Origin: Rhodobiaceae bacterium
Lineage (GTDB): Bacteria; Pseudomonadota; Alphaproteobacteria; Parvibaculales; Parvibaculaceae
Length of the DNA stretch: 64,000 nucleotides
Direction of reading: 5' to 3'
Assembly: GCA_003330885.1 (NCBI GenBank)
Contig: CP030277.1
Span: 3,770,001 to 3,834,000 of the forward strand
The notes below the pieces were generated by a model. That model was not told the origin of the DNA. It saw only the letters and a program-made list of their open reading frames with translations, and did no database searches. Made by a program: the position numbers and the translations under genes. How positions within the stretch are numbered: the first letter of the stretch is position 1; every line of letters begins with the position of its first letter. Below are positions 1 to 64,000 of the stretch, in pieces.

Positions 1-362
1 TTCTTGGCCGCACAATTTATGGCGCTGAGGTCGAGGAGGGGATTGAGGCCTATAATCAGGCGCTGACCTTGAGGCCCGATGATTTGGTCATTGTCTACCA
101 ATGCGCTCTACAGTTGGCGGCGCTAGGGGATGAGCCATTTAAAAGCCGAGCGATGACGTTGTTGCAAAAGGCCAAATTGCCGGAAAATCCTGATGCACTC
201 GAGACACTAACATTTGAGCGGATGCGCATACTCAAGGATGCCCTGGCGACAGACAATGACACGATGATCGACCATGTTGTTCGGACACAAAAGGGCGATG
301 CGGATGCGGCTTCAGCACCAAGCCGTTTTCAAATCAGACCGCCTATTGGCTCGCCCAAATAA
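1..362 (+). CDS. TPR-repeat protein, C-terminal part (cut by window edge)
   Basis: The reading frame is open from the first bases of the window, so the start lies upstream and only about 119 residues are visible. The first 40 residues have the helix-turn-helix pattern of a tetratricopeptide repeat (a Y-N-Q-A-L-T-L-R-P-D-D end of one repeat followed by an alanine- and leucine-rich helix). The remainder is charged, without membrane segments, and ends in a proline-rich tail. A TPR would suggest protein-protein binding, but the catalytic or targeting part, if any, is outside the window. The gene ends convergently inside the last codons of the S24 repressor, overlapping it by 20 bases. Confidence 0.6.
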   Translation, partial: LGRTIYGAEVEEGIEAYNQALTLRPDDLVIVYQCALQLAALGDEPFKSRAMTLLQKAKLPENPDALETLTFERMRILKDALATDNDTMIDHVVRTQKGDADAASAPSRFQIRPPIGSPK

Positions 363-987
363 TCTTCGCCATGAAAACAACGTCGCTCACCTCGAGCGTA
401 CGGTCGTCATAGTCTGGGTTGAGCGAGGTAAGCTCTATGGACGTTGGTGTTTGTTTGGTGAGCAGCTTCGCCAGAACTTCCCCTTCTCCGGTTTTAACCA
501 CAACCCGGTCTCCGCGTCGCACGGTTGCAGCCGGTGACACAATCACCCGGTCGCCATGGCGATAGAGAGGCACCATGCTGTCACCGCTAATCTCTAACGC
601 ATAAGCATTCGGATCGCCCACATCGGAAAAGCTGATCTCATCAAAACCGCCGCCGACAGGAAATCCCGCATCATCAAAGAAACCCCCATCACCTGCCTGC
701 GCCATGCCAATGACCGGGATGAGTGAGAGGGCTGAGGTGCCTGACCCGCCCGATCCGGCGAGAGAGGAAAACTCATCCAGTGTTGCACCTGTAGCCTCAA
801 GGATCTTCGAGAGGCTTTCAGTGCTTGGCCAGCGAAGGCGTCCGGACGCGGTGCGTCGCTTAGACTTGTTGAATGTCGTGGGATCAAGACCGGCCAGGCG
901 GGCAAGGCCGGACGGCGAATGGCCATAGCGGTCCGCAAGCGTGTCGATGGCCGCCCAAACCGCACCATGAGAAAGTGAATCTGTCAT
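343..987 (-). CDS. S24 (LexA/CI-like) transcriptional repressor
   Basis: A 214-residue regulator with an N-terminal helix-turn-helix (about residues 15-70) and a C-terminal S24 peptidase fold. The self-cleavage elements are visible: an Ala-Gly pair in the linker (A98-G99), the nucleophile Ser137 in a G-D-S-M-V-P motif and the general-base Lys174 in V-L-A-K-L-L. Proteins of this family are DNA-binding repressors that can inactivate themselves by autoproteolysis, usually in response to DNA damage. There is no prophage around it, so this is probably a resident chromosomal regulator. A palindrome directly upstream (1000-1019) is a plausible autoregulatory operator. Targets are unknown. Confidence 0.85.
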   Translation of the reverse strand: MTDSLSHGAVWAAIDTLADRYGHSPSGLARLAGLDPTTFNKSKRRTASGRLRWPSTESLSKILEATGATLDEFSSLAGSGGSGTSALSLIPVIGMAQAGDGGFFDDAGFPVGGGFDEISFSDVGDPNAYALEISGDSMVPLYRHGDRVIVSPAATVRRGDRVVVKTGEGEVLAKLLTKQTPTSIELTSLNPDYDDRTLEVSDVVFMAKIIWASQ

Positions 988-999
988 GGCGCTGACTAT

Positions 1000-1019
1000 A
1001 ATAGGAATACAAGCCTATT
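1000..1019. promoter_or_regulatory. Candidate operator of the S24 repressor
   Basis: An inverted repeat AATAGG-8-CCTATT lies 13 bases upstream of the repressor start codon, in the divergent gap to the DUF952 gene. Its size and position fit a CI-like operator used for autoregulation. This is inferred from symmetry and position only. Confidence 0.45.
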
Positions 1020-1130
1020 TCTAGTGGGGCGTTCTGCGCCTTGTGGGTGGTGTGGTGCGGGACTAAAGTGCCGCGCCAAGGGAGAAAACCGCCGGATTCG
1101 GCAGACATTTGACGCGAAAGAAGGCCACGG

Positions 1131-1499
1131 GTGAGCGCCAGCGAGATCTACAAAATCATAAACAAAGATGAGTGGGCTGCCGCAGAGGCTGCTGGTGTCT
1201 TCAAAGGCGCCTCAATCGACCTGACCGACGGATACATTCACTTTTCGACGCCAGCGCAGGCGCCGGAGACAGCCGCCCTCCATTTCACCGGACAGGAAGG
1301 GCTTCTCCTTGTGAGTGTGTCGACCGACGCTTTAGGCGATGCGCTTAAGTGGGAGGCATCGCGTGGCGGCGATCTCTTTCCGCATCTTTATGCGCCGCTC
1401 GAGATGAGCCATGTCACCCGCGTGGATGATCTTCCCGTGGGGACGGACGGCAAGCATCTGTTTCCGGCACATGTTGCAGCTGTGGGAGAGAGCTCATGA
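1131..1499 (+). CDS. DUF952 family protein
   Basis: A 122-residue cytosolic protein starting at a GTG. The order of conserved segments (an early I-Y-K-I motif, then G-Y-I-H-F-S-T near residue 38 and H-L-Y-A-P-L near residue 85) matches the DUF952 family, whose function is not established; the fold is related to ADP-ribosyl-type small enzymes by some proposals, which cannot be tested here. The stop codon overlaps the pyrD start in an ATGA arrangement, so the two are almost certainly co-transcribed and translationally coupled. This DUF952-pyrD linkage is common in alphaproteobacteria as far as I recall. Confidence 0.8.
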   Translation: MSASEIYKIINKDEWAAAEAAGVFKGASIDLTDGYIHFSTPAQAPETAALHFTGQEGLLLVSVSTDALGDALKWEASRGGDLFPHLYAPLEMSHVTRVDDLPVGTDGKHLFPAHVAAVGESS

Positions 1500-2539
1500 G
1501 CCTCTCTGCACTTGCTCTGCCATTCCTGCGACTGATGGACCCGGAACAGGCGCACCAGGCAACCCTGTTGGCGCTGAAGACGGGCCTCGGTCCGTGCGGG
1601 AAGAAAGACCCGGAAGCGCTCGGCATTGATCTGTTAGGCATGCACTTTCCCAACCCACTGGGCATTGCCGCGGGCTTCGACAAAAACGGCGAAGTGCCCG
1701 ACGCGATGCTGAAGCTCGGCTTTGGCTTCGCAGAAGTTGGCACCACAACACCACGCCCTCAGTCGGGGAACCCTAAGCCCCGTATTTTCCGTCTTCAGCA
1801 GGACCACGCCGTCATCAATCGTCTCGGCTTCAACAATGAAGGCCATGAAGCAATGGAAGCCAGGCTCACGAAGCGGGCAGGCAAAGGCGGCATTGTCGGT
1901 GTCAATCTGGGGGCCAACAAGGACACAGAAGACAAAGCAGCCGACTATGTGATCGGCATCAAACGCTTTGAAAGCCTTGCGAGCTATTTCACCGTCAATG
2001 TGTCATCCCCCAACACACCGGGTCTACGTGGTTTGCAAAGCCGGACGGAACTGGAAGACCTGTTGGGACGTGTGCTGGAAGCCCGCGAAGGGCAAACGCC
2101 GGTTCTCCTCAAAATTGCGCCGGACCTTGTCTATGAGGAACGCGAAGACATCGCGGCTGTTGTGCTTGAAAGTGGCGTGGACGGTCTCATTGTTTCTAAC
2201 ACGACCATCGCGCGCGATCGTCTCGTATCCGGACGCCACGCTGACGAAACCGGCGGGCTCTCTGGCGCTCCACTCATGGATATGGCGACAGATGTATTGG
2301 CAGACATGCGACGCCTGACCAAAGGCACTGTGCCTTTGGTCGGCGTTGGCGGTGTGTCGTCGGGTACGGATGCCTATAAGAAAATCAGAGCCGGTGCATC
2401 GCTGGTGCAGCTGTACACTGCGCTCACCTTTCAGGGCGCTGATCTTGTCACCAAAATCAAACGAGATCTCGCGTCCAATCTGAAGCGAGACGGGTATAAA
2501 CGTCTTGAAGACGCTATTGGCGTCGATGTCGGGATTTAG
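1496..2539 (+). CDS. pyrD: Dihydroorotate dehydrogenase (quinone), class 2
   Basis: A 347-residue enzyme that oxidises dihydroorotate to orotate with quinone as acceptor, the fourth step of pyrimidine synthesis, at the inner face of the cytoplasmic membrane. The class 2 layout is clear: an N-terminal membrane-associating helix region (residues 1-40), F-D-K-N-G at about 61-65 binding FMN, and N-V-S-S-P-N-T-P-G-L-R at about 168-178 with the catalytic serine that defines class 2. The C-terminal half has the G-V-G-G-V-S-S-G phosphate-binding loop of the FMN barrel. Length is normal for the family. It is coupled to DUF952 upstream and followed by a palindromic repeat element. Confidence 0.97.
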   Translation: MSLSALALPFLRLMDPEQAHQATLLALKTGLGPCGKKDPEALGIDLLGMHFPNPLGIAAGFDKNGEVPDAMLKLGFGFAEVGTTTPRPQSGNPKPRIFRLQQDHAVINRLGFNNEGHEAMEARLTKRAGKGGIVGVNLGANKDTEDKAADYVIGIKRFESLASYFTVNVSSPNTPGLRGLQSRTELEDLLGRVLEAREGQTPVLLKIAPDLVYEEREDIAAVVLESGVDGLIVSNTTIARDRLVSGRHADETGGLSGAPLMDMATDVLADMRRLTKGTVPLVGVGGVSSGTDAYKKIRAGASLVQLYTALTFQGADLVTKIKRDLASNLKRDGYKRLEDAIGVDVGI

Positions 2540-2587
2540 AGCGTTTTCAACAAAAGTTGCAGACTTTTGTGGTTCGAAAATGCGACC
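2540..2587. repeat. Palindromic intergenic repeat element, copy 1
   Basis: Directly after the pyrD stop codon. It contains the perfect hairpin CAAAAGT-5-ACTTTTG (2551-2569) inside weaker outer arms GCGTTTTC / GAAAATGC. The AGAGCGTTTTC start and the GGTTCGAAAATGCGACC end resemble dispersed palindromes I have seen in many Rhizobiales genomes. It may also end pyrD transcription. Family membership is from memory, not from a search. Confidence 0.5.
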
Positions 2588-2620
2588 AAAAAAACAGACC
2601 GAAGACAGGAGAGAAAACGA

Positions 2621-2968
2621 ATGAGCGTCACCATCTATCATAACCCTCGGTGTTCCAAATCTCGCGCGACCCTCGCGCTGATCGAGGAAAAAGGCGTGGT
2701 GCCGCAGATTATTGAATATCTGAAAGAAGGCCCGGACGCAGCGACGCTGAAACGCGTGCTTGGTATGCTCGGAAAAAGCCCGCGGGACATTCTCCGCAAA
2801 GGGGAAGATGCTTACAAAGAACTGGGTCTCAGCGACGCGTCCAAAACAGATGATGAATTGATTGCGGCCATGGTAGCCCATCCAATCCTCATCGAACGCC
2901 CCATCGTTCTGTCTGGGGACAAGGCCGCGCTTGGACGTCCACCGGAGCAGGTGCTGGATATTCTTTAA
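2621..2968 (+). CDS. arsC: ArsC-family reductase (arsenate reductase, glutaredoxin type)
   Basis: A 115-residue thioredoxin-fold protein. The start at 2621 is chosen because it is preceded by a good ribosome-binding site (AGGAGAG) and begins the family sequence immediately (M-S-V-T-I-Y-H-N-P-R-C). Cys11 in N-P-R-C-S-K-S-R is the catalytic cysteine, and the E-R-P-I-V segment near residue 93 supplies the conserved arginine. ArsC reduces arsenate to arsenite with glutathione and glutaredoxin, but no ArsB/Acr3 pump or ArsR regulator is nearby, so it may be a housekeeping YffB/ArsC-like paralog. Both flanks carry palindromic repeat elements. Confidence 0.85.
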   Translation: MSVTIYHNPRCSKSRATLALIEEKGVVPQIIEYLKEGPDAATLKRVLGMLGKSPRDILRKGEDAYKELGLSDASKTDDELIAAMVAHPILIERPIVLSGDKAALGRPPEQVLDIL

Positions 2969-3027
2969 GCCATTCCAGGAAAAGTGGCCAAATCTAACCT
3001 GGCGGTTTTCCGTCCGGAATGGCGACG
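2969..3027. repeat. Palindromic intergenic repeat element, copy 2
   Basis: Starts at the first base after the arsC stop codon. Outer arms GCCATTCC (2969-2976) and GGAATGGC (3016-3023) pair perfectly, and GGAAAA (2978-2983) pairs with TTTTCC (3006-3011). It lies between convergent arsC and the MATE gene, so it may act as a bidirectional terminator. The sequence type resembles a second family of Rhizobiales intergenic palindromes. Confidence 0.5.
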
Positions 3028-3034
3028 GCAAAAA

Positions 3035-4363
3035 CTAAGGTGCGCGCTCAAGCGCGGCGGTCAATCTCGGATAGTAGCGACCGAGAGCGAAAGCGCGGGT
3101 GACATTAAAGAGTGCGAGCGCCGCCCAAAGCCCGTGATTGCCAAAGGGCAGGAGAAGATACCAGAAGAAAAAGAAAGCCCCTGTTGAGACGAAGGAGGCA
3201 TTGCGCATTTCCCGTGCGCGGGTGGCGCCAATGAAGATGCCATCAAGCTGAAAGCAGGCGACAGAAATGATCGGCATTAAAGCCGCCCAGGGGAGATAGT
3301 GTCGCGCGGCCTCTCTGACCTCAGGGCTGGTCGTCAGGAAATCGATCCAGAACCCACCGAGCAGTAGAAACCCTGAAGTGAGCATCATTGAGAGAATGAT
3401 TGCCCATAGGCTAGTGAGTTTCACGGCCTCTGAAAAACGGTTGCGGTTTCTGGCGCCAATGGCGGAACCAACAAGCGCCTCAGCCCCAAAGGCGAAGCCG
3501 TCCAGAAAGAACGCGCTGAAGGATACGAACTGCATCAGCACCGCATTCACCGCGAGAACCGTATCTCCTTGCCGCGCGCCCTCCATTGTGAAGAAACTGA
3601 AGGCAAGCAGGAGCACCAGTGTGCGGATCATGATGTCGCGGTTGACTGAGAGTGTCGCGGAGATTTTCTCCCAGGCACTGATGGCGTGCCAGTCCCACCG
3701 GCCCCCATATTTCCGAAGCAGTGTGACGGCAATACCGACCCCAACAAAGGCTGTCGTGATTTCTGCGATGACTGTCCCCGCCGCAATGCCGGCAACACCC
3801 CAACCGAAGTTGAGGACAAAGAGAGCATCCAGGCTCGCATTGACTCCGTTCAGAAATATCTGCAGCACCATGGCGAGACGCGTCTGCTGCATGCCCACCA
3901 GCCAGCCGAGAACCGCATAGTTTGCAAGCGTGAAGGGCGCGCTCCACATGCGGATGGAGAAATAGGTCTGGGCTTCTTGCTCAACAGCATCGCTTCCCTG
4001 CACAAGCTGAAAAGCAACCCAGTTGAGCGGGAGTTGTAAGAGCAGAAGACCAACACCGGCAATCACTGCAATCAACAGTGCGCGGCCGAGTGTCGCCCGA
4101 ATTTCACTTACGTCATTGGCACCATAGGCTTGCGCCGCAAGACCTGTCGTTCCCATGCGCAGGAAGCCAAAGGCCCAAAAGAGAAAAGTAAAAATGAGCG
4201 CGCCAACCGCGACCGCGCCAATGAGCGATGCCTCTCCCAACTGCCCGATCACGGCAGTATCCACAATCCCGAGCAGCGGCGTGGAGAGCCCCATCAGAAC
4301 AATGGGCGTGACAAGCGTCAGCACCCGCCTGTGCGTGATGGGTTGATCCGTATCAGTGCTCAC
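3035..4363 (-). CDS. MATE-family efflux transporter (DinF-like)
   Basis: A 442-residue inner-membrane protein with about twelve hydrophobic segments spread over the full length, the normal MATE layout of two six-helix halves. The N-terminal P-I-V-L-M-G-L-S-T-P-L-L-G-I-V-D-T-A-V-I-G segment and the later G-A-N-D motif are typical of the DinF branch. MATE proteins export cationic or hydrophobic compounds in exchange for sodium ions or protons; the substrate cannot be read from sequence. It sits 8 bases downstream of two thioesterase genes on the same strand, so the three are probably one transcript. Confidence 0.9.
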   Translation of the reverse strand: MSTDTDQPITHRRVLTLVTPIVLMGLSTPLLGIVDTAVIGQLGEASLIGAVAVGALIFTFLFWAFGFLRMGTTGLAAQAYGANDVSEIRATLGRALLIAVIAGVGLLLLQLPLNWVAFQLVQGSDAVEQEAQTYFSIRMWSAPFTLANYAVLGWLVGMQQTRLAMVLQIFLNGVNASLDALFVLNFGWGVAGIAAGTVIAEITTAFVGVGIAVTLLRKYGGRWDWHAISAWEKISATLSVNRDIMIRTLVLLLAFSFFTMEGARQGDTVLAVNAVLMQFVSFSAFFLDGFAFGAEALVGSAIGARNRNRFSEAVKLTSLWAIILSMMLTSGFLLLGGFWIDFLTTSPEVREAARHYLPWAALMPIISVACFQLDGIFIGATRAREMRNASFVSTGAFFFFWYLLLPFGNHGLWAALALFNVTRAFALGRYYPRLTAALERAP

Positions 4364-4371
4364 GAAAAGCC

Positions 4372-4818
4372 CTAGGTCTCTTCAGGCGGCTTCAGCAGGA
4401 AATGTCCATGCGCCGCAGCAATCGCTTTTGTGTGCTCATCCTGCCAGGCTTCGACATGCACGTTGGCGACCCGCCGTCCATGCTTGGTAATGCGCGCCCG
4501 CGCAAATGTGTCTTGGGGCTTGCCCGAACGGAGATAGTCAATCGTGAGATCAATCGGTTTTGGGAGAACCTCACCGCCTGTCTCATACGCCAGTTGCAGA
4601 ATGGCGGTGGTTTCAAGGAAGGATCCGATGACCCCGCCGTGAAGGGCTGGCAATACCGGGTTGCCGATAATCTTTTGGTCAAACCTCAGCACGGTGGTGA
4701 TCTCTGTGCCTTTCTGATCAACCTCCATGCCAATGAACTTGGCGTAAGGGATGGCGTCGATAAGCGCATTCAGATCGACTTTAGTTCCCGCTTCGCGCGC
4801 CTGCTTCAGAAGTTCCAT
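4372..4818 (-). CDS. PaaI-type hotdog thioesterase
   Basis: A 148-residue single-hotdog protein with the PaaI/YbgC-type signature H-G-G-V-I-G-S-F-L-E (about residues 80-89), in which the glycine-rich turn and acidic residue form the active site. Such proteins hydrolyse aryl- or acyl-CoA thioesters in the cytosol, releasing CoA. It follows the neighbouring thioesterase by only 3 bases and precedes the MATE gene by 8, so all three form an operon read leftward. The pair is similar in layout and looks like an old duplication. Substrate unknown. Confidence 0.85.
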   Translation of the reverse strand: MELLKQAREAGTKVDLNALIDAIPYAKFIGMEVDQKGTEITTVLRFDQKIIGNPVLPALHGGVIGSFLETTAILQLAYETGGEVLPKPIDLTIDYLRSGKPQDTFARARITKHGRRVANVHVEAWQDEHTKAIAAAHGHFLLKPPEET

Positions 4819-4821
4819 GGA

Positions 4822-5316
4822 TCAGCCCTCCGCTTTCTTAATGAGGCCAGCCTCGGCCGCATCGCCGGGGGACATGGACCGATTGGCTGCAAGCATGAAA
4901 GCGCCAACAGATGTGGCGATTGGATCGCTAATGTCATCGTGATAGGCCGTGCCACGCACAAACGCGATGTTGCGGGTGACCTTGTAACAATGGGCGTGGG
5001 TTGTGAGGTCCAGCTTCGGTGTTGCCGGCTTCATATAGTCGATGCGCAAATCAAGCGTCGCGATGGCCATCCGTTCAGGCAAAGACAGTTGCACTGCAAC
5101 ACCCGAGATATTGTCGAGTGCTGAGGTGATCACACCGCCATGGATCACGCCCGTATCCGGGTTGCCGATCAGCTTGTCGTCATAAGGCACCCGCATCCAG
5201 GCTTCGCCTTCTTTGGCGTCCAGGATTTCCATGCCGATAGCCTTGGCAAAGGGCACATGGGAAATCAGAACATCCCGCATGAGATCGAGGTTTTCTTTGA
5301 TTGTTTTGTCGTCCAT
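4822..5316 (-). CDS. PaaI-type hotdog thioesterase
   Basis: A 164-residue PaaI-type thioesterase, first gene of the leftward operon with a second thioesterase and a MATE pump. The signature H-G-G-V-I-T-S-A-L-D-N (about residues 78-88) shows the family active-site turn with an aspartate. The segment I-G-N-P-D-T-G before it is also present, in altered form, in the neighbour, supporting a common origin. The start ATG lies in a divergent gap shared with the flavin monooxygenase, whose promoter region carries a TAGACC/GGTCTA palindrome. Substrate is likely a medium- or aryl-acyl-CoA but cannot be specified. Confidence 0.85.
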   Translation of the reverse strand: MDDKTIKENLDLMRDVLISHVPFAKAIGMEILDAKEGEAWMRVPYDDKLIGNPDTGVIHGGVITSALDNISGVAVQLSLPERMAIATLDLRIDYMKPATPKLDLTTHAHCYKVTRNIAFVRGTAYHDDISDPIATSVGAFMLAANRSMSPGDAAEAGLIKKAEG

Positions 5317-5401
5317 CGGCTTTCCGTAACTGGTGCTCCCCGTGGGTGATAGCTAGGCGCTTATGCGCCCCTGCGTCAAGGAAGCGGGGCGCTAACAAAA
5401 C

Positions 5402-5429
5402 TAGACCACGGTCTACTCATCTCTATAAT
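5402..5429 (+). promoter_or_regulatory. Promoter and palindromic operator of the flavin monooxygenase
   Basis: A palindrome TAGACC-AC-GGTCTA (5402-5415) overlaps a plausible -35 element (TAGACC); 16 bases further lies a perfect -10 hexamer TATAAT (5424-5429). The arms TAGAC/GTCTA recur, with wider spacing, upstream of the TetR gene at 6895-6912, so that TetR is the first candidate to bind here. Confidence 0.55.
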
Positions 5430-5462
5430 CCGCCTCATTGATAGTCAAAAGGTGGAAATGAC

Positions 5463-6854
5463 ATGAGCAAACTTCCCAAAGCTTGCATCATCGGCGCGGG
5501 CTGCAGCGGCTTTTCAACGGCAAAGGCGCTCCAGGACAAAGGCATTCCCTTCGACATTTTTGAACTCTCCGACACGGTTGGTGGCAACTGGGCCTATGGG
5601 AACAAGAACGGCATGTCCGCCTGTTACTCGTCATTGCATATCGACACATCCAAATATCGTATGCAGTTCGAGGACTTCCCTATTCCAGATGACTATCCGG
5701 ACTTTCCCCACCATGCGCAGGTGCTGGATTATTTCAATTCATATCTCGATCATTTTGGACTGCGTGAGAAGGTAACCTTCAACACCGCCGTCACCCATGT
5801 AGACCGAATGGATGATGGCACCTGGAAAGTGACGCTGGACCGGTCCGCCGCCGGCGGACCATCTCAGGATGTCGACTATTACGATGTTCTCTTTGTGTGC
5901 AATGGACATCACTGGTCGCCACGCTGGCCCACGCCTGCATTCGAAGGGGAGTTTGATGGCGTTCAGATGCACGCCCACTCCTATCTTTCCCCGTTCGAAC
6001 CACATGATTTTCGCGGCAAAAACATTGTCGTTGTCGGCATGGGCAATAGCGCAATGGATATCGCGTCCGAGCTTAGCCAAAAGCCCATCGCGAAAAGTCT
6101 GTGGGTAGCGGCACGTCGCGGTGTCTATGTGATGCCGAAATATATCGGCGGCCAGGTGGCTGATAAGGCATCGCTCCCAACATGGATTCCACTGTGGGCG
6201 CAACGCAAGCTCGCTGCAATGGCGATCAAACGTGCAGTGGGCAACATGGAAGATTATGGATTGCCCAAACCCGATCATGCGCCTCTTGAAGGACATCCGT
6301 CCGTCTCTGGCGAGTTTCTAACCAGGGTCGGCTGCGGTGACATCAGGATGAAGCCCAACATCGAGCGGTTTGAAGGTAACCAAGTGCGTTTCACTGATGG
6401 CAGTGCTGAAGATGTCGACATCATCGTATATGCCACCGGCTACAATGTTGAATTCCCCTTCTTTGATCCTGATTTCCTGTCGGCCAAAGACAATCATCTG
6501 CCGCTGTTTAAAAGAGCCATTCGGCCTGATCTGCCGAACCTCTTCTTCATGGGGCTGGCCCAACCACTCCCCACGCTCATTAACTTTGCTGAGCAACAGG
6601 CAAAGTGGCTCGCTGCCTATCTTGTCGGCGAATATGCTCTTCCTGATGAGGCTGTAATGGAGGCGGCAATCCTCTCAGATGAAAAAATGTATATCGGCCA
6701 TTTCTACGAGTCGCCGCGTCACAAGATGCAGGTTGATTTCAATCGTTACGTGAATGATCTCAAGAAAGAATGGAAAAAGGGGGCAAAACGGGCAAAAGCG
6801 GCGGGCAACCCCCTACCGATTCTGGCCAAGGCTGCAAGCAAAGAAGCTGCCTAA
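5463..6854 (+). CDS. Flavin-containing monooxygenase (FMO/BVMO class B)
   Basis: A 463-residue flavoprotein. It shows the FAD-binding G-A-G-C-S-G at residues 11-16, the FMO identifying pattern F-x-G-x-x-x-H-x-x-x-Y at about 164-174, the NADPH-binding G-M-G-N-S at about 193, and the A-T-G-Y motif near 327. Class B monooxygenases insert one oxygen into a nitrogen, sulfur or ketone substrate using NADPH and oxygen. The tyrosine at the end of the identifying pattern points to the FMO branch rather than Baeyer-Villiger enzymes. It is followed by a TetR regulator, an esterase and an acyl-CoA ligase on the same strand, which suggests a small degradative set. Confidence 0.9.
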   Translation: MSKLPKACIIGAGCSGFSTAKALQDKGIPFDIFELSDTVGGNWAYGNKNGMSACYSSLHIDTSKYRMQFEDFPIPDDYPDFPHHAQVLDYFNSYLDHFGLREKVTFNTAVTHVDRMDDGTWKVTLDRSAAGGPSQDVDYYDVLFVCNGHHWSPRWPTPAFEGEFDGVQMHAHSYLSPFEPHDFRGKNIVVVGMGNSAMDIASELSQKPIAKSLWVAARRGVYVMPKYIGGQVADKASLPTWIPLWAQRKLAAMAIKRAVGNMEDYGLPKPDHAPLEGHPSVSGEFLTRVGCGDIRMKPNIERFEGNQVRFTDGSAEDVDIIVYATGYNVEFPFFDPDFLSAKDNHLPLFKRAIRPDLPNLFFMGLAQPLPTLINFAEQQAKWLAAYLVGEYALPDEAVMEAAILSDEKMYIGHFYESPRHKMQVDFNRYVNDLKKEWKKGAKRAKAAGNPLPILAKAASKEAA

Positions 6855-6894
6855 GAGGCCGTTTTCCTTCGTTTCACCCTCATTGCGATCCTGT

Positions 6895-6912
6895 TAGACT
6901 AAGAGGCGTCTA
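6895..6912. promoter_or_regulatory. Candidate TetR operator
   Basis: Inverted arms TAGAC (6895-6899) and GTCTA (6908-6912) lie 43 bases upstream of the TetR start. The same arms, closer together, overlap the monooxygenase promoter. Spacing differs between the two sites (8 against 4 bases), which weakens the case for one regulator binding both. Confidence 0.35.
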
Positions 6913-6955
6913 CCGATCAGGGTAGGCATAGGACGATAAGGCACGCCGGGACTAT

Positions 6956-7606
6956 ATGTCGGATACGATCGAAAAAACCGTGAAACCCGCTCCAGACGCG
7001 ACGATGAAACCGTTGGGCAAGCGGGAGCGGACAAAAGCAAATAATCGCGAAGCAATTTTGGCGGCGGCAACGGAAGTCTTCTCAGAGCTTGGATACGGCG
7101 CCACAACAGTGCGCGATATTATCCGGCAGACAGGGCTGGCCTCTGGCACGTTCTACAATTATTTCAAAAGCAAAGAGGAAGTGTTCGAAGCGTTGATGGA
7201 TGACAGCATGATGCGCATCCGTCCGCGGCTGAGAGCCGAGCGCATTCGCTCGCGGACTTTCGAAGAATATATCCACAACGCTTTGCGTGCTTATTTTGAA
7301 TTCCTGGTGGCGGATCAAAGCGCCCATCGCGTCATGCGCCGGAACACGGGCGCCCTTCGGGTGCGCATGGACACACCGGAAGTCATTGCAGGTTTTGAAG
7401 AGATCAGGACTTACATCGAAGAGGACATCGCCGCTGGCAAACTGCGCAATGTGGACGGGGAATATCTGACGGCCGCCGCTATCGGTCTGGCGCAGGAGAT
7501 TGGTGAAAAAATGATGCTTCGTGAAAATCCTGATCCTCAAGAAGCAGCAGAGTTCGCAGCCAATCTGATCTTGAGCGGTGTGCCAGGGCTCGCTCTTAAA
7601 GACTAA
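6956..7606 (+). CDS. TetR/AcrR-family transcriptional regulator
   Basis: A 216-residue regulator with the TetR helix-turn-helix at about residues 25-75: R-E-A-I-L-A-A-A-T-E-V-F starts helix 1, and T-V-R-D-I-I-R-Q-T-G-L-A-S-G-T-F-Y-N-Y-F is the recognition unit. The rest is an all-helical ligand-binding domain that cannot be classified by eye. It lies between the monooxygenase and the esterase on the same strand, so it most likely controls these neighbours. A candidate operator with TAGAC/GTCTA arms lies upstream. The first 24 residues are a charged extension without obvious fold. Confidence 0.92.
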   Translation: MSDTIEKTVKPAPDATMKPLGKRERTKANNREAILAAATEVFSELGYGATTVRDIIRQTGLASGTFYNYFKSKEEVFEALMDDSMMRIRPRLRAERIRSRTFEEYIHNALRAYFEFLVADQSAHRVMRRNTGALRVRMDTPEVIAGFEEIRTYIEEDIAAGKLRNVDGEYLTAAAIGLAQEIGEKMMLRENPDPQEAAEFAANLILSGVPGLALKD

Positions 7607-7643
7607 TTCGCTCTTAAAAGACCAATTTGCAGGGACAGAATAC

Positions 7644-8669
7644 ATGGGCCTTCAGAAGCTGATTGTTCGGACGTTGATGAAACTTCCGGAAAGCTGGATC
7701 TTGAAACTCGCAGGCGGTGAGCCGGTTGTTATTGACGGCCGCACCATGGATCCGCGTGTGCAACTGCTGGCAGCACAAGGCGCCAAAGCGCCCTCCATGA
7801 CGACGCTGCCGATCGAGGAGGCGCGGAAAAACGCTGATGACGGTCTGGCCATGCTCGACGGCAAGCCGCGTCGCACGGTTGCGGTTCTTAATCGAACCAT
7901 TCCAGGCCCAGGTGGCGATCTCCACGTACGTGTCTACACGCCAGCAGGTGCGACGGGGCCACTCCCGGGCATTGTCTACTATCACATGGGTGGCTGTGTG
8001 ATCGGGGGACTGCAAACCTGCGATACCTTCTGCTCCATCTTGGCGGATGATTGTCGGGCGATTGTCGTCTCCGTGGATTATCGACTGGCGCCAGAGAACA
8101 AGTTCCCTGCACCCATGGAGGATGCGATTTCCTCCTACCAGTGGGTTTCAGACAATGCCGAAGCGCTTGGCATTGACAATACGCGGCTCGGCATTGGCGG
8201 CGACAGCGCGGGTGGCTGGCTCTCTGCAGTTGTCTGTCAGCATCGCAAAAAAGAGGGACTGCCGCAGCCTAAAGCGCAGCTCCTCATCTATCCGGCAACC
8301 GATGTCACAGCGGAAGGCGGTTCGCGGGAGAGCTGCAAGGATGTCTATCCACTGACTGTGGAAATCATGGACTGGTTCATGGATCAGGTGATGAACAGCC
8401 CCGAAGAGAAGAACGATGTCCGCGCTTCACCGGCAAAGTCAGACGATGTGTCGGGCCTTGCCCCAGCCATCATCACCACAGCGGGTTTTGATGTCTTGCG
8501 CGATCAGGGCGAGGCCTATGCCAATCAGCTGCGTGCTGCCGGTGTGCCGGTGACCTATCGCTGTTATGACAGCTTGTGTCACGCCTACACGGCGTTTTCT
8601 GGGACAGTCCCAGCGGCTAAAGCGGCGTGTGAGGAGATCGCCCGCGATATGGCCCGCGCCCTTGGATGA
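7644..8669 (+). CDS. Alpha/beta hydrolase, HSL (GDXG) esterase family
   Basis: A 341-residue esterase/lipase. The ATG at 7644 is chosen over an in-frame upstream codon that would overlap the TetR gene. The oxyanion-hole motif is H-M-G-G at about 114-117, where most HSL enzymes have H-G-G-G. The nucleophile serine sits in G-D-S-A-G-G (about 186-191), and the catalytic aspartate and histidine are in D-V-L-R-D-Q and C-H-A-Y near the C-terminus. The first 40 residues include a hydrophobic patch but no clear signal peptide. Probably hydrolyses short or medium acyl esters in the cytosol. Confidence 0.9.
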   Translation: MGLQKLIVRTLMKLPESWILKLAGGEPVVIDGRTMDPRVQLLAAQGAKAPSMTTLPIEEARKNADDGLAMLDGKPRRTVAVLNRTIPGPGGDLHVRVYTPAGATGPLPGIVYYHMGGCVIGGLQTCDTFCSILADDCRAIVVSVDYRLAPENKFPAPMEDAISSYQWVSDNAEALGIDNTRLGIGGDSAGGWLSAVVCQHRKKEGLPQPKAQLLIYPATDVTAEGGSRESCKDVYPLTVEIMDWFMDQVMNSPEEKNDVRASPAKSDDVSGLAPAIITTAGFDVLRDQGEAYANQLRAAGVPVTYRCYDSLCHAYTAFSGTVPAAKAACEEIARDMARALG

Positions 8670-8723
8670 GAGCTTTGGGGTAAGGGCGCCGAACTAAAAC
8701 ATTTCGGAAGACTTGGGGGGACT

Positions 8724-10253
8724 ATGCTCGGAACCGTGATCAGCGGTGACCGCCGCATTGGCGGAGCTGCACTCGAAGAACGCGTTAAAAAGGCGGCCAG
8801 TGGGTTTCTGTCTCTGGGGTTGAGGGAAGGGGATCGCGTGGCGATCCTCATGCGAAACGACATCGCATTTCTGGAAGCGACCTTCGCTTGCGGTGAACTG
8901 GGTCTCTATCCTGTCCCGGTCAATTGGCATTTTTCTGCCGATGAAACGGCTTATGTGCTGAACGATTCAGGCGCGAAGGCGCTGGTCATCCATGCTGATC
9001 TGCTCCCGGCCCTTAAAGGCAGTGTGCCAGACAATGTCCAATGTGTCGTCGTCGCAACGCCACCGGAAGTGCAAGACGCCTATCGCTTGTCAGCTGACGC
9101 GTGCCAGGTGCCAGACGGGGAGCGGAACTGGGACGGGTGGCTTGATGAGCAGGTACCTTGTGCTGGCGACGCCAAGGCGGCACCGGCCAGCATGATCTAT
9201 ACGTCGGGCACCACCGGCCATCCGAAGGGCGTACGGCGCCTGCCACCAAAGGAAGACCAGACGGCGGCGACCCTTGAAGCCCGGAAATATGTGTTCGATT
9301 TCCAGCCAAACATGCGTGCGGTGATGACGGGTCCGCTCTATCACTCTGCACCCAATCTCTATTCAACCTTTTCGGTTCGCATCGGGGGAACGCTCTTTCT
9401 TCAGCCACGTTTTGATGCCGAAGAAACACTTGCGCTGATTGAGCGTGAAAAACTCACCCATGCCCATTTGGTGCCGACTATGTTTGTGCGGCTCCTGCGT
9501 TTGCCAGCAGAAGTGCACACCAAATATGACCTAAGCTCGCTCGTTCGGGTGATGCATGGCGCAGCCCCGTGTGCTGAAGCCGTGAAGAGACAGATGATCG
9601 ACTGGTGGGGCCCGGTGATCCATGAATATTACGGCGGCACCGAGACGGGCGCAGCGGTGCATTGTTCGTCAGAAGAATGGCTGGCGCATCCGGGAACCGT
9701 GGGCAAAGCCATTCCCGGCGCCACGGTGAAAGTCCTGAACGATGAAGGCAAGGAACTGCCTGCAGGCGAAGTCGGTGAGATCTTTCTCCGTCTCTGGTCC
9801 TTTCCCGATTTCACTTATCACAACAAGGATGAAGCGCGTGGCGAATGCGAGCGCGAGGGTCTCATCACCTGCGGCGATGTCGGCTGCCTTGATGAAGACG
9901 GGTTCCTTTACCTGCGGGACCGCAAGCGAGACATGGTGATTTCAGGTGGCGTCAATATTTATCCGGTCGAGATCGAGCATGAGCTCATACAGATGCCCGG
10001 TGTGCAGGACTGCGCCGTGTTTGGCATTCCCAACGAAGAATTTGGGGAAAGCCTTGCCGCAGCCATTCAACTGATGGACGGTTCAACATTGAGTGCGGAA
10101 GACGTGACCAGCTGGCTTGCGCCCCGCATCGCGAAGTACAAGCTCCCCCATGTCGTCACGTTCCACGATGTCCTACCAAGAGAAGAGACCGGCAAGATCT
10201 TTAAACGCAAACTCCGCGATCCTTATTGGAAGGATGCGGGCAGGGCTATCTAA
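8724..10253 (+). CDS. AMP-dependent acyl-CoA synthetase
   Basis: A 509-residue adenylate-forming ligase that activates a carboxylic acid to its CoA thioester through an acyl-AMP. Visible motifs in order: the phosphate loop T-S-G-T-T-G-H-P-K-G near residue 160, Y-Y-G-G-T-E-T-G near 302, the hinge region with D-R-K-R-D-M near 408, and the catalytic lysine in E-T-G-K-I-F-K-R near 490. A GGGGGG ribosome-binding stretch precedes the ATG. Length is typical of the family. Its place after a monooxygenase and an esterase suggests it activates an acid produced by them; the acid is unknown. Confidence 0.93.
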   Translation: MLGTVISGDRRIGGAALEERVKKAASGFLSLGLREGDRVAILMRNDIAFLEATFACGELGLYPVPVNWHFSADETAYVLNDSGAKALVIHADLLPALKGSVPDNVQCVVVATPPEVQDAYRLSADACQVPDGERNWDGWLDEQVPCAGDAKAAPASMIYTSGTTGHPKGVRRLPPKEDQTAATLEARKYVFDFQPNMRAVMTGPLYHSAPNLYSTFSVRIGGTLFLQPRFDAEETLALIEREKLTHAHLVPTMFVRLLRLPAEVHTKYDLSSLVRVMHGAAPCAEAVKRQMIDWWGPVIHEYYGGTETGAAVHCSSEEWLAHPGTVGKAIPGATVKVLNDEGKELPAGEVGEIFLRLWSFPDFTYHNKDEARGECEREGLITCGDVGCLDEDGFLYLRDRKRDMVISGGVNIYPVEIEHELIQMPGVQDCAVFGIPNEEFGESLAAAIQLMDGSTLSAEDVTSWLAPRIAKYKLPHVVTFHDVLPREETGKIFKRKLRDPYWKDAGRAI

Positions 10254-10273
10254 GCGAATCTATCTAGATTGGC

Positions 10274-11350
10274 TTATTCGCCAAACGCACCAACCCACAT
10301 GACCGAGAAAATATCCGCGCTTGGCTCTGGCCGGTTAGAGAACCGGACCGGTGGGGCGATCAGTTCATTGTCACCATTGAACGTGCCCACAATGCCCCAA
10401 AGCGCTGATAGCTCCGTTTCCGCAAATCCGAGATAGCGCAGGTCATGGGCTTCAACACGGGTGTGCCCGTTCGGCAGTTCTTGTACCCGCCAGGCGACCT
10501 CCCCCATGGCGAAGCGCTCGAGGATCCGGTATTCCATTGTCCGTGACAGTTCGTTGATAAGGGCGCTTTCGGCCTTAGGATAGATTTGCCATTCGATGGG
10601 TTTGTCTGTGAGCGGCGAGTAGAAGCCAACGCGAATGGCATCATCCGTTTCGGCCGTCATCCGCCGGAACCAGGGCTGGAACAATGTCGGATAGGAAGAA
10701 ACCTCCGCGGTTTCGATCCCCTGTTCTGCCAGGCTTTCATGCGCAGCAATCTTGGTTCCTTCGTTGATGCCCCAGGCATAGACCTGCCAACCCACACTCA
10801 TCACGATTGCCGCGCCTGCGATATGGGGCGACCATCCGGGTTTGCCGAACGTGCCTCGCCGCACAAGCCAGCCGCCGACAAGAGCGAGCGCAAGAATGCC
10901 GGTATAGACAGGATCAATGATCGACATCGCGTTGACCGCAAAGCGTTCATCTGAGAATGGAGCGAGCAACTGTGTGCCGTAAGGTGTCAGCACATCGAGG
11001 AACGGATGGGTGAGGAAGGCGAGAACAGACAACCAGATCCACGCGCTGAGCGCTTGTGCATTCGAAAGTCCCACCGGCAACTTCCCAGGTGTTCGTTCCG
11101 CGCGCCACTGATACATCTTCCAGATGGCAATGCCCACGAGCGGACCGGCAATGGGTCCAAAAAAGACCGAATGGGTGATCCCGCGATGGTGCACCCACTC
11201 GCTGAAGGGGTCCGAAAGACTGCCAAAGACATCGAGGTCAGGCACCGTTGCCAAGGCAGCCCCTGCGGCAACTGCCCGCCATCCAAGTTTGGACTGGAAT
11301 CCGACCTGACCCACTACGGCCCCAAAAACGGCCTGTGTCACTGTATCCAC
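10274..11350 (-). CDS. Membrane-bound metal-dependent hydrolase, DUF457 (YdjM-like)
   Basis: A 358-residue integral membrane protein. The GTG at 11350 is taken as the start because GGAGGAG lies just upstream and the family begins at V-D-T-V-T-Q-A; a longer frame adds an unrelated cysteine-rich stretch. The metal-binding motifs P-D-L-D (about 37-40) and H-H-R-G-I-T-H-S (about 54-61) are those of DUF457/LexA-regulated YdjM proteins. Four or five membrane segments occupy the middle, and the C-terminal 150 residues form a soluble domain. Function in the family is not well established. It ends convergently with the acyl-CoA ligase. Confidence 0.82.
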   Translation of the reverse strand: MDTVTQAVFGAVVGQVGFQSKLGWRAVAAGAALATVPDLDVFGSLSDPFSEWVHHRGITHSVFFGPIAGPLVGIAIWKMYQWRAERTPGKLPVGLSNAQALSAWIWLSVLAFLTHPFLDVLTPYGTQLLAPFSDERFAVNAMSIIDPVYTGILALALVGGWLVRRGTFGKPGWSPHIAGAAIVMSVGWQVYAWGINEGTKIAAHESLAEQGIETAEVSSYPTLFQPWFRRMTAETDDAIRVGFYSPLTDKPIEWQIYPKAESALINELSRTMEYRILERFAMGEVAWRVQELPNGHTRVEAHDLRYLGFAETELSALWGIVGTFNGDNELIAPPVRFSNRPEPSADIFSVMWVGAFGE

Positions 11351-11455
11351 GAACAATCTCCTCCACGGCCAAACCAGCCAAGCGACGCCCTTCGCGCATT
11401 CCCCAAATACCGGTAATCTCCGGCACATTGATATTGATAAATAGGAGAAAAAACC

Positions 11456-12442
11456 ATGCGGGCAATGCGTGTGCATGAATTGTCGGACGATATTGGCTCG
11501 ATTGAGCTGGTTGAAGCGGATTTACCGCCACCGGGTGAGGGGGAAGTTCGCCTTAAACTGAAGGCATGCTCTATCAATTTTCCCGATCTCCTGATGATTC
11601 AGGGAAAATACCAGTTCAAACCTGATTTGCCCTTTTCCCCAGGTATGGAAGGCTCGGGCATTGTCACAGAGCTGGGTCCAGGGGTGGATAACGTCTCCGT
11701 TGGGGATGAAGTGGTGGCGGGCCTTCGGATCGGCGGTTTTGCAGAAGAAGTGAATGCTGCCGCCGCAGCGTGCCGCCCCATCCCCAAGGGAATGGATTTT
11801 GTGAAAGCAGCTGCCTATCCCGCAGCTTATCTCACCGCTTACGTCGCCCTGGTGGTGCGCGGCAATCTGAAGGCTGGAGAAACATTGCTGGTTCATGGCA
11901 GCACAGGTGGCGTAGGTCTGGCGGCAGTGGAGGTTGGCAAACTATTGGGCGCCACGGTCATCGCCACATCCGCTTCTGATGAAAAGCTGAAAACCGTGAA
12001 AGAACGCGGTGCTGATCACGTGCTGAACGTCACGAAAGGCTTTCGAGAGAAAGTTAAAGAACTCACCGATGGAAAAGGCGCAGATGTCATTTATGATCCT
12101 GTGGGCGGCGATGTGTTTGACGAATCGGTCCGCTGCATCGCCTGGAATGGCCGTCTGTTGATCATCGGGTTTACCAGTGGCCGCATCCCAAGCGTGCCGG
12201 TCAACATGCCCTTGATCAAAGGATTTTCGGTTGTGGGGGTGCGGGCAGGTGAATATGGACGCCGTGACCCAGAAGCGGGCAAAGAAAACATCAAGGCCAT
12301 AGATAGCTGGGCAAGTGAGGGCAAGATTGATCCCTATGTCTGTGCGACATTCCCATTGGAGCGCGCGGTTGATGCCATGCGCCTGTTGCAGGACAGACAG
12401 GCAGTGGGCAAAGTGGTGCTCACCATGAACGAGGACAAATGA
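11456..12442 (+). CDS. Zinc-free quinone oxidoreductase / medium-chain reductase
   Basis: A 328-residue medium-chain dehydrogenase/reductase. The NADPH-binding glycine motif G-S-T-G-G-V-G-L-A-A is near residue 146, and there is no zinc-binding cysteine cluster, which places it with quinone oxidoreductases and enoyl reductases. It would reduce quinones or activated double bonds with NADPH in the cytosol. The start at 11456 and an alternative ATG three codons later are both possible. The stop overlaps the next start in an ATGA arrangement, so it is coupled to the DUF1131 lipoprotein gene. Confidence 0.9.
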   Translation: MRAMRVHELSDDIGSIELVEADLPPPGEGEVRLKLKACSINFPDLLMIQGKYQFKPDLPFSPGMEGSGIVTELGPGVDNVSVGDEVVAGLRIGGFAEEVNAAAAACRPIPKGMDFVKAAAYPAAYLTAYVALVVRGNLKAGETLLVHGSTGGVGLAAVEVGKLLGATVIATSASDEKLKTVKERGADHVLNVTKGFREKVKELTDGKGADVIYDPVGGDVFDESVRCIAWNGRLLIIGFTSGRIPSVPVNMPLIKGFSVVGVRAGEYGRRDPEAGKENIKAIDSWASEGKIDPYVCATFPLERAVDAMRLLQDRQAVGKVVLTMNEDK

Positions 12443-12996
12443 TGATGCGTGCAAAACTTGGGCTGGCTGCTGTTTCATTGATGATCGCAACAACTGCGTG
12501 CGGGGCCGAAGAGGCATCAACACTCAAACTCACCGAGAACGGACTAGGGGGGCTCGGAAGTGGCACCGCCTATTCAGTTGAAGGCGTATCAGAAGCTTTG
12601 CCTGGCTACGCCGTCACGGCGGAGAACTACTACGCCGAAGGCGACCCCTATCCCATGATCGTGGTGCGTGACGGGGACATGGTCATTGCAGAAGTTCTGC
12701 CGCGTTTTGAGATGGAAGAGCTGGTTGGCAGCGTCATTGTGAAGTCTGGTGACATCTCGTTCGATGAGCGCATTTCATTGGGCGTGACATATGCGGACTT
12801 GAGCGTTGCACCGAAGGACTGCGTGGCAGGGATGGAAGAGCGATCAGGTCTGGCACTCTGCCGCGACGGCGATGTGCCCCATGTGGGTCTGATTTTTGGC
12901 GGTGATTATGCGGGGCCTGACGGCGAGCTACCTCCGGCAGATGTACTCGCAACCTTCACCGTTCAGGAAATCACCTGGTCAGCGGGGGTTTTGTAG
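12439..12996 (+). CDS. DUF1131-like (YfeY-type) lipoprotein
   Basis: A 185-residue predicted lipoprotein: a short positively charged start, a hydrophobic stretch and a lipobox-like T-T-A-C with Cys21 as lipidation site. The C-terminal part has conserved features that I recognise from E. coli YfeY (DUF1131): the order G-V-T-Y-A-D-L, a cysteine pair separated by a short acidic loop, a G-D-Y-A-G-P-D-G-E-L-P-P segment and a final I-T-W. YfeY is an envelope lipoprotein of the sigma-E regulon with unknown role. The assignment is from remembered similarity, so moderate certainty. Coupled to the upstream reductase. Confidence 0.65.
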   Translation: MMMRAKLGLAAVSLMIATTACGAEEASTLKLTENGLGGLGSGTAYSVEGVSEALPGYAVTAENYYAEGDPYPMIVVRDGDMVIAEVLPRFEMEELVGSVIVKSGDISFDERISLGVTYADLSVAPKDCVAGMEERSGLALCRDGDVPHVGLIFGGDYAGPDGELPPADVLATFTVQEITWSAGVL

Positions 12997-12999
12997 AAC

Positions 13000-13278
13000 C
13001 TAGGAAGGGTCTTTTTCTTTGTTCTCAAAGAAGACAGACCAAACACGGATGATAATCCAGATCGGCACCACAATGATCGCGCCGATCACAAAATAGCCCC
13101 AGGCGGAGCCTAGGAACTCAAATCCGAGATCCCAGACCTCGACGACCGTGTCGAGGAAGCTGGTCCAGAAACCAAACGGTTCGACCCCAAAGATCACAAG
13201 GACAATGCCCACGAGGAACGACACGATGGCGAGTTTGAGGATCGTCGGAATAACCGGACCGCCGAAATACTTCTCCAT
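13000..13278 (-). CDS. Small membrane protein, DUF6460-like
   Basis: A 92-residue protein with two long hydrophobic segments (about residues 12-32 and 58-80) joined by an amphipathic stretch containing G-V-E-P-F-G-F-W and an aromatic-rich W-D-L-G-F-E-F-L-G-S-A-W-G-Y. The charged C-terminus (K-E-K-D-P-S) ends the protein. This combination matches the small alphaproteobacterial membrane family DUF6460 as I recall it. No function is known. It is read leftward, away from the mscS-like gene upstream of it in the same direction, with about 130 bases between them. Confidence 0.75.
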   Translation of the reverse strand: MEKYFGGPVIPTILKLAIVSFLVGIVLVIFGVEPFGFWTSFLDTVVEVWDLGFEFLGSAWGYFVIGAIIVVPIWIIIRVWSVFFENKEKDPS

Positions 13279-13356
13279 GTCGTCACCTTTGTCTTTGTTA
13301 TCGCTTGCCTATGACGCCCACCAAATAGGGCGAGATAATGGCTGACGCGTTTTCAG

Positions 13357-13400
13357 GAAAAATTTCGGGACGGCCCAAGTCTTGGTAGACCGGCCGCCCC
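13357..13400 (-). terminator. Rho-independent terminator after the MscS-like gene
   Basis: Read on the minus strand: a 9-base stem GGGGCGGCC / GGCCGTCCC with one mismatch, a long loop, then GAAATTTTT. It starts just after the MscS-like stop codon and separates it from the DUF6460 gene. Confidence 0.65.
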
Positions 13401-13409
13401 AAATGTTCC

Positions 13410-14255
13410 TTATGCACCGTGTTGATAAACCGTGCGTGTCGGGAAGGGAATGTCTACCCCTTCGGCATCAAACGCTTCTTTGATCTTCTTGGTGAGATCA
13501 AATTTGAGGCCCCAATAGTCTGCCGATGCACACCAGACGCGGGTGGTGATGTCCACGGATGAATCCCCCAGATTGCCGACAACGACAAGAGGTTCTGGTG
13601 CTTTATGACACCGGTCATCTGCTGCAATCGCTGCTTTGATGATGCTCATCGCCTTATCGATATCGGCGTCATAGGCAATGCCATAGACCATGTCGACGCG
13701 CCGGGTTGGGTGGGCTGAATAGTTTTTCAGCGGAGAGCCCCAAACGCTCGAGTTCGGAAGGATGATTTGAACATTGTCACCGGTGGCGAGCTCTGTAGTG
13801 AAGAGCGTCAAATCTTTCACCGTGCCGGACATGCCATTGAGCTCGACAAACTGACCGACGCGGAAAGGCCGGAACACGAGAAGCATCACGCCCGCAGCAA
13901 CATTTGACAATGTTCCCTGCAAAGCCAGGCCAATGGCCAAACTGGCCGCACCAAGAACAGCGATGAGGCTGGTAGTTTCAACGCCGAATTGTCCGAGAAC
14001 CGCCAGAACGGTTGCGATGATGACCAGATAACGAACGATGGAGCCAAAAAAGCCCTTCAGCATCTCGTCCGAGTTCAGTGGTTTATCAAGCGCCTTGATG
14101 GTGAAGGCGCGGGCGCGCCCCGCAATCCAGAACCCCAATATGAGGATGAGGACGGCGCCCACAATGCTGAGGCCATGCTCAACAAAAAGCGGCAGAAGTG
14201 TATCGGCATTGTCGCGCATGCCATCTGGCAGCGCTGCAGTAAGTGATTCAGGCAT
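13410..14255 (-). CDS. Small-conductance mechanosensitive channel, MscS family
   Basis: A 281-residue inner-membrane channel close to the length of E. coli MscS (286). Three hydrophobic segments occupy residues 25-130; the third, pore-lining one is rich in glycine and alanine and runs G-A-A-S-L-A-I-G-L-A-L-Q-G-T-L-S-N, followed by the conserved F-R-P-F-R-V-G-Q-F-V-E-L at the start of the cytoplasmic beta domain. MscS opens under membrane tension to release solutes during hypo-osmotic shock. The gene stands alone between a small membrane protein and the divergent helicase gene, with its own terminator. Confidence 0.93.
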   Translation of the reverse strand: MPESLTAALPDGMRDNADTLLPLFVEHGLSIVGAVLILILGFWIAGRARAFTIKALDKPLNSDEMLKGFFGSIVRYLVIIATVLAVLGQFGVETTSLIAVLGAASLAIGLALQGTLSNVAAGVMLLVFRPFRVGQFVELNGMSGTVKDLTLFTTELATGDNVQIILPNSSVWGSPLKNYSAHPTRRVDMVYGIAYDADIDKAMSIIKAAIAADDRCHKAPEPLVVVGNLGDSSVDITTRVWCASADYWGLKFDLTKKIKEAFDAEGVDIPFPTRTVYQHGA

Positions 14256-14322
14256 TCATGTCCCCAACTAGGTAAATTAGAACTTTGGTACCCCCGGCTC
14301 TAAGCGCGCATCTTGGCCAAGA

Positions 14323-16926
14323 ATGACAGATTCCGCCAGCCAAAAGCGTGAGCAGAGGGGTATAGTTCAGGCTATGGACGCGGATGATCGCTTGAATTTG
14401 GATTTGGCCGCTGGCGCTCCAGGGCTGCCAGCGATTTTTGATGCCTGGTTCAGGGGACGAGGCTGGGAGCCGAGGCCTCATCAGCTTGAGTTGATGCAGC
14501 TCGGTCTCCAAGGACGCTCCTCTCTGCTTGTCGCGCCAACGGGAGGCGGTAAGACGCTTGGTGGCTTCTTAGCCTCTCTTGTGGAACTGGAGGAGCGTGG
14601 CCCGCATAAGCCGGGTGCTGCCGGAAAAGGGCTCCACACCCTCTATATATCGCCCCTCAAAGCGCTCGCAGTGGATGTGAAACGCAATCTTGAAATGCCG
14701 ATTGCGGAAATGGGTCTGCCTGTAACGCTCGAAACTCGGACCGGCGACACGCCGCAAAACCGACGCCTGCGTCAACGCCACGAGCCGCCGGACATTCTCA
14801 TGACCACGCCCGAACAGCTGGCACTCCTTCTCTCTTATGCAGATGCAGAGCGTATGTTCCGGAACCTCAAGTGCGTGATCCTGGATGAGCTCCACGCTAT
14901 GGTGAACACAAAACGTGGTGATTTGCTGTCGCTTGACCTCGCGCGCCTGTCGACGCTGTCGCCCCGCCACAGACGGGTTGGTCTCTCAGCAACGGTCGCC
15001 GACCCGGACCAGTTGCGCCGCTTTCTGATCCCGCAGGTGGGCAATAAAACGCGAATGGCGGAGATTGTGCGCGGCGAAGCGGGTGCCACCCCCGATGTGT
15101 CCATCCTGGTGCCGGAAGAACGGGTTCCCTGGTCTGGCCATTCCGCAAAGCACGCCATCGATGCGGTCTATAACATCATCCGCGAAAACAAAACGGTTCT
15201 GGTGTTCGTAAACACCCGCAGTCAGGCTGAATTTGTGTTTCAGGAACTCTGGCGCGCGAATGATGATGCGCTACCTATTGCGCTTCATCACGGATCTCTC
15301 TCAGCGGAACAGCGCCGCAAGGTTGAAGCCGCCATGACGGCGGGCAGCCTGCGCGCCATTGTCTGCACGTCCACGCTCGACCTCGGCATTGACTGGGGGG
15401 ATGTGGACCTCGTCATCAATTTGGGGGCGCCGAAAGGCGCTAGCCGCCTGCTTCAGCGCATCGGGCGGGCGAACCACCGGCTGAATGATCCAAGCCGCGC
15501 TTTGCTTGTCCCGGCCAACCGGTTTGAGGTGTTGGAATGCGAGGCAGCACGCACAGCCGCCATTGCGGGCGTGCATGACGGCATGAAGGAAAAGACAGGT
15601 AGCCTGGATGTCCTCGCCCAGCACATTTTTGGTACGGCCTGCAGCGGGCCGTTCGACACGGACCTCTTTTACGAAGAAGTGCGAAGTGCGGCACCTTATG
15701 CCATGCTCGACAGACCCACATTCGACCGTGTGGTCGACTTTGTGAGCACTGGCGGGTACGCGCTCAAAACCTATGACCGCTATCGCCGCCTTCGGCCCGT
15801 CGATCCCAATGGCAATGATCACCGCATGCGGCTGGCGCATCCAAGATTGGCACAGCAATACCGGATGAATGTGGGCACCATTGTTGAAGCGCCTATGCTT
15901 GATGTGCGTCTGGTGCGCCGGCGACCCGCTGCTGGCGCGTCACTTGGGCGCGGCGGCAGGCGGCTCGGGCAGATCGAAGAATATTTTATTGAGCAACTCG
16001 TACCGGGAGACACGTTTCTTTTCGCTGGAAAGGTCCTGCGCTTTGAGGGGCTGGTTGAAACCGAAGCGGTGGTGACCAGTACCAAGGACGAGAACCCTGC
16101 CATCCCGTCTTACTATGGCGGCAAGTTTCCCCTCTCAACCTACCTGGCATCCCAGGTGCGGCACATGTTGGCAACACCGGAAGACTGGCACAAGCTGCCC
16201 GACCAGGTGTCCGAATGGCTGCGCATACAGCAATGGCGCTCGGTCCTGCCGAAAGAAGGCGGACTTTTGGCAGAGACATTTCCCCGTGGCGATCGCTTTT
16301 ACATGGTCTGCTATCCCTTTGAAGGACGCTTGGCTCATCAGACGCTCGGCATGCTGCTCACCAAACGCCTGGATCGCATGGGGGCGCGGCCTCTGGGCTT
16401 CATAGCCAGCGAATATGCACTGGCAATCTGGGGTCTCCGGGATATGGGAATGTTGGTCGAGCGCGGCCAGCTGTCCCTGGAAGAGCTCTTTGCTGAAGAC
16501 ATGTTGGGCGACGATCTGGAGACCTGGCTTGCGGAATCAAACCTCATGAAACGTACCTTCCGGACCTGCGCCATCATTGCAGGGCTCATTGAGCGACGAT
16601 TTCCGGGGAAAGAGAAATCAGGTCGCCAGGTCACCTTCTCTTCGGACCTTATCTATGATGTGCTTAGAGAACACGAGCCGGACCATATCCTGTTGCAGGC
16701 CACTCATGACGATGCGGCAGCGGGGCTATTGGATGTGGCGCGAGTCTCGGACATGCTGGCCCGAATCAAGGGTAAGATAGAGCTGAAACGCCTGGAGCGG
16801 GTGTCGCCCTTGGCCGTGCCAGTCTTGCTTGATATCAGCAAGGAAGCGGTTTATGGCGATGCCAATGAAGCCTTGCTGGCTGAAGCAGCTGACGATCTGA
16901 TTGAGGAAGCGACCCGCCTTGTATGA
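14323..16926 (+). CDS. Ligase-associated DEXH-box DNA helicase (Lhr-like)
   Basis: An 867-residue superfamily 2 helicase. Motif I is A-P-T-G-G-G-K-T at about 72-79, motif II is D-E-L-H near 188, motif III S-A-T-V near 222, and the second RecA domain has Q-R-I-G-R-A-N-H (motif VI) near 383. The C-terminal 450 residues are the winged-helix and Lhr-specific domains. This subfamily is named for its usual linkage to an ATP-dependent DNA ligase and the PdeM nuclease in DNA-damage response. The start could also be the ATG at 14374. The next gene, pdeM, begins right after it, but no ligase gene is in the window. Confidence 0.93.
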   Translation: MTDSASQKREQRGIVQAMDADDRLNLDLAAGAPGLPAIFDAWFRGRGWEPRPHQLELMQLGLQGRSSLLVAPTGGGKTLGGFLASLVELEERGPHKPGAAGKGLHTLYISPLKALAVDVKRNLEMPIAEMGLPVTLETRTGDTPQNRRLRQRHEPPDILMTTPEQLALLLSYADAERMFRNLKCVILDELHAMVNTKRGDLLSLDLARLSTLSPRHRRVGLSATVADPDQLRRFLIPQVGNKTRMAEIVRGEAGATPDVSILVPEERVPWSGHSAKHAIDAVYNIIRENKTVLVFVNTRSQAEFVFQELWRANDDALPIALHHGSLSAEQRRKVEAAMTAGSLRAIVCTSTLDLGIDWGDVDLVINLGAPKGASRLLQRIGRANHRLNDPSRALLVPANRFEVLECEAARTAAIAGVHDGMKEKTGSLDVLAQHIFGTACSGPFDTDLFYEEVRSAAPYAMLDRPTFDRVVDFVSTGGYALKTYDRYRRLRPVDPNGNDHRMRLAHPRLAQQYRMNVGTIVEAPMLDVRLVRRRPAAGASLGRGGRRLGQIEEYFIEQLVPGDTFLFAGKVLRFEGLVETEAVVTSTKDENPAIPSYYGGKFPLSTYLASQVRHMLATPEDWHKLPDQVSEWLRIQQWRSVLPKEGGLLAETFPRGDRFYMVCYPFEGRLAHQTLGMLLTKRLDRMGARPLGFIASEYALAIWGLRDMGMLVERGQLSLEELFAEDMLGDDLETWLAESNLMKRTFRTCAIIAGLIERRFPGKEKSGRQVTFSSDLIYDVLREHEPDHILLQATHDDAAAGLLDVARVSDMLARIKGKIELKRLERVSPLAVPVLLDISKEAVYGDANEALLAEAADDLIEEATRLV

Positions 16927-16939
16927 TGCCCCCGACAGT

Positions 16940-17635
16940 GTGAGGACTGAGGAAAAACGTCTCAAAATTTGTGGCGAGACCGTCCAGCCCCTTGTCGAAG
17001 GAGCGCTCTACTGGCCGTCTGAAGACTGTCTCATCGTTGCCGACCTGCACTTTGAGAAAGGCTCGTCCTACGCTGCCCGCGGTGTCCACCTGCCGCCCTA
17101 TGACACGTCGGCGACATTGACCCGTCTTGAAGAATTGGTGGCCCGGCTGAAGCCCGCCTCCGTCATCGCGCTCGGCGACAGTTTTCATGATGGTGAGGCC
17201 CGCGCGCGAATTGCGCCCGCTGACGCGGCTCGCATTAACAACCTCACCACTGCTTGCGTATGGACCTGGATTGCGGGAAACCACGATCCCTTGCCCGAGG
17301 GGTTTGGGGGAAGCATTGCGGAGGAAGTGCGATTTGGGTCGTTGACCTTTCGTCATGAGCCGGCACCCGCGCCGGCGACAGGAGAAATCGCTGGTCATTT
17401 GCATCCCTGCGCCGTTGTCCGCGTGCGCGGCCGCCGCTTGCGACGGCGCTGTTTTGCCTGTGACGGCACGCGCATGATCCTGCCCGCATTCGGGGCCTAT
17501 ACGGGTGGCCTCAATGTGTGTGATGTGGCTTATAGCGACCTTTTCGCGGGACGCGATTTTCATGCCTGGATGATGGGTCGGGATCAAATAGTGCCTGTCG
17601 CCGCCAGCAAACTGATCCCAGATCGAAACCTTTAA
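16940..17635 (+). CDS. pdeM: Ligase-associated DNA damage response endonuclease PdeM
   Basis: A calcineurin-type metallophosphoesterase of about 231 residues. Metal ligands are visible in order: V-A-D-L-H-F-E-K-G (about 33), L-G-D-S-F-H-D (about 78), G-N-H-D-P (about 113) and G-H-L-H-P-C (about 150). PdeM proteins are described as DNA-processing nucleases working with the Lhr-type helicase. The frame is also open from a TTG at 16901 inside the helicase gene, but the GTG at 16940, 13 bases after the helicase stop, gives the usual family N-terminus. Either way the two genes are one transcript. It ends convergently with the DUF3429 gene. Confidence 0.88.
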   Translation: MRTEEKRLKICGETVQPLVEGALYWPSEDCLIVADLHFEKGSSYAARGVHLPPYDTSATLTRLEELVARLKPASVIALGDSFHDGEARARIAPADAARINNLTTACVWTWIAGNHDPLPEGFGGSIAEEVRFGSLTFRHEPAPAPATGEIAGHLHPCAVVRVRGRRLRRRCFACDGTRMILPAFGAYTGGLNVCDVAYSDLFAGRDFHAWMMGRDQIVPVAASKLIPDRNL

Positions 17636-18111
17636 GCGATCACCAGCCGGACAAGGCTTGCTATGAGAGCCGCGCACACGAAAAAGGTGAGTTGCAACCG
17701 GAGCGGTTGATACCAGTCTGGTGCCTCACCGGACCTGACTGCTCGAAAATCAGAAATGGCCTGGGCGACGAAAAACAAAAAGAAGACAACAAGGGCAGCT
17801 TCGGCAGGTCCAAAGAGGGCAATCCACGCGACGACAGGCGGCACGACAGACAGCGACAGCTCCCGGGCAAGTCCTTCAGGTGCTCGGCGTTTGAAGTGCC
17901 CCAAACGTTGCATCACCGACCCCCAACGAATGCCGCCAAGGAAGGAGAGAATGATCGCTGCATACACAAGCTGAGCCTGCAGCGCGGTCTGTCCCATTTC
18001 AGACGGCCACATGGTCCATATGACGACGCTGGTTCCTACAAAGGGAATGACGCCGCCATACCCCAGGAGCTGAGCGCTGCGCGGCATTATTGGGGCGGGT
18101 TTATCGCTCAT
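17632..18111 (-). CDS. DUF3429 membrane protein
   Basis: A 159-residue protein with five hydrophobic segments. The signature L-G-Y-G-G-V-I-P-F-V near residue 16 and the F-L-G-G-I-R-W-G segment near residue 59 match DUF3429, an uncharacterised inner-membrane family common in proteobacteria. The ATG at 18111 is chosen because it overlaps the ccdA-like stop codon in an ATGA arrangement, giving translational coupling. It overlaps pdeM by 4 bases at its 3' end, in convergent orientation. Confidence 0.82.
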   Translation of the reverse strand: MSDKPAPIMPRSAQLLGYGGVIPFVGTSVVIWTMWPSEMGQTALQAQLVYAAIILSFLGGIRWGSVMQRLGHFKRRAPEGLARELSLSVVPPVVAWIALFGPAEAALVVFFLFFVAQAISDFRAVRSGEAPDWYQPLRLQLTFFVCAALIASLVRLVIA

Positions 18112-18875
18112 CCGAGCTCCGCGAGCCATGGCGCGACCTCTATCATGTAAATGGCAATCGTCTCTAACGTGCCGAACGCAATCAACAGGCCGGTGCCAAT
18201 CAGGAGAACACCTGCTGCAATCTCAACTTTCGGCAGATGTCTTCTGAACCCGGCAGAGAAACGAAGGAATGCTTGAACCGCAAGTGCGGCAGCGATGAAG
18301 GGAATGCCAAGCCCCGCCGAGTAGACGGCCAATAGGGCGACCCCATAGCCCAGGCTCTCTTGTGAGGCGGCGATGGTGAGAATGGTTGCGAGGATGGGGC
18401 CGATGCAGGGTGTCCACCCAAACGCAAAGGCCAGACCTACCAGGTATGGCATGCCGATGCGCGGTACAAAGCCGCTCCCGCTGTCGGGCGTGAAACTCGG
18501 AAGAAAACGGACGTCACGGTTAAGCAACGCGAACCGAAACAGTCCGACATAGTGGAGTCCGAGGATGATGATGATTACACCAGCGACCTGCCCAAGGATG
18601 ACCTTATGGGCCAGCAGAAACGGACTGATGGCGCCCGCTGAGGCACCCAACATAATGAAGACTGTGGAGAACCCAGCGACGAAGGCAAGCGAGCCCAAAA
18701 GCACCCGTCGGGCGATGTCGTTTGAGGGCTTGTCGATCTCATCGGTCAGCTCATCAAGAGAGGCACCTGCCACAAAAGAAAGATAGGCAGGAACGAGAGG
18801 CAGCACACACGGTGACAGGAAGCTGATGATCCCGCCAATAAGTGCCGCCGCAAAGCCTGCGTCAACGCCGTCCAT
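18108..18875 (-). CDS. ccdA: Cytochrome c biogenesis protein CcdA family
   Basis: A 255-residue membrane protein with six hydrophobic segments. It carries the paired thiol motifs of CcdA/DsbD transmembrane domains: S-P-C-V-L-P-L-V-P with Cys23 in the first segment and F-G-W-T-P-C-I-G-P in the fourth. CcdA passes electrons from cytosolic thioredoxin across the membrane to periplasmic thiol proteins, for example for cytochrome c assembly. The ATG at 18875 is preferred to an upstream TTG. It is coupled to the DUF3429 gene. No other cytochrome c maturation gene is nearby, so the partner is unknown. Confidence 0.92.
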   Translation of the reverse strand: MDGVDAGFAAALIGGIISFLSPCVLPLVPAYLSFVAGASLDELTDEIDKPSNDIARRVLLGSLAFVAGFSTVFIMLGASAGAISPFLLAHKVILGQVAGVIIIILGLHYVGLFRFALLNRDVRFLPSFTPDSGSGFVPRIGMPYLVGLAFAFGWTPCIGPILATILTIAASQESLGYGVALLAVYSAGLGIPFIAAALAVQAFLRFSAGFRRHLPKVEIAAGVLLIGTGLLIAFGTLETIAIYMIEVAPWLAELG

Positions 18876-18977
18876 TATCCTACCAACTCCCGTGCCCAAA
18901 CCAATCTTATCTGTTGGTCTTGCGTGACACAGTTTGCGACAATGCTCAAGGAACGCAAGTTCACTTGGCAGTGAGGG

Positions 18978-19766
18978 TTAATCCTTGAAAATCAGCGTCG
19001 CAGCCCATCCCGCAAAGGTGGCAAAAACCACAGCAAAGATGCCGTAGAGCAGGGGCTGTTCGTGGGCAAAAGAGTAGATCGCCCGTTCCATCCCGCTTTT
19101 TACGATGAAGAGCGGGGTGGAGGCTGCATCCGATATCTGTCCATTCGAAACCAGGTAAACCTTTGCCGTATATAGGCCGTTGGGCACATTGGAAGGAATG
19201 TCGACGGTTGCGCGAAAGAGGGACCGGCCCAGGAAAGCCACACCGCTCGGCTCAGCACGATAGAGATTCTGGTTCTGCTTGTTCCTCAGCAATGCCTGCG
19301 AGAATACCTTCTGCTCGTCCTCAGAAAGAGATGTTTCAGTGCCTGTCGGCCCAAGCCCGGTTGCTGCGCCAAGGCCGATATGTCGCAGCCCCAGACCCTC
19401 GATGGTCCGGGTATCCATGGAGACTACGCGCGACAAGGGGCGCGTGCTTGAGACAGAGTAGAAGGACGGCACACGCTCAAACCGTACGGCATCATAATTG
19501 ATCCAGATACCGGCGATCCGGTCTTTGCGCCGAACAGTGACAGGGCCTTCAGGGCCGGTGACAACAACGACAATGTCGCGTTCGGTTGCAAGGTCTGTTG
19601 GGTCTTCGGCTTCGACCGCCCCAAAGATCAGGATCTCGGTGCCGGTAAAATTCGACCGGATCGAAATCTGGTGCTCTGACAGATCGGTGACCAACTGATC
19701 GGCTTGGACAGACCAGCTGGCGAAAATCGCCCAGAGAAAACTCAGAACTATTGCGGCGTTTCTCAT
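18978..19766 (-). CDS. TIGR02186 family periplasmic/membrane protein
   Basis: A 262-residue protein with a cleavable signal peptide (cleavage after about A-Q-A at 20-22), a periplasmic beta-rich body, and one C-terminal membrane segment (about 238-258) ending in a short cytosolic tail. The S-N-F-T-G-T-E-I-L-I-F-G-A segment near residue 38 is characteristic of the TIGR02186 family, which is regularly found beside a TauE/SafE exporter. Here the start overlaps the stop of that exporter by 4 bases, so both are produced together. A role as a periplasmic partner of the exporter is likely but not shown. Confidence 0.85.
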   Translation of the reverse strand: MRNAAIVLSFLWAIFASWSVQADQLVTDLSEHQISIRSNFTGTEILIFGAVEAEDPTDLATERDIVVVVTGPEGPVTVRRKDRIAGIWINYDAVRFERVPSFYSVSSTRPLSRVVSMDTRTIEGLGLRHIGLGAATGLGPTGTETSLSEDEQKVFSQALLRNKQNQNLYRAEPSGVAFLGRSLFRATVDIPSNVPNGLYTAKVYLVSNGQISDAASTPLFIVKSGMERAIYSFAHEQPLLYGIFAVVFATFAGWAATLIFKD

Positions 19767-20689
19767 GGAGCCGCTCCCGTTGTCAGGGAGAAGAGTTCAT
19801 CCGGTTCCACGACAAGGTCGAAGCCGAGCCGCAGGCCCACAAGAAGAACAATCAGACCGAGCAAGGCCCTCAACTGTTCACCGCGAAGCCGCTGTCCAGC
19901 GCGCGCGCCAAACTGAGCGCCAATCACGCCACCAAGGAGCAACAGAAACGCCAGCAAGATATCGACAGCCTGGTTCTCAACTGCGTGAAGAACGGTGACC
20001 AGGGCGGTCACAAAGATGATCTGAAAGAGGGACGTGCCAACAACAACATTGGTTGGCATGCGCAACATGTAGATCATCGCGGGTACCATGACGAAGCCAC
20101 CGCTAACACCCATGATGGCGACGAGGATGCCGACAAAGGTCCCGATCGCGATGGGAGGGATCGCGCTAATGTAAAGCTTTGAGCGCCGGAACCGCATTTT
20201 GAATGGTAGTCCGTGCATCCAACTATGGTGCGATCTGTTGGCTGACGCGGGGCTACGGCCTTGGCGAACGGCGATCAAAGCTCTGACGCTTTCATTGAGC
20301 ATCAAGCTACCAATCACGCCCAGAAAGAGAACATAGGAGAGCGAGATCATAAGGTCGACTTGCCCCAGGGCGCGCACATAGGCAAACAAATAGACACCCG
20401 CAACGGCACCCACAACGCCGCCGATCAACAGCACGCCCCCCATCTTGAAGTCGACGGCGCTGCGTCGCCAGTGCGCCACCACGCCGGAGATGGAGGAGGC
20501 GACCGTCTGGTTCGCCTGGGTTGCCACCGCGACCGCCGGTGGGATGCCGGTAAAGATGAGGAGAGGCGTCATGAGAAACCCACCGCCAACCCCGAACATG
20601 CCTGACAAAAAGCCGACAAGGCCGCCCATGCCCAATATCAGGAACACGTTTACGGGTAGCTCTGCAATCGGGAGGTATATTTGGAACAT
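19763..20689 (-). CDS. Sulfite exporter TauE/SafE family protein
   Basis: A 308-residue inner-membrane protein with about eight hydrophobic segments in two repeated halves. Each half begins with the glycine-rich motif of the family: G-F-L-S-G-M-F-G-V-G-G-G-F near residue 23 and F-V-G-I-L-V-A-I-M-G-V-S-G-G-F near 187. TauE/SafE proteins export sulfite or organosulfonates such as sulfoacetate. It is the first gene of a two-gene operon with TIGR02186. The sulfur substrate here is unknown; an alkylsulfatase-like enzyme at 50-52 kb is far away and need not be linked. Confidence 0.92.
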   Translation of the reverse strand: MFQIYLPIAELPVNVFLILGMGGLVGFLSGMFGVGGGFLMTPLLIFTGIPPAVAVATQANQTVASSISGVVAHWRRSAVDFKMGGVLLIGGVVGAVAGVYLFAYVRALGQVDLMISLSYVLFLGVIGSLMLNESVRALIAVRQGRSPASANRSHHSWMHGLPFKMRFRRSKLYISAIPPIAIGTFVGILVAIMGVSGGFVMVPAMIYMLRMPTNVVVGTSLFQIIFVTALVTVLHAVENQAVDILLAFLLLLGGVIGAQFGARAGQRLRGEQLRALLGLIVLLVGLRLGFDLVVEPDELFSLTTGAAP

Positions 20690-20763
20690 TCAACCAACCC
20701 GTCCAGATGCGGCATATTGGTGCAGATGGACGACAGACAATATCGTGTCATGCCGCCGATTGA

Positions 20764-23700
20764 TCACCGGACGTAGGCTTCCAGCGTGCTGAGAAGCTGT
20801 GCATCAACAGAGCCGCTAACTTCAAGTCCAGCGGTGCGTTGAAAGTCACTGATGGCATCTCGTGTGCGCGGGCCCATTAATCCGTCAGCAGGGCCTGGCT
20901 GGTAGCCAAGGTCCCGCAAAAGACGTTGCGCTTTGGCAATCTCTGCGCTTGCCTGTGGTGTGCTTGAGGCACCGCCGGTGCTTGTGAGAGACGCGTTACT
21001 CCAATTCCCAAGAGACGTTAGGTTGCCGTTCGCAATTGGATCGCCCCGTTTGGGCGTCCAGGTTTGCGCTGCAAGCTTAGCATCCACCAGAGTATTGGCG
21101 TCCATCTGTTCGGCAATCGCATCGCGCCGTGCAGCAGCACCTTCATCGCCATTCGCTGCAGCGACAGAGAACCACTTGAAAGCTTCCGGAAGGTCTTCGC
21201 TGACGCCAAGGCCGCGCTCAAAAAGAACAGCGACATTGTATTGGCTGTCGGCAAGGCCATGGTCTGCCGCAGCCAGGAACCATTGTCCGGCTTTGGCGAA
21301 ATCCTGAGGGACACCTTTGCCTTCAGCATAGATGACAGCCAGGTTGTGCATCGCTTTGACATTGCCAGCCTGCGCTGCGCTTTCGTACCAGCTACGTGCT
21401 TTCTCCATGTCCTGGGGAACGCCGCGGCCTTTCTCAAAAAGCGTCGCAAGCCGGTATTGGGCAATCGCCAGGTTCTGTTTGCCTGCAAGCTCAAACCAAT
21501 AGGCTGCCTGGCCATAATCCTGCGGAACACCGCCGCCACGCGCATAGCGCAAACCCACTTCATATTGTGCAGCTGGGTTGCCGGCAGCAGCAGCGCTGCG
21601 AAGGGCGTTGCGTGTACCAGTTGGCGCCTGTGTGACCGGCGTTGTCGGGGCTGCCGCCACAGGCGGCATATCCGCGCTGTTGGGAACGATGGCCCGCGGT
21701 GCTGCAGAGGCCGGTGTGCGGGGCTCTGGAAGCGGCTCGGGGGCAGGGCGTTCATCGACAGCAAGTGAAGGCGTGGACGCTGGAACGGCAGCCGCATCTG
21801 CGGTCCCAGCATCCTCCGGAATGGCCTCCGGAATAACAGTCAAATCTTCCAGCGGTGCCACAGTGTCGGGCACAGTCGCGTCGGGCACGGCAGCTAGATC
21901 GTCAATGAGGCTGTCGCCAGGGGCAGGCTCATCGAGAATAACGTCAATATCGTCGCCAGGAGCCTCAGGTGTGGAGGGTGCGACAAGCCAGTTGACCAGT
22001 GTCAGAACGACGATGAGAGCAACGACTGCGCCGCCGATAATTATGGCGAGGCGTTTGCCGCGGCCTTCTTCCTGATCTTCAAAGGCCGCATAACGGTCAG
22101 ATTGCTCACCAAAGCCCAGGCTCGCCGTGTCACCTGTTTGATGGGCTGACTGAGCAGCCCGTCTGGCGGCAGCGATGAAATCACGCGCAGCCTTCTTTTC
22201 GTTCATGACCGGCGGTTCCGCTGGCGCAGCAATGGGCGGCTCAAGCGGAGGAGGTGGTGGAAGATCGCCAGGTGCAGCTGGTCCGATACTTGGCGGTGGC
22301 GGCACGTCTGAAAGGGGTGGTGCCGGCGCATCAAGCAATGGTGATGGCGGCCGTGGCGCATCGGCCATGGGTGCGACTGGCGCTGGTGGCTCATCTGCTA
22401 CCGGTGGCATGGACGGCAAAGGCGGTCCCGATGACGGGATCGTCACAGGCGATTTCAGAAGATGATCAGGCGCGCGCTCGGCAGCAAATCCAGGCGGCGG
22501 CATGGGCGCACTGGAAAGCGGCGGGGCAGGCATGCCCGCGAGACCCGCACCGACGGCAATAGTTGGGGAAAGTGGAAGACCCGCACCGGATTCGATGCTC
22601 TCAATCCGCTCATTCACCTGCGCGACCATGGACTGAACAGTTTCACGCGTTGCCGCATTGCGCTGCTCGGTCGCGTTCATGGTCTGCGCAAGTGAGGAAA
22701 GTGCTTGCTCAACCGAACTGGCGGTTTCCAGAGCACGCGTTTCGCTATCGGTGACCCGAGAGACGACCTGCTCCAGGCGTCCATCGAGCTGCTCCATGAC
22801 TTGCGGTACGATATCATCGGCCCGCACTTGAGTTTGCTCAAGTCTATCAACGAAAGCCGTTAGGCTGCCTTCAAGCGTTTTGATGGCGTGGGCGCTTTGC
22901 GCCTCAGAATGGTCGATCCGACTATTCATCTTCTCGATCGCGGACTGCAGTTCTGCCATCTGGGCGCGCTGATTGTCGGAATCGAGCTTGTTCGAAACGA
23001 TCTGAACGGCTTCTTCCACCGCTTGCCTGCGGCCTTGTTCCGCGCTGGCATTTGCCGCATGGAGCGCCTGTTCCGTTTCAGCCATTCGCTCAGAAAGGTT
23101 TTGTAGCGTATTGCCGAGCGCATCCGTTTTCGCCCGTTCCTGATCAAGCTTCTTTGCTTCCTCAGAATTGTCGACCCGATCTGCAAGCTCGGAGAGAAGG
23201 TGCCGCATCTCTGCGAATTTTTGCTCGCTTTGACTGTCGACAGTCTCGAGATGATCGACCACGGCATTCATGGTCTTTTCAAGGGTCTGAAAGGCGAGCC
23301 GGTCGCCTGTGTTCTTGGCGAAGGGAAGGCGTGCTTTTTCAGCCGCCTCCAGGCGGTCCGTGAGCTGTTGAACTTTGCGTTCCATGCCAGAGTCGGCCCC
23401 GCTGCCGACACCGCCTGAAGCGATGAGCTGCTCGGAGGACTCAATCCTGCCAGCAAGCGAGTCCAGCGATGTTTCGAGAAGCCGCTCGTTTGAATCGATG
23501 CGGCGAACCAGATCGCGTACCGCCTCTGTCACCGGCGAAAGGTCAACTTGTGGCTGTGCCGGTGCCGCCGTGAAAGCAGCGGGCTGCATATTCGGTTGCA
23601 TATAGGGTGTGCCAGCCGGCGGTTGTGGCTGGCTTGAGGCAGCGTCCAGATTTCCGTAATTTTGAATGGCGGCGTTGATGTCGTCGGTGCCGCTTTCCAT

Positions 23701-23817
23701 GATCACTTGGTTCAGCCAGGCACCCAGCGTCACGCCTGCCCTGCGAGCAGCCTGTTTGGCTGCTTCTCTGGCTTCGGGCTCAATGCCCTTAACGCTCCAA
23801 GGAACCCCCGGTCTCAT
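20764..23817 (-). CDS. podJ: PodJ-like polar organelle / Sel1-repeat protein
   Basis: A 1017-residue protein with five clear parts. Residues 1-40 (M-R-P-G-V-P-W-S-V-K-G then a basic amphipathic helix) match the cytosolic start of alphaproteobacterial PodJ-like proteins. About 90-415 is coiled coil, and 420-555 is rich in proline and alanine. A membrane segment lies at about 586-610. The periplasmic part has four Sel1/TPR repeats (about 740-905) and a C-terminal peptidoglycan-binding domain (about 955-1015). In Caulobacter PodJ organises the flagellar pole and its periplasmic part binds the wall; a similar polarity role is likely here. Confidence 0.85.
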   Translation of the reverse strand: MRPGVPWSVKGIEPEAREAAKQAARRAGVTLGAWLNQVIMESGTDDINAAIQNYGNLDAASSQPQPPAGTPYMQPNMQPAAFTAAPAQPQVDLSPVTEAVRDLVRRIDSNERLLETSLDSLAGRIESSEQLIASGGVGSGADSGMERKVQQLTDRLEAAEKARLPFAKNTGDRLAFQTLEKTMNAVVDHLETVDSQSEQKFAEMRHLLSELADRVDNSEEAKKLDQERAKTDALGNTLQNLSERMAETEQALHAANASAEQGRRQAVEEAVQIVSNKLDSDNQRAQMAELQSAIEKMNSRIDHSEAQSAHAIKTLEGSLTAFVDRLEQTQVRADDIVPQVMEQLDGRLEQVVSRVTDSETRALETASSVEQALSSLAQTMNATEQRNAATRETVQSMVAQVNERIESIESGAGLPLSPTIAVGAGLAGMPAPPLSSAPMPPPGFAAERAPDHLLKSPVTIPSSGPPLPSMPPVADEPPAPVAPMADAPRPPSPLLDAPAPPLSDVPPPPSIGPAAPGDLPPPPPLEPPIAAPAEPPVMNEKKAARDFIAAARRAAQSAHQTGDTASLGFGEQSDRYAAFEDQEEGRGKRLAIIIGGAVVALIVVLTLVNWLVAPSTPEAPGDDIDVILDEPAPGDSLIDDLAAVPDATVPDTVAPLEDLTVIPEAIPEDAGTADAAAVPASTPSLAVDERPAPEPLPEPRTPASAAPRAIVPNSADMPPVAAAPTTPVTQAPTGTRNALRSAAAAGNPAAQYEVGLRYARGGGVPQDYGQAAYWFELAGKQNLAIAQYRLATLFEKGRGVPQDMEKARSWYESAAQAGNVKAMHNLAVIYAEGKGVPQDFAKAGQWFLAAADHGLADSQYNVAVLFERGLGVSEDLPEAFKWFSVAAANGDEGAAARRDAIAEQMDANTLVDAKLAAQTWTPKRGDPIANGNLTSLGNWSNASLTSTGGASSTPQASAEIAKAQRLLRDLGYQPGPADGLMGPRTRDAISDFQRTAGLEVSGSVDAQLLSTLEAYVR

Positions 23818-24017
23818 CGAATCACTATGCCCGTTAACGATTCAGGACTGTATCGACCACGTGATTCTGTGTAAACCCGGCGACCATCCACAATATCTGG
23901 ATTCTGTACGCCATTTCCGCGGGTTAGGCGGTGCGAGTTGTCACGAATGCGTAATCGATCTTGCTAAAGCCTTATCAAGCAGGGTTTTGGTAAACGCGGG
24001 GTTAACTTTTGGGGTCT

Positions 24018-25106
24018 TCAGGGCTGATTTTTGACTCTCAGCCTCAACATTTCGCGTTCTGAAGCATTTGCGTAGATGACGGCCTTGGACCTATAGGACG
24101 AGTATGAGGCGTGGATGCGACGGCAGAGCTCGTTGGCTTCCGACAGATCCTTTAAAACCCCGTCAGAAGCCGTGCGCATCGCGGTGACTATATCTTTGGG
24201 CCAGGTGTGCACTGTGACGCCGAGATCATCCAGGGTCGCGAAAGCCTGAGCGTTGTAGAAAGTGAACTCCCCAAGGCTTTCAAGGGCTGCTGCGCCCGCG
24301 GCGGCTTGGACGATAGCTTGGAGGTCCTTGGGCAGCGCGCCAAAGGCGTCTTCATTCACAAGACACTCAAGAGCCGGGCCCGGCTCGTGAAACGCCGGCA
24401 GGTAATAGTGTTTCGCGACATCTGGTAGGCCAAAGGCAATATCATTCCAGGGGCCGACCCATTCGGCGGCATCAATCGTGCCTGACGTCATGGCGCCAAA
24501 TATGTCTCCCGGCGGCATGAGTGTGACCGTGACGCCAAGTTGTCTGAGTACCTCTCCGCCGAGACCCGCAATGCGCATCTTAAGGCCTTGCAGGTCATCA
24601 AGGGTTTTGATGGGCTCTCTGAACCAGCCGCCCGCCTGCACCCCGCTGGATCCGGCAAAGAAGGCCCGCACGCCAAAGGGGGCATAGGATTCGTCCCAAA
24701 GCGCCTGTCCGCCTCCAAAGGTGAGCCATCCAATGCGCTCATGAGCGGTAAGACCAAAAGGCAGGCCGGTAAAATAATTGAAGGCAGGGTCTTTGCCCGA
24801 CCAGAAGTGCGATGCGCCATGACCCATCTCTGCGGTACCTGACGATACAGCGTCAAATACCTCGAAAGGCGGGACCAGTTCGCCGGCGCCATAGACGGTA
24901 ACGGTCAGACGCCCGCCACTCATTTCGTTGATTTTCGCGGCAAGGCGATCAGCTGACGTGCCGACGCCTGGTGCCCCCTTTGGCCAGGATGTCACCATCT
25001 TCCATTCACGGCGCTCCTCGCTGCGGACGTCGCTGGCGCTAAGCGCCGTACCCGCGGCAGCGCTGGCAGCCAAAACCGCGCGACGGCTGATGTCTGGTTT
25101 GGTCAA
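24018..25106 (-). CDS. TRAP transporter solute-binding protein, DctP type
   Basis: A 362-residue periplasmic binding protein. The N-terminus (S-R-R-A-V-L-A-A-S-A-A-A-G) is a twin-arginine signal peptide, common in this branch. The body begins W-K-M-V-T-S-W-P-K-G, the usual start of DctP proteins for 2-oxo acids or similar carboxylates, and contains the conserved G-G-E-V-L-R-Q-L-G and W-V-G-P-W-N-D motifs. The only available start is a TTG. No DctQ or DctM membrane subunits lie next to it, so it is an orphan and must use a permease elsewhere. It follows the CAP lipoprotein gene by 16 bases. Confidence 0.9.
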   Translation of the reverse strand: MTKPDISRRAVLAASAAAGTALSASDVRSEERREWKMVTSWPKGAPGVGTSADRLAAKINEMSGGRLTVTVYGAGELVPPFEVFDAVSSGTAEMGHGASHFWSGKDPAFNYFTGLPFGLTAHERIGWLTFGGGQALWDESYAPFGVRAFFAGSSGVQAGGWFREPIKTLDDLQGLKMRIAGLGGEVLRQLGVTVTLMPPGDIFGAMTSGTIDAAEWVGPWNDIAFGLPDVAKHYYLPAFHEPGPALECLVNEDAFGALPKDLQAIVQAAAGAAALESLGEFTFYNAQAFATLDDLGVTVHTWPKDIVTAMRTASDGVLKDLSEANELCRRIHASYSSYRSKAVIYANASEREMLRLRVKNQP

Positions 25107-25122
25107 TGCGCGCCCCGATCAA

Positions 25123-25659
25123 TCAGTCGCTGAAGACTGCGACGACATAATAGGCATCGCCTTTTTGTGCGGTCCCAATTCCAACCTGTGTGTTGCGGGA
25201 CGCTTCGACGATTGTGCGGTGGCGTGGGCTGTTGCTCCAGGCATCGATGACCATAGCAGCAATCTGAGCATCACTCCGCCCAGCGGGAATCTGACCCATC
25301 CAAATAGTCTCGCCAATGCGCCGTTGGTAATCTTCATCAATCGCTAAAACCCGATCAACGGGGCCCTGGCCCTCTGGATTGTGGTGACCTGCATAGTCTC
25401 GGATTGCCATATCGTTCGCATGGACCGCTGCCGCACGCTGGAGCGTGCCATTTGTTACAAGTTGGCCGGTCGTTCGATACACATTTATGGCGCTGACCAC
25501 TGCGCGACCGAGCGGCGTGTCACTAACCGCCGTACTGGCTGCTTGCTGAGGCAGTCCAACGCTGCGAAGCGGCGCAGGTTCTCCGGGTCGACCGGAGGCG
25601 CACGCAGCTAAAAAGGCGCAGGCCAATGCAAGGCTGGCTATTGAATAGAGGCGCTGCAT
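25123..25659 (-). CDS. CAP/SCP-domain lipoprotein
   Basis: A 178-residue predicted lipoprotein: hydrophobic signal and lipobox L-A-A-C with Cys20. Residues about 50-175 form a CAP (cysteine-rich secretory, antigen 5, PR-1) domain, recognisable by A-V-H-A-N-D-M-A, G-H-H-N-P-E-G-Q-G near residue 95, I-G-E-T-I-W-M-G and the late S-P-R-H-R-T-I motif. Bacterial CAP domains are secreted, often metal-binding proteins with poorly known roles. A GGGAGA ribosome-binding site precedes the ATG. It is transcribed with the TRAP binding protein. Confidence 0.87.
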   Translation of the reverse strand: MQRLYSIASLALACAFLAACASGRPGEPAPLRSVGLPQQAASTAVSDTPLGRAVVSAINVYRTTGQLVTNGTLQRAAAVHANDMAIRDYAGHHNPEGQGPVDRVLAIDEDYQRRIGETIWMGQIPAGRSDAQIAAMVIDAWSNSPRHRTIVEASRNTQVGIGTAQKGDAYYVVAVFSD

Positions 25660-25744
25660 CAGAATCTCCCATGTTTCGAGGTTTCAATACTTAACCATCC
25701 AGTCCAACGAGGGGCAATAATCGCGGCTAACAGGTGCTTTCCCT

Positions 25745-25791
25745 TTACGTCAACGGAAAGTGTTGACGTTGACGTAAGCGTAAACTAGAGT
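25745..25791 (+). promoter_or_regulatory. MerR-type operator and promoter
   Basis: A perfect 11-base inverted repeat TTACGTCAACG (25745-25755) / CGTTGACGTAA (25767-25777) overlaps a good promoter: -35 TTGACG (25763-25768), 17 bases, -10 TAGAGT (25786-25791). Further half-sites TTTACG and CGTAAA surround it. The motif resembles the LiuR-type sites I remember from proteobacterial branched-chain and fatty acid genes. The regulator encoded 70 bases downstream is the obvious ligand. Confidence 0.65.
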
Positions 25792-25859
25792 CTGAGTCAC
25801 AAAAGAAAACCGCAGAAAACTGCGAATTTGATCCTTAATACCACCGGGAGTTTTCAGAC

Positions 25860-26315
25860 ATGCAACAGATGAGCACACCAGAATCCGCCGCCGCCGGTAC
25901 CTACAAAAACGCTGCAGCGAAAGACGCACAGGGCGACGCGACCTTCTCGATCACCCAGCTCGCAGATGAGTTCAATGTGACCACCCGCGCAATCCGTTTC
26001 TATGAAGACAAGGATCTGCTTCACCCGTCCCGTCAGGGGCAGACACGCGTATACCGCCCCCGTGACCGCGCCCGCCTCGCACTGATTGTTCGCGGCAAGT
26101 CTGTTGGTTTTTCACTCGGCGAAATCAAAGAACTGATTGATCTGTACGACACCTATGGTGACGAGCGTCAATATCTGATCGCCCAGGAAAAATTCCGCGA
26201 ACAGATCGCAAATCTTGAGCAGCAGAAACAGGACATCGACGTTCAGATCGAACTGCTTCAGGAAGGCTGTGATCGCATGCTTCAGCTCGCAAAGCAGGCA
26301 GACGGCGAAGCCTGA
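25860..26315 (+). CDS. MerR-family regulator (LiuR-like)
   Basis: A 151-residue regulator. After a 30-residue disordered start, the MerR winged helix reads F-S-I-T-Q-L-A-D-E-F-N-V-T-T-R-A-I-R-F-Y-E (about 31-51), followed by L-L-H-P-S-R and the R-V-Y-R-P-R-D-R-A-R-L wing. The C-terminal part is a long coiled-coil dimerisation helix with a single cysteine, so a metal-sensing role is unlikely. MerR proteins of this type control leucine, isovalerate or fatty acid catabolism, and an acyl-CoA dehydrogenase follows. The upstream palindrome overlaps its own promoter, indicating autoregulation. Codon choice is that of a well-expressed gene. Confidence 0.88.
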   Translation: MQQMSTPESAAAGTYKNAAAKDAQGDATFSITQLADEFNVTTRAIRFYEDKDLLHPSRQGQTRVYRPRDRARLALIVRGKSVGFSLGEIKELIDLYDTYGDERQYLIAQEKFREQIANLEQQKQDIDVQIELLQEGCDRMLQLAKQADGEA

Positions 26316-26327
26316 TAAATGAACCTG

Positions 26328-26424
26328 GTCGCGCAGGTCACTGCGCGACGAGCTCATGGTTCCAAGGTCACACATGATGCGGCGGATGCCGATTGATTGA
26401 GGGACGTGCAGACTTGTGCACGTC
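26328..26424 (+). promoter_or_regulatory. Two perfect hairpins between merR-like and acyl-CoA dehydrogenase genes
   Basis: Hairpin 1 pairs GTCGCGCAG (26328-26336) with CTGCGCGAC (26341-26349) across a 4-base loop. Hairpin 2 pairs GACGTGCA (26403-26410) with TGCACGTC (26417-26424) across 6 bases. Neither has a U-run, so they are not ordinary terminators. They may set mRNA processing or stability in a shared transcript, or hairpin 2 may be a DNA operator. Confidence 0.45.
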
Positions 26425-26493
26425 AGCTCAACCGCCGCACGCGAATCCACATTCTTCAATTTGGTCCCGGGGGGACCTGGGAGTTCAAATCAA

Positions 26494-27651
26494 ATGTCCG
26501 TACTGCAAGTCGAAAAACCAGCCTGGATGACAGAAGATGTTGAGATCTTCGCCGACGCTGTTGGAAAATTCTGCGAGAAGGAACTCGCTCCCCACGTCGA
26601 CAGTTGGGAGAAGAACGAAATCGTCGATCGGGACATTTGGTACAAGGCAGGCGAAGCCGGCATTCTTTGCGCGTCTGTTCCCGAGGAATATGGCGGTGCC
26701 GGCGGCAACTTTGCCCATGAAGCTATGCTGATCGACCAGTTCGGAAAAAAGGGCATCACGGGTTTTGGGGCATCACTCCACAACGCCATCATCGCTCCTT
26801 ACATCGTGCATTATGGCTCAGAAGAGCAGAAGCAGCGCTGGTTGCCAAAAATGGCGTCCGGAGAACTTGTTGGCGCCATCGCGATGACTGAACCGGGTAC
26901 TGGGTCCGACCTTCAGAACGTCAAGACGACCGCAAAGCTGGATGGCAACGAATATGTAATCAATGGCTCGAAGACCTTCATTACCAATGGTCAACAGGCT
27001 GGGCTGATTATCGTCGTCTGTAAGACAGACCCGGCTGCTGGGGCCAAGGGCACCTCATTGATCGTCGTTGAGACCGATGAGGCGGAAGGGTTCCGCCGCG
27101 GCCGCAACCTCGACAAGATCGGTCAGAAGAGCCAGGACACATCTGAATTGTTTTTTGACAATGTCCGTGTGCCCACCTCCAACCTTTTGGGAACGGAAGA
27201 AGGTCAGGGCTTTATCCAGCTGATGCAGCAACTGGCCTCTGAGCGTCTACAGATTGGCCTTCAGGGAGTTGCCATGATGGAAGCTGCGCTGGAGCAAACC
27301 GTCGACTATGTGAAAGAGCGCAAAGCCTTCGGCCAGGCTGTGATGGATTTTCAGAACACACAATTCAAACTTGCTGAGGCAAAGACGAAAACAACCGTCG
27401 CCCGTGTATTCACGGATCATTGCACGGGCCTTCTGTTGGAAGGCAAGCTGGATGCAGCGACGGCGTCTATGGCCAAATATTGGGTGTCTGACATGCAGTG
27501 CGAAGTGGTGGACGAATGTCTTCAGCTCCACGGTGGCTACGGATACATGAACGAATACCCCATTGCCCGCATGTACCGGGATGCCCGTGTGCAGAAGATT
27601 TACGGCGGCACAAACGAAATCATGAAAGTGTTGATTTCGCGCACGCTCTAG
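26494..27651 (+). CDS. Acyl-CoA dehydrogenase, long-chain (ACADL/IVD-like) type
   Basis: A 385-residue FAD enzyme that introduces the trans-2 double bond into an acyl-CoA. The ATG at 26494 follows a GGGAG site and gives the normal family length. Motifs: M-T-E-P-G-T-G-S-D (FAD and substrate loop, about 134), K-T-F-I-T-N-G, and R-K-A-F-G near 290. The usual catalytic glutamate position of medium-chain enzymes (Y-E-G-T) reads Y-G-G-T here, while S-E-R-L near 250 supplies a glutamate in the helix used by long-chain and isovaleryl-CoA dehydrogenases. This fits control by the upstream MerR protein. A strong terminator follows. Confidence 0.92.
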   Translation: MSVLQVEKPAWMTEDVEIFADAVGKFCEKELAPHVDSWEKNEIVDRDIWYKAGEAGILCASVPEEYGGAGGNFAHEAMLIDQFGKKGITGFGASLHNAIIAPYIVHYGSEEQKQRWLPKMASGELVGAIAMTEPGTGSDLQNVKTTAKLDGNEYVINGSKTFITNGQQAGLIIVVCKTDPAAGAKGTSLIVVETDEAEGFRRGRNLDKIGQKSQDTSELFFDNVRVPTSNLLGTEEGQGFIQLMQQLASERLQIGLQGVAMMEAALEQTVDYVKERKAFGQAVMDFQNTQFKLAEAKTKTTVARVFTDHCTGLLLEGKLDAATASMAKYWVSDMQCEVVDECLQLHGGYGYMNEYPIARMYRDARVQKIYGGTNEIMKVLISRTL

Positions 27652-27681
27652 TCGTCGCTGAGCATTGGCCAAAACAGGCAG

Positions 27682-27715
27682 AGCCTCGCCGAATTTTCGG
27701 CGGGGCTTTTTCTTT
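27682..27715 (+). terminator. Rho-independent terminator after the acyl-CoA dehydrogenase
   Basis: A 12-base stem AGCCTCGCCGAA (27682-27693) / TTCGGCGGGGCT (27696-27707) with one G-U pair and a tiny loop, followed by TTTTTCTTTT. A textbook terminator. Confidence 0.9.
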
Positions 27716-27787
27716 TCTGGACAGGCCGCATCCCAAATGGGACAGTTCCGTTTCAGGGGTACCTAAAACTGGGAAAGGTATTTGGGG

Positions 27788-28039
27788 ATGAGTGATTGGG
27801 TAAAACTTTTTGTCGCTGCTCTCGCATTGATGACACTTCCATTTGTTGGCCTGTCGGGCACGGCAATGGCGGACGAATATGATGATCTCGAAGCAGAGCT
27901 AGACGAGATTGAAGCCGAAGAAGACTTCGAAGATGAAATGGATGAGATCGAAGAAGACTTCGAAGACGAAATGGATGAGATCGAGGAAGATTTCGAAGAC
28001 GAAATGGACGAGATCGAAGACGAGATGGACGACTATTGA
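27788..28039 (+). CDS. Small secreted acidic repeat protein, function unknown
   Basis: An 83-residue protein. The ATG at 27788 follows a TTTGGGG stretch; a TTG two codons earlier is also in frame. Residues 1-28 form a signal peptide ending A-M-A, leaving about 55 residues of almost pure Asp, Glu, Met, Ile and Phe. The mature part has three tandem copies of an 11-residue unit containing F-E-D-E-M-D-E-I-E, coded by a 33-base repeat, then a shorter degenerate end. It would be strongly negative and periplasmic or outer-surface; cation binding is a possible role. I do not recognise the family. Own terminator at 28077-28107. Confidence 0.7.
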   Translation: MSDWVKLFVAALALMTLPFVGLSGTAMADEYDDLEAELDEIEAEEDFEDEMDEIEEDFEDEMDEIEEDFEDEMDEIEDEMDDY

Positions 28040-28076
28040 TCTGATCGCTCTGGTCTAGATCAAATCGAGCCAACAG

Positions 28077-28107
28077 CCTCCGGGGATATCTGTCCTCGGA
28101 GGTTTTT
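28077..28107 (+). terminator. Rho-independent terminator after the acidic repeat gene
   Basis: Stem CCTCCGGGGA (28077-28086) / TCCTCGGAGG (28093-28102) with one G-U pair, loop of 6, then TTTTT. The right arm plus tail (CGGAGGTTTTTCGTTTCAGAC) is copied almost exactly at 28120-28139, a partial duplication. Confidence 0.8.
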
Positions 28108-28199
28108 CGTTTCAGACCCCGGAGGTTTTCGTTTCAGACAAAGTGTTGCAAATGCGCACTCGACGAATACCGTAGCTATGACTAATCATATCATCAGAT

Positions 28200-28312
28200 G
28201 TTTTCGAAAGACGTACGAGGAGACCTACTCGGGGGAATAGGTCTTATCGTGTGAGGCGCGCTTCGCAGCTGCGCCAAGAGCCCTCGCTGGGAAACCGGCG
28301 GGGGTTTTTCTT
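28200..28312 (+). ncRNA. Candidate small structured RNA with intrinsic terminator
   Basis: Three hairpins in a row in a gene-free stretch: AGACCTA (28221-28227) / TAGGTCT (28238-28244) with a G-rich loop; GGCGCG (28255-28260) / TGCGCC (28270-28275); and a terminator stem CCCTCGCTGG (28281-28290) / CCGGCGGGGG (28295-28304) closed by a GAAA tetraloop and followed by TTTTTCTTTT. The preceding gene already has its own terminator at 28077, so an independent transcript is implied. It could alternatively be the end of an unseen leader. The 5' end and promoter are not identified, and I do not recognise a known RNA family. The rest of the 370-base gap (28108-28199 and 28313-28409) shows no gene. Confidence 0.5.
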
Positions 28313-28409
28313 TTCACTTTTGTTTGAGAGTTATTGTCAAACGCCTGTCACGTACTAGTTCCATTTTCCGCAGGGGCAATTCAACCGTGACATGGAGCGA
28401 GACAATAAA

Positions 28410-28619
28410 ATGCCAACGGGAACTGTGAAATGGTTCAACTCAACAAAAGGCTTTGGCTTTATTGAACCAGAAGAAGGCGGCAAAGATGCATTCGTCCATA
28501 TCACGGCAGTTCAGCAAGCTGGGCTGACGACGCTTAAAGATGGACAAAAGGTGAGCTATCAGCTCACCGAGGCCGACAATGGACGCATAGCTGCCCAGGA
28601 AATTTCATTAGAAAGTTGA
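28410..28619 (+). CDS. Cold-shock domain protein (CspA family)
   Basis: A 69-residue single cold-shock domain. The family start M-P-T-G-T-V-K-W-F-N is at 28410; an in-frame ATG at 28392 would add six unrelated residues and covers the ribosome-binding site. The RNA-binding motifs K-G-F-G-F-I (RNP1) and F-V-H-I (RNP2) are intact. CspA-type proteins bind single-stranded RNA and keep it unfolded, at low temperature or in normal growth. A candidate small RNA ends 100 bases upstream; whether it is functionally linked is unknown. Confidence 0.95.
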   Translation: MPTGTVKWFNSTKGFGFIEPEEGGKDAFVHITAVQQAGLTTLKDGQKVSYQLTEADNGRIAAQEISLES

Positions 28620-28626
28620 CGTTGGG

Positions 28627-29058
28627 TCACGCCGCCGCCGAAAGGGCGCCGCCGTTCGTTCCTTCTGCTGAGGAGATAAGCGCTTTTCGAAAGGCGAGCG
28701 GATCGGCGATAATCGGTAAACCGAACTGACCAATCTCTTCACCTCGAATATTCAACTGACCATACCCGAGCAATCGTCCGAGCCAGGGCTGTGATAATGT
28801 AATTGCCTGGATGCGATTGGCGGTGAACTCATCCGTCTTGATATTGAGTATGCCGCGCTTAAAGACAAACCGCCTATTTGTAACAACAAGCTCTGTCGTC
28901 CATTTGCGGATCTGCCGGGAAAAAAACATGTAGATCCCAATCAAGGCCCACCCGGCGACGAGCAGCCACATCCACGACGCCAAACTGTATGTCCAGTGAA
29001 AATGCCCCCGCGCGAGTATGTGTTCGCCTTGGGCCAGGGTCTTGTCAATATAGGCCAC
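28627..29058 (-). CDS. PH-domain (YdbS/DUF304-like) membrane protein
   Basis: A 143-residue protein with two hydrophobic segments (about residues 25-47) followed by a bacterial PH domain. The sequence T-E-L-V-V-T-N-R-R-F-V-F-K-R-G-I-L near residue 55 and the later L-L-G-Y-G-Q-L-N-I-R-G are typical of the family. The domain faces the cytosol; its role is unknown. It ends 7 bases from the cold-shock gene in convergent orientation. The C-terminus (S-A-A-A) is short and alanine-rich. Confidence 0.85.
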   Translation of the reverse strand: MAYIDKTLAQGEHILARGHFHWTYSLASWMWLLVAGWALIGIYMFFSRQIRKWTTELVVTNRRFVFKRGILNIKTDEFTANRIQAITLSQPWLGRLLGYGQLNIRGEEIGQFGLPIIADPLAFRKALISSAEGTNGGALSAAA

Positions 29059-29207
29059 GTTAAGCCTCCTTTTCTTGTCGCCTGGTCATCGGTGCCGGGC
29101 GCTTTCGTTTCATCATTTGTCTCCTTCAATATAGGGATTAATCGCGTCCATTTTGAGGCGTGTGGTAGGTTTTAGGAGCGAAAGACAAAGGAAAAGAGGC
29201 ACGGCCG

Positions 29208-29813
29208 ATGGCGGACATTGACTACTATTTCTCGACACTTTCCACCTGGAGTTATGTCGGGTCGCGGGCCTTTCGTGGTCTGGCAAAGCGCTACGACGCG
29301 CAGGTCCATCATAAGCCAACCAACCTCCTCACCTTGTTTGAAGCCACAGGCGGCCTTCCGGCCGGTCAGCGTCCACCCCAGCGACAGGCGTGGCGGAAGA
29401 TCGAGATGACGCGGTGGAGCAAAAAGCGCGGACTGCCCATGAACCTCGACCCGGCACACTGGCCGGTCAACCCGCGATTGGCGGATGGGGCCGTTATCGG
29501 CGCGATCCGAGACGCAGGTGAAGAGGCCGCTGGTGAACTCGCAGATGCTCTGATGCGCGCTGTTTGGGAAGAAGAGCGCAACATCGCCGAACCTGAAACG
29601 GTCGCTGCAATTGCAAACGAAAACGGGTTGGAGGGGCCGGCGCTTGTTGACGCAGCGTCGGGCTCAAAAATTTCAGAGGTCATTAAACAGAACACGCAAG
29701 ACGCGATTGACCGGGGGTTGTTTGGCGCGCCGTCCTACTGTCTTGGCGATGAATTTTTCTGGGGCCAGGACAGGCTCGACATGCTGGAGGACGCTCTTAA
29801 AGATCGCGCATGA
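29208..29813 (+). CDS. 2-hydroxychromene-2-carboxylate isomerase family (DsbA-like, GST-kappa)
   Basis: A 201-residue thioredoxin-fold protein without a CXXC pair. The start D-Y-Y-F-S-T-L-S-T-W-S-Y supplies the catalytic serine of the kappa/HCCA isomerase family, and G-A-P-S-Y-C-L-G-D-E-F-F-W-G-Q-D-R-L near the C-terminus contains the conserved cis-proline and typical ending. Characterised members isomerise hydroxychromene carboxylates in naphthalene breakdown using glutathione, but most members have unknown substrates. It is the first gene of a rightward run with two crotonases and two hydrolases, so it may act on an aromatic or unsaturated intermediate. Confidence 0.88.
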   Translation: MADIDYYFSTLSTWSYVGSRAFRGLAKRYDAQVHHKPTNLLTLFEATGGLPAGQRPPQRQAWRKIEMTRWSKKRGLPMNLDPAHWPVNPRLADGAVIGAIRDAGEEAAGELADALMRAVWEEERNIAEPETVAAIANENGLEGPALVDAASGSKISEVIKQNTQDAIDRGLFGAPSYCLGDEFFWGQDRLDMLEDALKDRA

Positions 29814-29879
29814 CTGCCTCGCCTTAGGCGCGAACGCCCGCTACACTTCTCTCAAACAACATATCCTGGGGAGGAGCGG

Positions 29880-30680
29880 ATGACGTACGAACAGATCATC
29901 TATGAGACCAAGGGCACCATTGCGCTTATCACACTGAACCGTCCGGACAGGTTGAATGCCTGGACGCCGCAGATGATGGAAGAACTGGCCCACGCGATTG
30001 AGGCGGCCAATGATGACAAAAGCGTTGGCTCCATTGTGATGACTGGCGCAGGCCGTGGCTTCTGCGCAGGCGCGGATATTGAGAGCACATTCAAAACACG
30101 CATCGATGGCAATGATCCCGGCAACGATACGGCAGGTGGCTCCGGCGGTGTGCCCGCGACTGTGGATTGGATCAAGCTCGTGCGTGAATCCAAACCGCTG
30201 ATTGCAGCGGTGAACGGCCCTGCTGTTGGCATCGGTGTGACCATGATCCTACCCTTCGACGTGATCGTCACATCAGACGCCGCGAAGTTCGGTCTGGTGT
30301 TTGTCAAAATGGGCATCGTTCCCGAGCTTGCATCAAGTCACTTCCTCATCTCGCGCATGGGCTGGGGCAAGGCGAGCGAGATGATGCTTTCTGCGCGTCT
30401 TTATTCAGGGCAAGAAGCAGCTGACCTTGGGCTCGCAGAACACTGTGTATCCTCCAATGAGCTGTTGGACAAAGCCATTGCCATTGGCGAGCAGATCGCG
30501 ACCAACCCGGACACCCAACTCCGCATGACTAAGAAACTGCTCACGGAAAATGCGGTCACCACGGATCTCGATGCAGCTCAGAAACTTGAAACCAAGTTTT
30601 TGCACGAATGTTGGGAAACACCGGAGCATGAGGAAGCCGTAAATGCATTCCTCGAAAAGCGGCCTGCGAACTTTCGATAA
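29880..30680 (+). CDS. Crotonase, enoyl-CoA isomerase-like
   Basis: A 266-residue crotonase-fold protein. The oxyanion-hole segments are present (F-C-A-G-A-D near 62 and N-G-P-A-V-G-I-G-V near 113). Of the two catalytic glutamates of true hydratases, the first position is not acidic, while the second lies in M-G-I-V-P-E-L-A-S-S, the pattern of delta3-delta2-enoyl-CoA isomerases, which need one glutamate. So isomerisation of a 3-enoyl-CoA is more likely than hydration. It follows the isomerase gene by about 65 bases and precedes another crotonase by about 40. GGGGAGG ribosome-binding site. Confidence 0.88.
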   Translation: MTYEQIIYETKGTIALITLNRPDRLNAWTPQMMEELAHAIEAANDDKSVGSIVMTGAGRGFCAGADIESTFKTRIDGNDPGNDTAGGSGGVPATVDWIKLVRESKPLIAAVNGPAVGIGVTMILPFDVIVTSDAAKFGLVFVKMGIVPELASSHFLISRMGWGKASEMMLSARLYSGQEAADLGLAEHCVSSNELLDKAIAIGEQIATNPDTQLRMTKKLLTENAVTTDLDAAQKLETKFLHECWETPEHEEAVNAFLEKRPANFR

Positions 30681-30718
30681 GTCGAGGACCAGACACCCTT
30701 AACCGGAAGGCCAGTCTC

Positions 30719-31597
30719 ATGGCAGATGTCGAGGTAGAGGTTGAGCGGGGCCGCATGCGTCTGACGCTCAACCGCCCTGAAAAACGAAATGCTCTGTCCT
30801 ATGAAGTGCAGCGCTTGTTAAGCGAGGCACTTTGGGACGCGGACAATGATCGCGACGTGCATTCCGTCATTCTGCGGGGGGAGGGTCAGGATTTCTGCGC
30901 GGGCTATGATCTCGCTGGCGCTGCGCCTCGCGACCGGGATCGGAATCTGCGCGGCGCGTCCAGCATTGATGATGATATCTGGCAGCTGGAGCGGCAACAG
31001 CGGTTTCGCATGGCGATTTTTGACATGCACAAGCCCGTCATTGCGCAACTCCACGGGCGCTGCCTCGCAGGCGGCACCGATATCGCATTTTTGAGCGACA
31101 TGGTGATTGCCGCCGATGACGCGGTGATTGCCTTTCCACCGGCCCGCGACCTGGGCTCCCTGCCCAATCAGATGTGGCTCTACCATTGCGGCCCGCAATG
31201 GGCAAAGCGTCTGCTGCTTACCGGGGACAGCATCACAGGCAAAGAAGCACAAGAGATTGGGCTTGTGATGAAGTCGGTGCCTGCAGACATGCTGGAAGCA
31301 GAAGTGGAAGGCCTTGCAGACCGGCTCGCGATGATCGACCCGGATCTGCTGACCACTCAGAAACGCGTGGTCAATTTGGGTTTGGAACTGATGGGAGCGA
31401 GAACGCTTCAACGGTTGGCGTGTGAAAATGATGCTCGCGGCCATCGTGCCAAAGCCGCCGACACTTTCAGACAGAATGCCGCAGAGAAAGGCCTGAAAGA
31501 AGCCTTCAGGGAGCGCGACGGAAAATTCGGTGATGGTCGGGTCCGGGTGAACGGTCCTGAGATACGCGATGCCGATGGCAATCTGGTGGAGGACTAA
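30719..31597 (+). CDS. Crotonase/enoyl-CoA hydratase family protein lacking usual glutamates
   Basis: A 292-residue crotonase-fold protein with recognisable CoA and oxyanion-hole segments (L-N-R-P-E-K-R-N-A-L, F-C-A-G-Y-D-L and C-L-A-G-G-T-D). At the region where hydratases carry both catalytic glutamates the sequence reads F-P-P-A-R-D-L-G-S-L-P-N-Q-M, with no glutamate at either position. Such variants often catalyse hydrolysis, decarboxylation or ring cleavage. A C-terminal extension of about 40 charged residues follows. Its stop is immediately followed by the start of the next hydrolase gene, indicating one transcript. Confidence 0.85.
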   Translation: MADVEVEVERGRMRLTLNRPEKRNALSYEVQRLLSEALWDADNDRDVHSVILRGEGQDFCAGYDLAGAAPRDRDRNLRGASSIDDDIWQLERQQRFRMAIFDMHKPVIAQLHGRCLAGGTDIAFLSDMVIAADDAVIAFPPARDLGSLPNQMWLYHCGPQWAKRLLLTGDSITGKEAQEIGLVMKSVPADMLEAEVEGLADRLAMIDPDLLTTQKRVVNLGLELMGARTLQRLACENDARGHRAKAADTFRQNAAEKGLKEAFRERDGKFGDGRVRVNGPEIRDADGNLVED

Positions 31598-32779
31598 ATG
31601 ACAAACGTAACGCCGCACGAAGTCGAACGCCTTCCCATTTTCTTACATTGGCAGGAAAAGTCAGCCTTTAAGGAAACCTATGCAGGTGCATTGGATACGA
31701 TTGTCGTCGAAGGACAGTACCTGAAACCAAAAGACGTGGACTCAGACACGGTCCTTATTTTCATGCACCCCACCGGCACCATGAACCTGTTGCCCATGCC
31801 GAACGCATTGGCGGCAGCTGGCGTCCACTGTCTCTGTTGCGGGAGCCGCTATCCCCACAATGACACGGCACTCATCATGGAAAAGGTCATCCTCGATCTT
31901 GGGCAATACATCAAATATGCCAAAGAGAAACTGGGCTTCAAAAAAGTGATCCTGGCCGGATGGTCCGGCGGAGGGTCGCTTTCCATGTTTTACCAGTCGC
32001 AGGCTGAGAAACCGACCATCACCGCGACGCCAGCGGGCGACGCTGTAGATGTCGTCGGCGCAGAGTTGATCCCCGCGGATGCAGTGCTTCAGCTTGCCGC
32101 CCATGTAAGCCGCGCGATCATTCTGACCGAATGGCTTGATGCCTCGATCATTGATGAAAGTGATCTTTCGAAGCGGGACGTCGACCTCAATCTCTACGAC
32201 CCGGACAATCCGAACCAGCCGACCTATTCTGATGCTTATGTGGAACGATACAGGGCGGCGCAGGTGTCCCGATCAAAACGGATCGATGACTTCGTCTGGA
32301 ACAAACTGGATGAGTTGAAAAAAGCAGGGCTCCCCAACGAAGAGTTCGGCTTTGTGGTTCATGGCACGATGGCAGACCCACGTTGGTTGGATCTCAATGT
32401 CGATCCCAATGACCGCAAGGGCCCGAACTGGTGTTTTATGGGCGACCCAAAGACCGTCAATATGATGCCGGCTGGGCTTGCCCGTTTCTGTTCGCTGCGT
32501 GCCTGGCTCTCCCAATGGTCCATTGAGCATTCCCGTGCCAAAGGGCCGGAATGCGCTGGTGACGTTACGGTACCCATTCTCGTCATTGAAAACAGTGCAG
32601 ACGATGGATGCACCCCGAGCCACGCAAAACGCCTGTTAGCCGGTGTACAGCATGACGACAAAGAGTTTCATGTGATTGAGGGCGCGACCCACTATTATAT
32701 CGGCCAGCCGGACAAGATGATGGCCGCAGTCGGCGTCGTCACAGACTGGTTGAGAAGAAAGTCTCTGTTAGAAGCTTGA
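31598..32779 (+). CDS. Alpha/beta hydrolase
   Basis: A 393-residue alpha/beta hydrolase. The nucleophile serine is in G-W-S-G-G-G-S near residue 124. The acid and histidine are probably D-D-G-C-T-P near 335 and the G-A-T-H-Y-Y segment near 363. A long insertion (about 150-290) forms the cap domain and explains the unusual length. The ATG starts at the first base after the upstream crotonase stop codon. Substrate is unknown; an ester, lactone or thioester made by the neighbouring crotonases is a reasonable guess. No signal peptide, so cytosolic. Confidence 0.85.
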   Translation: MTNVTPHEVERLPIFLHWQEKSAFKETYAGALDTIVVEGQYLKPKDVDSDTVLIFMHPTGTMNLLPMPNALAAAGVHCLCCGSRYPHNDTALIMEKVILDLGQYIKYAKEKLGFKKVILAGWSGGGSLSMFYQSQAEKPTITATPAGDAVDVVGAELIPADAVLQLAAHVSRAIILTEWLDASIIDESDLSKRDVDLNLYDPDNPNQPTYSDAYVERYRAAQVSRSKRIDDFVWNKLDELKKAGLPNEEFGFVVHGTMADPRWLDLNVDPNDRKGPNWCFMGDPKTVNMMPAGLARFCSLRAWLSQWSIEHSRAKGPECAGDVTVPILVIENSADDGCTPSHAKRLLAGVQHDDKEFHVIEGATHYYIGQPDKMMAAVGVVTDWLRRKSLLEA

Positions 32780-32797
32780 AAGTACCCCCACGTGAAC

Positions 32798-33724
32798 ATG
32801 TCGAGTCCCCTATCTTCTGAGCCAGTCCGCGCGAGTTTTGAGCGGGCGGAAGGTGCGCAATCCTATCTCGAGTGGAAGTCGAGCGAGGGTCTGCCGCCGC
32901 TCCACTTCGCCCACGCCAATGGGTTTAACGGGCTGACCTACCGTAAACTCCTGTCGTCGCTCGCTGATCGCTTCCACATCCGCGCCTGGGACGCGCGTGG
33001 TCATGGTCAGACAAGTCTCACCGCCAACCCGCAGACACAGCGCAGCTGGTATCGCTATAGCGACGATCTGGTAGCGCTGCTGGAACGATTTGCAGATGAC
33101 GCTGGCGGGCCAGTGTTGCTGGCAGGCCATTCCATGGGGGGAACCACGAGCATTCTCGCAGCCGCTCGGCGGCCTGACCTGGTCAAGGGGATTGTCTTGC
33201 TCGACCCCGTCATGATCCGGCGCAATCAGGGGCGCCTTCTTCAGTGGATGCGAAAGCTCGGCATTGGGTTGGGCCCTCATGATCTGGCAACAGGAGCAGA
33301 ACGCCGCCGGTCTGTGTTTCCTGACCGCTCAACCATGGTAGAAAAATATACGGGCCGTGGGGCCTTTACCTCCTGGCCGGTCGAGATGATTGCTGACTAT
33401 GTCGAGGGTGGAACCCGTGACCTGCCGAGCGGTGAGGTGGAACTCACCTGTGCACCTGCTTGGGAGGCTGCAAATTTCCGTGGGCATGAGCACGATACAT
33501 TTGTGGCGCTGCACAAAGTTAAATGCCCCATCAGCCTTGTTTACGCAGGGGCGGGGTCAACCTGCCGGGGAGACGCCCCGCAGATCATTGGGCGGCAGGA
33601 CAAACAGGGCACCATCTTGCGTCTTGGCACGGCGTCACATTTCCTGCCGATGGAGTTTCCCGAGATAGCGCGTCGCGAAATTGGTGCCCTTGAAGACAGG
33701 ATAGAGGCCCAGAAAAACCCTTAG
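32798..33724 (+). CDS. Alpha/beta hydrolase
   Basis: A 308-residue hydrolase with the classic order: oxyanion-hole H-A-N-G-F-N near residue 37, nucleophile in G-H-S-M-G-G near 110, and C-terminal histidine in T-A-S-H-F-L near 282. A GTG at 32792 is an alternative start two codons upstream; no good ribosome-binding site marks either. It belongs to the serine-hydrolase branch that includes esterases and haloperoxidases. It is the last gene of the rightward run that begins with the 2-hydroxychromene isomerase-like gene. An AAAAA/TTTTT pair after the stop is too weak to call a terminator. Confidence 0.85.
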   Translation: MSSPLSSEPVRASFERAEGAQSYLEWKSSEGLPPLHFAHANGFNGLTYRKLLSSLADRFHIRAWDARGHGQTSLTANPQTQRSWYRYSDDLVALLERFADDAGGPVLLAGHSMGGTTSILAAARRPDLVKGIVLLDPVMIRRNQGRLLQWMRKLGIGLGPHDLATGAERRRSVFPDRSTMVEKYTGRGAFTSWPVEMIADYVEGGTRDLPSGEVELTCAPAWEAANFRGHEHDTFVALHKVKCPISLVYAGAGSTCRGDAPQIIGRQDKQGTILRLGTASHFLPMEFPEIARREIGALEDRIEAQKNP

Positions 33725-33817
33725 AAGAGCTCAAAAAGTTAAGGTTTTTCGGTCGCATTCCTGCCTCATTCCGTCTTCATTCTGACCATGGGTACGGATT
33801 TGATCTGAGGGTTTTCA

Positions 33818-34249
33818 ATGAACCGGACTGGGCTGGCACTGGCTTTAAGCATATGCCTTTTTACAGCTGGAACTGCGCATGCAAATGAAGCACGCTATTC
33901 CATGACAGAAACAGGCGAGGGATTTCTGCGCCTTGATACACAAACGGGCGAAGTCTCTCACTGTCGTGAAAAAGCAGGTGGCTTTAGTTGCGAACTGGCA
34001 GCTGATGAACGTGCGGCCTATGACGCGGAGATTGCCGCTCTGAGCGAACGTCTCGAGAAGTTGGAAGCCAAAACACCTGCAGAGCGTGCGGGAGTGCCCA
34101 CTGACGAAGAGCTAGACGAAGCATTTGGGTTCTTCGAAAAGATGACAAAACGTTTTGCCAGGGCAGCGCGTATCTTTGGCGAAGAGATGCAGAGTATGGA
34201 TGAAGAGCTGCAGCAAAACCCCTTGGGCAACAGTGAAGCAAACCCGTAA
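33818..34249 (+). CDS. Secreted protein of unknown function with coiled coil
   Basis: A 143-residue protein with a clean signal peptide (cleavage after A-H-A, about residue 22). The mature N-terminus has the pattern Y-S-M-T-E-T-G-E-G-F-L-R-L-D-T-Q-T-G-E-V-S-H-C, which I recall from small periplasmic proteins in Rhizobiales and relatives. Two cysteines (about 47 and 56) could form a disulfide. A coiled coil follows (about 70-90), then an amphipathic acidic tail. No known function. It is separated from the hydrolase operon by 93 bases and from the next small gene by 53. Confidence 0.75.
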   Translation: MNRTGLALALSICLFTAGTAHANEARYSMTETGEGFLRLDTQTGEVSHCREKAGGFSCELAADERAAYDAEIAALSERLEKLEAKTPAERAGVPTDEELDEAFGFFEKMTKRFARAARIFGEEMQSMDEELQQNPLGNSEANP

Positions 34250-34302
34250 CCCGAATTTGAGACAAGACTGAGCTGGAACAAAGTAATCAGGAGCATGACA
34301 TC

Positions 34303-34548
34303 ATGATTGTGAAGTTCGATGAACCAGATCCCAAGCGTGCAGAGAAAGAAGCTGAGATTAAAAAGCTTGATGATCGCAGCTTGCGCAAACTCTATAACGA
34401 GACCCGCGCAGCAGCGAAAGCCGCACGTCGCGCGTTGAATATGGAAGAACTCTACCGGTTGGTGCGAGGGACAAAGACCATTCAGCGCATTGCCGGCGAG
34501 CGCGGCATCATCATTCGCTCTGTTCTGCCAAGGACCGTCCGCTCCTAA
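34303..34548 (+). CDS. Small basic protein of unknown function
   Basis: An 81-residue, strongly charged helical protein without signal or membrane segment. It begins M-I-V-K-F-D-E-P-D-P-K, has a lysine- and arginine-rich helix in the middle, and ends with I-I-I-R-S-V-L-P-R-T-V-R-S. An AGGAG site precedes the ATG by 8 bases, and base composition is like the neighbours, so I believe it is real. I do not recognise a family. It lies just downstream of a small secreted protein gene, possibly on the same transcript, and converges on an acyl-CoA dehydrogenase gene. Confidence 0.6.
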   Translation: MIVKFDEPDPKRAEKEAEIKKLDDRSLRKLYNETRAAAKAARRALNMEELYRLVRGTKTIQRIAGERGIIIRSVLPRTVRS

Positions 34549-34577
34549 GCTGACTTAAGGCAGACTTTTACGCGCAT

Positions 34578-35708
34578 TCAAGAGGCGTATTCTTTTTGGA
34601 GAGCAGCGCCGATGCGCTCGTTCATCATTTCGATGGACCCGTCCGTGTAGCCCAAGATCTTCGCCGAAATAAGATGACGGCCAAGGCCGTGCTCTTCTCG
34701 CAACCCATTTGCGCCCATCGCCTGGATGCAAGCTTCGATCAAACTCACAGCACGTTCTGTCGCAAATTTCTTTGCCTGTGCAGCCCGCGTGACGGCATCT
34801 CCCCCTTCTTCAATGAGAACACCCGCCGCATGGGTGAGTGTGCGCATGGCTTCGAGCTCCGTTGCAACATCTGCAAGGGACCATTTTAAGCCTTGATGGT
34901 TGAGGAGCGGTTCGCCAAATGCTGTGCGTGTCGCGCCATAGCTGACGGCCTTATTTAGCGCGTCGGCAACAAGTCCCGCGCACATGGCGGCCACATAGAC
35001 GCGGGCGCCGTTTACGCCCGACATGGCTGACTTAAATCCGTCTCCGGGGCCGCCGAGCACATCTTCGTCGGCCACGAAATAGCTATCGAGTTTAAAGCCG
35101 CCAGCACCAATCCCATGACCGCCGCTGAGCGCATAGGGCTCAACGCGGGTGAAGCCCGAACGGGTCGCATCAACAAGAAAGGATCCGACGCCGCGCCAGC
35201 CGGCATCCGGGTCACACTGTGCATAGGTCACAAAGAGATTGGCAATCTCAGCATTGGTGATCCAACCCTTTTCGCCCGTGAGCTCCCAACCGCCATCCAC
35301 CTTGGTGGCGCGGGTTGTGATCCCGGCAAAGTCACTTCCGGCGCCAGGTTCTGAGAGTGCAGTTGCTGCAAACAGGTCGCCGGACAATATGCGGGGAACA
35401 TAATCGGCTTGATGAGCTGGGTTTGGCGTAGCTGACAGGCGAGCTGCCACATTCTGCGTATTGATAAGCGCAAAGATGAAAGGCATGTCGGCCCGCGACA
35501 TGTCTTCGCAAAGGGCGAGCTTTGTCAGGAATGAGAGACCAAAGCCGCCGGCCTCGACAGGTGTTTCGAGGCGCATGAGGCCAGCGTCTGCCGCTTGTTT
35601 TAGCGCGGCCACAGGCTGTCGCTTCTCTGCTTCCCACTGGGCGGCATTCGGTTCAACAATCTCCCGCCGGAAGCGGCGAGCTGTCTCCAGATATTCTTCA
35701 GCGTTCAT
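34578..35708 (-). CDS. Acyl-CoA dehydrogenase family protein
   Basis: A 376-residue FAD enzyme. The ATG at 35708 is chosen for its GGAGAG site; a longer frame runs into the thioesterase gene. The family loop A-L-S-E-P-G-A-G-S-D is near residue 120 and G-W-I-T-N-A near 150. At the usual Y-E-G-T position the sequence is Y-T-D-G-S-I-E-M, so the canonical glutamate is replaced and the catalytic base cannot be assigned by eye. It is the last gene of a five-gene leftward operon: HSL hydrolase, three double-hotdog thioesterases and this enzyme. Confidence 0.9.
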   Translation of the reverse strand: MNAEEYLETARRFRREIVEPNAAQWEAEKRQPVAALKQAADAGLMRLETPVEAGGFGLSFLTKLALCEDMSRADMPFIFALINTQNVAARLSATPNPAHQADYVPRILSGDLFAATALSEPGAGSDFAGITTRATKVDGGWELTGEKGWITNAEIANLFVTYAQCDPDAGWRGVGSFLVDATRSGFTRVEPYALSGGHGIGAGGFKLDSYFVADEDVLGGPGDGFKSAMSGVNGARVYVAAMCAGLVADALNKAVSYGATRTAFGEPLLNHQGLKWSLADVATELEAMRTLTHAAGVLIEEGGDAVTRAAQAKKFATERAVSLIEACIQAMGANGLREEHGLGRHLISAKILGYTDGSIEMMNERIGAALQKEYAS

Positions 35709-35721
35709 GTGCACTCTCCAA

Positions 35722-36639
35722 TTAGACACCCAATCCTGGCACAACGAACTTCTCAAGACCCGCCTTCATATCAGGCGGAATGGGAATGGCTTTGCGCGCA
35801 ACAAGATCAAGCGCGATAGCGACCGCTTCTGCGGTCGCCACGCATCGTCCTGTTTCCACATCAAACAGCCAATGCGCCCAGGTATAGGTTTTGTCAGTCA
35901 CTTCCTTAAGGCCACTTCTAAGGGTCAGAATATCGCCGACTTGTGGGGCATCCCGATAGACAAAGCGGTATTCGAGCGCCGCACCTCCGGTTGTGCTGTC
36001 CTTGGAGCGATCATCCCCGCGAGTTTGAGCGAGCAGATTGGGAATGGAATCTGAGACAATGCCCATGAAGCGCCGCGTCGCCAGAAAATCACCCGTCACA
36101 CACCAGTCCCGCATCACTTCGCCCTGAAATGTGGTGAGCAGTCCCATCTCTTCTGCGTCGCCAAGACTTGGGGCAGAGCGGGGCGGAGTGAGCTCCAGTC
36201 CACGAGGCCTGCCATGCGGTGGCACATCAACTTTGACGGTCTCCGCTTTGGCAATCATCGCCTTGGAGATGGGGGCCTGCGTTCGGTCTGTATCTGACCG
36301 GAGTGATGCGTGGGCAAGAAAGGTCGCAGCCACATCGCCCGACACCGTATTCACCATTTCAAAATAGCAGGTGAGCCGGTTTGCATCCGCCTCCACCACG
36401 CCTCCCCGAATAAAGATGGGGGCACCTGGGCGCTGCTCACGCAGGAAACGAATGTGATGGTCTTCAGCAACGAGGCGTGCACCTGTCCGGGCAATTTCGT
36501 CCCGCCCATGACCCAGATGAAGGCTCAGTGCGGCAAGGGCGCTGGTGGCCTTCTCGGAATAGAACTGCACATTCATGTGCCCCATACCGTCGGTTTCCCA
36601 GGTCTGAACCGAACTGCGATAAAGCTCAACAAAGCTCAT
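35722..36639 (-). CDS. Double-hotdog acyl-CoA thioesterase, copy A
   Basis: A 305-residue protein of two 4HBT-type hotdog domains. The ATG at 36639 has a GGAGAG site. Domain 1 carries the active-site motif W-E-T-D-G-M-G-H-M-N-V-Q-F-Y near residue 15. Domain 2, near residue 165, has only a weak trace of it (W-C-V-T-G-D-F-L-A-T-R-R-F), lacking the key aspartate and histidine-methionine pair. This domain probably supports structure rather than catalysis. It is the third of three adjacent related genes and is followed after 13 bases by an acyl-CoA dehydrogenase. Confidence 0.82.
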   Translation of the reverse strand: MSFVELYRSSVQTWETDGMGHMNVQFYSEKATSALAALSLHLGHGRDEIARTGARLVAEDHHIRFLREQRPGAPIFIRGGVVEADANRLTCYFEMVNTVSGDVAATFLAHASLRSDTDRTQAPISKAMIAKAETVKVDVPPHGRPRGLELTPPRSAPSLGDAEEMGLLTTFQGEVMRDWCVTGDFLATRRFMGIVSDSIPNLLAQTRGDDRSKDSTTGGAALEYRFVYRDAPQVGDILTLRSGLKEVTDKTYTWAHWLFDVETGRCVATAEAVAIALDLVARKAIPIPPDMKAGLEKFVVPGLGV

Positions 36640-36684
36640 GAAACTCTCCATTGAAGGTGGATAGGCGTATGGCGTGTGACGAAC

Positions 36685-37572
36685 TCAGCCGAGTCTGTCG
36701 CGAATTTCGGTTGGAAGGTCGACGGCCCTGCGGGTTTCTCGTGAGATGAGAAGGGCAGTGCCTTCAGAGGCTGCAGCGGCCTCGCCTGTCTCGGCATCGA
36801 ACATCCAATGCCGGTAGCGCAGCGTTTTGGAGCTCTGTGCTTCGAGCCCCGTGCGCACAAAGAGGGTTTGCCCGGCTTTCAGTTCTTTGAAATAGGCAAG
36901 GCGCATTTCGACAGTGGCGGTGGCGAGGCCCTTGGCTTTCTGTGAATGACGGTCAAGGCCTGCCGCCGCCCACATATGCCCCTGACATTCTGAGAAACGA
37001 GCCAGATAGAAACGCGAATTCATATGATCATTCGCATCGCATTCCCAACGATTGACCGCAGAGCGATTTGTTTCATGCATGCCTTTTTCCTCAGCTCGGT
37101 CGAGCGAGACGTCGCGGTCGAGAGATCCATCCGGTTGGGAGCGGGGCTGGGCAGCATCAGGGCGCTCGACCATGATTTTTTCAGCTTGGCTGCGCATAAA
37201 ATCAGTCCAGGGAACGAGCTTCCGCGCATTCAAATCGAAATGCCCGACGTCGACGACGAGGGTGGCTGAGAGAGCATCGGTGAGCGCATTGCGAACTTCC
37301 TGATAGATCCGCATGGTCTTGTTATTGAGCGATAGGGTGCCCGACCGCACAGCAACCAAATCGCTTGCGAACAGCTCTTTGTGAAACCTTATATGATGTT
37401 CAAGCGCGACATAGGTTGTCCGCTCGGTTTGCTGGTGCTCGTACCCAAGGCCCAGAAACGCCTGTTGGTGGAAAGCAGCGTCGGATGTTTTGCCCATATA
37501 GAACTGAATGTTCATATGGCCCATCTCGTCGCATTCCCACGGGTTCACATAGCCTCGATAGGTATCAATCAT
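36685..37572 (-). CDS. Double-hotdog acyl-CoA thioesterase, copy B
   Basis: A 295-residue double-hotdog protein, the best preserved of the three copies. Domain 1 has W-E-C-D-E-M-G-H-M-N-I-Q-F-Y near residue 12 and domain 2 has W-E-C-D-A-N-D-H-M-N-S-R-F-Y near 171, both with the aspartate and the H-M-N of 4-hydroxybenzoyl-CoA-type thioesterases. Both active sites may therefore work. It would hydrolyse acyl- or aryl-CoA in the cytosol. It lies between copies A and C with short gaps (45 and 23 bases) in one leftward operon. Confidence 0.85.
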   Translation of the reverse strand: MIDTYRGYVNPWECDEMGHMNIQFYMGKTSDAAFHQQAFLGLGYEHQQTERTTYVALEHHIRFHKELFASDLVAVRSGTLSLNNKTMRIYQEVRNALTDALSATLVVDVGHFDLNARKLVPWTDFMRSQAEKIMVERPDAAQPRSQPDGSLDRDVSLDRAEEKGMHETNRSAVNRWECDANDHMNSRFYLARFSECQGHMWAAAGLDRHSQKAKGLATATVEMRLAYFKELKAGQTLFVRTGLEAQSSKTLRYRHWMFDAETGEAAAASEGTALLISRETRRAVDLPTEIRDRLG

Positions 37573-37595
37573 TTCGACCCCCCAATGCAGACACG

Positions 37596-38447
37596 TCAGT
37601 CGACCTTCATAATGTAGGGCGCGAGCTTGGCACTCTCTTCATCGCTGAATGCCACTGTTTTACGGGCATCCAGGTCGAGCATCACAGCTGCAGCTTCGCC
37701 GGTTGCAACAAGTACCCCGGTTGAGGCGTCAAACAGGAAGTGGGCAAAGCGGAGGACCCGGCCCATCACTTCCACCATGGCACTTTTGCCGATAAGAACC
37801 GTTCCGGCACGCACATCCGTCAAACGATCAAGGCGCATTTCAAGCACCACCGTGCCTCGCCGCGCCTTGAGCATCGTATCGCGATCAAATCCGACCTGTT
37901 GCCAGAGATGGACTGCGCCATCGGAAAACCGGCCCATAATATGTTGCTGCCGCATGCGGCCGGTCTCATCGCAATGCTCCGGATGCACGACACCTTGGTA
38001 TATGGGGATCAGGTTTCCAGCCGCCTGATCATCCAGCTGAAGATGGGGCAACGAAGACGCGCCGGGCACGCCGCGAGGAAGCGCTTCGTCTTGCACGGGC
38101 GCATAAGGCCCGCTATCCAAATCAGAGGGAAGGTCAGTCTGGCTCGTGAGCGTCGCAGCAAGAACGCCGGTTGCAGAGTTGCGAAGCTCATGGGAGAGGA
38201 TGAGCCCTGCCTCATGTGCTCCAGATGCACGGCTCGTTACGGCGAAAATATCGCCTGCCCGCAATTCGCGATGAAAGCGAATATGATCTCGACTTGATAG
38301 GACGGGTCCGTTTTGGCCGTGAGAGACAGCATATGCACGATTGGCGTCAGATGCGGCTGCCACATAGAACTGAACGTTCATATGGCCCACTTCATCGCAG
38401 TTCCAGGTGTTGACGATGCTTTGAACGGTTTGAATAGGGTCGGTCAT
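37596..38447 (-). CDS. Double-hotdog acyl-CoA thioesterase, copy C
   Basis: A 283-residue double-hotdog protein. Domain 1 has W-N-C-D-E-V-G-H-M-N-V-Q-F-Y near residue 14. Domain 2 near 158 retains the C-D but has G-R-M-R-Q-Q-H in place of G-H-M-N, so it is partly degraded. The first thioesterase gene of the triplet; an HSL-type hydrolase gene lies about 90 bases upstream in the same direction. As with the other copies the substrate is unknown. The three copies probably arose by tandem duplication and then diverged strongly outside the motif. Confidence 0.83.
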   Translation of the reverse strand: MTDPIQTVQSIVNTWNCDEVGHMNVQFYVAAASDANRAYAVSHGQNGPVLSSRDHIRFHRELRAGDIFAVTSRASGAHEAGLILSHELRNSATGVLAATLTSQTDLPSDLDSGPYAPVQDEALPRGVPGASSLPHLQLDDQAAGNLIPIYQGVVHPEHCDETGRMRQQHIMGRFSDGAVHLWQQVGFDRDTMLKARRGTVVLEMRLDRLTDVRAGTVLIGKSAMVEVMGRVLRFAHFLFDASTGVLVATGEAAAVMLDLDARKTVAFSDEESAKLAPYIMKVD

Positions 38448-38537
38448 GGATACTCTGGAAAGGGATGAACGCGCAGCACTTTAGAAACACCTGCCGCAAA
38501 AGTCATGTTGTTGAGGCAAGCCAAGGCTGACCCAACG

Positions 38538-39515
38538 TTACTCAGTGACCTGCTTGAGAAACCCATCCATGCGTTTCACCGCTGAAGCAGCAAGTTCGCC
38601 GGGGAAAGCGACAAAGCCGTGGGCACCGCCGGGATATATTGCAAGCTCTGCGTCATTTCCAGCTGCCGCCCAACGGGCATGCATGAATAAGCTGTCGTCC
38701 AACAGTGCATCATCCGTTCCCACGCTGAAGAGAGCAGGGGGCATGCCTTTCAAATCCGCAAAGAGCGGCGAGATATCCGGGTCTGAGGCGTCAGCGCCCT
38801 TGGGAATAAAACACTCATCGAATTTGTGCAGATCATGAGTGCGCAGGATCAGATAGGGCTCATCGCCAAAGGCACGTGCACTTGGCGTCCAACGAAGATC
38901 GAACGCACCGAATACGAGATTGGCCCCGGCAAAATCCACATAGTCATGGCGGTCGCGCATGCGGAGCAGAGTGACGGCGGCCAAATGGGCACCCGCACTT
39001 TCTCCGCCGACGGTCAGCACTTCTGTGCCGAATTCAGCTTTTGCATTCGCAACCAACCAGGCGGCAGCTGTTTCGCAATCATCTGGCCCGGCTGGGTAGG
39101 GGTGCTCAGGGGCAAGACGGTACTCAACACTGACACAGGCCAGCCCGCAATTGTCGGCGATCCGCTCAAGCATCGGGTCCTGGCCGTCGGCAGACCCAAA
39201 TACCCATCCGCCACCATGAAAATGAAGGTAGACACCCTTGGGGTTTTCAGGGGCGATGATCCGCAGTTCCACGTCGCCGCCTTTGCCTGGGCCAGGGCGG
39301 GGAATGGTGCGGGTGATCGCACGCTCTGATTTTGGGACCAGTGGGAATGGACCTTCACCCCGATCACGACGGGCCCGGGCTTCTGCGACGCCAATGTCCC
39401 AATTGTCGTCGGACTTTTCCAACAGCTCGACCAAGGCACCGTTAATAGCCTTTGTCTCCGTAGAGACCGCATTTTCGTCAAAGAGCGCCGGATCGAATGG
39501 ATTTTTGCTCGCCAT
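38538..39515 (-). CDS. Alpha/beta hydrolase, HSL (GDXG) family
   Basis: A 325-residue esterase with the full HSL set: oxyanion motif H-F-H-G-G-G-W near residue 97, nucleophile in G-G-E-S-A-G near 170, acid in G-T-D-D-A-L-L near 263 and histidine in G-A-H-G-F near 295. No signal peptide. It differs from the HSL enzyme at 7644-8669, which has H-M-G-G in the oxyanion hole. It appears to head the leftward operon with three thioesterases and an acyl-CoA dehydrogenase, so it may release an acid that later becomes a CoA ester. Confidence 0.92.
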
Positions 39516-39694
39516 GGTTTCCCCCTCAAATTTTCTGTTTCTTTGGGTGGCAAGATATAGAAGCGGCTCCCGGGCGTCTAATTGCTAGCCACGAGTGACT
39601 TAAGGTGTTCAGAAATCCAGGAAGGCTTGATCCTGGTCAACGCGAAGACGGCATAGAGCCGCCACCATGCAGGCTCGAAAATAGGGGAGAGACG

Positions 39695-39901
39695 ATGGAA
39701 CCCATATGCCGCGACCGGATCGCGTCGGCTCGTTTGATGAAAGAGTATGGATTGGACAGCGAGGGCGCGCAGCGCCTCTTTTCGCTGAAAAACTGCGCAA
39801 TGGCATCCGATTGTAGTCATCGCAATGCATGCCGTGATCTCTTGGAGACTGTTTGGCAGGTCGAAAACCCGCCAAACGGCTTTTTGTCACCTTCGCCTTA
39901 G
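39695..39901 (+). CDS. Small cysteine-containing protein, function unknown
   Basis: A 68-residue protein starting at an ATG with a GGGGAGAG site 5 bases upstream, better than any start on the opposite strand, where an open frame also exists. It contains five cysteines or histidine-cysteine groups, including a cluster C-A-M-A-S-D-C-S-H-R-N-A-C (about residues 36-48) that could bind a metal or an iron-sulfur centre. The arrangement distantly recalls the DUF6455-type small proteins, but this is weak. It stands alone between two leftward genes. Confidence 0.5.
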   Translation: MEPICRDRIASARLMKEYGLDSEGAQRLFSLKNCAMASDCSHRNACRDLLETVWQVENPPNGFLSPSP

Positions 39902-39923
39902 CAGGGCCAATTAGGAGCCCATG

Positions 39924-40607
39924 CTAGTGAGCGCGAGGCACCCGACTAATTCGATCAGGGAGAGGGCGTGGAGACGTTTCACCGTTGCCCATGGTTGCTG
40001 CCACCAACTCAACAATTTCTGGGGCTGCCGTCGCCACGCTGCCAGAATTGAAAGGCGGCTCTGGCGCATATTCAATCGCGAGCTGCAACGCCTTGGCATA
40101 ATCCTCGCCTGCAATCTTAGCCGACAGATATAGTCCCATATCAATGCCAGCCGAGACACCCGCAGCGGTTATAATGTCCCCATGGTCGACCCAGCGCTCG
40201 GCGACAGGCGTTGCCCCATAACCTTCGAGAACATCATAGCGGGCCCAATGGGTCGTCGCCTTCTTGCCGTTGAGTAGCCCTGCCGCCGCCAGGATCAGGG
40301 AGCCAGTGCAGACAGAAGCATTGATTTTGGTTGTCTTCGCAATCTTGCGCACCCAGTCCATCTGATGAGGGTCGTTGCGCACTGCCTCATCGGCGAACCC
40401 GCCAGGCACAAGCAGAATGTCTGCGCTATCGACTTCATCAATGCTTTTGGGCGCATAGATGTCGATCAGGCCGTTGTCATTTGCGACCATCCCGGCCTCT
40501 TTGGCGACAAAGGTAACTTCTGCATCCGGCAGGCGACTCAAAGACTCAAATGGGCCGATGGCATCGAGCGTTGTGAAGCCGTCATAGAGGAAAATCACGA
40601 TGTGCAT
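39924..40607 (-). CDS. DJ-1/PfpI family protein
   Basis: A 227-residue protein of the class I glutamine-amidotransferase-like fold. The nucleophile cysteine lies in A-S-V-C-T-G-S near residue 97, followed by the histidine of T-H-W near 118, the arrangement of isonitrile-hydratase and AraC-N-terminal-like DJ-1 members. The ATG at 40607 is preferred to an upstream GTG because GGGAG lies 8 bases before it. Members act as hydratases, glyoxalases or chaperones; the function here is undetermined. A long inverted repeat (40653-40697) lies just upstream, before the styrene-oxide-isomerase-like gene. Confidence 0.88.
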   Translation of the reverse strand: MHIVIFLYDGFTTLDAIGPFESLSRLPDAEVTFVAKEAGMVANDNGLIDIYAPKSIDEVDSADILLVPGGFADEAVRNDPHQMDWVRKIAKTTKINASVCTGSLILAAAGLLNGKKATTHWARYDVLEGYGATPVAERWVDHGDIITAAGVSAGIDMGLYLSAKIAGEDYAKALQLAIEYAPEPPFNSGSVATAAPEIVELVAATMGNGETSPRPLPDRISRVPRAH

Positions 40608-40652
40608 GTGGCGCACTCCCTTGTTGCTGATGATGTCAATTTAGGGGGTACG

Positions 40653-40697
40653 CTGTTTGGCGGAAATGACATTCAACAGACAGTTTCCGCCAAACAG
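40653..40697. repeat. Long perfect inverted repeat
   Basis: CTGTTTGGCGGAAA (40653-40666) pairs perfectly with TTTCCGCCAAACAG (40684-40697) across 17 bases. It fills most of the gap between the isomerase-like and PfpI genes. There is no U-run on either strand, so a simple terminator is unlikely; an operator, a mobile palindrome or an mRNA processing hairpin are all possible. Confidence 0.7.
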
Positions 40698-40711
40698 GAT
40701 GCGGCGATTCT

Positions 40712-41158
40712 TTAGTCGCTGGGCTGCGAAAAGGCGGCAAGCGCCAAAACGACAAACGCAGCGATCACACCGACAATCGCAATGGAGAAAAGTGTGAAGG
40801 TGAGGGTGTTCCAATCGATGCCTGTAAAGGCGAGACCTCGTCCACCGGTCATGCCGGACACGAAGGAAGCTAGAATATTGCCCCAACCTGTCGCAATAAG
40901 ACCCCAGGTGATGATAGATGAGCGAGCTTCACCCAAGGTGAGCTGCGTGGCGGCGGCGGCGACAGCGATCATCATCATACCATTCAGCGTGCCTTCCAGA
41001 TGTGCCATGCGCCAGGCGCGTAACGCCTCAGCTTCTACTGCGCCGCCTCCGGCAGCGATGGCGTCGAGGGCCCATAAAAAGGGGACGCCCGCAGCGAGTC
41101 CCAAAATAAAAACAACGGCGCCATGTCCAATCAGCAAACTGTGATGTCGAGTTGGCAT
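40712..41158 (-). CDS. Styrene-oxide-isomerase-like membrane protein
   Basis: A 148-residue protein with four hydrophobic segments, preceded by a strong GGAGGAA site. I recognise similarity to styrene oxide isomerase StyC along the length: G-H-G near residue 11, then W-R-M-A-H-L-E-G-T-L-N-G-M-M (about 49-62), then G-W-G-N and G-R-G-L-A-F. In StyC, as I remember the structure, the histidine of the matching segment binds haem b shared between subunits and an asparagine six residues later touches the epoxide. Both (H53, N59) are kept here at the same spacing. A tyrosine after G-W-A-N in StyC is not conserved. Many distant homologues are simply annotated as membrane proteins. Confidence 0.6.
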   Translation of the reverse strand: MPTRHHSLLIGHGAVVFILGLAAGVPFLWALDAIAAGGGAVEAEALRAWRMAHLEGTLNGMMMIAVAAAATQLTLGEARSSIITWGLIATGWGNILASFVSGMTGGRGLAFTGIDWNTLTFTLFSIAIVGVIAAFVVLALAAFSQPSD

Positions 41159-41244
41159 TGTATTCCTCCGGTGATTGTCTAACTTGTCGGACTAAGAATG
41201 AAGGTCGGGGCGCTCGGGACCTCGACCCAATGGGAGATACTCAA

Positions 41245-41613
41245 ATGATCGGATACGCAACACTTGGATCGAACGACCTGGAAAAAGGTGCCAAGTTTTA
41301 TGATGACTTCCTTGGTGCCTTTGGCGGCCAGCGGGCGTTCAGCATGGATCGCATCATATTCTGGAATGATGCTAAGGGCGGCGCGATGCTTTCGCTCTGT
41401 ATTCCTTACGATGAGAAAACCGCAACACCGGGCAACGGCAACATGCTCGCACTTGCGGCTGAATCGACAGATGAAGTTGATGCAATGTATGCAAAGGCGA
41501 TTGAGCTGGGCGCAACAGACGAAGGCGAGCCTGGTGCGCGCACAGACAATTTCTACGGCGCTTACTTCCGCGACTTTGATGGCAACAAAGTCTGCTGCTT
41601 CAAATTCACCTAA
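41245..41613 (+). CDS. VOC (glyoxalase/bleomycin resistance-like) family protein
   Basis: A 122-residue single VOC module. The ATG at 41245 has a GGGAG site and begins the family directly (M-I-G-Y-A-T-L-G-S-N-D-L). The sequence ends with the usual Y-G-A-Y-F-R-D-F-D-G-N-K segment. Metal ligand positions are not obvious, and two cysteines sit near the end. VOC proteins include isomerases, dioxygenases and binding proteins; this small type is usually of unknown function. Divergent from the isomerase-like membrane gene, and followed by a good terminator. Confidence 0.85.
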   Translation: MIGYATLGSNDLEKGAKFYDDFLGAFGGQRAFSMDRIIFWNDAKGGAMLSLCIPYDEKTATPGNGNMLALAAESTDEVDAMYAKAIELGATDEGEPGARTDNFYGAYFRDFDGNKVCCFKFT

Positions 41614-41642
41614 GATATCTGTCGTCATTTGACGCCAGCCTG

Positions 41643-41672
41643 GCGGGCATCCTTGCGGTGCCCGCTTTTTTT
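41643..41672 (+). terminator. Rho-independent terminator after the VOC gene
   Basis: Stem GCGGGCA (41643-41649) / TGCCCGC (41659-41665), extended inside by CC/GG, followed by seven T. It lies 30 bases after the VOC stop codon. Confidence 0.88.
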
Positions 41673-41686
41673 GTGGATACGCATAA

Positions 41687-42982
41687 TCAGTAAGCACCCG
41701 CCCACATGTCCCAGTCGCGTGAGAGCCCAGGTCCTGCAAGGGCCCAGTTGGGGCGTGCGCCAATCAGTTTCGCGGCTGTGCTGGGAAAGTTGGTCATCAT
41801 CCGACACTGGCTCCAGTTGAGGAACCGGTACCGGTTGAGCGCCTTATTCATTTCCGGCACCGGCTTCCGACCACATAGCAATGCTTCCGCTGCTGCTGTG
41901 GCGGCAACTGCAGATCGCACCATGCCGTCGCCGGTAATGATCGGCGCGCCGCCATTGTAAATGTAAGAAAGATCGAGCGTGTCTTTCTGCCGATTGCGAA
42001 GGCCGCGCCAGGGCGAGCAGGGGACAGCAGCCTGACCCATGGTCTCGTCAATATCGTGCGGCTCCAACCCAAGCTCGCCGCCGACGCCGATGATTTCGTT
42101 GGTGAGCGCGTCATATTCACGGTGCTTGTCAAAGCTGCCTGCTTTGGCAACGCGATAGAAGATCCCGTAATAGCGCGCATCCGGTGAGAGTGGATCCTTG
42201 AAAGGATAGAGGACCGACATATCAAGTCCGCCTTCCCGGTGGATGAAGGCGCAGAACGCATCATGGTTTTCAAGCACACCCTTGGAGGCGCGCGCATTGT
42301 CGGTAAAGGTAATTTGCGAGGCGACAACGAATTCTTTGGGTGCAGGCGCTTGCCAGATAACTTCTGCATTCTCCAGCGGCTTCGGTTTGGCATTGACGAT
42401 CAAAGGCCGCTCGCCCGGTGCAAGTTCCCGCAATGCCCGCCAGTCATTCACTTCTTCTTCGATATGTTGGACGCCTGCGCGTTTTGCAAGGGCGATGAGC
42501 GCCCCAGCAAGTCGGGAATTGCGCACGCCATAGGCCAGGGGTTCTCGCGTCGAGCGATCCTTCCGCACGCCCTCACTTGTCATCCAGGTGGTGGGCCTAC
42601 GAAAAGTGTATCGGTCTCCCTCAACGTCACACAGTGTCGCCTGCTGTCGATAGGTGATCGCTTGTGTCCAATCGTCTCCATACATTTCGCGCAACACGTC
42701 GGCGCGATCAATTCCAAGAGCCGCCGCGTAATAGTCAATGCTGCGTGCGCGCAGCGTTACGCCGTTTATAAGACGTCTGCTCTCAGCGACAGGAGGCGCA
42801 GCGATGACAACACGCCCGGCAAACTCCGGTGCGCGGTTGAGGCGCGCAGCCAGCACCGCTGCGCCAATCCCATTGCCACTGATGACAACACTGTCATAGG
42901 CACAGTCTGCCTTTGGACGGGTCAACCCTTTCCAAGCAGGCAAATAGGCGTCGCGCCCTTTGATGGCGAAAGTATCGAGCAT
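41687..42982 (-). CDS. Uncharacterised FAD/NAD-dependent oxidoreductase-like protein
   Basis: A 431-residue protein. The ATG at 42982 has a GGGAGGG site. Near residue 35 the sequence V-V-I-S-G-N-G-I-G-A-A-V-L-A-A-R-L is a Rossmann dinucleotide-binding motif like those of FAD-dependent hydroxylases and cyclases, and a second glycine-rich stretch with I-I-T-G-D-G-M-V-R-S near 345 fits the second FAD contact of that group. No recognised catalytic motif follows, and I cannot place it in a named family. It is divergent from a TetR gene with two matching operators between them, so it is the likely target of that regulator. Confidence 0.65.
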   Translation of the reverse strand: MLDTFAIKGRDAYLPAWKGLTRPKADCAYDSVVISGNGIGAAVLAARLNRAPEFAGRVVIAAPPVAESRRLINGVTLRARSIDYYAAALGIDRADVLREMYGDDWTQAITYRQQATLCDVEGDRYTFRRPTTWMTSEGVRKDRSTREPLAYGVRNSRLAGALIALAKRAGVQHIEEEVNDWRALRELAPGERPLIVNAKPKPLENAEVIWQAPAPKEFVVASQITFTDNARASKGVLENHDAFCAFIHREGGLDMSVLYPFKDPLSPDARYYGIFYRVAKAGSFDKHREYDALTNEIIGVGGELGLEPHDIDETMGQAAVPCSPWRGLRNRQKDTLDLSYIYNGGAPIITGDGMVRSAVAATAAAEALLCGRKPVPEMNKALNRYRFLNWSQCRMMTNFPSTAAKLIGARPNWALAGPGLSRDWDMWAGAY

Positions 42983-42999
42983 GGGCCCTCCCTTCAAAT

Positions 43000-43039
43000 T
43001 TAGAGCTTAAACTCTAAGAAAGTAGAGCTTATACTCAAA
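43000..43039. promoter_or_regulatory. Two tandem TetR operators in a divergent promoter
   Basis: Site 1, TTAGAG-6-CTCTAA (43000-43017), is followed 22 bases on by site 2, TAGAGCTTATACTCAA (43023-43038), which shares 13 of 16 bases with site 1. The 22-base period is two turns of the helix, so two dimers would bind the same face. They lie between the flavoprotein-like and TetR genes. Confidence 0.65.
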
Positions 43040-43091
43040 AAACTGCGCGTCAAGGGGTGACACGCGGAGGCAGGACAGGTATCCAAAGCTT

Positions 43092-43817
43092 ATGGCAAAA
43101 ACAGCTGCAAACAGAGCACTCCCGGAAGAACGGGATATACCTTCCAAGGGAGCGGCGACCCGCGCCCTTATTATGGAGACAGCACTCGGCCTCTTTAATG
43201 AGGAGAACGCCAGTGATGTCAGCACCAATCAGATAGCAGCCGAGGCGGGCATTAGCCCGGGCAATCTCTATTACTATTTTCGCAACAAAGAAGAGATCAT
43301 CCGCGCTCTTTTCCCGGCCATTCGTGACGGGATTGCTGAGCCGCTCACCTATCCCAAAGGCGAACCGATTTCAGCTGAGCGCATGGCGAATGATTATGTC
43401 AGCGCGATCGAAGTGCTTTGGCGCTACCGTTTCTTTTTTTCCGACCTCATCGGGTTGGGCCAGCGCGATCCGGAACTCGGGGCAATGATCCAGACGCTGC
43501 AGGACGACACAATCGTGACCATGGCGGACATGTATCAGGACATCATGGATCAGGGTGACATGGTGCCTGTGGGCCAAAAGACGAATGAACTCTTGGCGCT
43601 CAATTCATTTCTTGTCTGGTTCAGCTGGGTCTCGTTCATGGATCGGGCTTCCGACCCACGAAAGAAGCGCGAGCAGCGCCTGGCTGATGGGGCGCTTGCC
43701 TGTCTCGCAATCATCGACCCCTATTTAAAACCGGCCTACCGCACGGCGGTGCATGAGGCGCTGGAAGCGCTCATGAACCGTCGGCAGAAGACAAAGCCTA
43801 AAACTCGGCGACGTTAG
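43092..43817 (+). CDS. TetR-family transcriptional regulator
   Basis: A 241-residue regulator. The helix-turn-helix covers about residues 22-72, with the recognition part T-N-Q-I-A-A-E-A-G-I-S-P-G-N-L-Y-Y-Y-F-R-N-K. The ligand domain ends in a very basic tail (R-R-Q-K-T-K-P-K-T-R-R-R). It is divergent from the unclassified flavoprotein gene, with two tandem operator-like repeats between them, which implies control of both genes. It overlaps the hydratase-2 gene by 4 bases at the 3' end, in convergent orientation. Confidence 0.9.
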   Translation: MAKTAANRALPEERDIPSKGAATRALIMETALGLFNEENASDVSTNQIAAEAGISPGNLYYYFRNKEEIIRALFPAIRDGIAEPLTYPKGEPISAERMANDYVSAIEVLWRYRFFFSDLIGLGQRDPELGAMIQTLQDDTIVTMADMYQDIMDQGDMVPVGQKTNELLALNSFLVWFSWVSFMDRASDPRKKREQRLADGALACLAIIDPYLKPAYRTAVHEALEALMNRRQKTKPKTRRR

Positions 43818-44668
43818 CCTGCCAGCGTGCACTTGCCATTATTGATGACCATCACGTCCCGCTCTTTCACGCGCGCCTGGAAGGAGAGCACGTTCCCGTC
43901 GCGCCACGTGTCAACGGTGATGGTTTCACCTGGATAGACCGGTGAAGAAAAGCGCACATCAAAGCCAACAATCTGCTTTGGATCATAGTCACAAACATTG
44001 GTGATGATCGCCCGACAGCAGGTGCCGTAAGTGCAGAGGCCGTGAATGATCGGCGCTGGGAAGCCGACAGCTTTTGCAAACTCCGGGTCTGCATGAAGCG
44101 GGTTTCTGTCGCCAGACAGGCGATAGAGCAGCGCCTGGTCTGGGGCGGTCGCTGCATCAAATGATTGATCAGGAGCCCGGTCCGGAATGGCATGAGGGAC
44201 CGGCGCGCCTTCCTTAGGGCCGCCAAAGCCACCATCGCCACGTGCAAAGGTGGTGGAAAGCATGGTGCACAGCGCGTCGCCACTTGCCTTTTCACGAATG
44301 CTCGTTTCGCTTGCAATCACGGCGCCTTTGTCTGCGCCTTTGTCCCAGGCACCGACCACTTTCGTGTCCACCAGAATGTCAGCAGCAACAGGGAGCGGCT
44401 TGTGCATGGTGAGCTTCTGTTCGCCATGAACGACCATGGCATAATTGATGCCGCTCTTGGCCATCGCACCGGCACCCCAGGCGATCACAGTGGACATGGT
44501 AGGCACAGTCACTAGATCTTTTTCATAAACGAAGGGCAATTCTTTTGCGTCCAGCTGGTCGCGGCCAAAGCCGACGCCTAGCGCGTAGAGCATGGTCTCC
44601 CGGTCGCCATAGGAAAATTCCTGACCTTCTGTCTTCAGGGTCATCAGTTCATCGTAATTGATCGCCAT
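43814..44668 (-). CDS. MaoC-type enoyl-CoA hydratase 2
   Basis: A 284-residue double-hotdog protein. The second half carries the hydratase-2 motif Y-R-L-S-G-D-R-N-P-L-H-A-D-P near residue 188, with the catalytic aspartate and histidine, followed by G-F-P-A-P-I-I-H-G-L-C-T-Y-G. The first half is the matching inactive hotdog that binds the acyl chain. This architecture equals the hydratase domain of the eukaryotic peroxisomal multifunctional enzyme type 2, which makes (3R)-hydroxyacyl-CoA. It probably hydrates long or bulky (for example branched or steroid side-chain) enoyl-CoA esters. Single gene, leftward. Confidence 0.92.
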   Translation of the reverse strand: MAINYDELMTLKTEGQEFSYGDRETMLYALGVGFGRDQLDAKELPFVYEKDLVTVPTMSTVIAWGAGAMAKSGINYAMVVHGEQKLTMHKPLPVAADILVDTKVVGAWDKGADKGAVIASETSIREKASGDALCTMLSTTFARGDGGFGGPKEGAPVPHAIPDRAPDQSFDAATAPDQALLYRLSGDRNPLHADPEFAKAVGFPAPIIHGLCTYGTCCRAIITNVCDYDPKQIVGFDVRFSSPVYPGETITVDTWRDGNVLSFQARVKERDVMVINNGKCTLAG

Positions 44669-44735
44669 TTGCGCCTCCTGATTTTTTGCTTTGTTGGGGA
44701 CAGCAAAGCGCGAACAGCGATGAAGCGCAAGATGA

Positions 44736-45329
44736 TTAGGGCGTAAGGCCTGCGAGCACCGCGTCTACATAGCGGTCACACTCCTCAGCGCTCATGGGCT
44801 CATGCGCAATTAGAAGCCGGTACCAGAAAGGGGCAATAATCAGATCTTCGATCAGGCGACGGTCAAGGTCTCCGCGAATGTTCCCACCAGCAATTGCTCG
44901 ATCGACGATCTGATTGAGCACAATCTGACGAAACTCGGAAAAATGAGCGCAAACCTCAACTTTCATGACTGGATCGCTCTGGACCTCTGCGAACATGCCC
45001 GCTGCCGCTTCGCCCGCGATGGTCCCGCTCATCAATTCAAGCAGTGATTTCAGATAGGCTTTCAGGTCCGCTGCGAAGTCGCCGGTTGCAGGGTCCGAAA
45101 TGCGCTCATCCCCAATCGCATCAAAAAGATCGAGCAGGATCGCTGCTTTGGACGGCCACCACCGGTAGATCGTTGTTTTTGCCACGCCCGCTTTTGCGGC
45201 GATCGCCTCAATGGTGACGCCGGGGTAACCGTCGCCATCGAGCAGTGAAGCAGACGCCTCAAGGACTTTGCGGCGCGTGGCGACGGGGGTTTCGCGCGGT
45301 TTTTCGTCGAATCGCAGGTGTTCTGACAT
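44736..45329 (-). CDS. TetR-family transcriptional regulator
   Basis: A 197-residue TetR protein with helix-turn-helix at about residues 20-65 (T-I-E-A-I-A-A-K-A-G-V-A-K-T-T-I-Y-R-W-W-P-S-K). The W-W-P-S-K variant and the C-terminal domain resemble the TetR_C_11-type group. It is divergent from an Old Yellow Enzyme gene, and the gap between them holds a perfect 8-base inverted repeat. The likely role is repression of that gene and its downstream dienoyl-CoA isomerase, with autoregulation. Confidence 0.92.
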   Translation of the reverse strand: MSEHLRFDEKPRETPVATRRKVLEASASLLDGDGYPGVTIEAIAAKAGVAKTTIYRWWPSKAAILLDLFDAIGDERISDPATGDFAADLKAYLKSLLELMSGTIAGEAAAGMFAEVQSDPVMKVEVCAHFSEFRQIVLNQIVDRAIAGGNIRGDLDRRLIEDLIIAPFWYRLLIAHEPMSAEECDRYVDAVLAGLTP

Positions 45330-45358
45330 TTGTCCTCTATATCACGAGTTGAACAAAA

Positions 45359-45382
45359 CGTATCGTATCTATTGACGATACG
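45359..45382. promoter_or_regulatory. Candidate TetR operator in divergent promoter
   Basis: A perfect inverted repeat CGTATCGT (45359-45366) / ACGATACG (45375-45382) with an 8-base spacer lies 29 bases from the TetR start and 50 from the Old Yellow Enzyme start. A TTGACG -35-like element (45372-45377) overlaps the right arm. Confidence 0.65.
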
Positions 45383-45432
45383 CAACGTAGCGATTATTTG
45401 TGAGGAAGGACACAGACTGACAGGAGTTCCTC

Positions 45433-46746
45433 ATGGCTGAAACAACACCTCCAACGATAGCAACGCCCCTTGATCTTCCCTGTGGCGCCCGCCTGTCGAA
45501 CAGGATCGCCAAGGGGGCCATGACCGAAGGTCTGGCAGACCCTTTGAATCAGGCGACTGACGGCCATGTGGCTCTCTACCGAAAATGGTCAGAGGGTGGC
45601 GCAGGCATGCTGCTCACAGGCAATGTGCAGATTGATCGTCGTTACATGGAGCGCCCGGGCAATGTTGCCATTGATGGACCCCAATCAAACGAGGCGAAGT
45701 CGCGGCTGGCAGCATTCGCCGAAGCGGGAACCATTGCAGGGAACCATCTCTGGATGCAGATCTCCCATGGCGGTCGTCAAACGCCAGTGAGTGTCAACAA
45801 ACATCCTGTCAGTGCGTCGGAACACCAGGTAGCCCTTCCTGGCAAGAATTTCGGAAAGCCGCGCGCCCTGACCCATGATGAAATTCTGGACGTGATCGAT
45901 CGGTTTGCCCATGCCGCCACGGTGGCAAAGGAAACCGGGTTTACCGGCGTGCAGCTTCATGGTGCCCATGGGTACCTGCTCTCGCAGTTCCTTTCACCTG
46001 ACGTGAATACACGGACGGATGAATGGGGTGGATCGCTGGAAAACAGGGCGAAGCTTTTGCTCATGTCCGTCCGTGCTACCAGGGAGGCCGTCGGGCCGGA
46101 CTACCCGATCAGCGTCAAGCTCAACTCAACTGACTTTCAAAAAGGCGGTTTCTCGACAGACGACTCCATCACCGTTGCTCAATGGTTGGAGCAAGAAGGC
46201 CTGGACCTGCTGGAGGTTTCGGGCGGCACCTATGAAGCGCCAAAAATGTTGGCCGGCGACGGTCTGACACTTGATGCCGACCGCACCCAGGCCATGCGTC
46301 CGAGCACCATCGCGCGCGAGGCCTACTTCCTGGATTATGCCAATGAGATAAGAAGCGCGACCAAGCTACCGCTTCTAGTGACTGGCGGTTTCAGATCAAC
46401 CGAAGGCATGAATGCAGCCCTTGCATCCGGTGCAGCAGATGCCATCGGCATCGGTCGACCCATGTGTGTGGACACTGACTTGCCTGCCCAATTGCTGGAA
46501 GGGAAGATCGTGGCAGCACCACGATATGAAGATGGTTTGATGCTCGGCAAAGGCTGGCTGCTTGGTCAGAACAGTCCCTCAAAGCTGGTGCGCCTTATCA
46601 ATGGCATGGGCGCCGCTAACTGGTTCATGTACCAGCTATTGCTCCAGGGGCGTGAAGGAAAACCGAATCCGGACCTTGGGCTTTTTACTGCATTCCGCCG
46701 CCTTCAGGCAGACGACAATGCAGCAGGAAAAGCACTGCAGCGCTAA
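45433..46746 (+). CDS. NADH:flavin oxidoreductase, Old Yellow Enzyme family
   Basis: A 437-residue FMN barrel enzyme. Typical segments are present: L-S-N-R-I-A-K-G-A-M-T-E near residue 22 (FMN contact), H-L-W-M-Q-I-S-H-G-G-R-Q near 107, V-Q-L-H-G-A-H-G-Y-L-L-S-Q-F near 176 and the loop R-T-D-E-W-G-G-S-L-E-N-R that follows. It lacks the cysteine-rich iron-sulfur domain of 2,4-dienoyl-CoA reductases, so it is a stand-alone ene-reductase. Such enzymes reduce activated double bonds. The following gene is a dienoyl-CoA isomerase, which suggests joint action on unsaturated acyl-CoA compounds. Confidence 0.92.
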   Translation: MAETTPPTIATPLDLPCGARLSNRIAKGAMTEGLADPLNQATDGHVALYRKWSEGGAGMLLTGNVQIDRRYMERPGNVAIDGPQSNEAKSRLAAFAEAGTIAGNHLWMQISHGGRQTPVSVNKHPVSASEHQVALPGKNFGKPRALTHDEILDVIDRFAHAATVAKETGFTGVQLHGAHGYLLSQFLSPDVNTRTDEWGGSLENRAKLLLMSVRATREAVGPDYPISVKLNSTDFQKGGFSTDDSITVAQWLEQEGLDLLEVSGGTYEAPKMLAGDGLTLDADRTQAMRPSTIAREAYFLDYANEIRSATKLPLLVTGGFRSTEGMNAALASGAADAIGIGRPMCVDTDLPAQLLEGKIVAAPRYEDGLMLGKGWLLGQNSPSKLVRLINGMGAANWFMYQLLLQGREGKPNPDLGLFTAFRRLQADDNAAGKALQR

Positions 46747-46798
46747 GCATCTCATGTGATAGGCTCCCGTCAGATTGTAAGAAAGACGGGAGCTCCAC

Positions 46799-47671
46799 AT
46801 GAGCCAAGCAGCAGTAAACGAGAACGGTCAGGCGCACGAGTGCTTCGACGTAAGCATTGAAAACCACATCGCCCACGTTCAATTGGCGCGGCCTGAAGTG
46901 GCAAATGCCATGAACAAGCCGTTCTGGAATGAGCTGCCAGCTATCATCCGCGACATTGATGAAAATGCCCGTGCCCGGGTGATCGTCATCTCAGCCCAGG
47001 GCAAGCATTTCTCTGCAGGCATGGATCTTTCGGTCTTTGCAGGCGGTCCGGATCAAAGCCATATCGAAGCAGGCCGGCGCCGCGAACGCATGATGCAGAC
47101 TGTCCTCATGCTGCAAAAAACTTTCTCCTGTCTGGAAGAAGCGCGCATGCCAGTGCTCGTTGCCATCAATGGTGCCTGCGTAGGCGGCGGCATGGATTTC
47201 ACCAGCGCAGCTGATATGCGCTATTGCACCAAAGACGCTTTCTTCTGCATCGCAGAAATCAATATCGGCATGACCGCCGACGTGGGCACGTTCCCGCGCA
47301 TGGGATATGTGATGCCGCAGGGCCTCGTCCGGGAAATGGCCTTCACCGGCCGGCGCATGTATGCCGATGAAGCCAAAGCCTGTGGTTTTGTGAATGAAGT
47401 GTTCGAAAGCCATGACGACATGATGAAAGCGGTCATGGGACACGCGTCAGACATCGCGTCCAAGTCACCGCTGGCTGTCTGGGGGTCTAAAGAAATGCTG
47501 AACTATGGCCGCGATCATTCAGTAGGTGATGCGCTGAAACATATTGCTGTTTGGCAGACAGGCATGTTCCAGCCGGGCGATATGGCCGAGAGCTTTACGT
47601 CACAGCAGGAAAAGCGGGACGCTGACTTCCAGGAACTCATGCCAATCCCCAAAGGTTTCAAGGACCTGTAA
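46799..47671 (+). CDS. Delta3,5-delta2,4-dienoyl-CoA isomerase (ECH1-like crotonase)
   Basis: A 290-residue crotonase. Unlike ordinary hydratases it has the acidic triad of dienoyl-CoA isomerase: aspartate in V-G-G-G-M-D near residue 128, glutamate in C-I-A-E-I-N-I-G near 154, and aspartate in M-T-A-D-V-G-T-F-P-R near 160. The surrounding sequence follows mammalian ECH1 closely as I remember it (R-Y-C-T-K-D-A-F-F and A-F-T-G-R-R-M-Y-A-D-E-A). The enzyme shifts conjugated 3,5-dienoyl-CoA to 2,4-dienoyl-CoA in the breakdown of unsaturated fatty acids with odd-numbered double bonds. It ends 2 bases from the convergent thioesterase gene. Confidence 0.9.
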   Translation: MSQAAVNENGQAHECFDVSIENHIAHVQLARPEVANAMNKPFWNELPAIIRDIDENARARVIVISAQGKHFSAGMDLSVFAGGPDQSHIEAGRRRERMMQTVLMLQKTFSCLEEARMPVLVAINGACVGGGMDFTSAADMRYCTKDAFFCIAEINIGMTADVGTFPRMGYVMPQGLVREMAFTGRRMYADEAKACGFVNEVFESHDDMMKAVMGHASDIASKSPLAVWGSKEMLNYGRDHSVGDALKHIAVWQTGMFQPGDMAESFTSQQEKRDADFQELMPIPKGFKDL

Positions 47672-47673
47672 GC

Positions 47674-48087
47674 CTATCTGGCGCCGAGCACTTTCCAGAG
47701 GCTGGTGGCGGACATAACCGGTTCATCCCCGACAGAGATCGCGCCTTCCACAAAGAGGATGGACCGTGTCTTGCGGGTAAAGCGGGCACGGCATTCCACC
47801 AGCTCACCGAGCTTCGGGAAGCGCAAAAAACTCACCTGCAGGGAAAGTGTTGCGCAAGGCGCGTGATCATTGTCCCAATAGGCCGTGCACCCCATGGACG
47901 CATCGGCAAAGGTCATGAGCTGACCCTCGTGGGCATGCACGCCGTCATGGCCGAGATGACGTTCATCCACGCGAAACGCCACAACCCGCTGACCGTCTTC
48001 ATCGCGTTCAAAAAGCGGACCCACAAATTTCTCGAACGGGTCGATCAGTTCCTGCGCGAAAAAGCCTTCTGGCGCCGTTGCCGTCAC
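47674..48087 (-). CDS. PaaI/hotdog thioesterase-like protein
   Basis: A 137-residue single-hotdog protein with the pattern H-A-H-E-G-Q-L-M-T-F-A-D-A-S-M-G near residue 52, where most PaaI members have H-G-G in place of H-E-G-Q. The glutamate may act in catalysis. Probably cytosolic thioesterase for acyl-CoA. Its start overlaps the stop of the upstream thioesterase gene by 4 bases, so the two are coupled and may form a heteromer. Confidence 0.82.
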   Translation of the reverse strand: MTATAPEGFFAQELIDPFEKFVGPLFERDEDGQRVVAFRVDERHLGHDGVHAHEGQLMTFADASMGCTAYWDNDHAPCATLSLQVSFLRFPKLGELVECRARFTRKTRSILFVEGAISVGDEPVMSATSLWKVLGAR

Positions 48088-48461
48088 GATGCCTCTCCGA
48101 TCCGGTAGACGCCGGTCGCCGTCATCATCAGCTTGTCATCGGCTCTGAGTTCAGCAGAGGTGAAAAGCACTGTCCGCGTGCGACGTGTGATGGTCGCGGT
48201 GCCGACAACGGCCGCACCTTTGGGGCCAGGTCCGACAAAATCACAATTGACCGACAGCGGTGCAGTTGGCGCACCGTCTGCTGTGGCACGCGCCAGTTCG
48301 CCAAGCACGCCACTTGCCAGCGTCATCATCATGCCGCCATGGATGAAACCATCCCCATTCAAGTGGTGCTCATCAATTGTGAACGAGAGCGACGCGCCAT
48401 CATCAGAGCGGGTGTAGGAAATCGGGCCAACATGACTTTCAAAAGCGGACTGGGAACTCAT
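48084..48461 (-). CDS. PaaI/hotdog thioesterase-like protein
   Basis: A 125-residue single-hotdog protein. The ATG at 48461 is chosen over a GTG four codons upstream because GGAG is well spaced. It has F-I-H-G-G-M-M-M-T-L-A near residue 40, the PaaI signature. Translationally coupled to the downstream thioesterase, and divergent from the YjbQ-type gene. Substrate unknown; the small size and no membrane segments fit a cytosolic acyl-CoA hydrolase. Confidence 0.82.
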   Translation of the reverse strand: MSSQSAFESHVGPISYTRSDDGASLSFTIDEHHLNGDGFIHGGMMMTLASGVLGELARATADGAPTAPLSVNCDFVGPGPKGAAVVGTATITRRTRTVLFTSAELRADDKLMMTATGVYRIGEAS

Positions 48462-48582
48462 GTGCGTGCGCACTCCATCAGAAACAAAGTTGGCGGGCGG
48501 TTGCCCTAATCAGCGTTGACGAGCGGGCCCTGTTGGCGCTCTATCTACCCTGTATAAGCGTGTAGTGAAAGAGGAAGAGCCA

Positions 48583-49014
48583 ATGGGCAAAGCGCTGTGG
48601 CAGGCACAGGGCCATATTGAAACCACAACCGGCGGGTTTTCGGTCCATGACATGACTGGAAAGATTGCGGCTTGGCTGGTGGAAGAAGGTGCGCAGGAGG
48701 GGCTTTTGAGTGTGCTTGTCCGACATACCTCTGCCTCGCTGGTTATTATGGAGAATGCCGACCCGGATGTGATGGCGGACCTGATGGACAGCCTGGCGCA
48801 GCTTGCGCCGGAAGACCCCGCCCGCTACCGCCATGGAATAGAGGGACCAGATGACATGCCCGCGCATATGCGCACGGCACTGACGCAGACGCACTTGAGT
48901 CTGCCCGTCACAGACGGGCGGATGGATTTAGGCATATGGCAGGGTATTTGGCTGTTGGAGCACCGGGCGCAGGCGCAGCGGCGTACTCTCTCATTGCACT
49001 ATGTGGGCGTGTAG
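48583..49014 (+). CDS. YjbQ/UPF0047 family protein
   Basis: A 143-residue protein. The ATG at 48583 follows GAGGAAG. The motif H-T-S-A-S-L-V-I-M-E-N-A-D-P-D-V near residue 49 and the L-P-V-T-D-G-R-M-D-L-G-I-W-Q-G-I segment near 108 are diagnostic of UPF0047. E. coli YjbQ has weak thiamine-phosphate synthase activity, so databases name it secondary thiamine-phosphate synthase; the true role is not settled. It is a single gene, cytosolic, with no thiamine genes around. Confidence 0.92.
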   Translation: MGKALWQAQGHIETTTGGFSVHDMTGKIAAWLVEEGAQEGLLSVLVRHTSASLVIMENADPDVMADLMDSLAQLAPEDPARYRHGIEGPDDMPAHMRTALTQTHLSLPVTDGRMDLGIWQGIWLLEHRAQAQRRTLSLHYVGV

Positions 49015-49062
49015 CGCTTAATTGAGGCGGAGATTGTCTCGACCCGTTTCATAGGAGTTGCC

Positions 49063-49449
49063 ATGTCTCGTCCAACTGATCTTGTGCCGCTTCTCAATGT
49101 TTCAGATGTCGCCGCATCGATTGAGTTCTACGAAGAACTCGGATTTGAAGTAGACCAGAAGGTGGAAGAGGGGGGCGCTGTCATCTGGGCAAATCTGCGC
49201 CATGAAGGCGGCGGTGCATTGATGCTCAACGCGAAAGATATCATCTCGCCTTCTGAGCGCGCGAAACGTCCGCATTATAGCGACACGGTTTTCTATCTCA
49301 CCTATCCCTCCGCCCGCGAAATGCATGGGCGTTTGTCGAGTCGTGGCATGGATGTCACCGAAGTTGAAAAGCAGCCCTATGGCATTGAAGAATTCTATGT
49401 CCGTGACCCTGATGGGTACGAGGTCGCCATCGGAAGTCCGATCAGCTGA
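49063..49449 (+). CDS. VOC (glyoxalase/bleomycin resistance-like) family protein
   Basis: A 128-residue VOC protein with two beta-alpha-beta-beta-beta modules. The start L-V-P-L-L-N-V-S-D-V-A-A-S-I-E-F-Y and the end F-Y-V-R-D-P-D-G-Y-E-V-A-I are typical. It resembles the antibiotic-binding and glyoxalase-like branch, but metal ligands cannot be assigned by eye. It follows the YjbQ-type gene by 48 bases and ends 2 bases from the convergent TetR gene. Function unknown. Confidence 0.87.
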   Translation: MSRPTDLVPLLNVSDVAASIEFYEELGFEVDQKVEEGGAVIWANLRHEGGGALMLNAKDIISPSERAKRPHYSDTVFYLTYPSAREMHGRLSSRGMDVTEVEKQPYGIEEFYVRDPDGYEVAIGSPIS

Positions 49450-49451
49450 GA

Positions 49452-50120
49452 TCAGTCCGGTTCGGACACGGAAAGGATGGCAGTTGCTGTCTGAACGAGG
49501 TTCGACAAATACCGATCGTCAGACAGCGATGGCGCTTTGCCGCTTCGTCCCATCACGTAGGTTCGCTCACACAAGCTGCCAATTGAAAAGGTGATCATGT
49601 CGCTGATCCGCTGACGCCAGGCATCATCGTCTGTTGCGGCCATGTGATTCCGCATTGCTGCGATGATATCGCCGCTCGTTTTGTCATACTTGTCGCGCCA
49701 GAGATGCTGATAGGGCGCGCCGTGGGCGGACACAAGTTGGGCGAGAAGAAGAACATAATTCCGCCACGCAGGCTCCGCTAAAACAGCTTCCGCGAGGGGC
49801 AGAACCTGCACGCCCACCAGATCTCGTAGCGTCAGATTTTTGGCGCCCTTGGTGTTTTTTAAGTCGTCCCAGCGCGCGCGACGGTCGTCATCCAAGGGTA
49901 CCATCCGGCGATCCAGAATGGCCTGCAGCAAACCTTCCTTGTTCTGAAAATAATAGCCGATCGCCGATGTGTTTTTCTGCTTTGCCTTCTCATTGATATC
50001 GCGGACAGAGGTTGCCTCTATCCCCTTCCAGCCCATCAGTTCTTCACCTGCAAGCAGCAGTGCTTCGCGGGTGCGCTCGGACTTGGATGATCCTGAGGTC
50101 TTTGTGGCAACCTTGTTCAA
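49452..50120 (-). CDS. TetR-family transcriptional regulator
   Basis: A 222-residue TetR protein. Its helix-turn-helix lies at about residues 15-65 with S-V-R-D-I-N-E-K-A-K-Q-K-N-T-S-A-I-G-Y-Y-F-Q-N-K. The C-terminal part is all-helical. It starts 2 bases after the stop of the alkylsulfatase-like gene and is surely co-transcribed with it, so it probably controls its own operon through the palindrome at 51912-51925. The ligand could be an alkyl alcohol or sulfate. Confidence 0.9.
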   Translation of the reverse strand: MNKVATKTSGSSKSERTREALLLAGEELMGWKGIEATSVRDINEKAKQKNTSAIGYYFQNKEGLLQAILDRRMVPLDDDRRARWDDLKNTKGAKNLTLRDLVGVQVLPLAEAVLAEPAWRNYVLLLAQLVSAHGAPYQHLWRDKYDKTSGDIIAAMRNHMAATDDDAWRQRISDMITFSIGSLCERTYVMGRSGKAPSLSDDRYLSNLVQTATAILSVSEPD

Positions 50121-50122
50121 TG

Positions 50123-51886
50123 TCAGTCCCAGTTGAGGTGCTCGAAGAATGTCTGCAGTTTGGTCTCGTCACCGCTGACAGACACCGCATCTCGATCCAA
50201 TATATTGTCCCATGTGACACGCGCATCAGCAAGAAGGATGAGGGAACGGTGATCAAGCGTCAGCGTTGCATCCGGCGCACGCAAGGCAGCCCGGTCGTGG
50301 ATCATCACACCTTTTGTGAGGGTCAACTGGAAGCTTTCCTCTCTGTCTGTGACCTGCACCGCAACTGAGATGTCTTCATCCATTGGGCGACCGACATCTG
50401 AGCGCACGCGCAGCTTGCTGATGAAAGAAGAGGACGGTCCTGCCAGGGCAAGGTCAGGGATCTTGGGTTCAGAGAAAAACTCTGTGACGCGGGCAAAGGC
50501 TTGTCCAAAGATCACGTTCATCCCAATGTCGCCGAGCATCAGGTCGGCTTCGGTGAGCAGATAATTGCGCTCATTGGCGCTGTCGCTTTGATAGGCAACC
50601 CCACGCAGGGAGTTGGCTTTGATGGACAAAGCTTCTGCATTGTTCTCATCCTGAAGTAGAAGCTCAGTTGCGAGCTCTGCTGCCCAGCGATAGTCGCCCT
50701 CATTGTAGGCGGCTTCTGCTTGGGTTTGCACACTCTCCGCACCACCTAGCGCTTCAATGAGTTTAGATGCGCGGTCTTTTGGCGCCAGAGCGACCAGCTC
50801 AAGCGTGTCGCCGCCATACCAGCCCATTTCTTTGTTATAGACGCCGCGAACGATCCAGTTGAGGCGATGGTAGTAATCATCAAACTCTTCACCGCTTGTG
50901 ATGCCAGCAGGAATGCGAAGAGCGGCGGCCGTCTGTGCAGGAGTAGCGCCTGCATCAATTTGGCGAAGCGTTTCGTCCATGATGTAGCGGCCCACCAGGA
51001 GCGTGCTGTCGATCAAGGTGCTAACATTCTGAGCTCCATTGATGGGTAGCCCATGACCCCCCACAAGATGTGTGGCCCCAAAATCTCGGAAGTGATTAAT
51101 GCTGGCAATATAGGCCTCAGCGTCGCGCCCTTTTTCGTACCGTGGAGTGGAGAGAATAGGGTGCGTTTTGGTGCCGACAACGGTATCGCCGGTCGATAAC
51201 ACGCCATCTTCTTCGACCCAGGCACCGATCCCGTCATCCAGATCGCCCGGTGCATGGAAAAGTTTAACCGTCGTGCCGCCAAGGTCGATGGTCACTTCGT
51301 CATCGAAGAGATGGGTCGGCGTGAGATAGCTCACCGTTCCGCCAAGATTGATGACCGGTCCCCCACCGGAACCGACTGTTCCTTCAACACCCTCTGGCAG
51401 GATGAGGCCAAGCTGCTGCACCGCTCGCAAACGGAAGACGTCCGCGGTGGGCGACGTCACATCGCCGAGGTAGCGAAGCGCGTTTCGGTGGGCATAGAGA
51501 GGGATATCAGAACCCTCTGGAATGAAGGCACGCACGCCGCCTGTATGGTCGCCATGGCCATGAGAATAGGCCACTCCCAATATGGGTTTAGAAGTTCGGG
51601 TCCGCAGCGCTTTAAGGGCCAGCTCGGCTTTCTCAACCCGCATGCCCGTATCGAAGATGAAGATCCCATCATCGCCCTCAATCATCACAATGTTCGACAT
51701 CGTGTAGCCGTAAGCGACGGTCACCCGCTCTGACACATCGATCAGCCGGGGTGGCTGAAAAACGGATTGGTGCGTGAGGAGCTTTTCGCTCACACCTGCC
51801 TCCGGTCTTTCCACAGCTTCTGCGGACAGAAGGCCAGTGCCCGTCAGGGCAACGAGGCTGATCGATAGAACGGTGCGGAGTGACAT
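50123..51886 (-). CDS. Alkylsulfatase-like metallo-beta-lactamase (SdsA family)
   Basis: A 587-residue protein. The ATG at 51886 starts a signal peptide (cleavage near S-A-E-A, about 22), so it is periplasmic. The zinc motif S-H-G-H-G-D-H is near residue 110 and a further histidine in G-G-H-G-L-P near 295. An alpha-helical dimerisation domain (about 320-475) and a C-terminal SCP2-like domain (about 485-587) complete the SdsA layout. The position of a zinc-binding glutamate in SdsA1 reads G-D-T-V here, so the metal site may differ. Likely hydrolyses alkyl sulfates or related esters. Co-transcribed with a TetR gene. Confidence 0.82.
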   Translation of the reverse strand: MSLRTVLSISLVALTGTGLLSAEAVERPEAGVSEKLLTHQSVFQPPRLIDVSERVTVAYGYTMSNIVMIEGDDGIFIFDTGMRVEKAELALKALRTRTSKPILGVAYSHGHGDHTGGVRAFIPEGSDIPLYAHRNALRYLGDVTSPTADVFRLRAVQQLGLILPEGVEGTVGSGGGPVINLGGTVSYLTPTHLFDDEVTIDLGGTTVKLFHAPGDLDDGIGAWVEEDGVLSTGDTVVGTKTHPILSTPRYEKGRDAEAYIASINHFRDFGATHLVGGHGLPINGAQNVSTLIDSTLLVGRYIMDETLRQIDAGATPAQTAAALRIPAGITSGEEFDDYYHRLNWIVRGVYNKEMGWYGGDTLELVALAPKDRASKLIEALGGAESVQTQAEAAYNEGDYRWAAELATELLLQDENNAEALSIKANSLRGVAYQSDSANERNYLLTEADLMLGDIGMNVIFGQAFARVTEFFSEPKIPDLALAGPSSSFISKLRVRSDVGRPMDEDISVAVQVTDREESFQLTLTKGVMIHDRAALRAPDATLTLDHRSLILLADARVTWDNILDRDAVSVSGDETKLQTFFEHLNWD

Positions 51887-51911
51887 GGGATTTCTCTCTC
51901 GATTCAAAAAA

Positions 51912-51925
51912 AATACAAATGTATT
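51912..51925. promoter_or_regulatory. Candidate TetR operator of the alkylsulfatase-like operon
   Basis: A palindrome AATAC-AAAT-GTATT in an AT-rich stretch, 26 bases upstream of the alkylsulfatase-like start. The ATAC-4-GTAT form is common among TetR sites, and the TetR gene is the last gene of this operon. Confidence 0.5.
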
Positions 51926-52000
51926 AAATTGGAACCAAGGCAAAATGTCAAGCACCAGGGGGAGAGGTACCTGACATCAGCTTTTTGGCGCTTTTTGGAG

Positions 52001-52459
52001 TTAGATAGCGGAGGCTAAGACGTCAACGTCTGCGTCGCCGACAATGTCTTCATCCAGTTCCAGCGCCATGACGCGAGCTGGCACGCCGTATTCATAGAGA
52101 GCGTCATAGACAGCGACCGCCTGATCATCATCACCCTGGCTTCTGACCGTTACCGCGATGGCGGCATAGCTTGCCGCTTCATCGGCAAGGGCACCGAGCG
52201 CAAGATCAGCCTCCTCGGTCAAGGCAGTGGCTTCACGAGAAAAATAGACAGGCATGGTGAAGGTGCCTGCGTCATCCGAGTAGGCCTGTGACAGCGGCGA
52301 GTATTCGACAAGAACTGTCACCGCGTCAGGACCAGCGGCTTCATCAGCCCGCGCGCTGGTGAGACCCGCCGCGATTCCCAATGAAGCCATGACCAGCAAC
52401 GTTGCCCCACCAATCGTTGCAAGGGTCTCGTTGAGGGTCATTTTGTGCCGTTTTGTCAT
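52001..52459 (-). CDS. Membrane-anchored or secreted protein of unknown function
   Basis: A 152-residue protein; the ATG at 52459 has a GGAGAG site. Residues 12-37 form a signal peptide or anchor ending near S-A-R-A. The rest is acidic and has the alternating pattern F-S-R-E-A-T-A-L-T-E-E-A-D-L-A-L-G-A-L-A-D-E-A followed by I-A-V-T-V-R-S-Q-G-D-D-D-Q-A and A-L-Y-E-Y-G-V-P-A-R, which recalls an OmpA-type peptidoglycan-binding fold without its usual key residues. This is inference. Single leftward gene. I do not recognise a family. Confidence 0.6.
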   Translation of the reverse strand: MTKRHKMTLNETLATIGGATLLVMASLGIAAGLTSARADEAAGPDAVTVLVEYSPLSQAYSDDAGTFTMPVYFSREATALTEEADLALGALADEAASYAAIAVTVRSQGDDDQAVAVYDALYEYGVPARVMALELDEDIVGDADVDVLASAI

Positions 52460-52680
52460 GTCGCTCTCCAGATTCGTTTTCAGCCGCATGAACAATCTGC
52501 AACTTGAATAGGGCTGACGAAGGGAGAGGGCGGGGCAAAGCGGGGGCCGAAATGAGGTTTCTTTGCGACGAATATGTCGAAAACATCAGAAAACAGGGAA
52601 AAATTGGCACCTGCCCTCCAGTAGCTCTGGGCGCAATTTCCATTGTTCAGGTGTGAAACGGTGCCGTTCGAAATTGATTC

Positions 52681-52720
52681 CCAATTGCCCCCAAGGGCGG
52701 GTATGGTGCCGCCCAATTGG
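52681..52720 (+). promoter_or_regulatory. Nested inverted repeat in the long leader of the thiolase gene
   Basis: The 393-base stretch 52460-52852 holds no gene. In its middle, CCAATTG (52681-52687) pairs with CAATTGG (52714-52720), and GGGCGG (52695-52700) pairs with CCGCCC (52709-52714) inside it; the two stems share one base, so they compete. It may be an operator or a leader hairpin of the thiolase gene. I cannot assign a promoter with confidence. Confidence 0.35.
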
Positions 52721-52852
52721 TCCTTTGGCAGCGCGTTCCGTAGCGACAAAGATGCGGTTGCTGGCTTTTTGGCATAAGACGTGCCAAATCAGCGGATGCT
52801 AAATAGGACGAAACAAAGTTGCTAAACAGGTTTGCAAAGCAGGGAGACCTAT

Positions 52853-54055
52853 ATGTCTAGAGAAGCAGTAATCGTATCAACCGCCCGTACCGGGCTGGCA
52901 AAAGCCGGTCGCGGTGGTTTCAACATCACGCATGGTTCTGCCATGGGCGGCCACGCCATCAAGCACGCTGTGGAGCGCGCGGGCATTGAGCCAGGTGATG
53001 TTGAAGACGTCATCATGGGGTGTGGTAACCCAGAAGGCGCAACCGGCATGAATGTTGGCCGTCTGTCTGCACTGGCAGCTGGCTGCCCGGTCACCACATC
53101 CGGCACAACCGTCAACCGGTTCTGCTCTTCTGGTCTTCAGACAATTGCCATGGCAGCAAACACTGTTGTGAACAATGATGTGCCGATCGCTGTTGGCGCT
53201 GGTGTGGAAAGCATCTCGCTCGTGTCCATGGGTGGCATGAACACCAACAACATCACCGAAGAAAGCCTGATGCAGCAGTATCCAGCTCTTTGGATGCCAA
53301 TGATCGAAACTGCTGATATCGTTGCACAGCGTTACGACGTGAAGCGCGACTATCAGGACGAATATGCACTTCGCTCACAGCAGCGGATTGCGGCAGCTCA
53401 AGAAGCTGGCAAGTTCGACGACGAAATCGTTCCTATGAAAACCAAAATGAAAGTGGTTGATCGAGAAACGAAGGAAGAAAGCATCGTTGACTACACAGTC
53501 ACAAAAGACGAATGCAACCGTCCACAGACAAACCTCGAAGGTCTGCAGAGCCTGCAGCCAGTGCGCGGCGAAGGTAACTTCGTAACCGCTGGTAACGCAT
53601 CTCAGCTTTCCGATGGCGCAGCAGCTGTTGTTGTCATGGAAGCTGCTGAAGCAGCAAAACGCGGCGCTGAGCCACTTGGCGCCTTCCGCGGCTTCGCCGT
53701 TGCAGGCTGTGAGCCAGATGAAATGGGCATTGGTCCTGTTTTCGCTGTGCCACGTCTTCTGGAACGCGCAGGCCTCAAGGTTGACGATATCGACCTTTGG
53801 GAACTGAACGAAGCCTTCGCATCGCAGTGCCTCTATGCACGTGACACGCTCGGCATCGATCCTGAGAAGTACAACGTCAATGGCGGTTCCATCGCAATTG
53901 GTCACCCATTCGGCATGACAGGCGCGCGTTGCGTTGGTCACATTCTGCTGGAAGGCCGTCGTCGTAAGGCTGAAGGCCAGAACGTCAAATGGGGCGTTGT
54001 CACCATGTGCATCGGTGGCGGCATGGGCGCAGCAGGTCTCTTCGAGATCTTCTGA
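52853..54055 (+). CDS. Acetyl-CoA acyltransferase (thiolase)
   Basis: A 400-residue thiolase that cleaves 3-ketoacyl-CoA with CoA, the last step of beta-oxidation. The ATG at 52853 has an AGGGAG site. All catalytic residues are visible: the acyl-binding cysteine in N-R-F-C-S-S-G near 90, the histidine in A-I-G-H-P-F-G near 356 and the second cysteine in C-I-G-G-G-M-G near 386. Codon choice is clearly different from the neighbours (many GCA, GCT, CGT and few rare codons), as expected for a highly expressed gene. It ends with a strong terminator. No paired FadB-type gene is adjacent. Confidence 0.95.
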
Positions 54056-54077
54056 TCCTATCGCGCTTTAAAGTTTG

Positions 54078-54109
54078 AAAGGCCGGGCCATGTGCCCGGC
54101 CTTTTTTTT
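54078..54109 (+). terminator. Rho-independent terminator after the thiolase gene
   Basis: Perfect stem AGGCCGGGC (54080-54088) / GCCCGGCCT (54094-54102), loop of 5, then seven T. Flanking A and T runs make it work in both directions, for the convergent TetR gene too. Confidence 0.93.
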
Positions 54110-54887
54110 ATGGGTCTTCGGAGGGGCCTGCGCCGCCCATGAGGACCTTGACCATGTCGGGTAGGAGAGTGCCCATGTCCGGCTCGGTGACTTTGAGCAT
54201 GTCATATTGCAGAAGGCGCTCACCCACAGCGGCGATGGTAAGTGCGATAGCCTCAGGCGCCACATCGTTGCGGGCATCGCCCCGTTTTTGTGCGGCGCTC
54301 ACCATCTCCGTCAAACGCTTGAGAATAAACCTCTCCTGTTTCAGAAAGTGCTTTCGCGCGTCTGGGTCCCGGGTGCGCGAAAGAATCTCGAAATGCAGCC
54401 GAGCCCAGTCCTGATCCGTCGCCGCGCCCTGCACCACATCGCTCAATACTTTTTGAAGCGTGGGTTCATCCCAGCTGGCGGTCTCGGCTGTCGCCGCATC
54501 TGCGACTGCCATTTGCCGGGCTAGGCGCTCTTCTGCCAAGGCCCAAAAGAGCTCTGCCTTGCTGTCAAAATGATGATAGACGGCGCCCTTGGTCATGCCA
54601 GCGGCGGCGGCAATATCGTCGAGTGATGCCCTGTCATAGCCATGAGCCGCAAACACTTGTTTTGCGGCAGCACGCAGCCGTTCTGGCGTTTCCACATCTT
54701 CAATACTTGGGCGGACGCCGAGCCCGGCCATATAGGCGGGCAGGCCGTTTTTGCCGCCAACGATTTTGCGCACCGTCGGCAGGCTCACACCGGCCGCATC
54801 GGCAATGGCGCTCAGCGTGATGTCCGACAGACGCGCGCGCGCCGCCAGATCCCCGATGGCACCATCGACCTGAGACTTTTTGCTCAT
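54108..54887 (-). CDS. TetR-family regulator with two helix-turn-helix domains
   Basis: A 259-residue regulator, longer than usual. The ATG at 54887 gives an N-terminal block (about 1-55) that itself looks like a helix-turn-helix: I-T-L-S-A-I-A-D-A-A-G-V-S-L-P-T-V-R-K-I-V-G-G-K. After a short linker a standard TetR domain follows (about 65-115) with S-L-D-D-I-A-A-A-A-G-M-T-K-G-A-V-Y-H-H-F-D-S-K and a normal ligand domain. So it seems to have two DNA-reading modules. It is divergent from an alpha/beta hydrolase gene, with a palindrome (54915-54930) between them. Confidence 0.85.
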   Translation of the reverse strand: MSKKSQVDGAIGDLAARARLSDITLSAIADAAGVSLPTVRKIVGGKNGLPAYMAGLGVRPSIEDVETPERLRAAAKQVFAAHGYDRASLDDIAAAAGMTKGAVYHHFDSKAELFWALAEERLARQMAVADAATAETASWDEPTLQKVLSDVVQGAATDQDWARLHFEILSRTRDPDARKHFLKQERFILKRLTEMVSAAQKRGDARNDVAPEAIALTIAAVGERLLQYDMLKVTEPDMGTLLPDMVKVLMGGAGPSEDP

Positions 54888-54914
54888 GAGCCTCTCTTGT
54901 AATGTTTCATTTAA

Positions 54915-54930
54915 CATACTAACTAGTATG
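54915..54930. promoter_or_regulatory. Palindromic operator between TetR and hydrolase genes
   Basis: CATACTA-AC-TAGTATG is a near-perfect 16-base palindrome, 27 bases from the TetR start and 39 from the hydrolase start. An AT-rich stretch with ATTTAACATA next to it suits a promoter. The double-domain TetR is the likely ligand. Confidence 0.7.
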
Positions 54931-54969
54931 AAAGAAGAAAGCAAGTCCCAAACCGAGAGGAGAATGCAC

Positions 54970-55866
54970 ATGGCACGGATCTTTTTGACGGCACTCGCTG
55001 CCTCAGCAGGTTTAATGCTCATCGCTTTTTTGGTTGGCCGGATCATGATGGCGGACCGGGAGACCGCATCTGTTGCAGCCGCCCCGTCTGGGCCCCATGC
55101 ACAGTTTGTGGAAACCCGCTCGGGCCGGGTTCATGTCTACGATCGAGGCGCGGGTCCGGTGATCTTGTTGCTGCACGGGTCGGGCCGGTCCATCGCCGAC
55201 TGGCAGGAAGGCTTAGGCCCTCGCCTGAGCGAGACCCACCGGGTGATAGGGTTCGACTATTACGGCCATGGGCTGAGTGATCGCTCACACGGGCTCTCAT
55301 ATGGCCATCGGCTTTGGACAGAGCAGGCTGTCGATGTGCTCGATGCGCTGGGCATTGAGAAGGCTATCGTCGTCGGTCATTCAGTTGGTGGGGTGATCGC
55401 AGCCCGCATCGGTGCCGACTTTCCGGATCGGGTCGCTGGTGTGGTGACCATCGGCACCGGCATGGCTTTGGATCCGGCGCAACAGCTCCTCCTGATCCCA
55501 GGCGTGGGTGAATGGATCATGGGGAGGGTGGCAGTCTTTGGCGACACATTTTCCGAGGCCCATGAAACACGGTTGGCGCAGGGTTATGCGCTGGAGGGCA
55601 CTCGGGCGGCCTTTCTCACCTATGTGCGCCGGCAATATACAATCGATGGATTGCGCCTCTTATGGGGCGTGTATGAGGAAATCAAAGCGCCGGTTCTTCA
55701 TGTGAGCGGAACGCGCGATCAGTCCATCCCCCATGAAGCGGCGGAGGCGCTGACGGCGCGCACCGGAGGTCAGTTCGCTGCCGTCGAAGGGGTGGGCCAC
55801 GATGTGCATATCGAAGCGCCGGAGCGGCTCGCCGTTCTGATCGAAAGCTTCGCCAGCGAGAGTTGA
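54970..55866 (+). CDS. Alpha/beta hydrolase with N-terminal membrane anchor
   Basis: A 298-residue hydrolase. The ATG at 54970 follows GAGAGGAG at good distance; an ATG two codons earlier is too close. Residues 8-28 form a membrane anchor or uncleaved signal, so the enzyme probably faces the periplasm. The core shows L-L-L-H-G-S-G-R-S near 62 (oxyanion hole), V-G-H-S-V-G-G near 136 (nucleophile serine), G-T-R-D-Q-S near 245 (acid) and G-V-G-H-D-V-H near 276 (histidine). Divergent from the TetR gene, with an operator between. It would hydrolyse an ester or lactone. Confidence 0.87.
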   Translation: MARIFLTALAASAGLMLIAFLVGRIMMADRETASVAAAPSGPHAQFVETRSGRVHVYDRGAGPVILLLHGSGRSIADWQEGLGPRLSETHRVIGFDYYGHGLSDRSHGLSYGHRLWTEQAVDVLDALGIEKAIVVGHSVGGVIAARIGADFPDRVAGVVTIGTGMALDPAQQLLLIPGVGEWIMGRVAVFGDTFSEAHETRLAQGYALEGTRAAFLTYVRRQYTIDGLRLLWGVYEEIKAPVLHVSGTRDQSIPHEAAEALTARTGGQFAAVEGVGHDVHIEAPERLAVLIESFASES

Positions 55867-55933
55867 ACCAGACCCTTGCTCCTCATTGCTGCGGGGGGTA
55901 CTGCTACAGGTCTGGATGTCGGGGAGCAAAGCC

Positions 55934-56374
55934 ATGCGGTATTTTGACGATTTTGAAGTTGGTGAGCGATGGCCGATTGAGGCCACGTATGCGATGACCG
56001 AAAAGGAAATCGTCTCCTTTGCGGAAAAGTGGGATCCACAACCCTTTCACGTCGACAAAGATGCCGCAGCGAAGAGCATCTACGGGACGCTCACCGCCTG
56101 CGGCTCGCACATTCAAAGCGTTGTGCTGCGCCTGGCCCAAGGCTTGCCCCACGAAACGGCTGTGCTCGGCGCGCTGGGGTATGACGAGGTGCGCTTTCAC
56201 AAAGCAGCGAAGCTCAATGATCTGCTCTCGCTCACCATCGAGTGCATCGAAACCAAGCCAAGTTCCTCAAAGCCTGATCGAGGCATTGTGAAAAACCAGC
56301 ACATTCTCAAAAATCAGGACGGCGAAACCGTCTTCACTCAAACCACGACATTGCTCATTTCCCGAAAGGCGTGA
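55934..56374 (+). CDS. MaoC-family dehydratase
   Basis: A 146-residue single-hotdog protein starting M-R-Y-F-D-D-F-E-V-G at an ATG with a GGGGAG site. The active-site region is A-E-K-W-D-P-Q-P-F-H-V-D near residue 36: the D-x-x-P-x-H of MaoC dehydratases, here with Q in place of N. Members hydrate enoyl-CoA to (3R)-hydroxyacyl-CoA or act on related thioesters. It follows the hydrolase gene by 67 bases and could share its TetR control. An imperfect GAAG/CTTC hairpin lies between it and the convergent chorismate mutase gene. Confidence 0.9.
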   Translation: MRYFDDFEVGERWPIEATYAMTEKEIVSFAEKWDPQPFHVDKDAAAKSIYGTLTACGSHIQSVVLRLAQGLPHETAVLGALGYDEVRFHKAAKLNDLLSLTIECIETKPSSSKPDRGIVKNQHILKNQDGETVFTQTTTLLISRKA

Positions 56375-56425
56375 GGCAGGGAAGTGGGATTTTCCGCATC
56401 CCGTCTTCGCCCGAATCTGTGAAGT

Positions 56426-56971
56426 CTAAAGGCGTATCCTGCCGAGCATCAGAAGTAGTTCGTCTCGCCGCGTAGGTCGCAGGCAGTCGATATCGGTCCT
56501 CTCCGCGAAGTCGGCGAGATGGCGCTGATCGAAGACTGTTCCCTCCGCCAGGGCCGTTTTGATGTTTGAAAGCAGCGCGTCGCCGATTGTGAGCAGTCTC
56601 GGGCGGATGTCAGTCTTAAGGTCGGGCACACGGGTAGGCGGCACCGCGTGTCCACCCTTCCAGCGCTCGATCCAACAATGTTGGATCTCTTTTGCTGCCG
56701 TGATCTGCATATTGAAGAAAGACCTCGCGCCCTCTGGGTCGAGGCCCAGCTTCACCGCAGCGTCAATTGATTTCTGAAGAACCACGGTCTCCCGCTCAAG
56801 GTCTTCGACCGGCGTACCGTTGGCCCTTTTCCAGGCTGCCACAGATTTCATCAGCTGAAGTCGCTCGCCGATCTGCTCGAAGACGGCATTGGCCCTTGGA
56901 TCGGCGGAGACTGGCTGGACGAAGACGAGAAGCAGGGTGGCCAGCACCCCGACGAACACAGATGTTTTCAT
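56426..56971 (-). CDS. Periplasmic chorismate mutase, AroQ gamma class
   Basis: A 181-residue exported protein: signal peptide cleaved after V-S-A (about 23). The mature part is all-helical and has the AroQ-gamma pattern: Q-L-M-K-S-V-A-A-W-K-R-A-N-G-T-P-V-E-D-L-E-R-E near residue 38, then G-L-D-P-E-G-A-R-S-F-F-N-M-Q-I-T-A-A-K near 75. The arginine, lysine and glutamate in these segments are the catalytic set that converts chorismate to prephenate. Secreted chorismate mutases occur in several proteobacteria and mycobacteria; their role outside the cytosol is unclear. Two cysteines could form a disulfide. No aromatic-acid gene is nearby. Confidence 0.85.
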   Translation of the reverse strand: MKTSVFVGVLATLLLVFVQPVSADPRANAVFEQIGERLQLMKSVAAWKRANGTPVEDLERETVVLQKSIDAAVKLGLDPEGARSFFNMQITAAKEIQHCWIERWKGGHAVPPTRVPDLKTDIRPRLLTIGDALLSNIKTALAEGTVFDQRHLADFAERTDIDCLRPTRRDELLLMLGRIRL

Positions 56972-57039
56972 GATGGCGGTAGCATTGTCGCGCTAGCCAC
57001 AAAGAGCAAGCAAGAATTCCGGGGTTGGTATGCTAGTGC

Positions 57040-58242
57040 CTAAAGCCCCAATACCAGCTTCGCCATGATGTTTCGCTGAACCTCATTAGAGCCGCCATAG
57101 ATGGAGCCTGCCCGATTGTTGAGATAGGCAGGCACAGCTGTCATCGCTTCAGCCGCGCCAATGGGCTCCACATTGGAGCCGGTCATGCGCGCGTCTTTTT
57201 GATCCGGCGTTGCGTAATAATGGATCGCTTCAACGGCGAGTTCATCGACGCGCTGGCGCATCTCCGTGCCACAGGTTTTCAGCATGGAGGAGGCCGGTCC
57301 CGGGTTTTGCCCAGACGACATGGCTGAGAGAATACGGTGTTCCGTAATCTCCAGCGCTTTGATGGCGATCTCCGTGTCAGCGAGCTTTGCGGCAAAAGCG
57401 GAGTCATCCATAAGCGTGCCGCCGCTGCCGGTCATTTCTTTGGAGGCAAGGGCGCGCACCTTTTGAGCCCCAATCTCAAGCCCCGGTGCAGATGAGCCGC
57501 CACGTTCAAACTCAAGCAGGTATTTGGCGACCGTCCAGCCGTCATTTTCTTCGCCGACACGGTTGGCAACGGGCACCCGTACGTCGTCAAAGAACACCTG
57601 ATTGACTTCATGATCGCCGGCCATGGTGATGATGGGCTCCACCTTGATGCCCGGCGTATCCATATCGATCAGAATGAAAGTGATGCCCTGCTGTGGTTTA
57701 CCTGATCCATCGGTGCGGACCAGGCAGAACATACGGTTGGCGAATTGCGCATGGGTCGTCCAGATTTTCGTCCCGTTGATGACATAGTCGTCCCCGTCGC
57801 GCGCAGCCTTGCATTGAAGCGAGGCAAGGTCAGAGCCCGACCCCGGTTCGGAATATCCCTGACACCAATAGTCTTCACCAGACAGCATGCGCGGCAGATA
57901 GAAATCCTTCTGTTCCTGCGTGCCATACTTCATCAAGACCGGGCCGCACATGCGCAAGCCCATGGGTGCGATGTGGGGTGTTTCTGCACGCGCGCATTCC
58001 GACGCGAAAATATACTTCTGCATGTCGGTCCAGCCGGTGCCGCCATATTCTTTCGGCCAGCTGGGGGCGACCCACCCCTTGGCATGAAGCGCTTTGTGCC
58101 AGGGCATATTGTCGTGATAGTCGGTGAAGACAGAAGTGGTGAGCCGTCCTGCTTCACGCATGCTCTCCGTCAGCGTTTCATCAAGAAACGCACGAACCTC
58201 ATCACGAAAAGCGGCATCCTCAGGCGCGAGCGCAAGGTCCAT
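57040..58242 (-). CDS. Acyl-CoA dehydrogenase family protein, tandem copy 2
   Basis: A 400-residue FAD enzyme very similar to its neighbour at 58266-59471. Shared features: the start M-D-L-A-L-A-P-E-D-A-A-F-R-D-E-V-R-A-F-L, G-Y-S-E-P-G-S-G-S-D-L-A-S-L-Q near residue 130, I-W-T-T-H-A-Q near 162, L-E-F-E-R-G-G-S near 243 and the end S-N-E-V-Q-R-N-I-M-A-K. The canonical Y-E-G-T position reads Y-G-G-S, so the base probably lies elsewhere. It is 23 bases downstream of the neighbour and co-transcribed. The two may form a mixed tetramer. Confidence 0.92.
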   Translation of the reverse strand: MDLALAPEDAAFRDEVRAFLDETLTESMREAGRLTTSVFTDYHDNMPWHKALHAKGWVAPSWPKEYGGTGWTDMQKYIFASECARAETPHIAPMGLRMCGPVLMKYGTQEQKDFYLPRMLSGEDYWCQGYSEPGSGSDLASLQCKAARDGDDYVINGTKIWTTHAQFANRMFCLVRTDGSGKPQQGITFILIDMDTPGIKVEPIITMAGDHEVNQVFFDDVRVPVANRVGEENDGWTVAKYLLEFERGGSSAPGLEIGAQKVRALASKEMTGSGGTLMDDSAFAAKLADTEIAIKALEITEHRILSAMSSGQNPGPASSMLKTCGTEMRQRVDELAVEAIHYYATPDQKDARMTGSNVEPIGAAEAMTAVPAYLNNRAGSIYGGSNEVQRNIMAKLVLGL

Positions 58243-58265
58243 AGGAACTCTCCTTGGTAGAGCTG

Positions 58266-59471
58266 TTAAAGGCCGAGAACGGCCTTCGCCATAATGTTGC
58301 GCTGAACTTCGTTAGAGCCACCAAAGATCGTATTCGCCCGGCCGTTCATATATTTCGGCACAACCATCAAAGTATGGTCGGGGCCAACCGGTGCAACATT
58401 TGAGCCCCAGGTCCGAGCTTCCATCACGTGTGGTGCGATATAGTGGGAAATCGCCTCGACACCAAGTTCCGTAATGGTTTGAGTCATGGTGGAGCCGCGC
58501 AGCTTGATCATAGACGCCGCTGCACCCGGGTTCTGGCCTGATGACAGCGACGACATGATCCGGTGTTCTGTGAACTCGACCGCCGTCACTTCAACTTCTG
58601 CCTCATCAACTTTGCGACGGAAGGCGGGGTCATCAATCAGGGCACCCTCGCCATCTGATACTTCTTGGCCGGCAATGTTTTTCAAGCGGTTGAGCGCATT
58701 GCGAAGGTTGGCGCCATGGGCAGACCCGCCCCGCTCAAACTCCAACAGATATTTCGCGACCGTCCAGCCGTTATTCTCTTCGCCAATGCGGTTGGCTTTC
58801 GGCACGCGCACATCATCAAAGAAAACCTGGTTCACTTCATGATCGCCGGAGATGGTGATGATGGGTTCAACAGAGATGCCAGGCAGGTCCATCGGGAAGA
58901 CGATAAAGGAAATGCCTTCCTGTCTTTTGCCTTCGCTGCTGGTGCGCACCAGGCAGAACATGTGGTTGGCGAAGTGCGCGCCCGTTGTCCAGATCTTCGT
59001 GCCGTTGATGATATAGTCGTCGCCATCAGAAACAGCTTTGGTTTGAAGAGAGGCAAGGTCAGAACCCGAGCCAGGTTCGGAATATCCCTGACACCACCAA
59101 TGCGTGCCGTCCAGAATTTTAGGCAGATACTTCGCGCGCTGCTCGTCGGTGCCATGACCCATGAGCGTCGGTCCAACCATGGAAAGACCCATAGAGCTCA
59201 ACCCCGGTGCGCCAGCGGCGGCGCACTCGGAAGCAAAAATAAACTTCTGCATCACGGTCCAGCCTGTGCCGCCAAATTCCTTCGGCCAGCTCGGCGCTGC
59301 CCAACCTTGAGCATTCAGCGTTTTCAGCCATTCAACCCGCAACGGATGATCGGTTAGGATGCCGCTGGTGAGCCGCGCATGTGCTTTCAGCTGGTCGGTG
59401 AGCTTCTCATCGAGAAAGGCGCGCACTTCATCACGAAAGGCAGCTTCTTCGGGTTTCATTGCCAGATCCAT
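58266..59471 (-). CDS. Acyl-CoA dehydrogenase family protein, tandem copy 1
   Basis: A 401-residue FAD enzyme, first gene of a leftward pair. It has G-Y-S-E-P-G-S-G-S-D near residue 129, I-W-T-T-G-A-H-F-A-N near 161 and L-E-F-E-R-G-G-S near 243. The C-terminal site reads F-G-G-S-N-E-V-Q-R-N-I, as in the neighbour, with glycine in place of glutamate. This subgroup of dehydrogenases is frequent in clusters for bulky acyl-CoA esters such as steroid side chains or branched acids. Divergent from an SDR gene, with a 169-base shared promoter region in which I see no clear operator. Confidence 0.92.
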   Translation of the reverse strand: MDLAMKPEEAAFRDEVRAFLDEKLTDQLKAHARLTSGILTDHPLRVEWLKTLNAQGWAAPSWPKEFGGTGWTVMQKFIFASECAAAGAPGLSSMGLSMVGPTLMGHGTDEQRAKYLPKILDGTHWWCQGYSEPGSGSDLASLQTKAVSDGDDYIINGTKIWTTGAHFANHMFCLVRTSSEGKRQEGISFIVFPMDLPGISVEPIITISGDHEVNQVFFDDVRVPKANRIGEENNGWTVAKYLLEFERGGSAHGANLRNALNRLKNIAGQEVSDGEGALIDDPAFRRKVDEAEVEVTAVEFTEHRIMSSLSSGQNPGAAASMIKLRGSTMTQTITELGVEAISHYIAPHVMEARTWGSNVAPVGPDHTLMVVPKYMNGRANTIFGGSNEVQRNIMAKAVLGL

Positions 59472-59640
59472 GGATCTCGTCTCCTCCGTTTGCGTCAGGG
59501 CACTTTGGCCTCTTTTGCTGACATTCTAGCGCACATGGGCAAAGACACCAAAGAAGCAGTATGAAGCTGTCCTTTCGCCTTTCTGCCCTTGCGTCAAACA
59601 GATAGAGTTCGGGCAATCTGAAACCGGAGGAAATGTCAAA

Positions 59641-60411
59641 ATGGATCTAGGACTTAAAGGTAAGCGTGCTGTGATATTGGGCGGAACGCGCGGCATTGGG
59701 CGAGCGATCACTGACCTGTTGGCGGACGAAGGGACCAATGTGGCTATTTGTGCCCGCAATCAGGAACAGATTGATGAGGCGGTGTCGGCGCTTAAGAACA
59801 AGGGCATCAATGCTTTTGGAAAGTCCGTCGACATTGCCGATGGACCAGCACTTCAGGCATGGGTTGGCGAAGCAGCAAAAGATCTCGGTGGTATCGACAT
59901 CCTGATCTCAAATGCCAGCGCTTTGAGCGCCGGGAACGAAGAAGCCAACTGGCAGGCAGGCTTTGATGTGGATGTCATGGGTGCGCAACGTTCCATCACA
60001 TCAGCACTCCCACATCTCGAAAAGTCGGCAGCAGCAGGTGGTGATGCGTCTATCGTCATCATCTCGTCAGTGTCTGCGGCAGAAACAAGTCATCCCAATG
60101 CCTATGGCGCGATGAAGGCGGCACTCATTCATGTCGCGAAAGGCTTTGCGAAGCAATATGCAGACAAGCATGTCCGGTGCAATGTTGTGTCCCCTGGGAC
60201 TGTCTATTTCAAAGGTGGCGTCTGGCACATGATCGAAGAAAACATGCCTGATGTTTATAAGGATGCCATGTCAAACAACCCCATGGGTCGGATGGCGTCA
60301 CCAGAAGATATCGCCAATGCAACCGTCTTCCTTTCATCGCCCCGGTCCAGTTTTACAACGGGCATCAATATGGTTGTCGATGGGGCATATACCACCCGGG
60401 TAAACTTCTAG
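59641..60411 (+). CDS. Short-chain dehydrogenase/reductase (SDR)
   Basis: A 256-residue classical SDR. The cofactor motif is G-G-T-R-G-I-G (residues 14-20), the catalytic serine is in V-I-I-S-S-V-S near 140 and the tyrosine-lysine pair is Y-G-A-M-K near 155-159. The arginine after the first strand (A-R-N) suggests NADPH rather than NADH. It follows a GGAGG site closely. It would oxidise or reduce a hydroxyl or keto group, perhaps the 3-hydroxyacyl-CoA made after the divergent acyl-CoA dehydrogenases; this is inference from position. Confidence 0.92.
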   Translation: MDLGLKGKRAVILGGTRGIGRAITDLLADEGTNVAICARNQEQIDEAVSALKNKGINAFGKSVDIADGPALQAWVGEAAKDLGGIDILISNASALSAGNEEANWQAGFDVDVMGAQRSITSALPHLEKSAAAGGDASIVIISSVSAAETSHPNAYGAMKAALIHVAKGFAKQYADKHVRCNVVSPGTVYFKGGVWHMIEENMPDVYKDAMSNNPMGRMASPEDIANATVFLSSPRSSFTTGINMVVDGAYTTRVNF

Positions 60412-60423
60412 GACTTTGCCAGC

Positions 60424-61614
60424 TTAGGCTGAAGACGGTGCAGAGCCATCGTCTTCAGACCACCTGGCTGCTTCATGACAAAGACGGGCAATCACCTGGT
60501 CGAGACTGGTTGGGGCAATGCCTCTATAAAAACCGACAATCTCGCGAATGATATCCTGAACAGGTTTTTCAGACGTCCCGTGATGGGGCTTCTGGCTTTC
60601 CTCGGCGATGCGTTTGATGGCAGCGACAAGCGCGAAGCGAAAATAGGGTGGAAGACCGCTCTCGCGGTAGAGATTGCCAAGGACCTCCGTCCCTGCACCA
60701 TGAAAAGCACGGGCCACTTCGTCATAAGGACGATTTGTGAGCACGTGAAACGCCGCCATTGAAAATTCCAGCGATCCTCCACATGTCATGCGGAGAAGGA
60801 GAGAGGGTGTCAGATCATTGTGTCCGTTCAGCGTGGTAGCAAGCCCTATGAGCTCTTCAAGCGTAGCATCAGCGTTTGATGCTGAGCGAGACAGGGCATC
60901 TTCCATCGCCGCATTGACGATGGCATCAGCCATTTGCGGAGGCAGTGCATGGGTTTCGATCAGCGTTTGGCGGACCGATGACCCGATTGCCCGATCAAAG
61001 CGATCCGTCAGAATGATCTTATGACACTGAGCCACGACGGGCGCGCTCAACCCCTGACGCGCTGATACCAGGGTGAGCATGCGTCCATCCAGATCATCGC
61101 GGGCAAACAGGGCGCCATACCCATCTTCATCAATCTTCGCACTTGTGTTTGAGAGGATCGTTTCAACGGCACGGCGTTTGCCGGTCCTCAACAGGGGTCC
61201 GGACACGGCTTCTGTGAGGTCGGGACGCGTTGCAATGCTGATCTGAGCTTGCTCATCAGCCGCGCCACTCTCAATCAGATCAACCAAAAAACCCTCTGTC
61301 AGAACCGATGATCTCTCTAAAACCGGGCTGGCTACATCTGATACGTCTGCAGCCAACCTCTCAGCAACAGCGGGCGGTAAGAAAGGATAGTCGGCGATCG
61401 CACGGGCAACAGATGCCCGCACCTGTTGCTCCGCATCCAGGCTGAGAGTTGCGAGGATGTCGTGGGCCTGCCGTCTGTCGTCTTCAGCGAGGTCTGATCT
61501 GGACGTGAGCGCGCCGAGGGCTTCAGCTGCTGTCAGCTTGCCATCCAAACTGCCTGTGGCATCAGCCTTTAGCGGGTCGGTTCTGTCCTCTGCCGATTTG
61601 TCTTCTCTGCTCAT
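60424..61614 (-). CDS. DUF2336 domain-containing protein
   Basis: A 396-residue soluble, mainly helical protein. It has a disordered charged start (1-28), then HEAT-like helical pairs (L-A-E-D-D-R-R-Q-A-H-D-I-L and V-R-A-S-V-A-R-A-I-A-D-Y-P-F-L-P-P-A-V-A-E-R-L-A) which are the hallmark of DUF2336, an alphaproteobacterial family of unknown role. The last third, with R-L-C-H-E-A-A-R-W near the end, is less conserved. It is encoded by a single leftward gene, converging on the SDR gene with 12 bases between. Confidence 0.85.
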   Translation of the reverse strand: MSREDKSAEDRTDPLKADATGSLDGKLTAAEALGALTSRSDLAEDDRRQAHDILATLSLDAEQQVRASVARAIADYPFLPPAVAERLAADVSDVASPVLERSSVLTEGFLVDLIESGAADEQAQISIATRPDLTEAVSGPLLRTGKRRAVETILSNTSAKIDEDGYGALFARDDLDGRMLTLVSARQGLSAPVVAQCHKIILTDRFDRAIGSSVRQTLIETHALPPQMADAIVNAAMEDALSRSASNADATLEELIGLATTLNGHNDLTPSLLLRMTCGGSLEFSMAAFHVLTNRPYDEVARAFHGAGTEVLGNLYRESGLPPYFRFALVAAIKRIAEESQKPHHGTSEKPVQDIIREIVGFYRGIAPTSLDQVIARLCHEAARWSEDDGSAPSSA

Positions 61615-61792
61615 GCGGCTCTCCAGATAGGAATATCTAGAGTGCCAAGCGGGTATTAAGGCCTGTTTAATGTTTCACCATCTGCCCCGAATTCGCGCCC
61701 AACCGTCACATAAGTTTCGCACGCAAGGTTAATAAATTTGCCTAGCTTCCTCGAGACGACAGACAAAGACCAGAAGACGAGGACATTTCCGT

Positions 61793-63322
61793 ATGCGCGC
61801 ACTTTCATTGGCGGCCCTGCTCGCAGGTTCAGCACTTTTGACGGGCCCGGCCTGGAGCAGTGACAGGCTGACTTTCACCCCTCTTACCACCTATGAAACT
61901 GGTGTGTTTGATGAAGGTGCTGCGGAAATCGTGGTGTATTCCGCTGAGACGCAAAAGCTCTTTGTTGTGAACGCAGATGCAGGCGAAGTGGACGTGCTGG
62001 ATATTTCCGACCCAACGTCGCCGGCAAAGGTCAACACGCTAAGCACTAAAGCGCATGGCAAAGGGGTGAACTCCGTTGCTGTACATGGTGACCTCGTTGC
62101 CGTAGCCGTGGTCGGTCCGTCAAAACAAGAGGCAGGCAAACTTGTTTTCTTCGACCTTGACGGCAATGAGAAAGGGGTTGTCTCTGTTGGTGCGAACCCT
62201 GACATGGTGACATTTACGCCTGACGGAGCTTACGCATTGGTTGCCAATGAAGGCGAGCCATCAAAGGACTACACCAACGACCCGGAAGGAACTGTGAGTG
62301 TCATCACCGTTGCGGATATGACAGTGCGCACAGCAGATTTTTCAGGCTTTGAGTCTGTGCCAGAGGGCATGCGGATCGTGAAACCTGGAAGTTCTATCGC
62401 CGCCGATGTTGAGCCAGAGTACGTTGCGGTATCGGCGGACGGCTCGACAGCCTATGTCACCTTGCAGGAGAATAATGGCATCGCGGTCGTTGATGTCGCG
62501 AGCGCTCAAGTGACGAGCCTTCTGGGGCTTGGCTACAAAGACCATTCGCAAATTCCGTTGGATGCATCGAACAAGGACGGTGGTACGAACATCAAGACTT
62601 GGCCTGTGATGGGCATGTACCAGCCGGACTCCATCGTCTCCTTTGAAGTTGCGGGTCAGACTTACCTGATGACCGCTAATGAAGGCGACGCGAAAGACTA
62701 TGACGGATGGTCTGAAGAAACCCGGGTCGCGAAGCTCACGCTTGACCCAACCGCGTTTCCAAATGCAGCCGTCCTGCAGGAAAGCGGAAATCTGGGGCGT
62801 CTGAAAACCACCACAAGCATGGGCGACATAGATGGCGATGGAGATCATGATGTCATCTATTCTTACGGCGCCCGGTCGTTTTCCATCTGGTCGACCACAG
62901 GCGAGCTGGTGTTTGATTCAGCTGATGATTTTGAGCGCATCACCGCGGCCCGTCTGGGGCGCGACTTTAACTCCACCAATGATGAGAATGACAAGGGCGA
63001 CAATCGCTCCGATGACAAGGGGCCTGAACCTGAAGCACTGACAGTGGGCAAGATCGGCGGTAAGACGATTGCCTTTATCGGCCTTGAGCGTGTTGGCGGC
63101 GTGATGGCTTATGACGTGAGTGATCCTGCGAACGCTGAGTTTCTCGGCTATCACAATAATCGCAACTTTTCGGGCAACGCAGAGGCAGGCAAAGCAGGCG
63201 ATCTGGGACCGGAAGGCATGGCCTTCATTCCTGCCCGCCAATCACCCAACGGCAAAGACCTATTGGCCGTCGCCAATGAAGTGAGTGGCACTACGTCAAT
63301 TTTCGAAATCACATTGAACTGA
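61793..63322 (+). CDS. Secreted choice-of-anchor I family beta-propeller protein
   Basis: A 509-residue exported protein with a signal peptide (cleavage near A-W-S, about 22). The repeated beta-propeller blades include F-V-V-N-A-D-A-G-E-V-D-V-L-D-I-S-D-P near residue 55, N-E-G-E-P-S-K-D-Y near 152 and the calcium-loop-like D-I-D-G-D-G-D-H-D near 345; the G-L-E-R-V-G-G-V-M-A-Y-D-V-S-D-P segment near 425 matches the choice-of-anchor I family, often named alkaline-phosphatase-like. No extra C-terminal anchor or sorting domain is present. Role unknown; possibly secreted phosphatase or phytase. A strong terminator follows. Confidence 0.87.
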   Translation: MRALSLAALLAGSALLTGPAWSSDRLTFTPLTTYETGVFDEGAAEIVVYSAETQKLFVVNADAGEVDVLDISDPTSPAKVNTLSTKAHGKGVNSVAVHGDLVAVAVVGPSKQEAGKLVFFDLDGNEKGVVSVGANPDMVTFTPDGAYALVANEGEPSKDYTNDPEGTVSVITVADMTVRTADFSGFESVPEGMRIVKPGSSIAADVEPEYVAVSADGSTAYVTLQENNGIAVVDVASAQVTSLLGLGYKDHSQIPLDASNKDGGTNIKTWPVMGMYQPDSIVSFEVAGQTYLMTANEGDAKDYDGWSEETRVAKLTLDPTAFPNAAVLQESGNLGRLKTTTSMGDIDGDGDHDVIYSYGARSFSIWSTTGELVFDSADDFERITAARLGRDFNSTNDENDKGDNRSDDKGPEPEALTVGKIGGKTIAFIGLERVGGVMAYDVSDPANAEFLGYHNNRNFSGNAEAGKAGDLGPEGMAFIPARQSPNGKDLLAVANEVSGTTSIFEITLN

Positions 63323-63344
63323 TGCACTTGGCTGTTGCGTAGGG

Positions 63345-63376
63345 AGCGGCGCGGTGCGTATTACCGTGCCGCTTTT
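63345..63376 (+). terminator. Rho-independent terminator after the choice-of-anchor I gene
   Basis: An 11-base stem AGCGGCGCGGT (63345-63355) / ACCGTGCCGCT (63363-63373) with one G-U pair, loop of 7, then TTTT. It overlaps the last codons of the convergent amidotransferase gene. Confidence 0.82.
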
Positions 63377-64000
63377 GCCTCTTCACAAACCGCCAACCAT
63401 CTGCGCATCACGGTGCGCGCAAAACCTGCTTGGGGCTTGTGATAGGTGGCGACGTCTTTCTCCATCTGTGCGATATGGGGGGCAGGTTCGTCCTTGAGCT
63501 CTGCCGCATGGAGTTTTGCCCAGTTCATGAGCGTAGGTTGGTCGAGTTCCAGGTGGAACTGCAGCCCCCAATTCAGATCGCCTATTCTGAAAGCTTGCCC
63601 AGGACAGTCGGGACGGGTGGAGAGTGGTACAGCACCATCTGGAAGATCAAACGTATCGCCGTGCCATTGCATCAAGGGAAGGTCCGGTGGGCTGTCTTTT
63701 AGGAGAATATCTTCCTGCGCGGTGGGAAGCCAGGTTTGCGGAAGGAACCCCCATTCTGTATGCCCGAGAGGCTTCACACCGCCACCATGGGCATCTGCCA
63801 GAAGTTGAGCACCGAAACAAACGCCCATTACGGGTTTGCGGGCAACATTAAAAGCTCGGAGCAATTGTCGTGTCTGATCGACGAAGGGATAATCAGCTTC
63901 ATCAAGAATGCTCATCGCGCCACCGAGCACAACGAGGCCATCAAAGCCATCTGGACTGGTTGGTACGGAGCCCGGCAGTTCCAGATCGTGGCTGATGTCT
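63361..64000 (-). CDS. Type 1 glutamine amidotransferase-like protein, C-terminal part (cut by window edge)
   Basis: The leftward frame is open through the right edge, so the N-terminus is outside; about 212 residues are visible. It contains G-L-V-V-L-G-G-A-M-S (substrate loop), the nucleophile cysteine in G-V-C-F-G-A-Q-L-L-A and the histidine-glutamate pair in L-Q-F-H-L-E-L, the full triad of class I amidotransferases. Stand-alone proteins of this type hydrolyse gamma-glutamyl bonds or have unknown partners. The C-terminal 60 residues are helical. It is not joined to a synthetase domain in the visible part. Confidence 0.85.
   Translation of the reverse strand, partial: DISHDLELPGSVPTSPDGFDGLVVLGGAMSILDEADYPFVDQTRQLLRAFNVARKPVMGVCFGAQLLADAHGGGVKPLGHTEWGFLPQTWLPTAQEDILLKDSPPDLPLMQWHGDTFDLPDGAVPLSTRPDCPGQAFRIGDLNWGLQFHLELDQPTLMNWAKLHAAELKDEPAPHIAQMEKDVATYHKPQAGFARTVMRRWLAVCEEAKAAR

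Follow-up and report, generated by a model that had tools for sequence, protein, structure and literature searches.

A Glu-type member of the styrene oxide isomerase superfamily beside the gene for a predicted FAD-monooxygenase-fold partner in a Rhodobiaceae bacterium

The window analysed here is a stretch of 64,000 nucleotides from a Rhodobiaceae bacterium (GCA_003330885.1, contig CP030277.1, positions 3,770,001 to 3,834,000). It carries a gene whose product belongs to the styrene oxide isomerase (SOI) superfamily but lies outside the StyC equivalog (Table 1). Judged from its sequence, this StyC-like protein is probably a haem protein with altered chemistry. The reading that we favour, with a confidence that falls a little short of even, is a membrane haem-b enzyme of Glu type that rearranges an oxygenated, probably epoxide, product of a neighbouring monooxygenase-fold partner to a carbonyl compound. 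The SOI kind of protein is already known; what is new here is the Glu-type clade and its partners. SOI has so far been studied as one reaction of styrene degradation. In the wider superfamily of the sampled Alphaproteobacteria, the haem site does not vary, the distal pocket comes in two exclusive versions and the possible oxygenating partner varies by clade. Since the pocket versions are mutually exclusive, the roles of the tyrosine of one and the glutamate of the other are directly testable by swapping them in SOI. The partner, for its part, is a candidate epoxidase from a family without a Pfam or NCBIfam match.

Table 1. Features of the StyC-like gene, its encoded residues and its surroundings (positions count from the first letter of the window)
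Feature	Position	Strand	Basis
SOI-superfamily (StyC-like) four-helix membrane protein, Glu type	40712..41158	-	NF045734, 8pnu match, clade profile, dN/dS
Codon of H53, haem axial ligand position of SOI (H58)	41000..41002	-	His in 60/60 rows
Codon of E55, in place of SOI Gly60	40994..40996	-	Glu in 41/41 non-Tyr rows; Gly in 19/19 Tyr rows
Codon of N59 (SOI N64)	40982..40984	-	Asn in 21/21 window-clade rows
Codon of N94 (SOI N99)	40877..40879	-	Asn in 21/21 window-clade rows
Codon of S98, where SOI has catalytic Tyr103	40865..40867	-	Ser in 21/21 window-clade rows
Codon of R107 (SOI R112; proposed haem-propionate Arg)	40838..40840	-	Arg in 21/21 window-clade rows
FAD-monooxygenase-fold partner, start probably ATG at 42982 (431 aa)	41687..42997	-	predicted fold, gene association
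VOC/glyoxalase-fold protein, divergent from StyC-like gene, between it and partner	41245..41613	+	PF00903 E 9.5e-10
DJ-1/PfpI protein, next gene downstream	39924..40616	-	PF01965 E 4.5e-30; cluster in 11/40 sequences
HSL-type alpha/beta hydrolase	38538..39515	-	PF07859 E 1.3e-51; cluster in 10/40 sequences
Three paralogous thioesterase-like genes	35722..38447	-	PF13279 E 6.3e-23 for 37599-38447; other two cluster with it
MaoC / hydratase-2-like dehydratase	43814..44668	-	PF01575 E 2.7e-29; synteny

The open reading frame begins with ATG, has a GGAGGAA ribosome-binding sequence ahead of it and encodes 148 residues. A sequence-only reading of this DNA had described a four-helix protein of that length, and the AF2 model, a single chain built from 59 family rows, agrees: it has helices at residues 3-35, 40-70, 77-104 and 116-143 and a mean pLDDT of 95.4. 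The segments which that reading had picked out as SOI-like (W49-R-M-A-H53-L-E55-G-T-L-N59-G-M-M62, G91-W-G-N94 and G106-R107-G-L-A-F111) are all present, and the likeness itself is borne out. The NCBIfam StyC model NF045734 matches the protein with 47.3 bits (E 2.2e-12), far under its equivalog cut-off of 150 bits; Pfam gave no match up to E 1. Among solved structures, the single sequence found 8pnu at E 1.4e-4 and 30tw at E 0.005. A profile comparison with StyC had been proposed as the check, and the profile of the window clade (21 rows) reached the same two SOIs at E 1.2e-10 and 7.6e-10, respectively. For the model, 8pnu was the only Foldseek match at 0.001 or below and also the best VIA row (Z 15.3, 143 aligned residues, 3.6 A, 23% identity). 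Superfamily membership thus follows from the NCBIfam, structure-search, profile and predicted-fold matches to SOI. In ten pairs of five near orthologues dN/dS was 0.03-0.08, with dS about 1 or more in several of the pairs.

Like StyC (8pnu/8pnv, 30tw; NF045734), the protein has the predicted four-helix fold, the haem histidine, equivalents of N64 and N99, the propionate arginine and a monooxygenase-fold gene nearby. It differs in its low identity in the structure alignment, in having Ser for Tyr103, Ala for Phe102 and Glu for Gly60, and in that no styABCD cluster was recognised around its gene. In PMC11374702, H58 of SOI is given as the haem ligand and N64, D95, N99 and Y103 of the adjacent subunit as lining the distal side, so that each haem is faced by the histidine of one subunit and by the asparagine and tyrosine of its neighbour. 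The common pocket that the sequence-only reading expected of H53 and N59 has to be read across two subunits accordingly. The paper gives the N99A and Y103A variants as inactive and N64A and D95A as impaired, so SOI-type chemistry is not assured with serine at site 103. For Rhodococcus SOI, PMC12502698 states that H57A and H57C lose haem and that R111 probably holds a propionate.

These positions were followed through 106 loci, originally fetched with the StyC-like window protein or the StyC model, and through the window. An ORF and HMM pass over the 107 sequences gave 112 ORF hits, 59 of them distinct, which together with the 8pnu segment make an alignment of 60 rows. Retention of the haem histidine and of the asparagine, as the sequence-only reading had it, extends to every row for H53 and to the whole window clade for N59. 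The position of R112 is Arg in 56 rows, with Lys in two and His in two of the others. All Tyr rows have Phe102 and Tyr103; elsewhere Ala, Pro or Thr stands at 102 and Ser, Ala, Thr or Pro at 103, and position 56 is Met in 41/41 non-Tyr rows. The loss of the StyC tyrosine, also noticed earlier, is real, S98 standing in the tyrosine column. Random loss of the tyrosine in one gene was ruled out, since the serine is fixed across the clade and the change accompanies Glu at position 60. The rows of the alignment are related, however, so the swap represents one or a few events kept over a long divergence, not 60 independent ones. The threonine at the position of SOI D95 carries little meaning, as Asp occurs in just one of the 19 Tyr rows, that of 8pnu.

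The tree splits the 19 Tyr rows from the 41 non-Tyr rows at SH-aLRT 99 and groups 20 rows of the window clade at 99, or 21 with one more distant row at 86; it was made by a quick method with the trait columns included, and several of its long branches are flagged. Within the order, some match at E 0.001 or better was found in 26 of 40 genomes, and the window clade in 20: all seven of its own genus and 13 of one other genus. Near relatives are carried, among named organisms, by two Rhodobiaceae MAGs, one Alphaproteobacteria MAG and Parvibaculaceae bacterium Mf 1.05b.01. The StyC model matched at E 0.001 or better in 17 of 289 genomes of the class, three of them above cut-off, and in a sample of the phylum the family profile reached 1e-6 or better in 5 of 398, two of these being weak. 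Literature searches, with limited access to subscription papers, found no description of a Tyr-less or Glu-type SOI clade, and a search pairing SOI with Parvibaculum found nothing.

The other large Tyr-less group, the Ala/Thr/Pro clade, shares with the window clade the Glu at 60, the haem histidine, the arginine and the lack of the tyrosine. It differs in having Phe at 99 and Gln, His or Asn at 64, and its usual neighbour, in 17 of 18 rows, is a PF10118-type gene and not the flavoprotein-fold gene. Two of its members are tandem Ala-type paralogues in the window's own genome (locus L087:6792-7832(-), about G000:C1:3721291-3722331). These have His at position 64, and the first starts 10 bp after a 304-aa PF10118-type gene.

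The genomic setting of the StyC-like gene only partly resembles what had been read from the sequence, which placed it next to a VOC and a PfpI protein rather than a styrene monooxygenase. Both neighbours carry the expected domains (PF00903 and PF01965), but the gene is not away from a monooxygenase-type gene, since one encoding an FAD-monooxygenase fold lies 529 bp upstream. Neither Pfam nor NCBIfam gave a match to this partner up to E 1; two of its relatives were also scanned with NCBIfam, which left one without a match and gave the other a weak, unrelated one (E 0.005). Its sequence found no credible match among solved structures, a designed TIM barrel at E 0.00087 being taken as chance, and its profile returned two rows, dihydrodipicolinate synthase (E 0.15) and tryptophan-5-halogenase (E 0.35). 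The AF2 model, built from 11 rows, has a pLDDT of 81.6 and a pTM of 0.86, the weakest of five models being at 55.3. It gave 386 Foldseek matches at 0.001 or below, led by VioD, FqzB, a halogenase and an electron-bifurcating flavoprotein, with RhStyA seventh. Styrene monooxygenase StyA (9j0h) is the top VIA row (Z 22.4, 332 residues, 3.8 A), tied within 1 Z with an indole monooxygenase, PhzS, MHPCO and HpxO among others, and the best 50 rows, mostly FAD monooxygenases, have Z 19.9-22.4 over 303-348 residues.

The model of the partner has the predicted overall fold of the class A/E FAD monooxygenases. StyA is not singled out as its kin, because other FAD monooxygenases score level, and the fold is common to many enzymes that do not epoxidise. 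Its likeness to StyA, VpIndA1, PhzS, MHPCO and HpxO is one of predicted fold (VIA Z 21-22, about 330 residues), whereas its identity to StyA, VpIndA1 and other FAD monooxygenases is 9-14% and its dinucleotide-binding glycines are degenerate. The fingerprint G-N-G-I-G-A departs from GxGxxG, and four relatives have Ser for the first Gly; FAD binding and oxygenation by the partner remain putative because of this atypical fingerprint. No reductase gene was recognised among the genes near the partner, the sole Flavin_Reduct match in the genome being far from the locus. PF17885 (Smoa_sbd) had no match in the genome, but the control also found the family nowhere, and its silence was dropped as proof that StyA is absent.

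The partner gene is present in 11 of the 40 genomes of the order; in a class sample of 385, matches at 1e-6 or better were confined to three, all of the window's genus. Each of the 11 genomes that carry it has it on the same strand as the StyC-like gene and upstream of that gene. The gap is 526-648 bp in the seven genomes of the genus, where an opposite-strand VOC gene separates the two, and 21-34 bp in four. Because the StyC-like gene so often adjoins the FAD-monooxygenase-fold gene, processing of the partner's product is probable. The StyC-like gene can nevertheless persist alone, since 9 of the 20 clade genomes are without the partner, although in G034 the contig ends 92 bp upstream and G029 is about 340 bp from a contig end. 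One neighbourhood occurs in both states: L074, set beside L076, L078 and L079, has the same surroundings and keeps the StyC-like gene, while the flavoprotein-fold gene is missing. Near two Tyr-type StyC-like genes, L094:5963-7291 and L095:4474-5877 encode a probable FAD-binding protein (weak family matches); the L094 gene was kept apart from the partner's homologues, with an hhalign probability of 0.2% against the partner profile.

A different gene takes the adjacent place in other clades. A PF10118-type gene lies within 700 bp in 17/18 Ala-type rows, 7/18 Tyr rows (the 8pnu row left out) and 2/2 rows of a small Ser/Ile type, and in 0/21 rows of the window clade; the assignment rests on one member tested by Pfam (E 2.2e-46) and, for the others, on a profile built from that member. 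Outside the window clade, 26 of 38 rows thus adjoin a PF10118-type gene, all but one on the same strand, so a putative oxygenase partner recurs across clades. The pairs were seen at L002, L028-L037, L041, L042, L045, L046, L050, L051, L061, L063-L066, L090, L105 and L106. The consensus has conserved QE..H and EE.EH motifs with a spacing like that of ferritin-like di-iron proteins, and the protein may possibly be a di-iron protein, perhaps an oxygenase; a literature search for PF10118 listed one paper. The type of partner does not follow the Tyr/Glu swap.

The favoured mechanism transfers the architecture of SOI to the window protein; we infer the haem, the trimer, the direction of E55, the substrate and the reaction. 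The protein would form a trimer with a haem wherever two subunits meet; the axial ligand would be H53 of one subunit, and R107 would hold a propionate. E55, N59, N94 and S98 of the neighbouring subunit would form the distal wall, where SOI has Gly60, N64, N99 and Y103. On an ideal helix E55 lies at 200 degrees and N59 at 240 degrees from H53, and SOI N64 lines the pocket; E55 should for these reasons face the distal side of the neighbouring haem, one turn toward the periplasm, a placement given by helix geometry and not by a distance. Ferric haem would then serve as the Lewis acid, and the oxygenated lipophilic substrate would most likely be an epoxide from the adjacent monooxygenase-fold protein. 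As this substrate is rearranged to a carbonyl compound, E55 would do the polarising or protonating for which SOI has its tyrosine. The surrounding DJ-1, VOC and CoA-ester genes may handle the product.

The same swap, Gly to Glu together with Tyr to a small residue, would also suit a haem redox enzyme, peroxidase- or peroxygenase-like or a helper of a monooxygenase, in which the distal glutamate serves as an acid-base residue and no isomerisation takes place. Haem peroxygenases with a distal Glu exist, and the title of a 2025 paper cited in PMC12502698 names unnatural peroxidase and peroxygenase activities for SOI, along with the part played by haem and tyrosine. Retention of the SOI-pocket residues N59 and N94 speaks against such an enzyme, as does the failure to recognise a peroxide source or redox partner among the neighbours tested, and we consider it rather unlikely. 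We give a still smaller chance to a non-catalytic haem protein that serves the partner as membrane anchor or electron-transfer subunit, with E55 as the sixth iron ligand. A small membrane protein encoded downstream of the partner in 11/11 genomes suits this reading, H-x-E aligns with the H-x-H of haem-copper oxidase in one alignment, and PMC12502698 refers to SOI in an anchor role; yet 9 of 20 genomes hold the StyC-like gene without any partner to anchor, and the pocket residues N59 and N94 are invariant in the clade. That the protein has lost haem altogether and plays a structural or carrier role would accord with the missing catalytic tyrosine, but is very improbable given the universal H53, the nearly universal arginine and the purifying selection.

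A bolder extension of the Glu-type reading, which we hold to be doubtful, is that the Tyr-less half of the family (41/60 rows) is a separate class of membrane haem enzymes. Gly to Glu in helix 2 and Phe-Tyr to small residues in helix 3 would put a carboxylate distal to each interface haem and leave the tyrosine pocket empty. Acid-base or oxidative chemistry would then replace, or accompany, the Tyr-assisted rearrangement of epoxides, and the clades would be wired to different putative O2-activating partners (the FAD-monooxygenase fold and PF10118). In its boldest form, the four-helix trimer would be an extant relative of the pseudo-threefold core of the haem-copper oxidases, with E55 at the place of the second haem-ligand histidine of helix X. 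Subunit I of these oxidases is built with pseudo-threefold symmetry, its haems lying between the repeats. VIA rows 2-10 for the StyC-like model are, by description and residue range, its last four helices, with Z 10.4-11.7, but MAPEG-type enzymes come next at Z 10.1 and Z 11.7 is inside the tool's stated background for helical bundles. SOI itself is reported in PMC11374702 to be without substantial structural relatives or DALI similarity, and a literature search pairing SOI with heme-copper found nothing.

Profile comparisons gave this lead marginal significance. The whole-family profile matched COX1 profiles at p 0.088, 0.062 and 0.084 (overall profile p 0.035-0.3), and its best match to a cbb3-type profile was of 14 columns outside the haem ligands (p 0.057). 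One COX1 comparison scored 21.5, against 17.1 for the reversed profile and 20.0 for the highest among 40 column shuffles. When single columns or 8-column blocks were shuffled, the observed score was reached in 1/240 cases for the Tyr clade, 6/240 for all rows, 89/240 for the Ala clade and 69/240 for the window's own Ser clade; this is a mixed picture, in which the Ser clade taken by itself does not exceed the controls. In 4/4 profile sets, which overlap and are not independent, the SOI histidine was aligned with a haem-ligand histidine of COX1, compared with 33/960 shuffles. The SOI arginine matched the PRR arginine with the Tyr-clade and all-row profiles but not with that of the Ala clade, and the Ser-clade alignment excludes it. 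Against 76 COX1-type rows, the SOI haem histidine falls on residue 394 or 76 of the genome's own COX1 (AHFH and AHGL), which we take to be the helix X and helix II haem ligands, and E55 stands opposite the second His of H-F-H. With Z values within background and such p values, no homology is claimed.

The genes around the StyC-like gene fit aldehyde or acyl-CoA handling, though weakly. The DJ-1/PfpI, hydrolase and three thioesterase-like genes all follow it downstream, and the MaoC dehydratase gene is also close. In relatives L084-L086 a MaoC gene lies directly upstream of the StyC-like gene, and a glutathione-dependent formaldehyde-activating-type gene (tested in L085) is close by. Five rows exceed the StyC cut-off, and four of these were fetched with wide flanks: a 3-hydroxyacyl-CoA dehydrogenase adjoins the StyC-like gene in L091 and L092, a gene of the aldehyde dehydrogenase cluster (one member tested) is nearby in L091-L093, and neither enzyme was found among the neighbour genes tested in L094. 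A further group was tested in L078, where an SDR, a GST, an EncFtn-like gene and a bicarbonate-transporter-type gene are among the neighbours. A promoter scan of 39800-43200 in the window found no sigma-70-like site. The VOC gene, called here from 41245, has a further in-frame ATG at 41230, and directly 3' of it, before the converging flavoprotein-fold gene, is a terminator-like hairpin with a T run (41642-41666).
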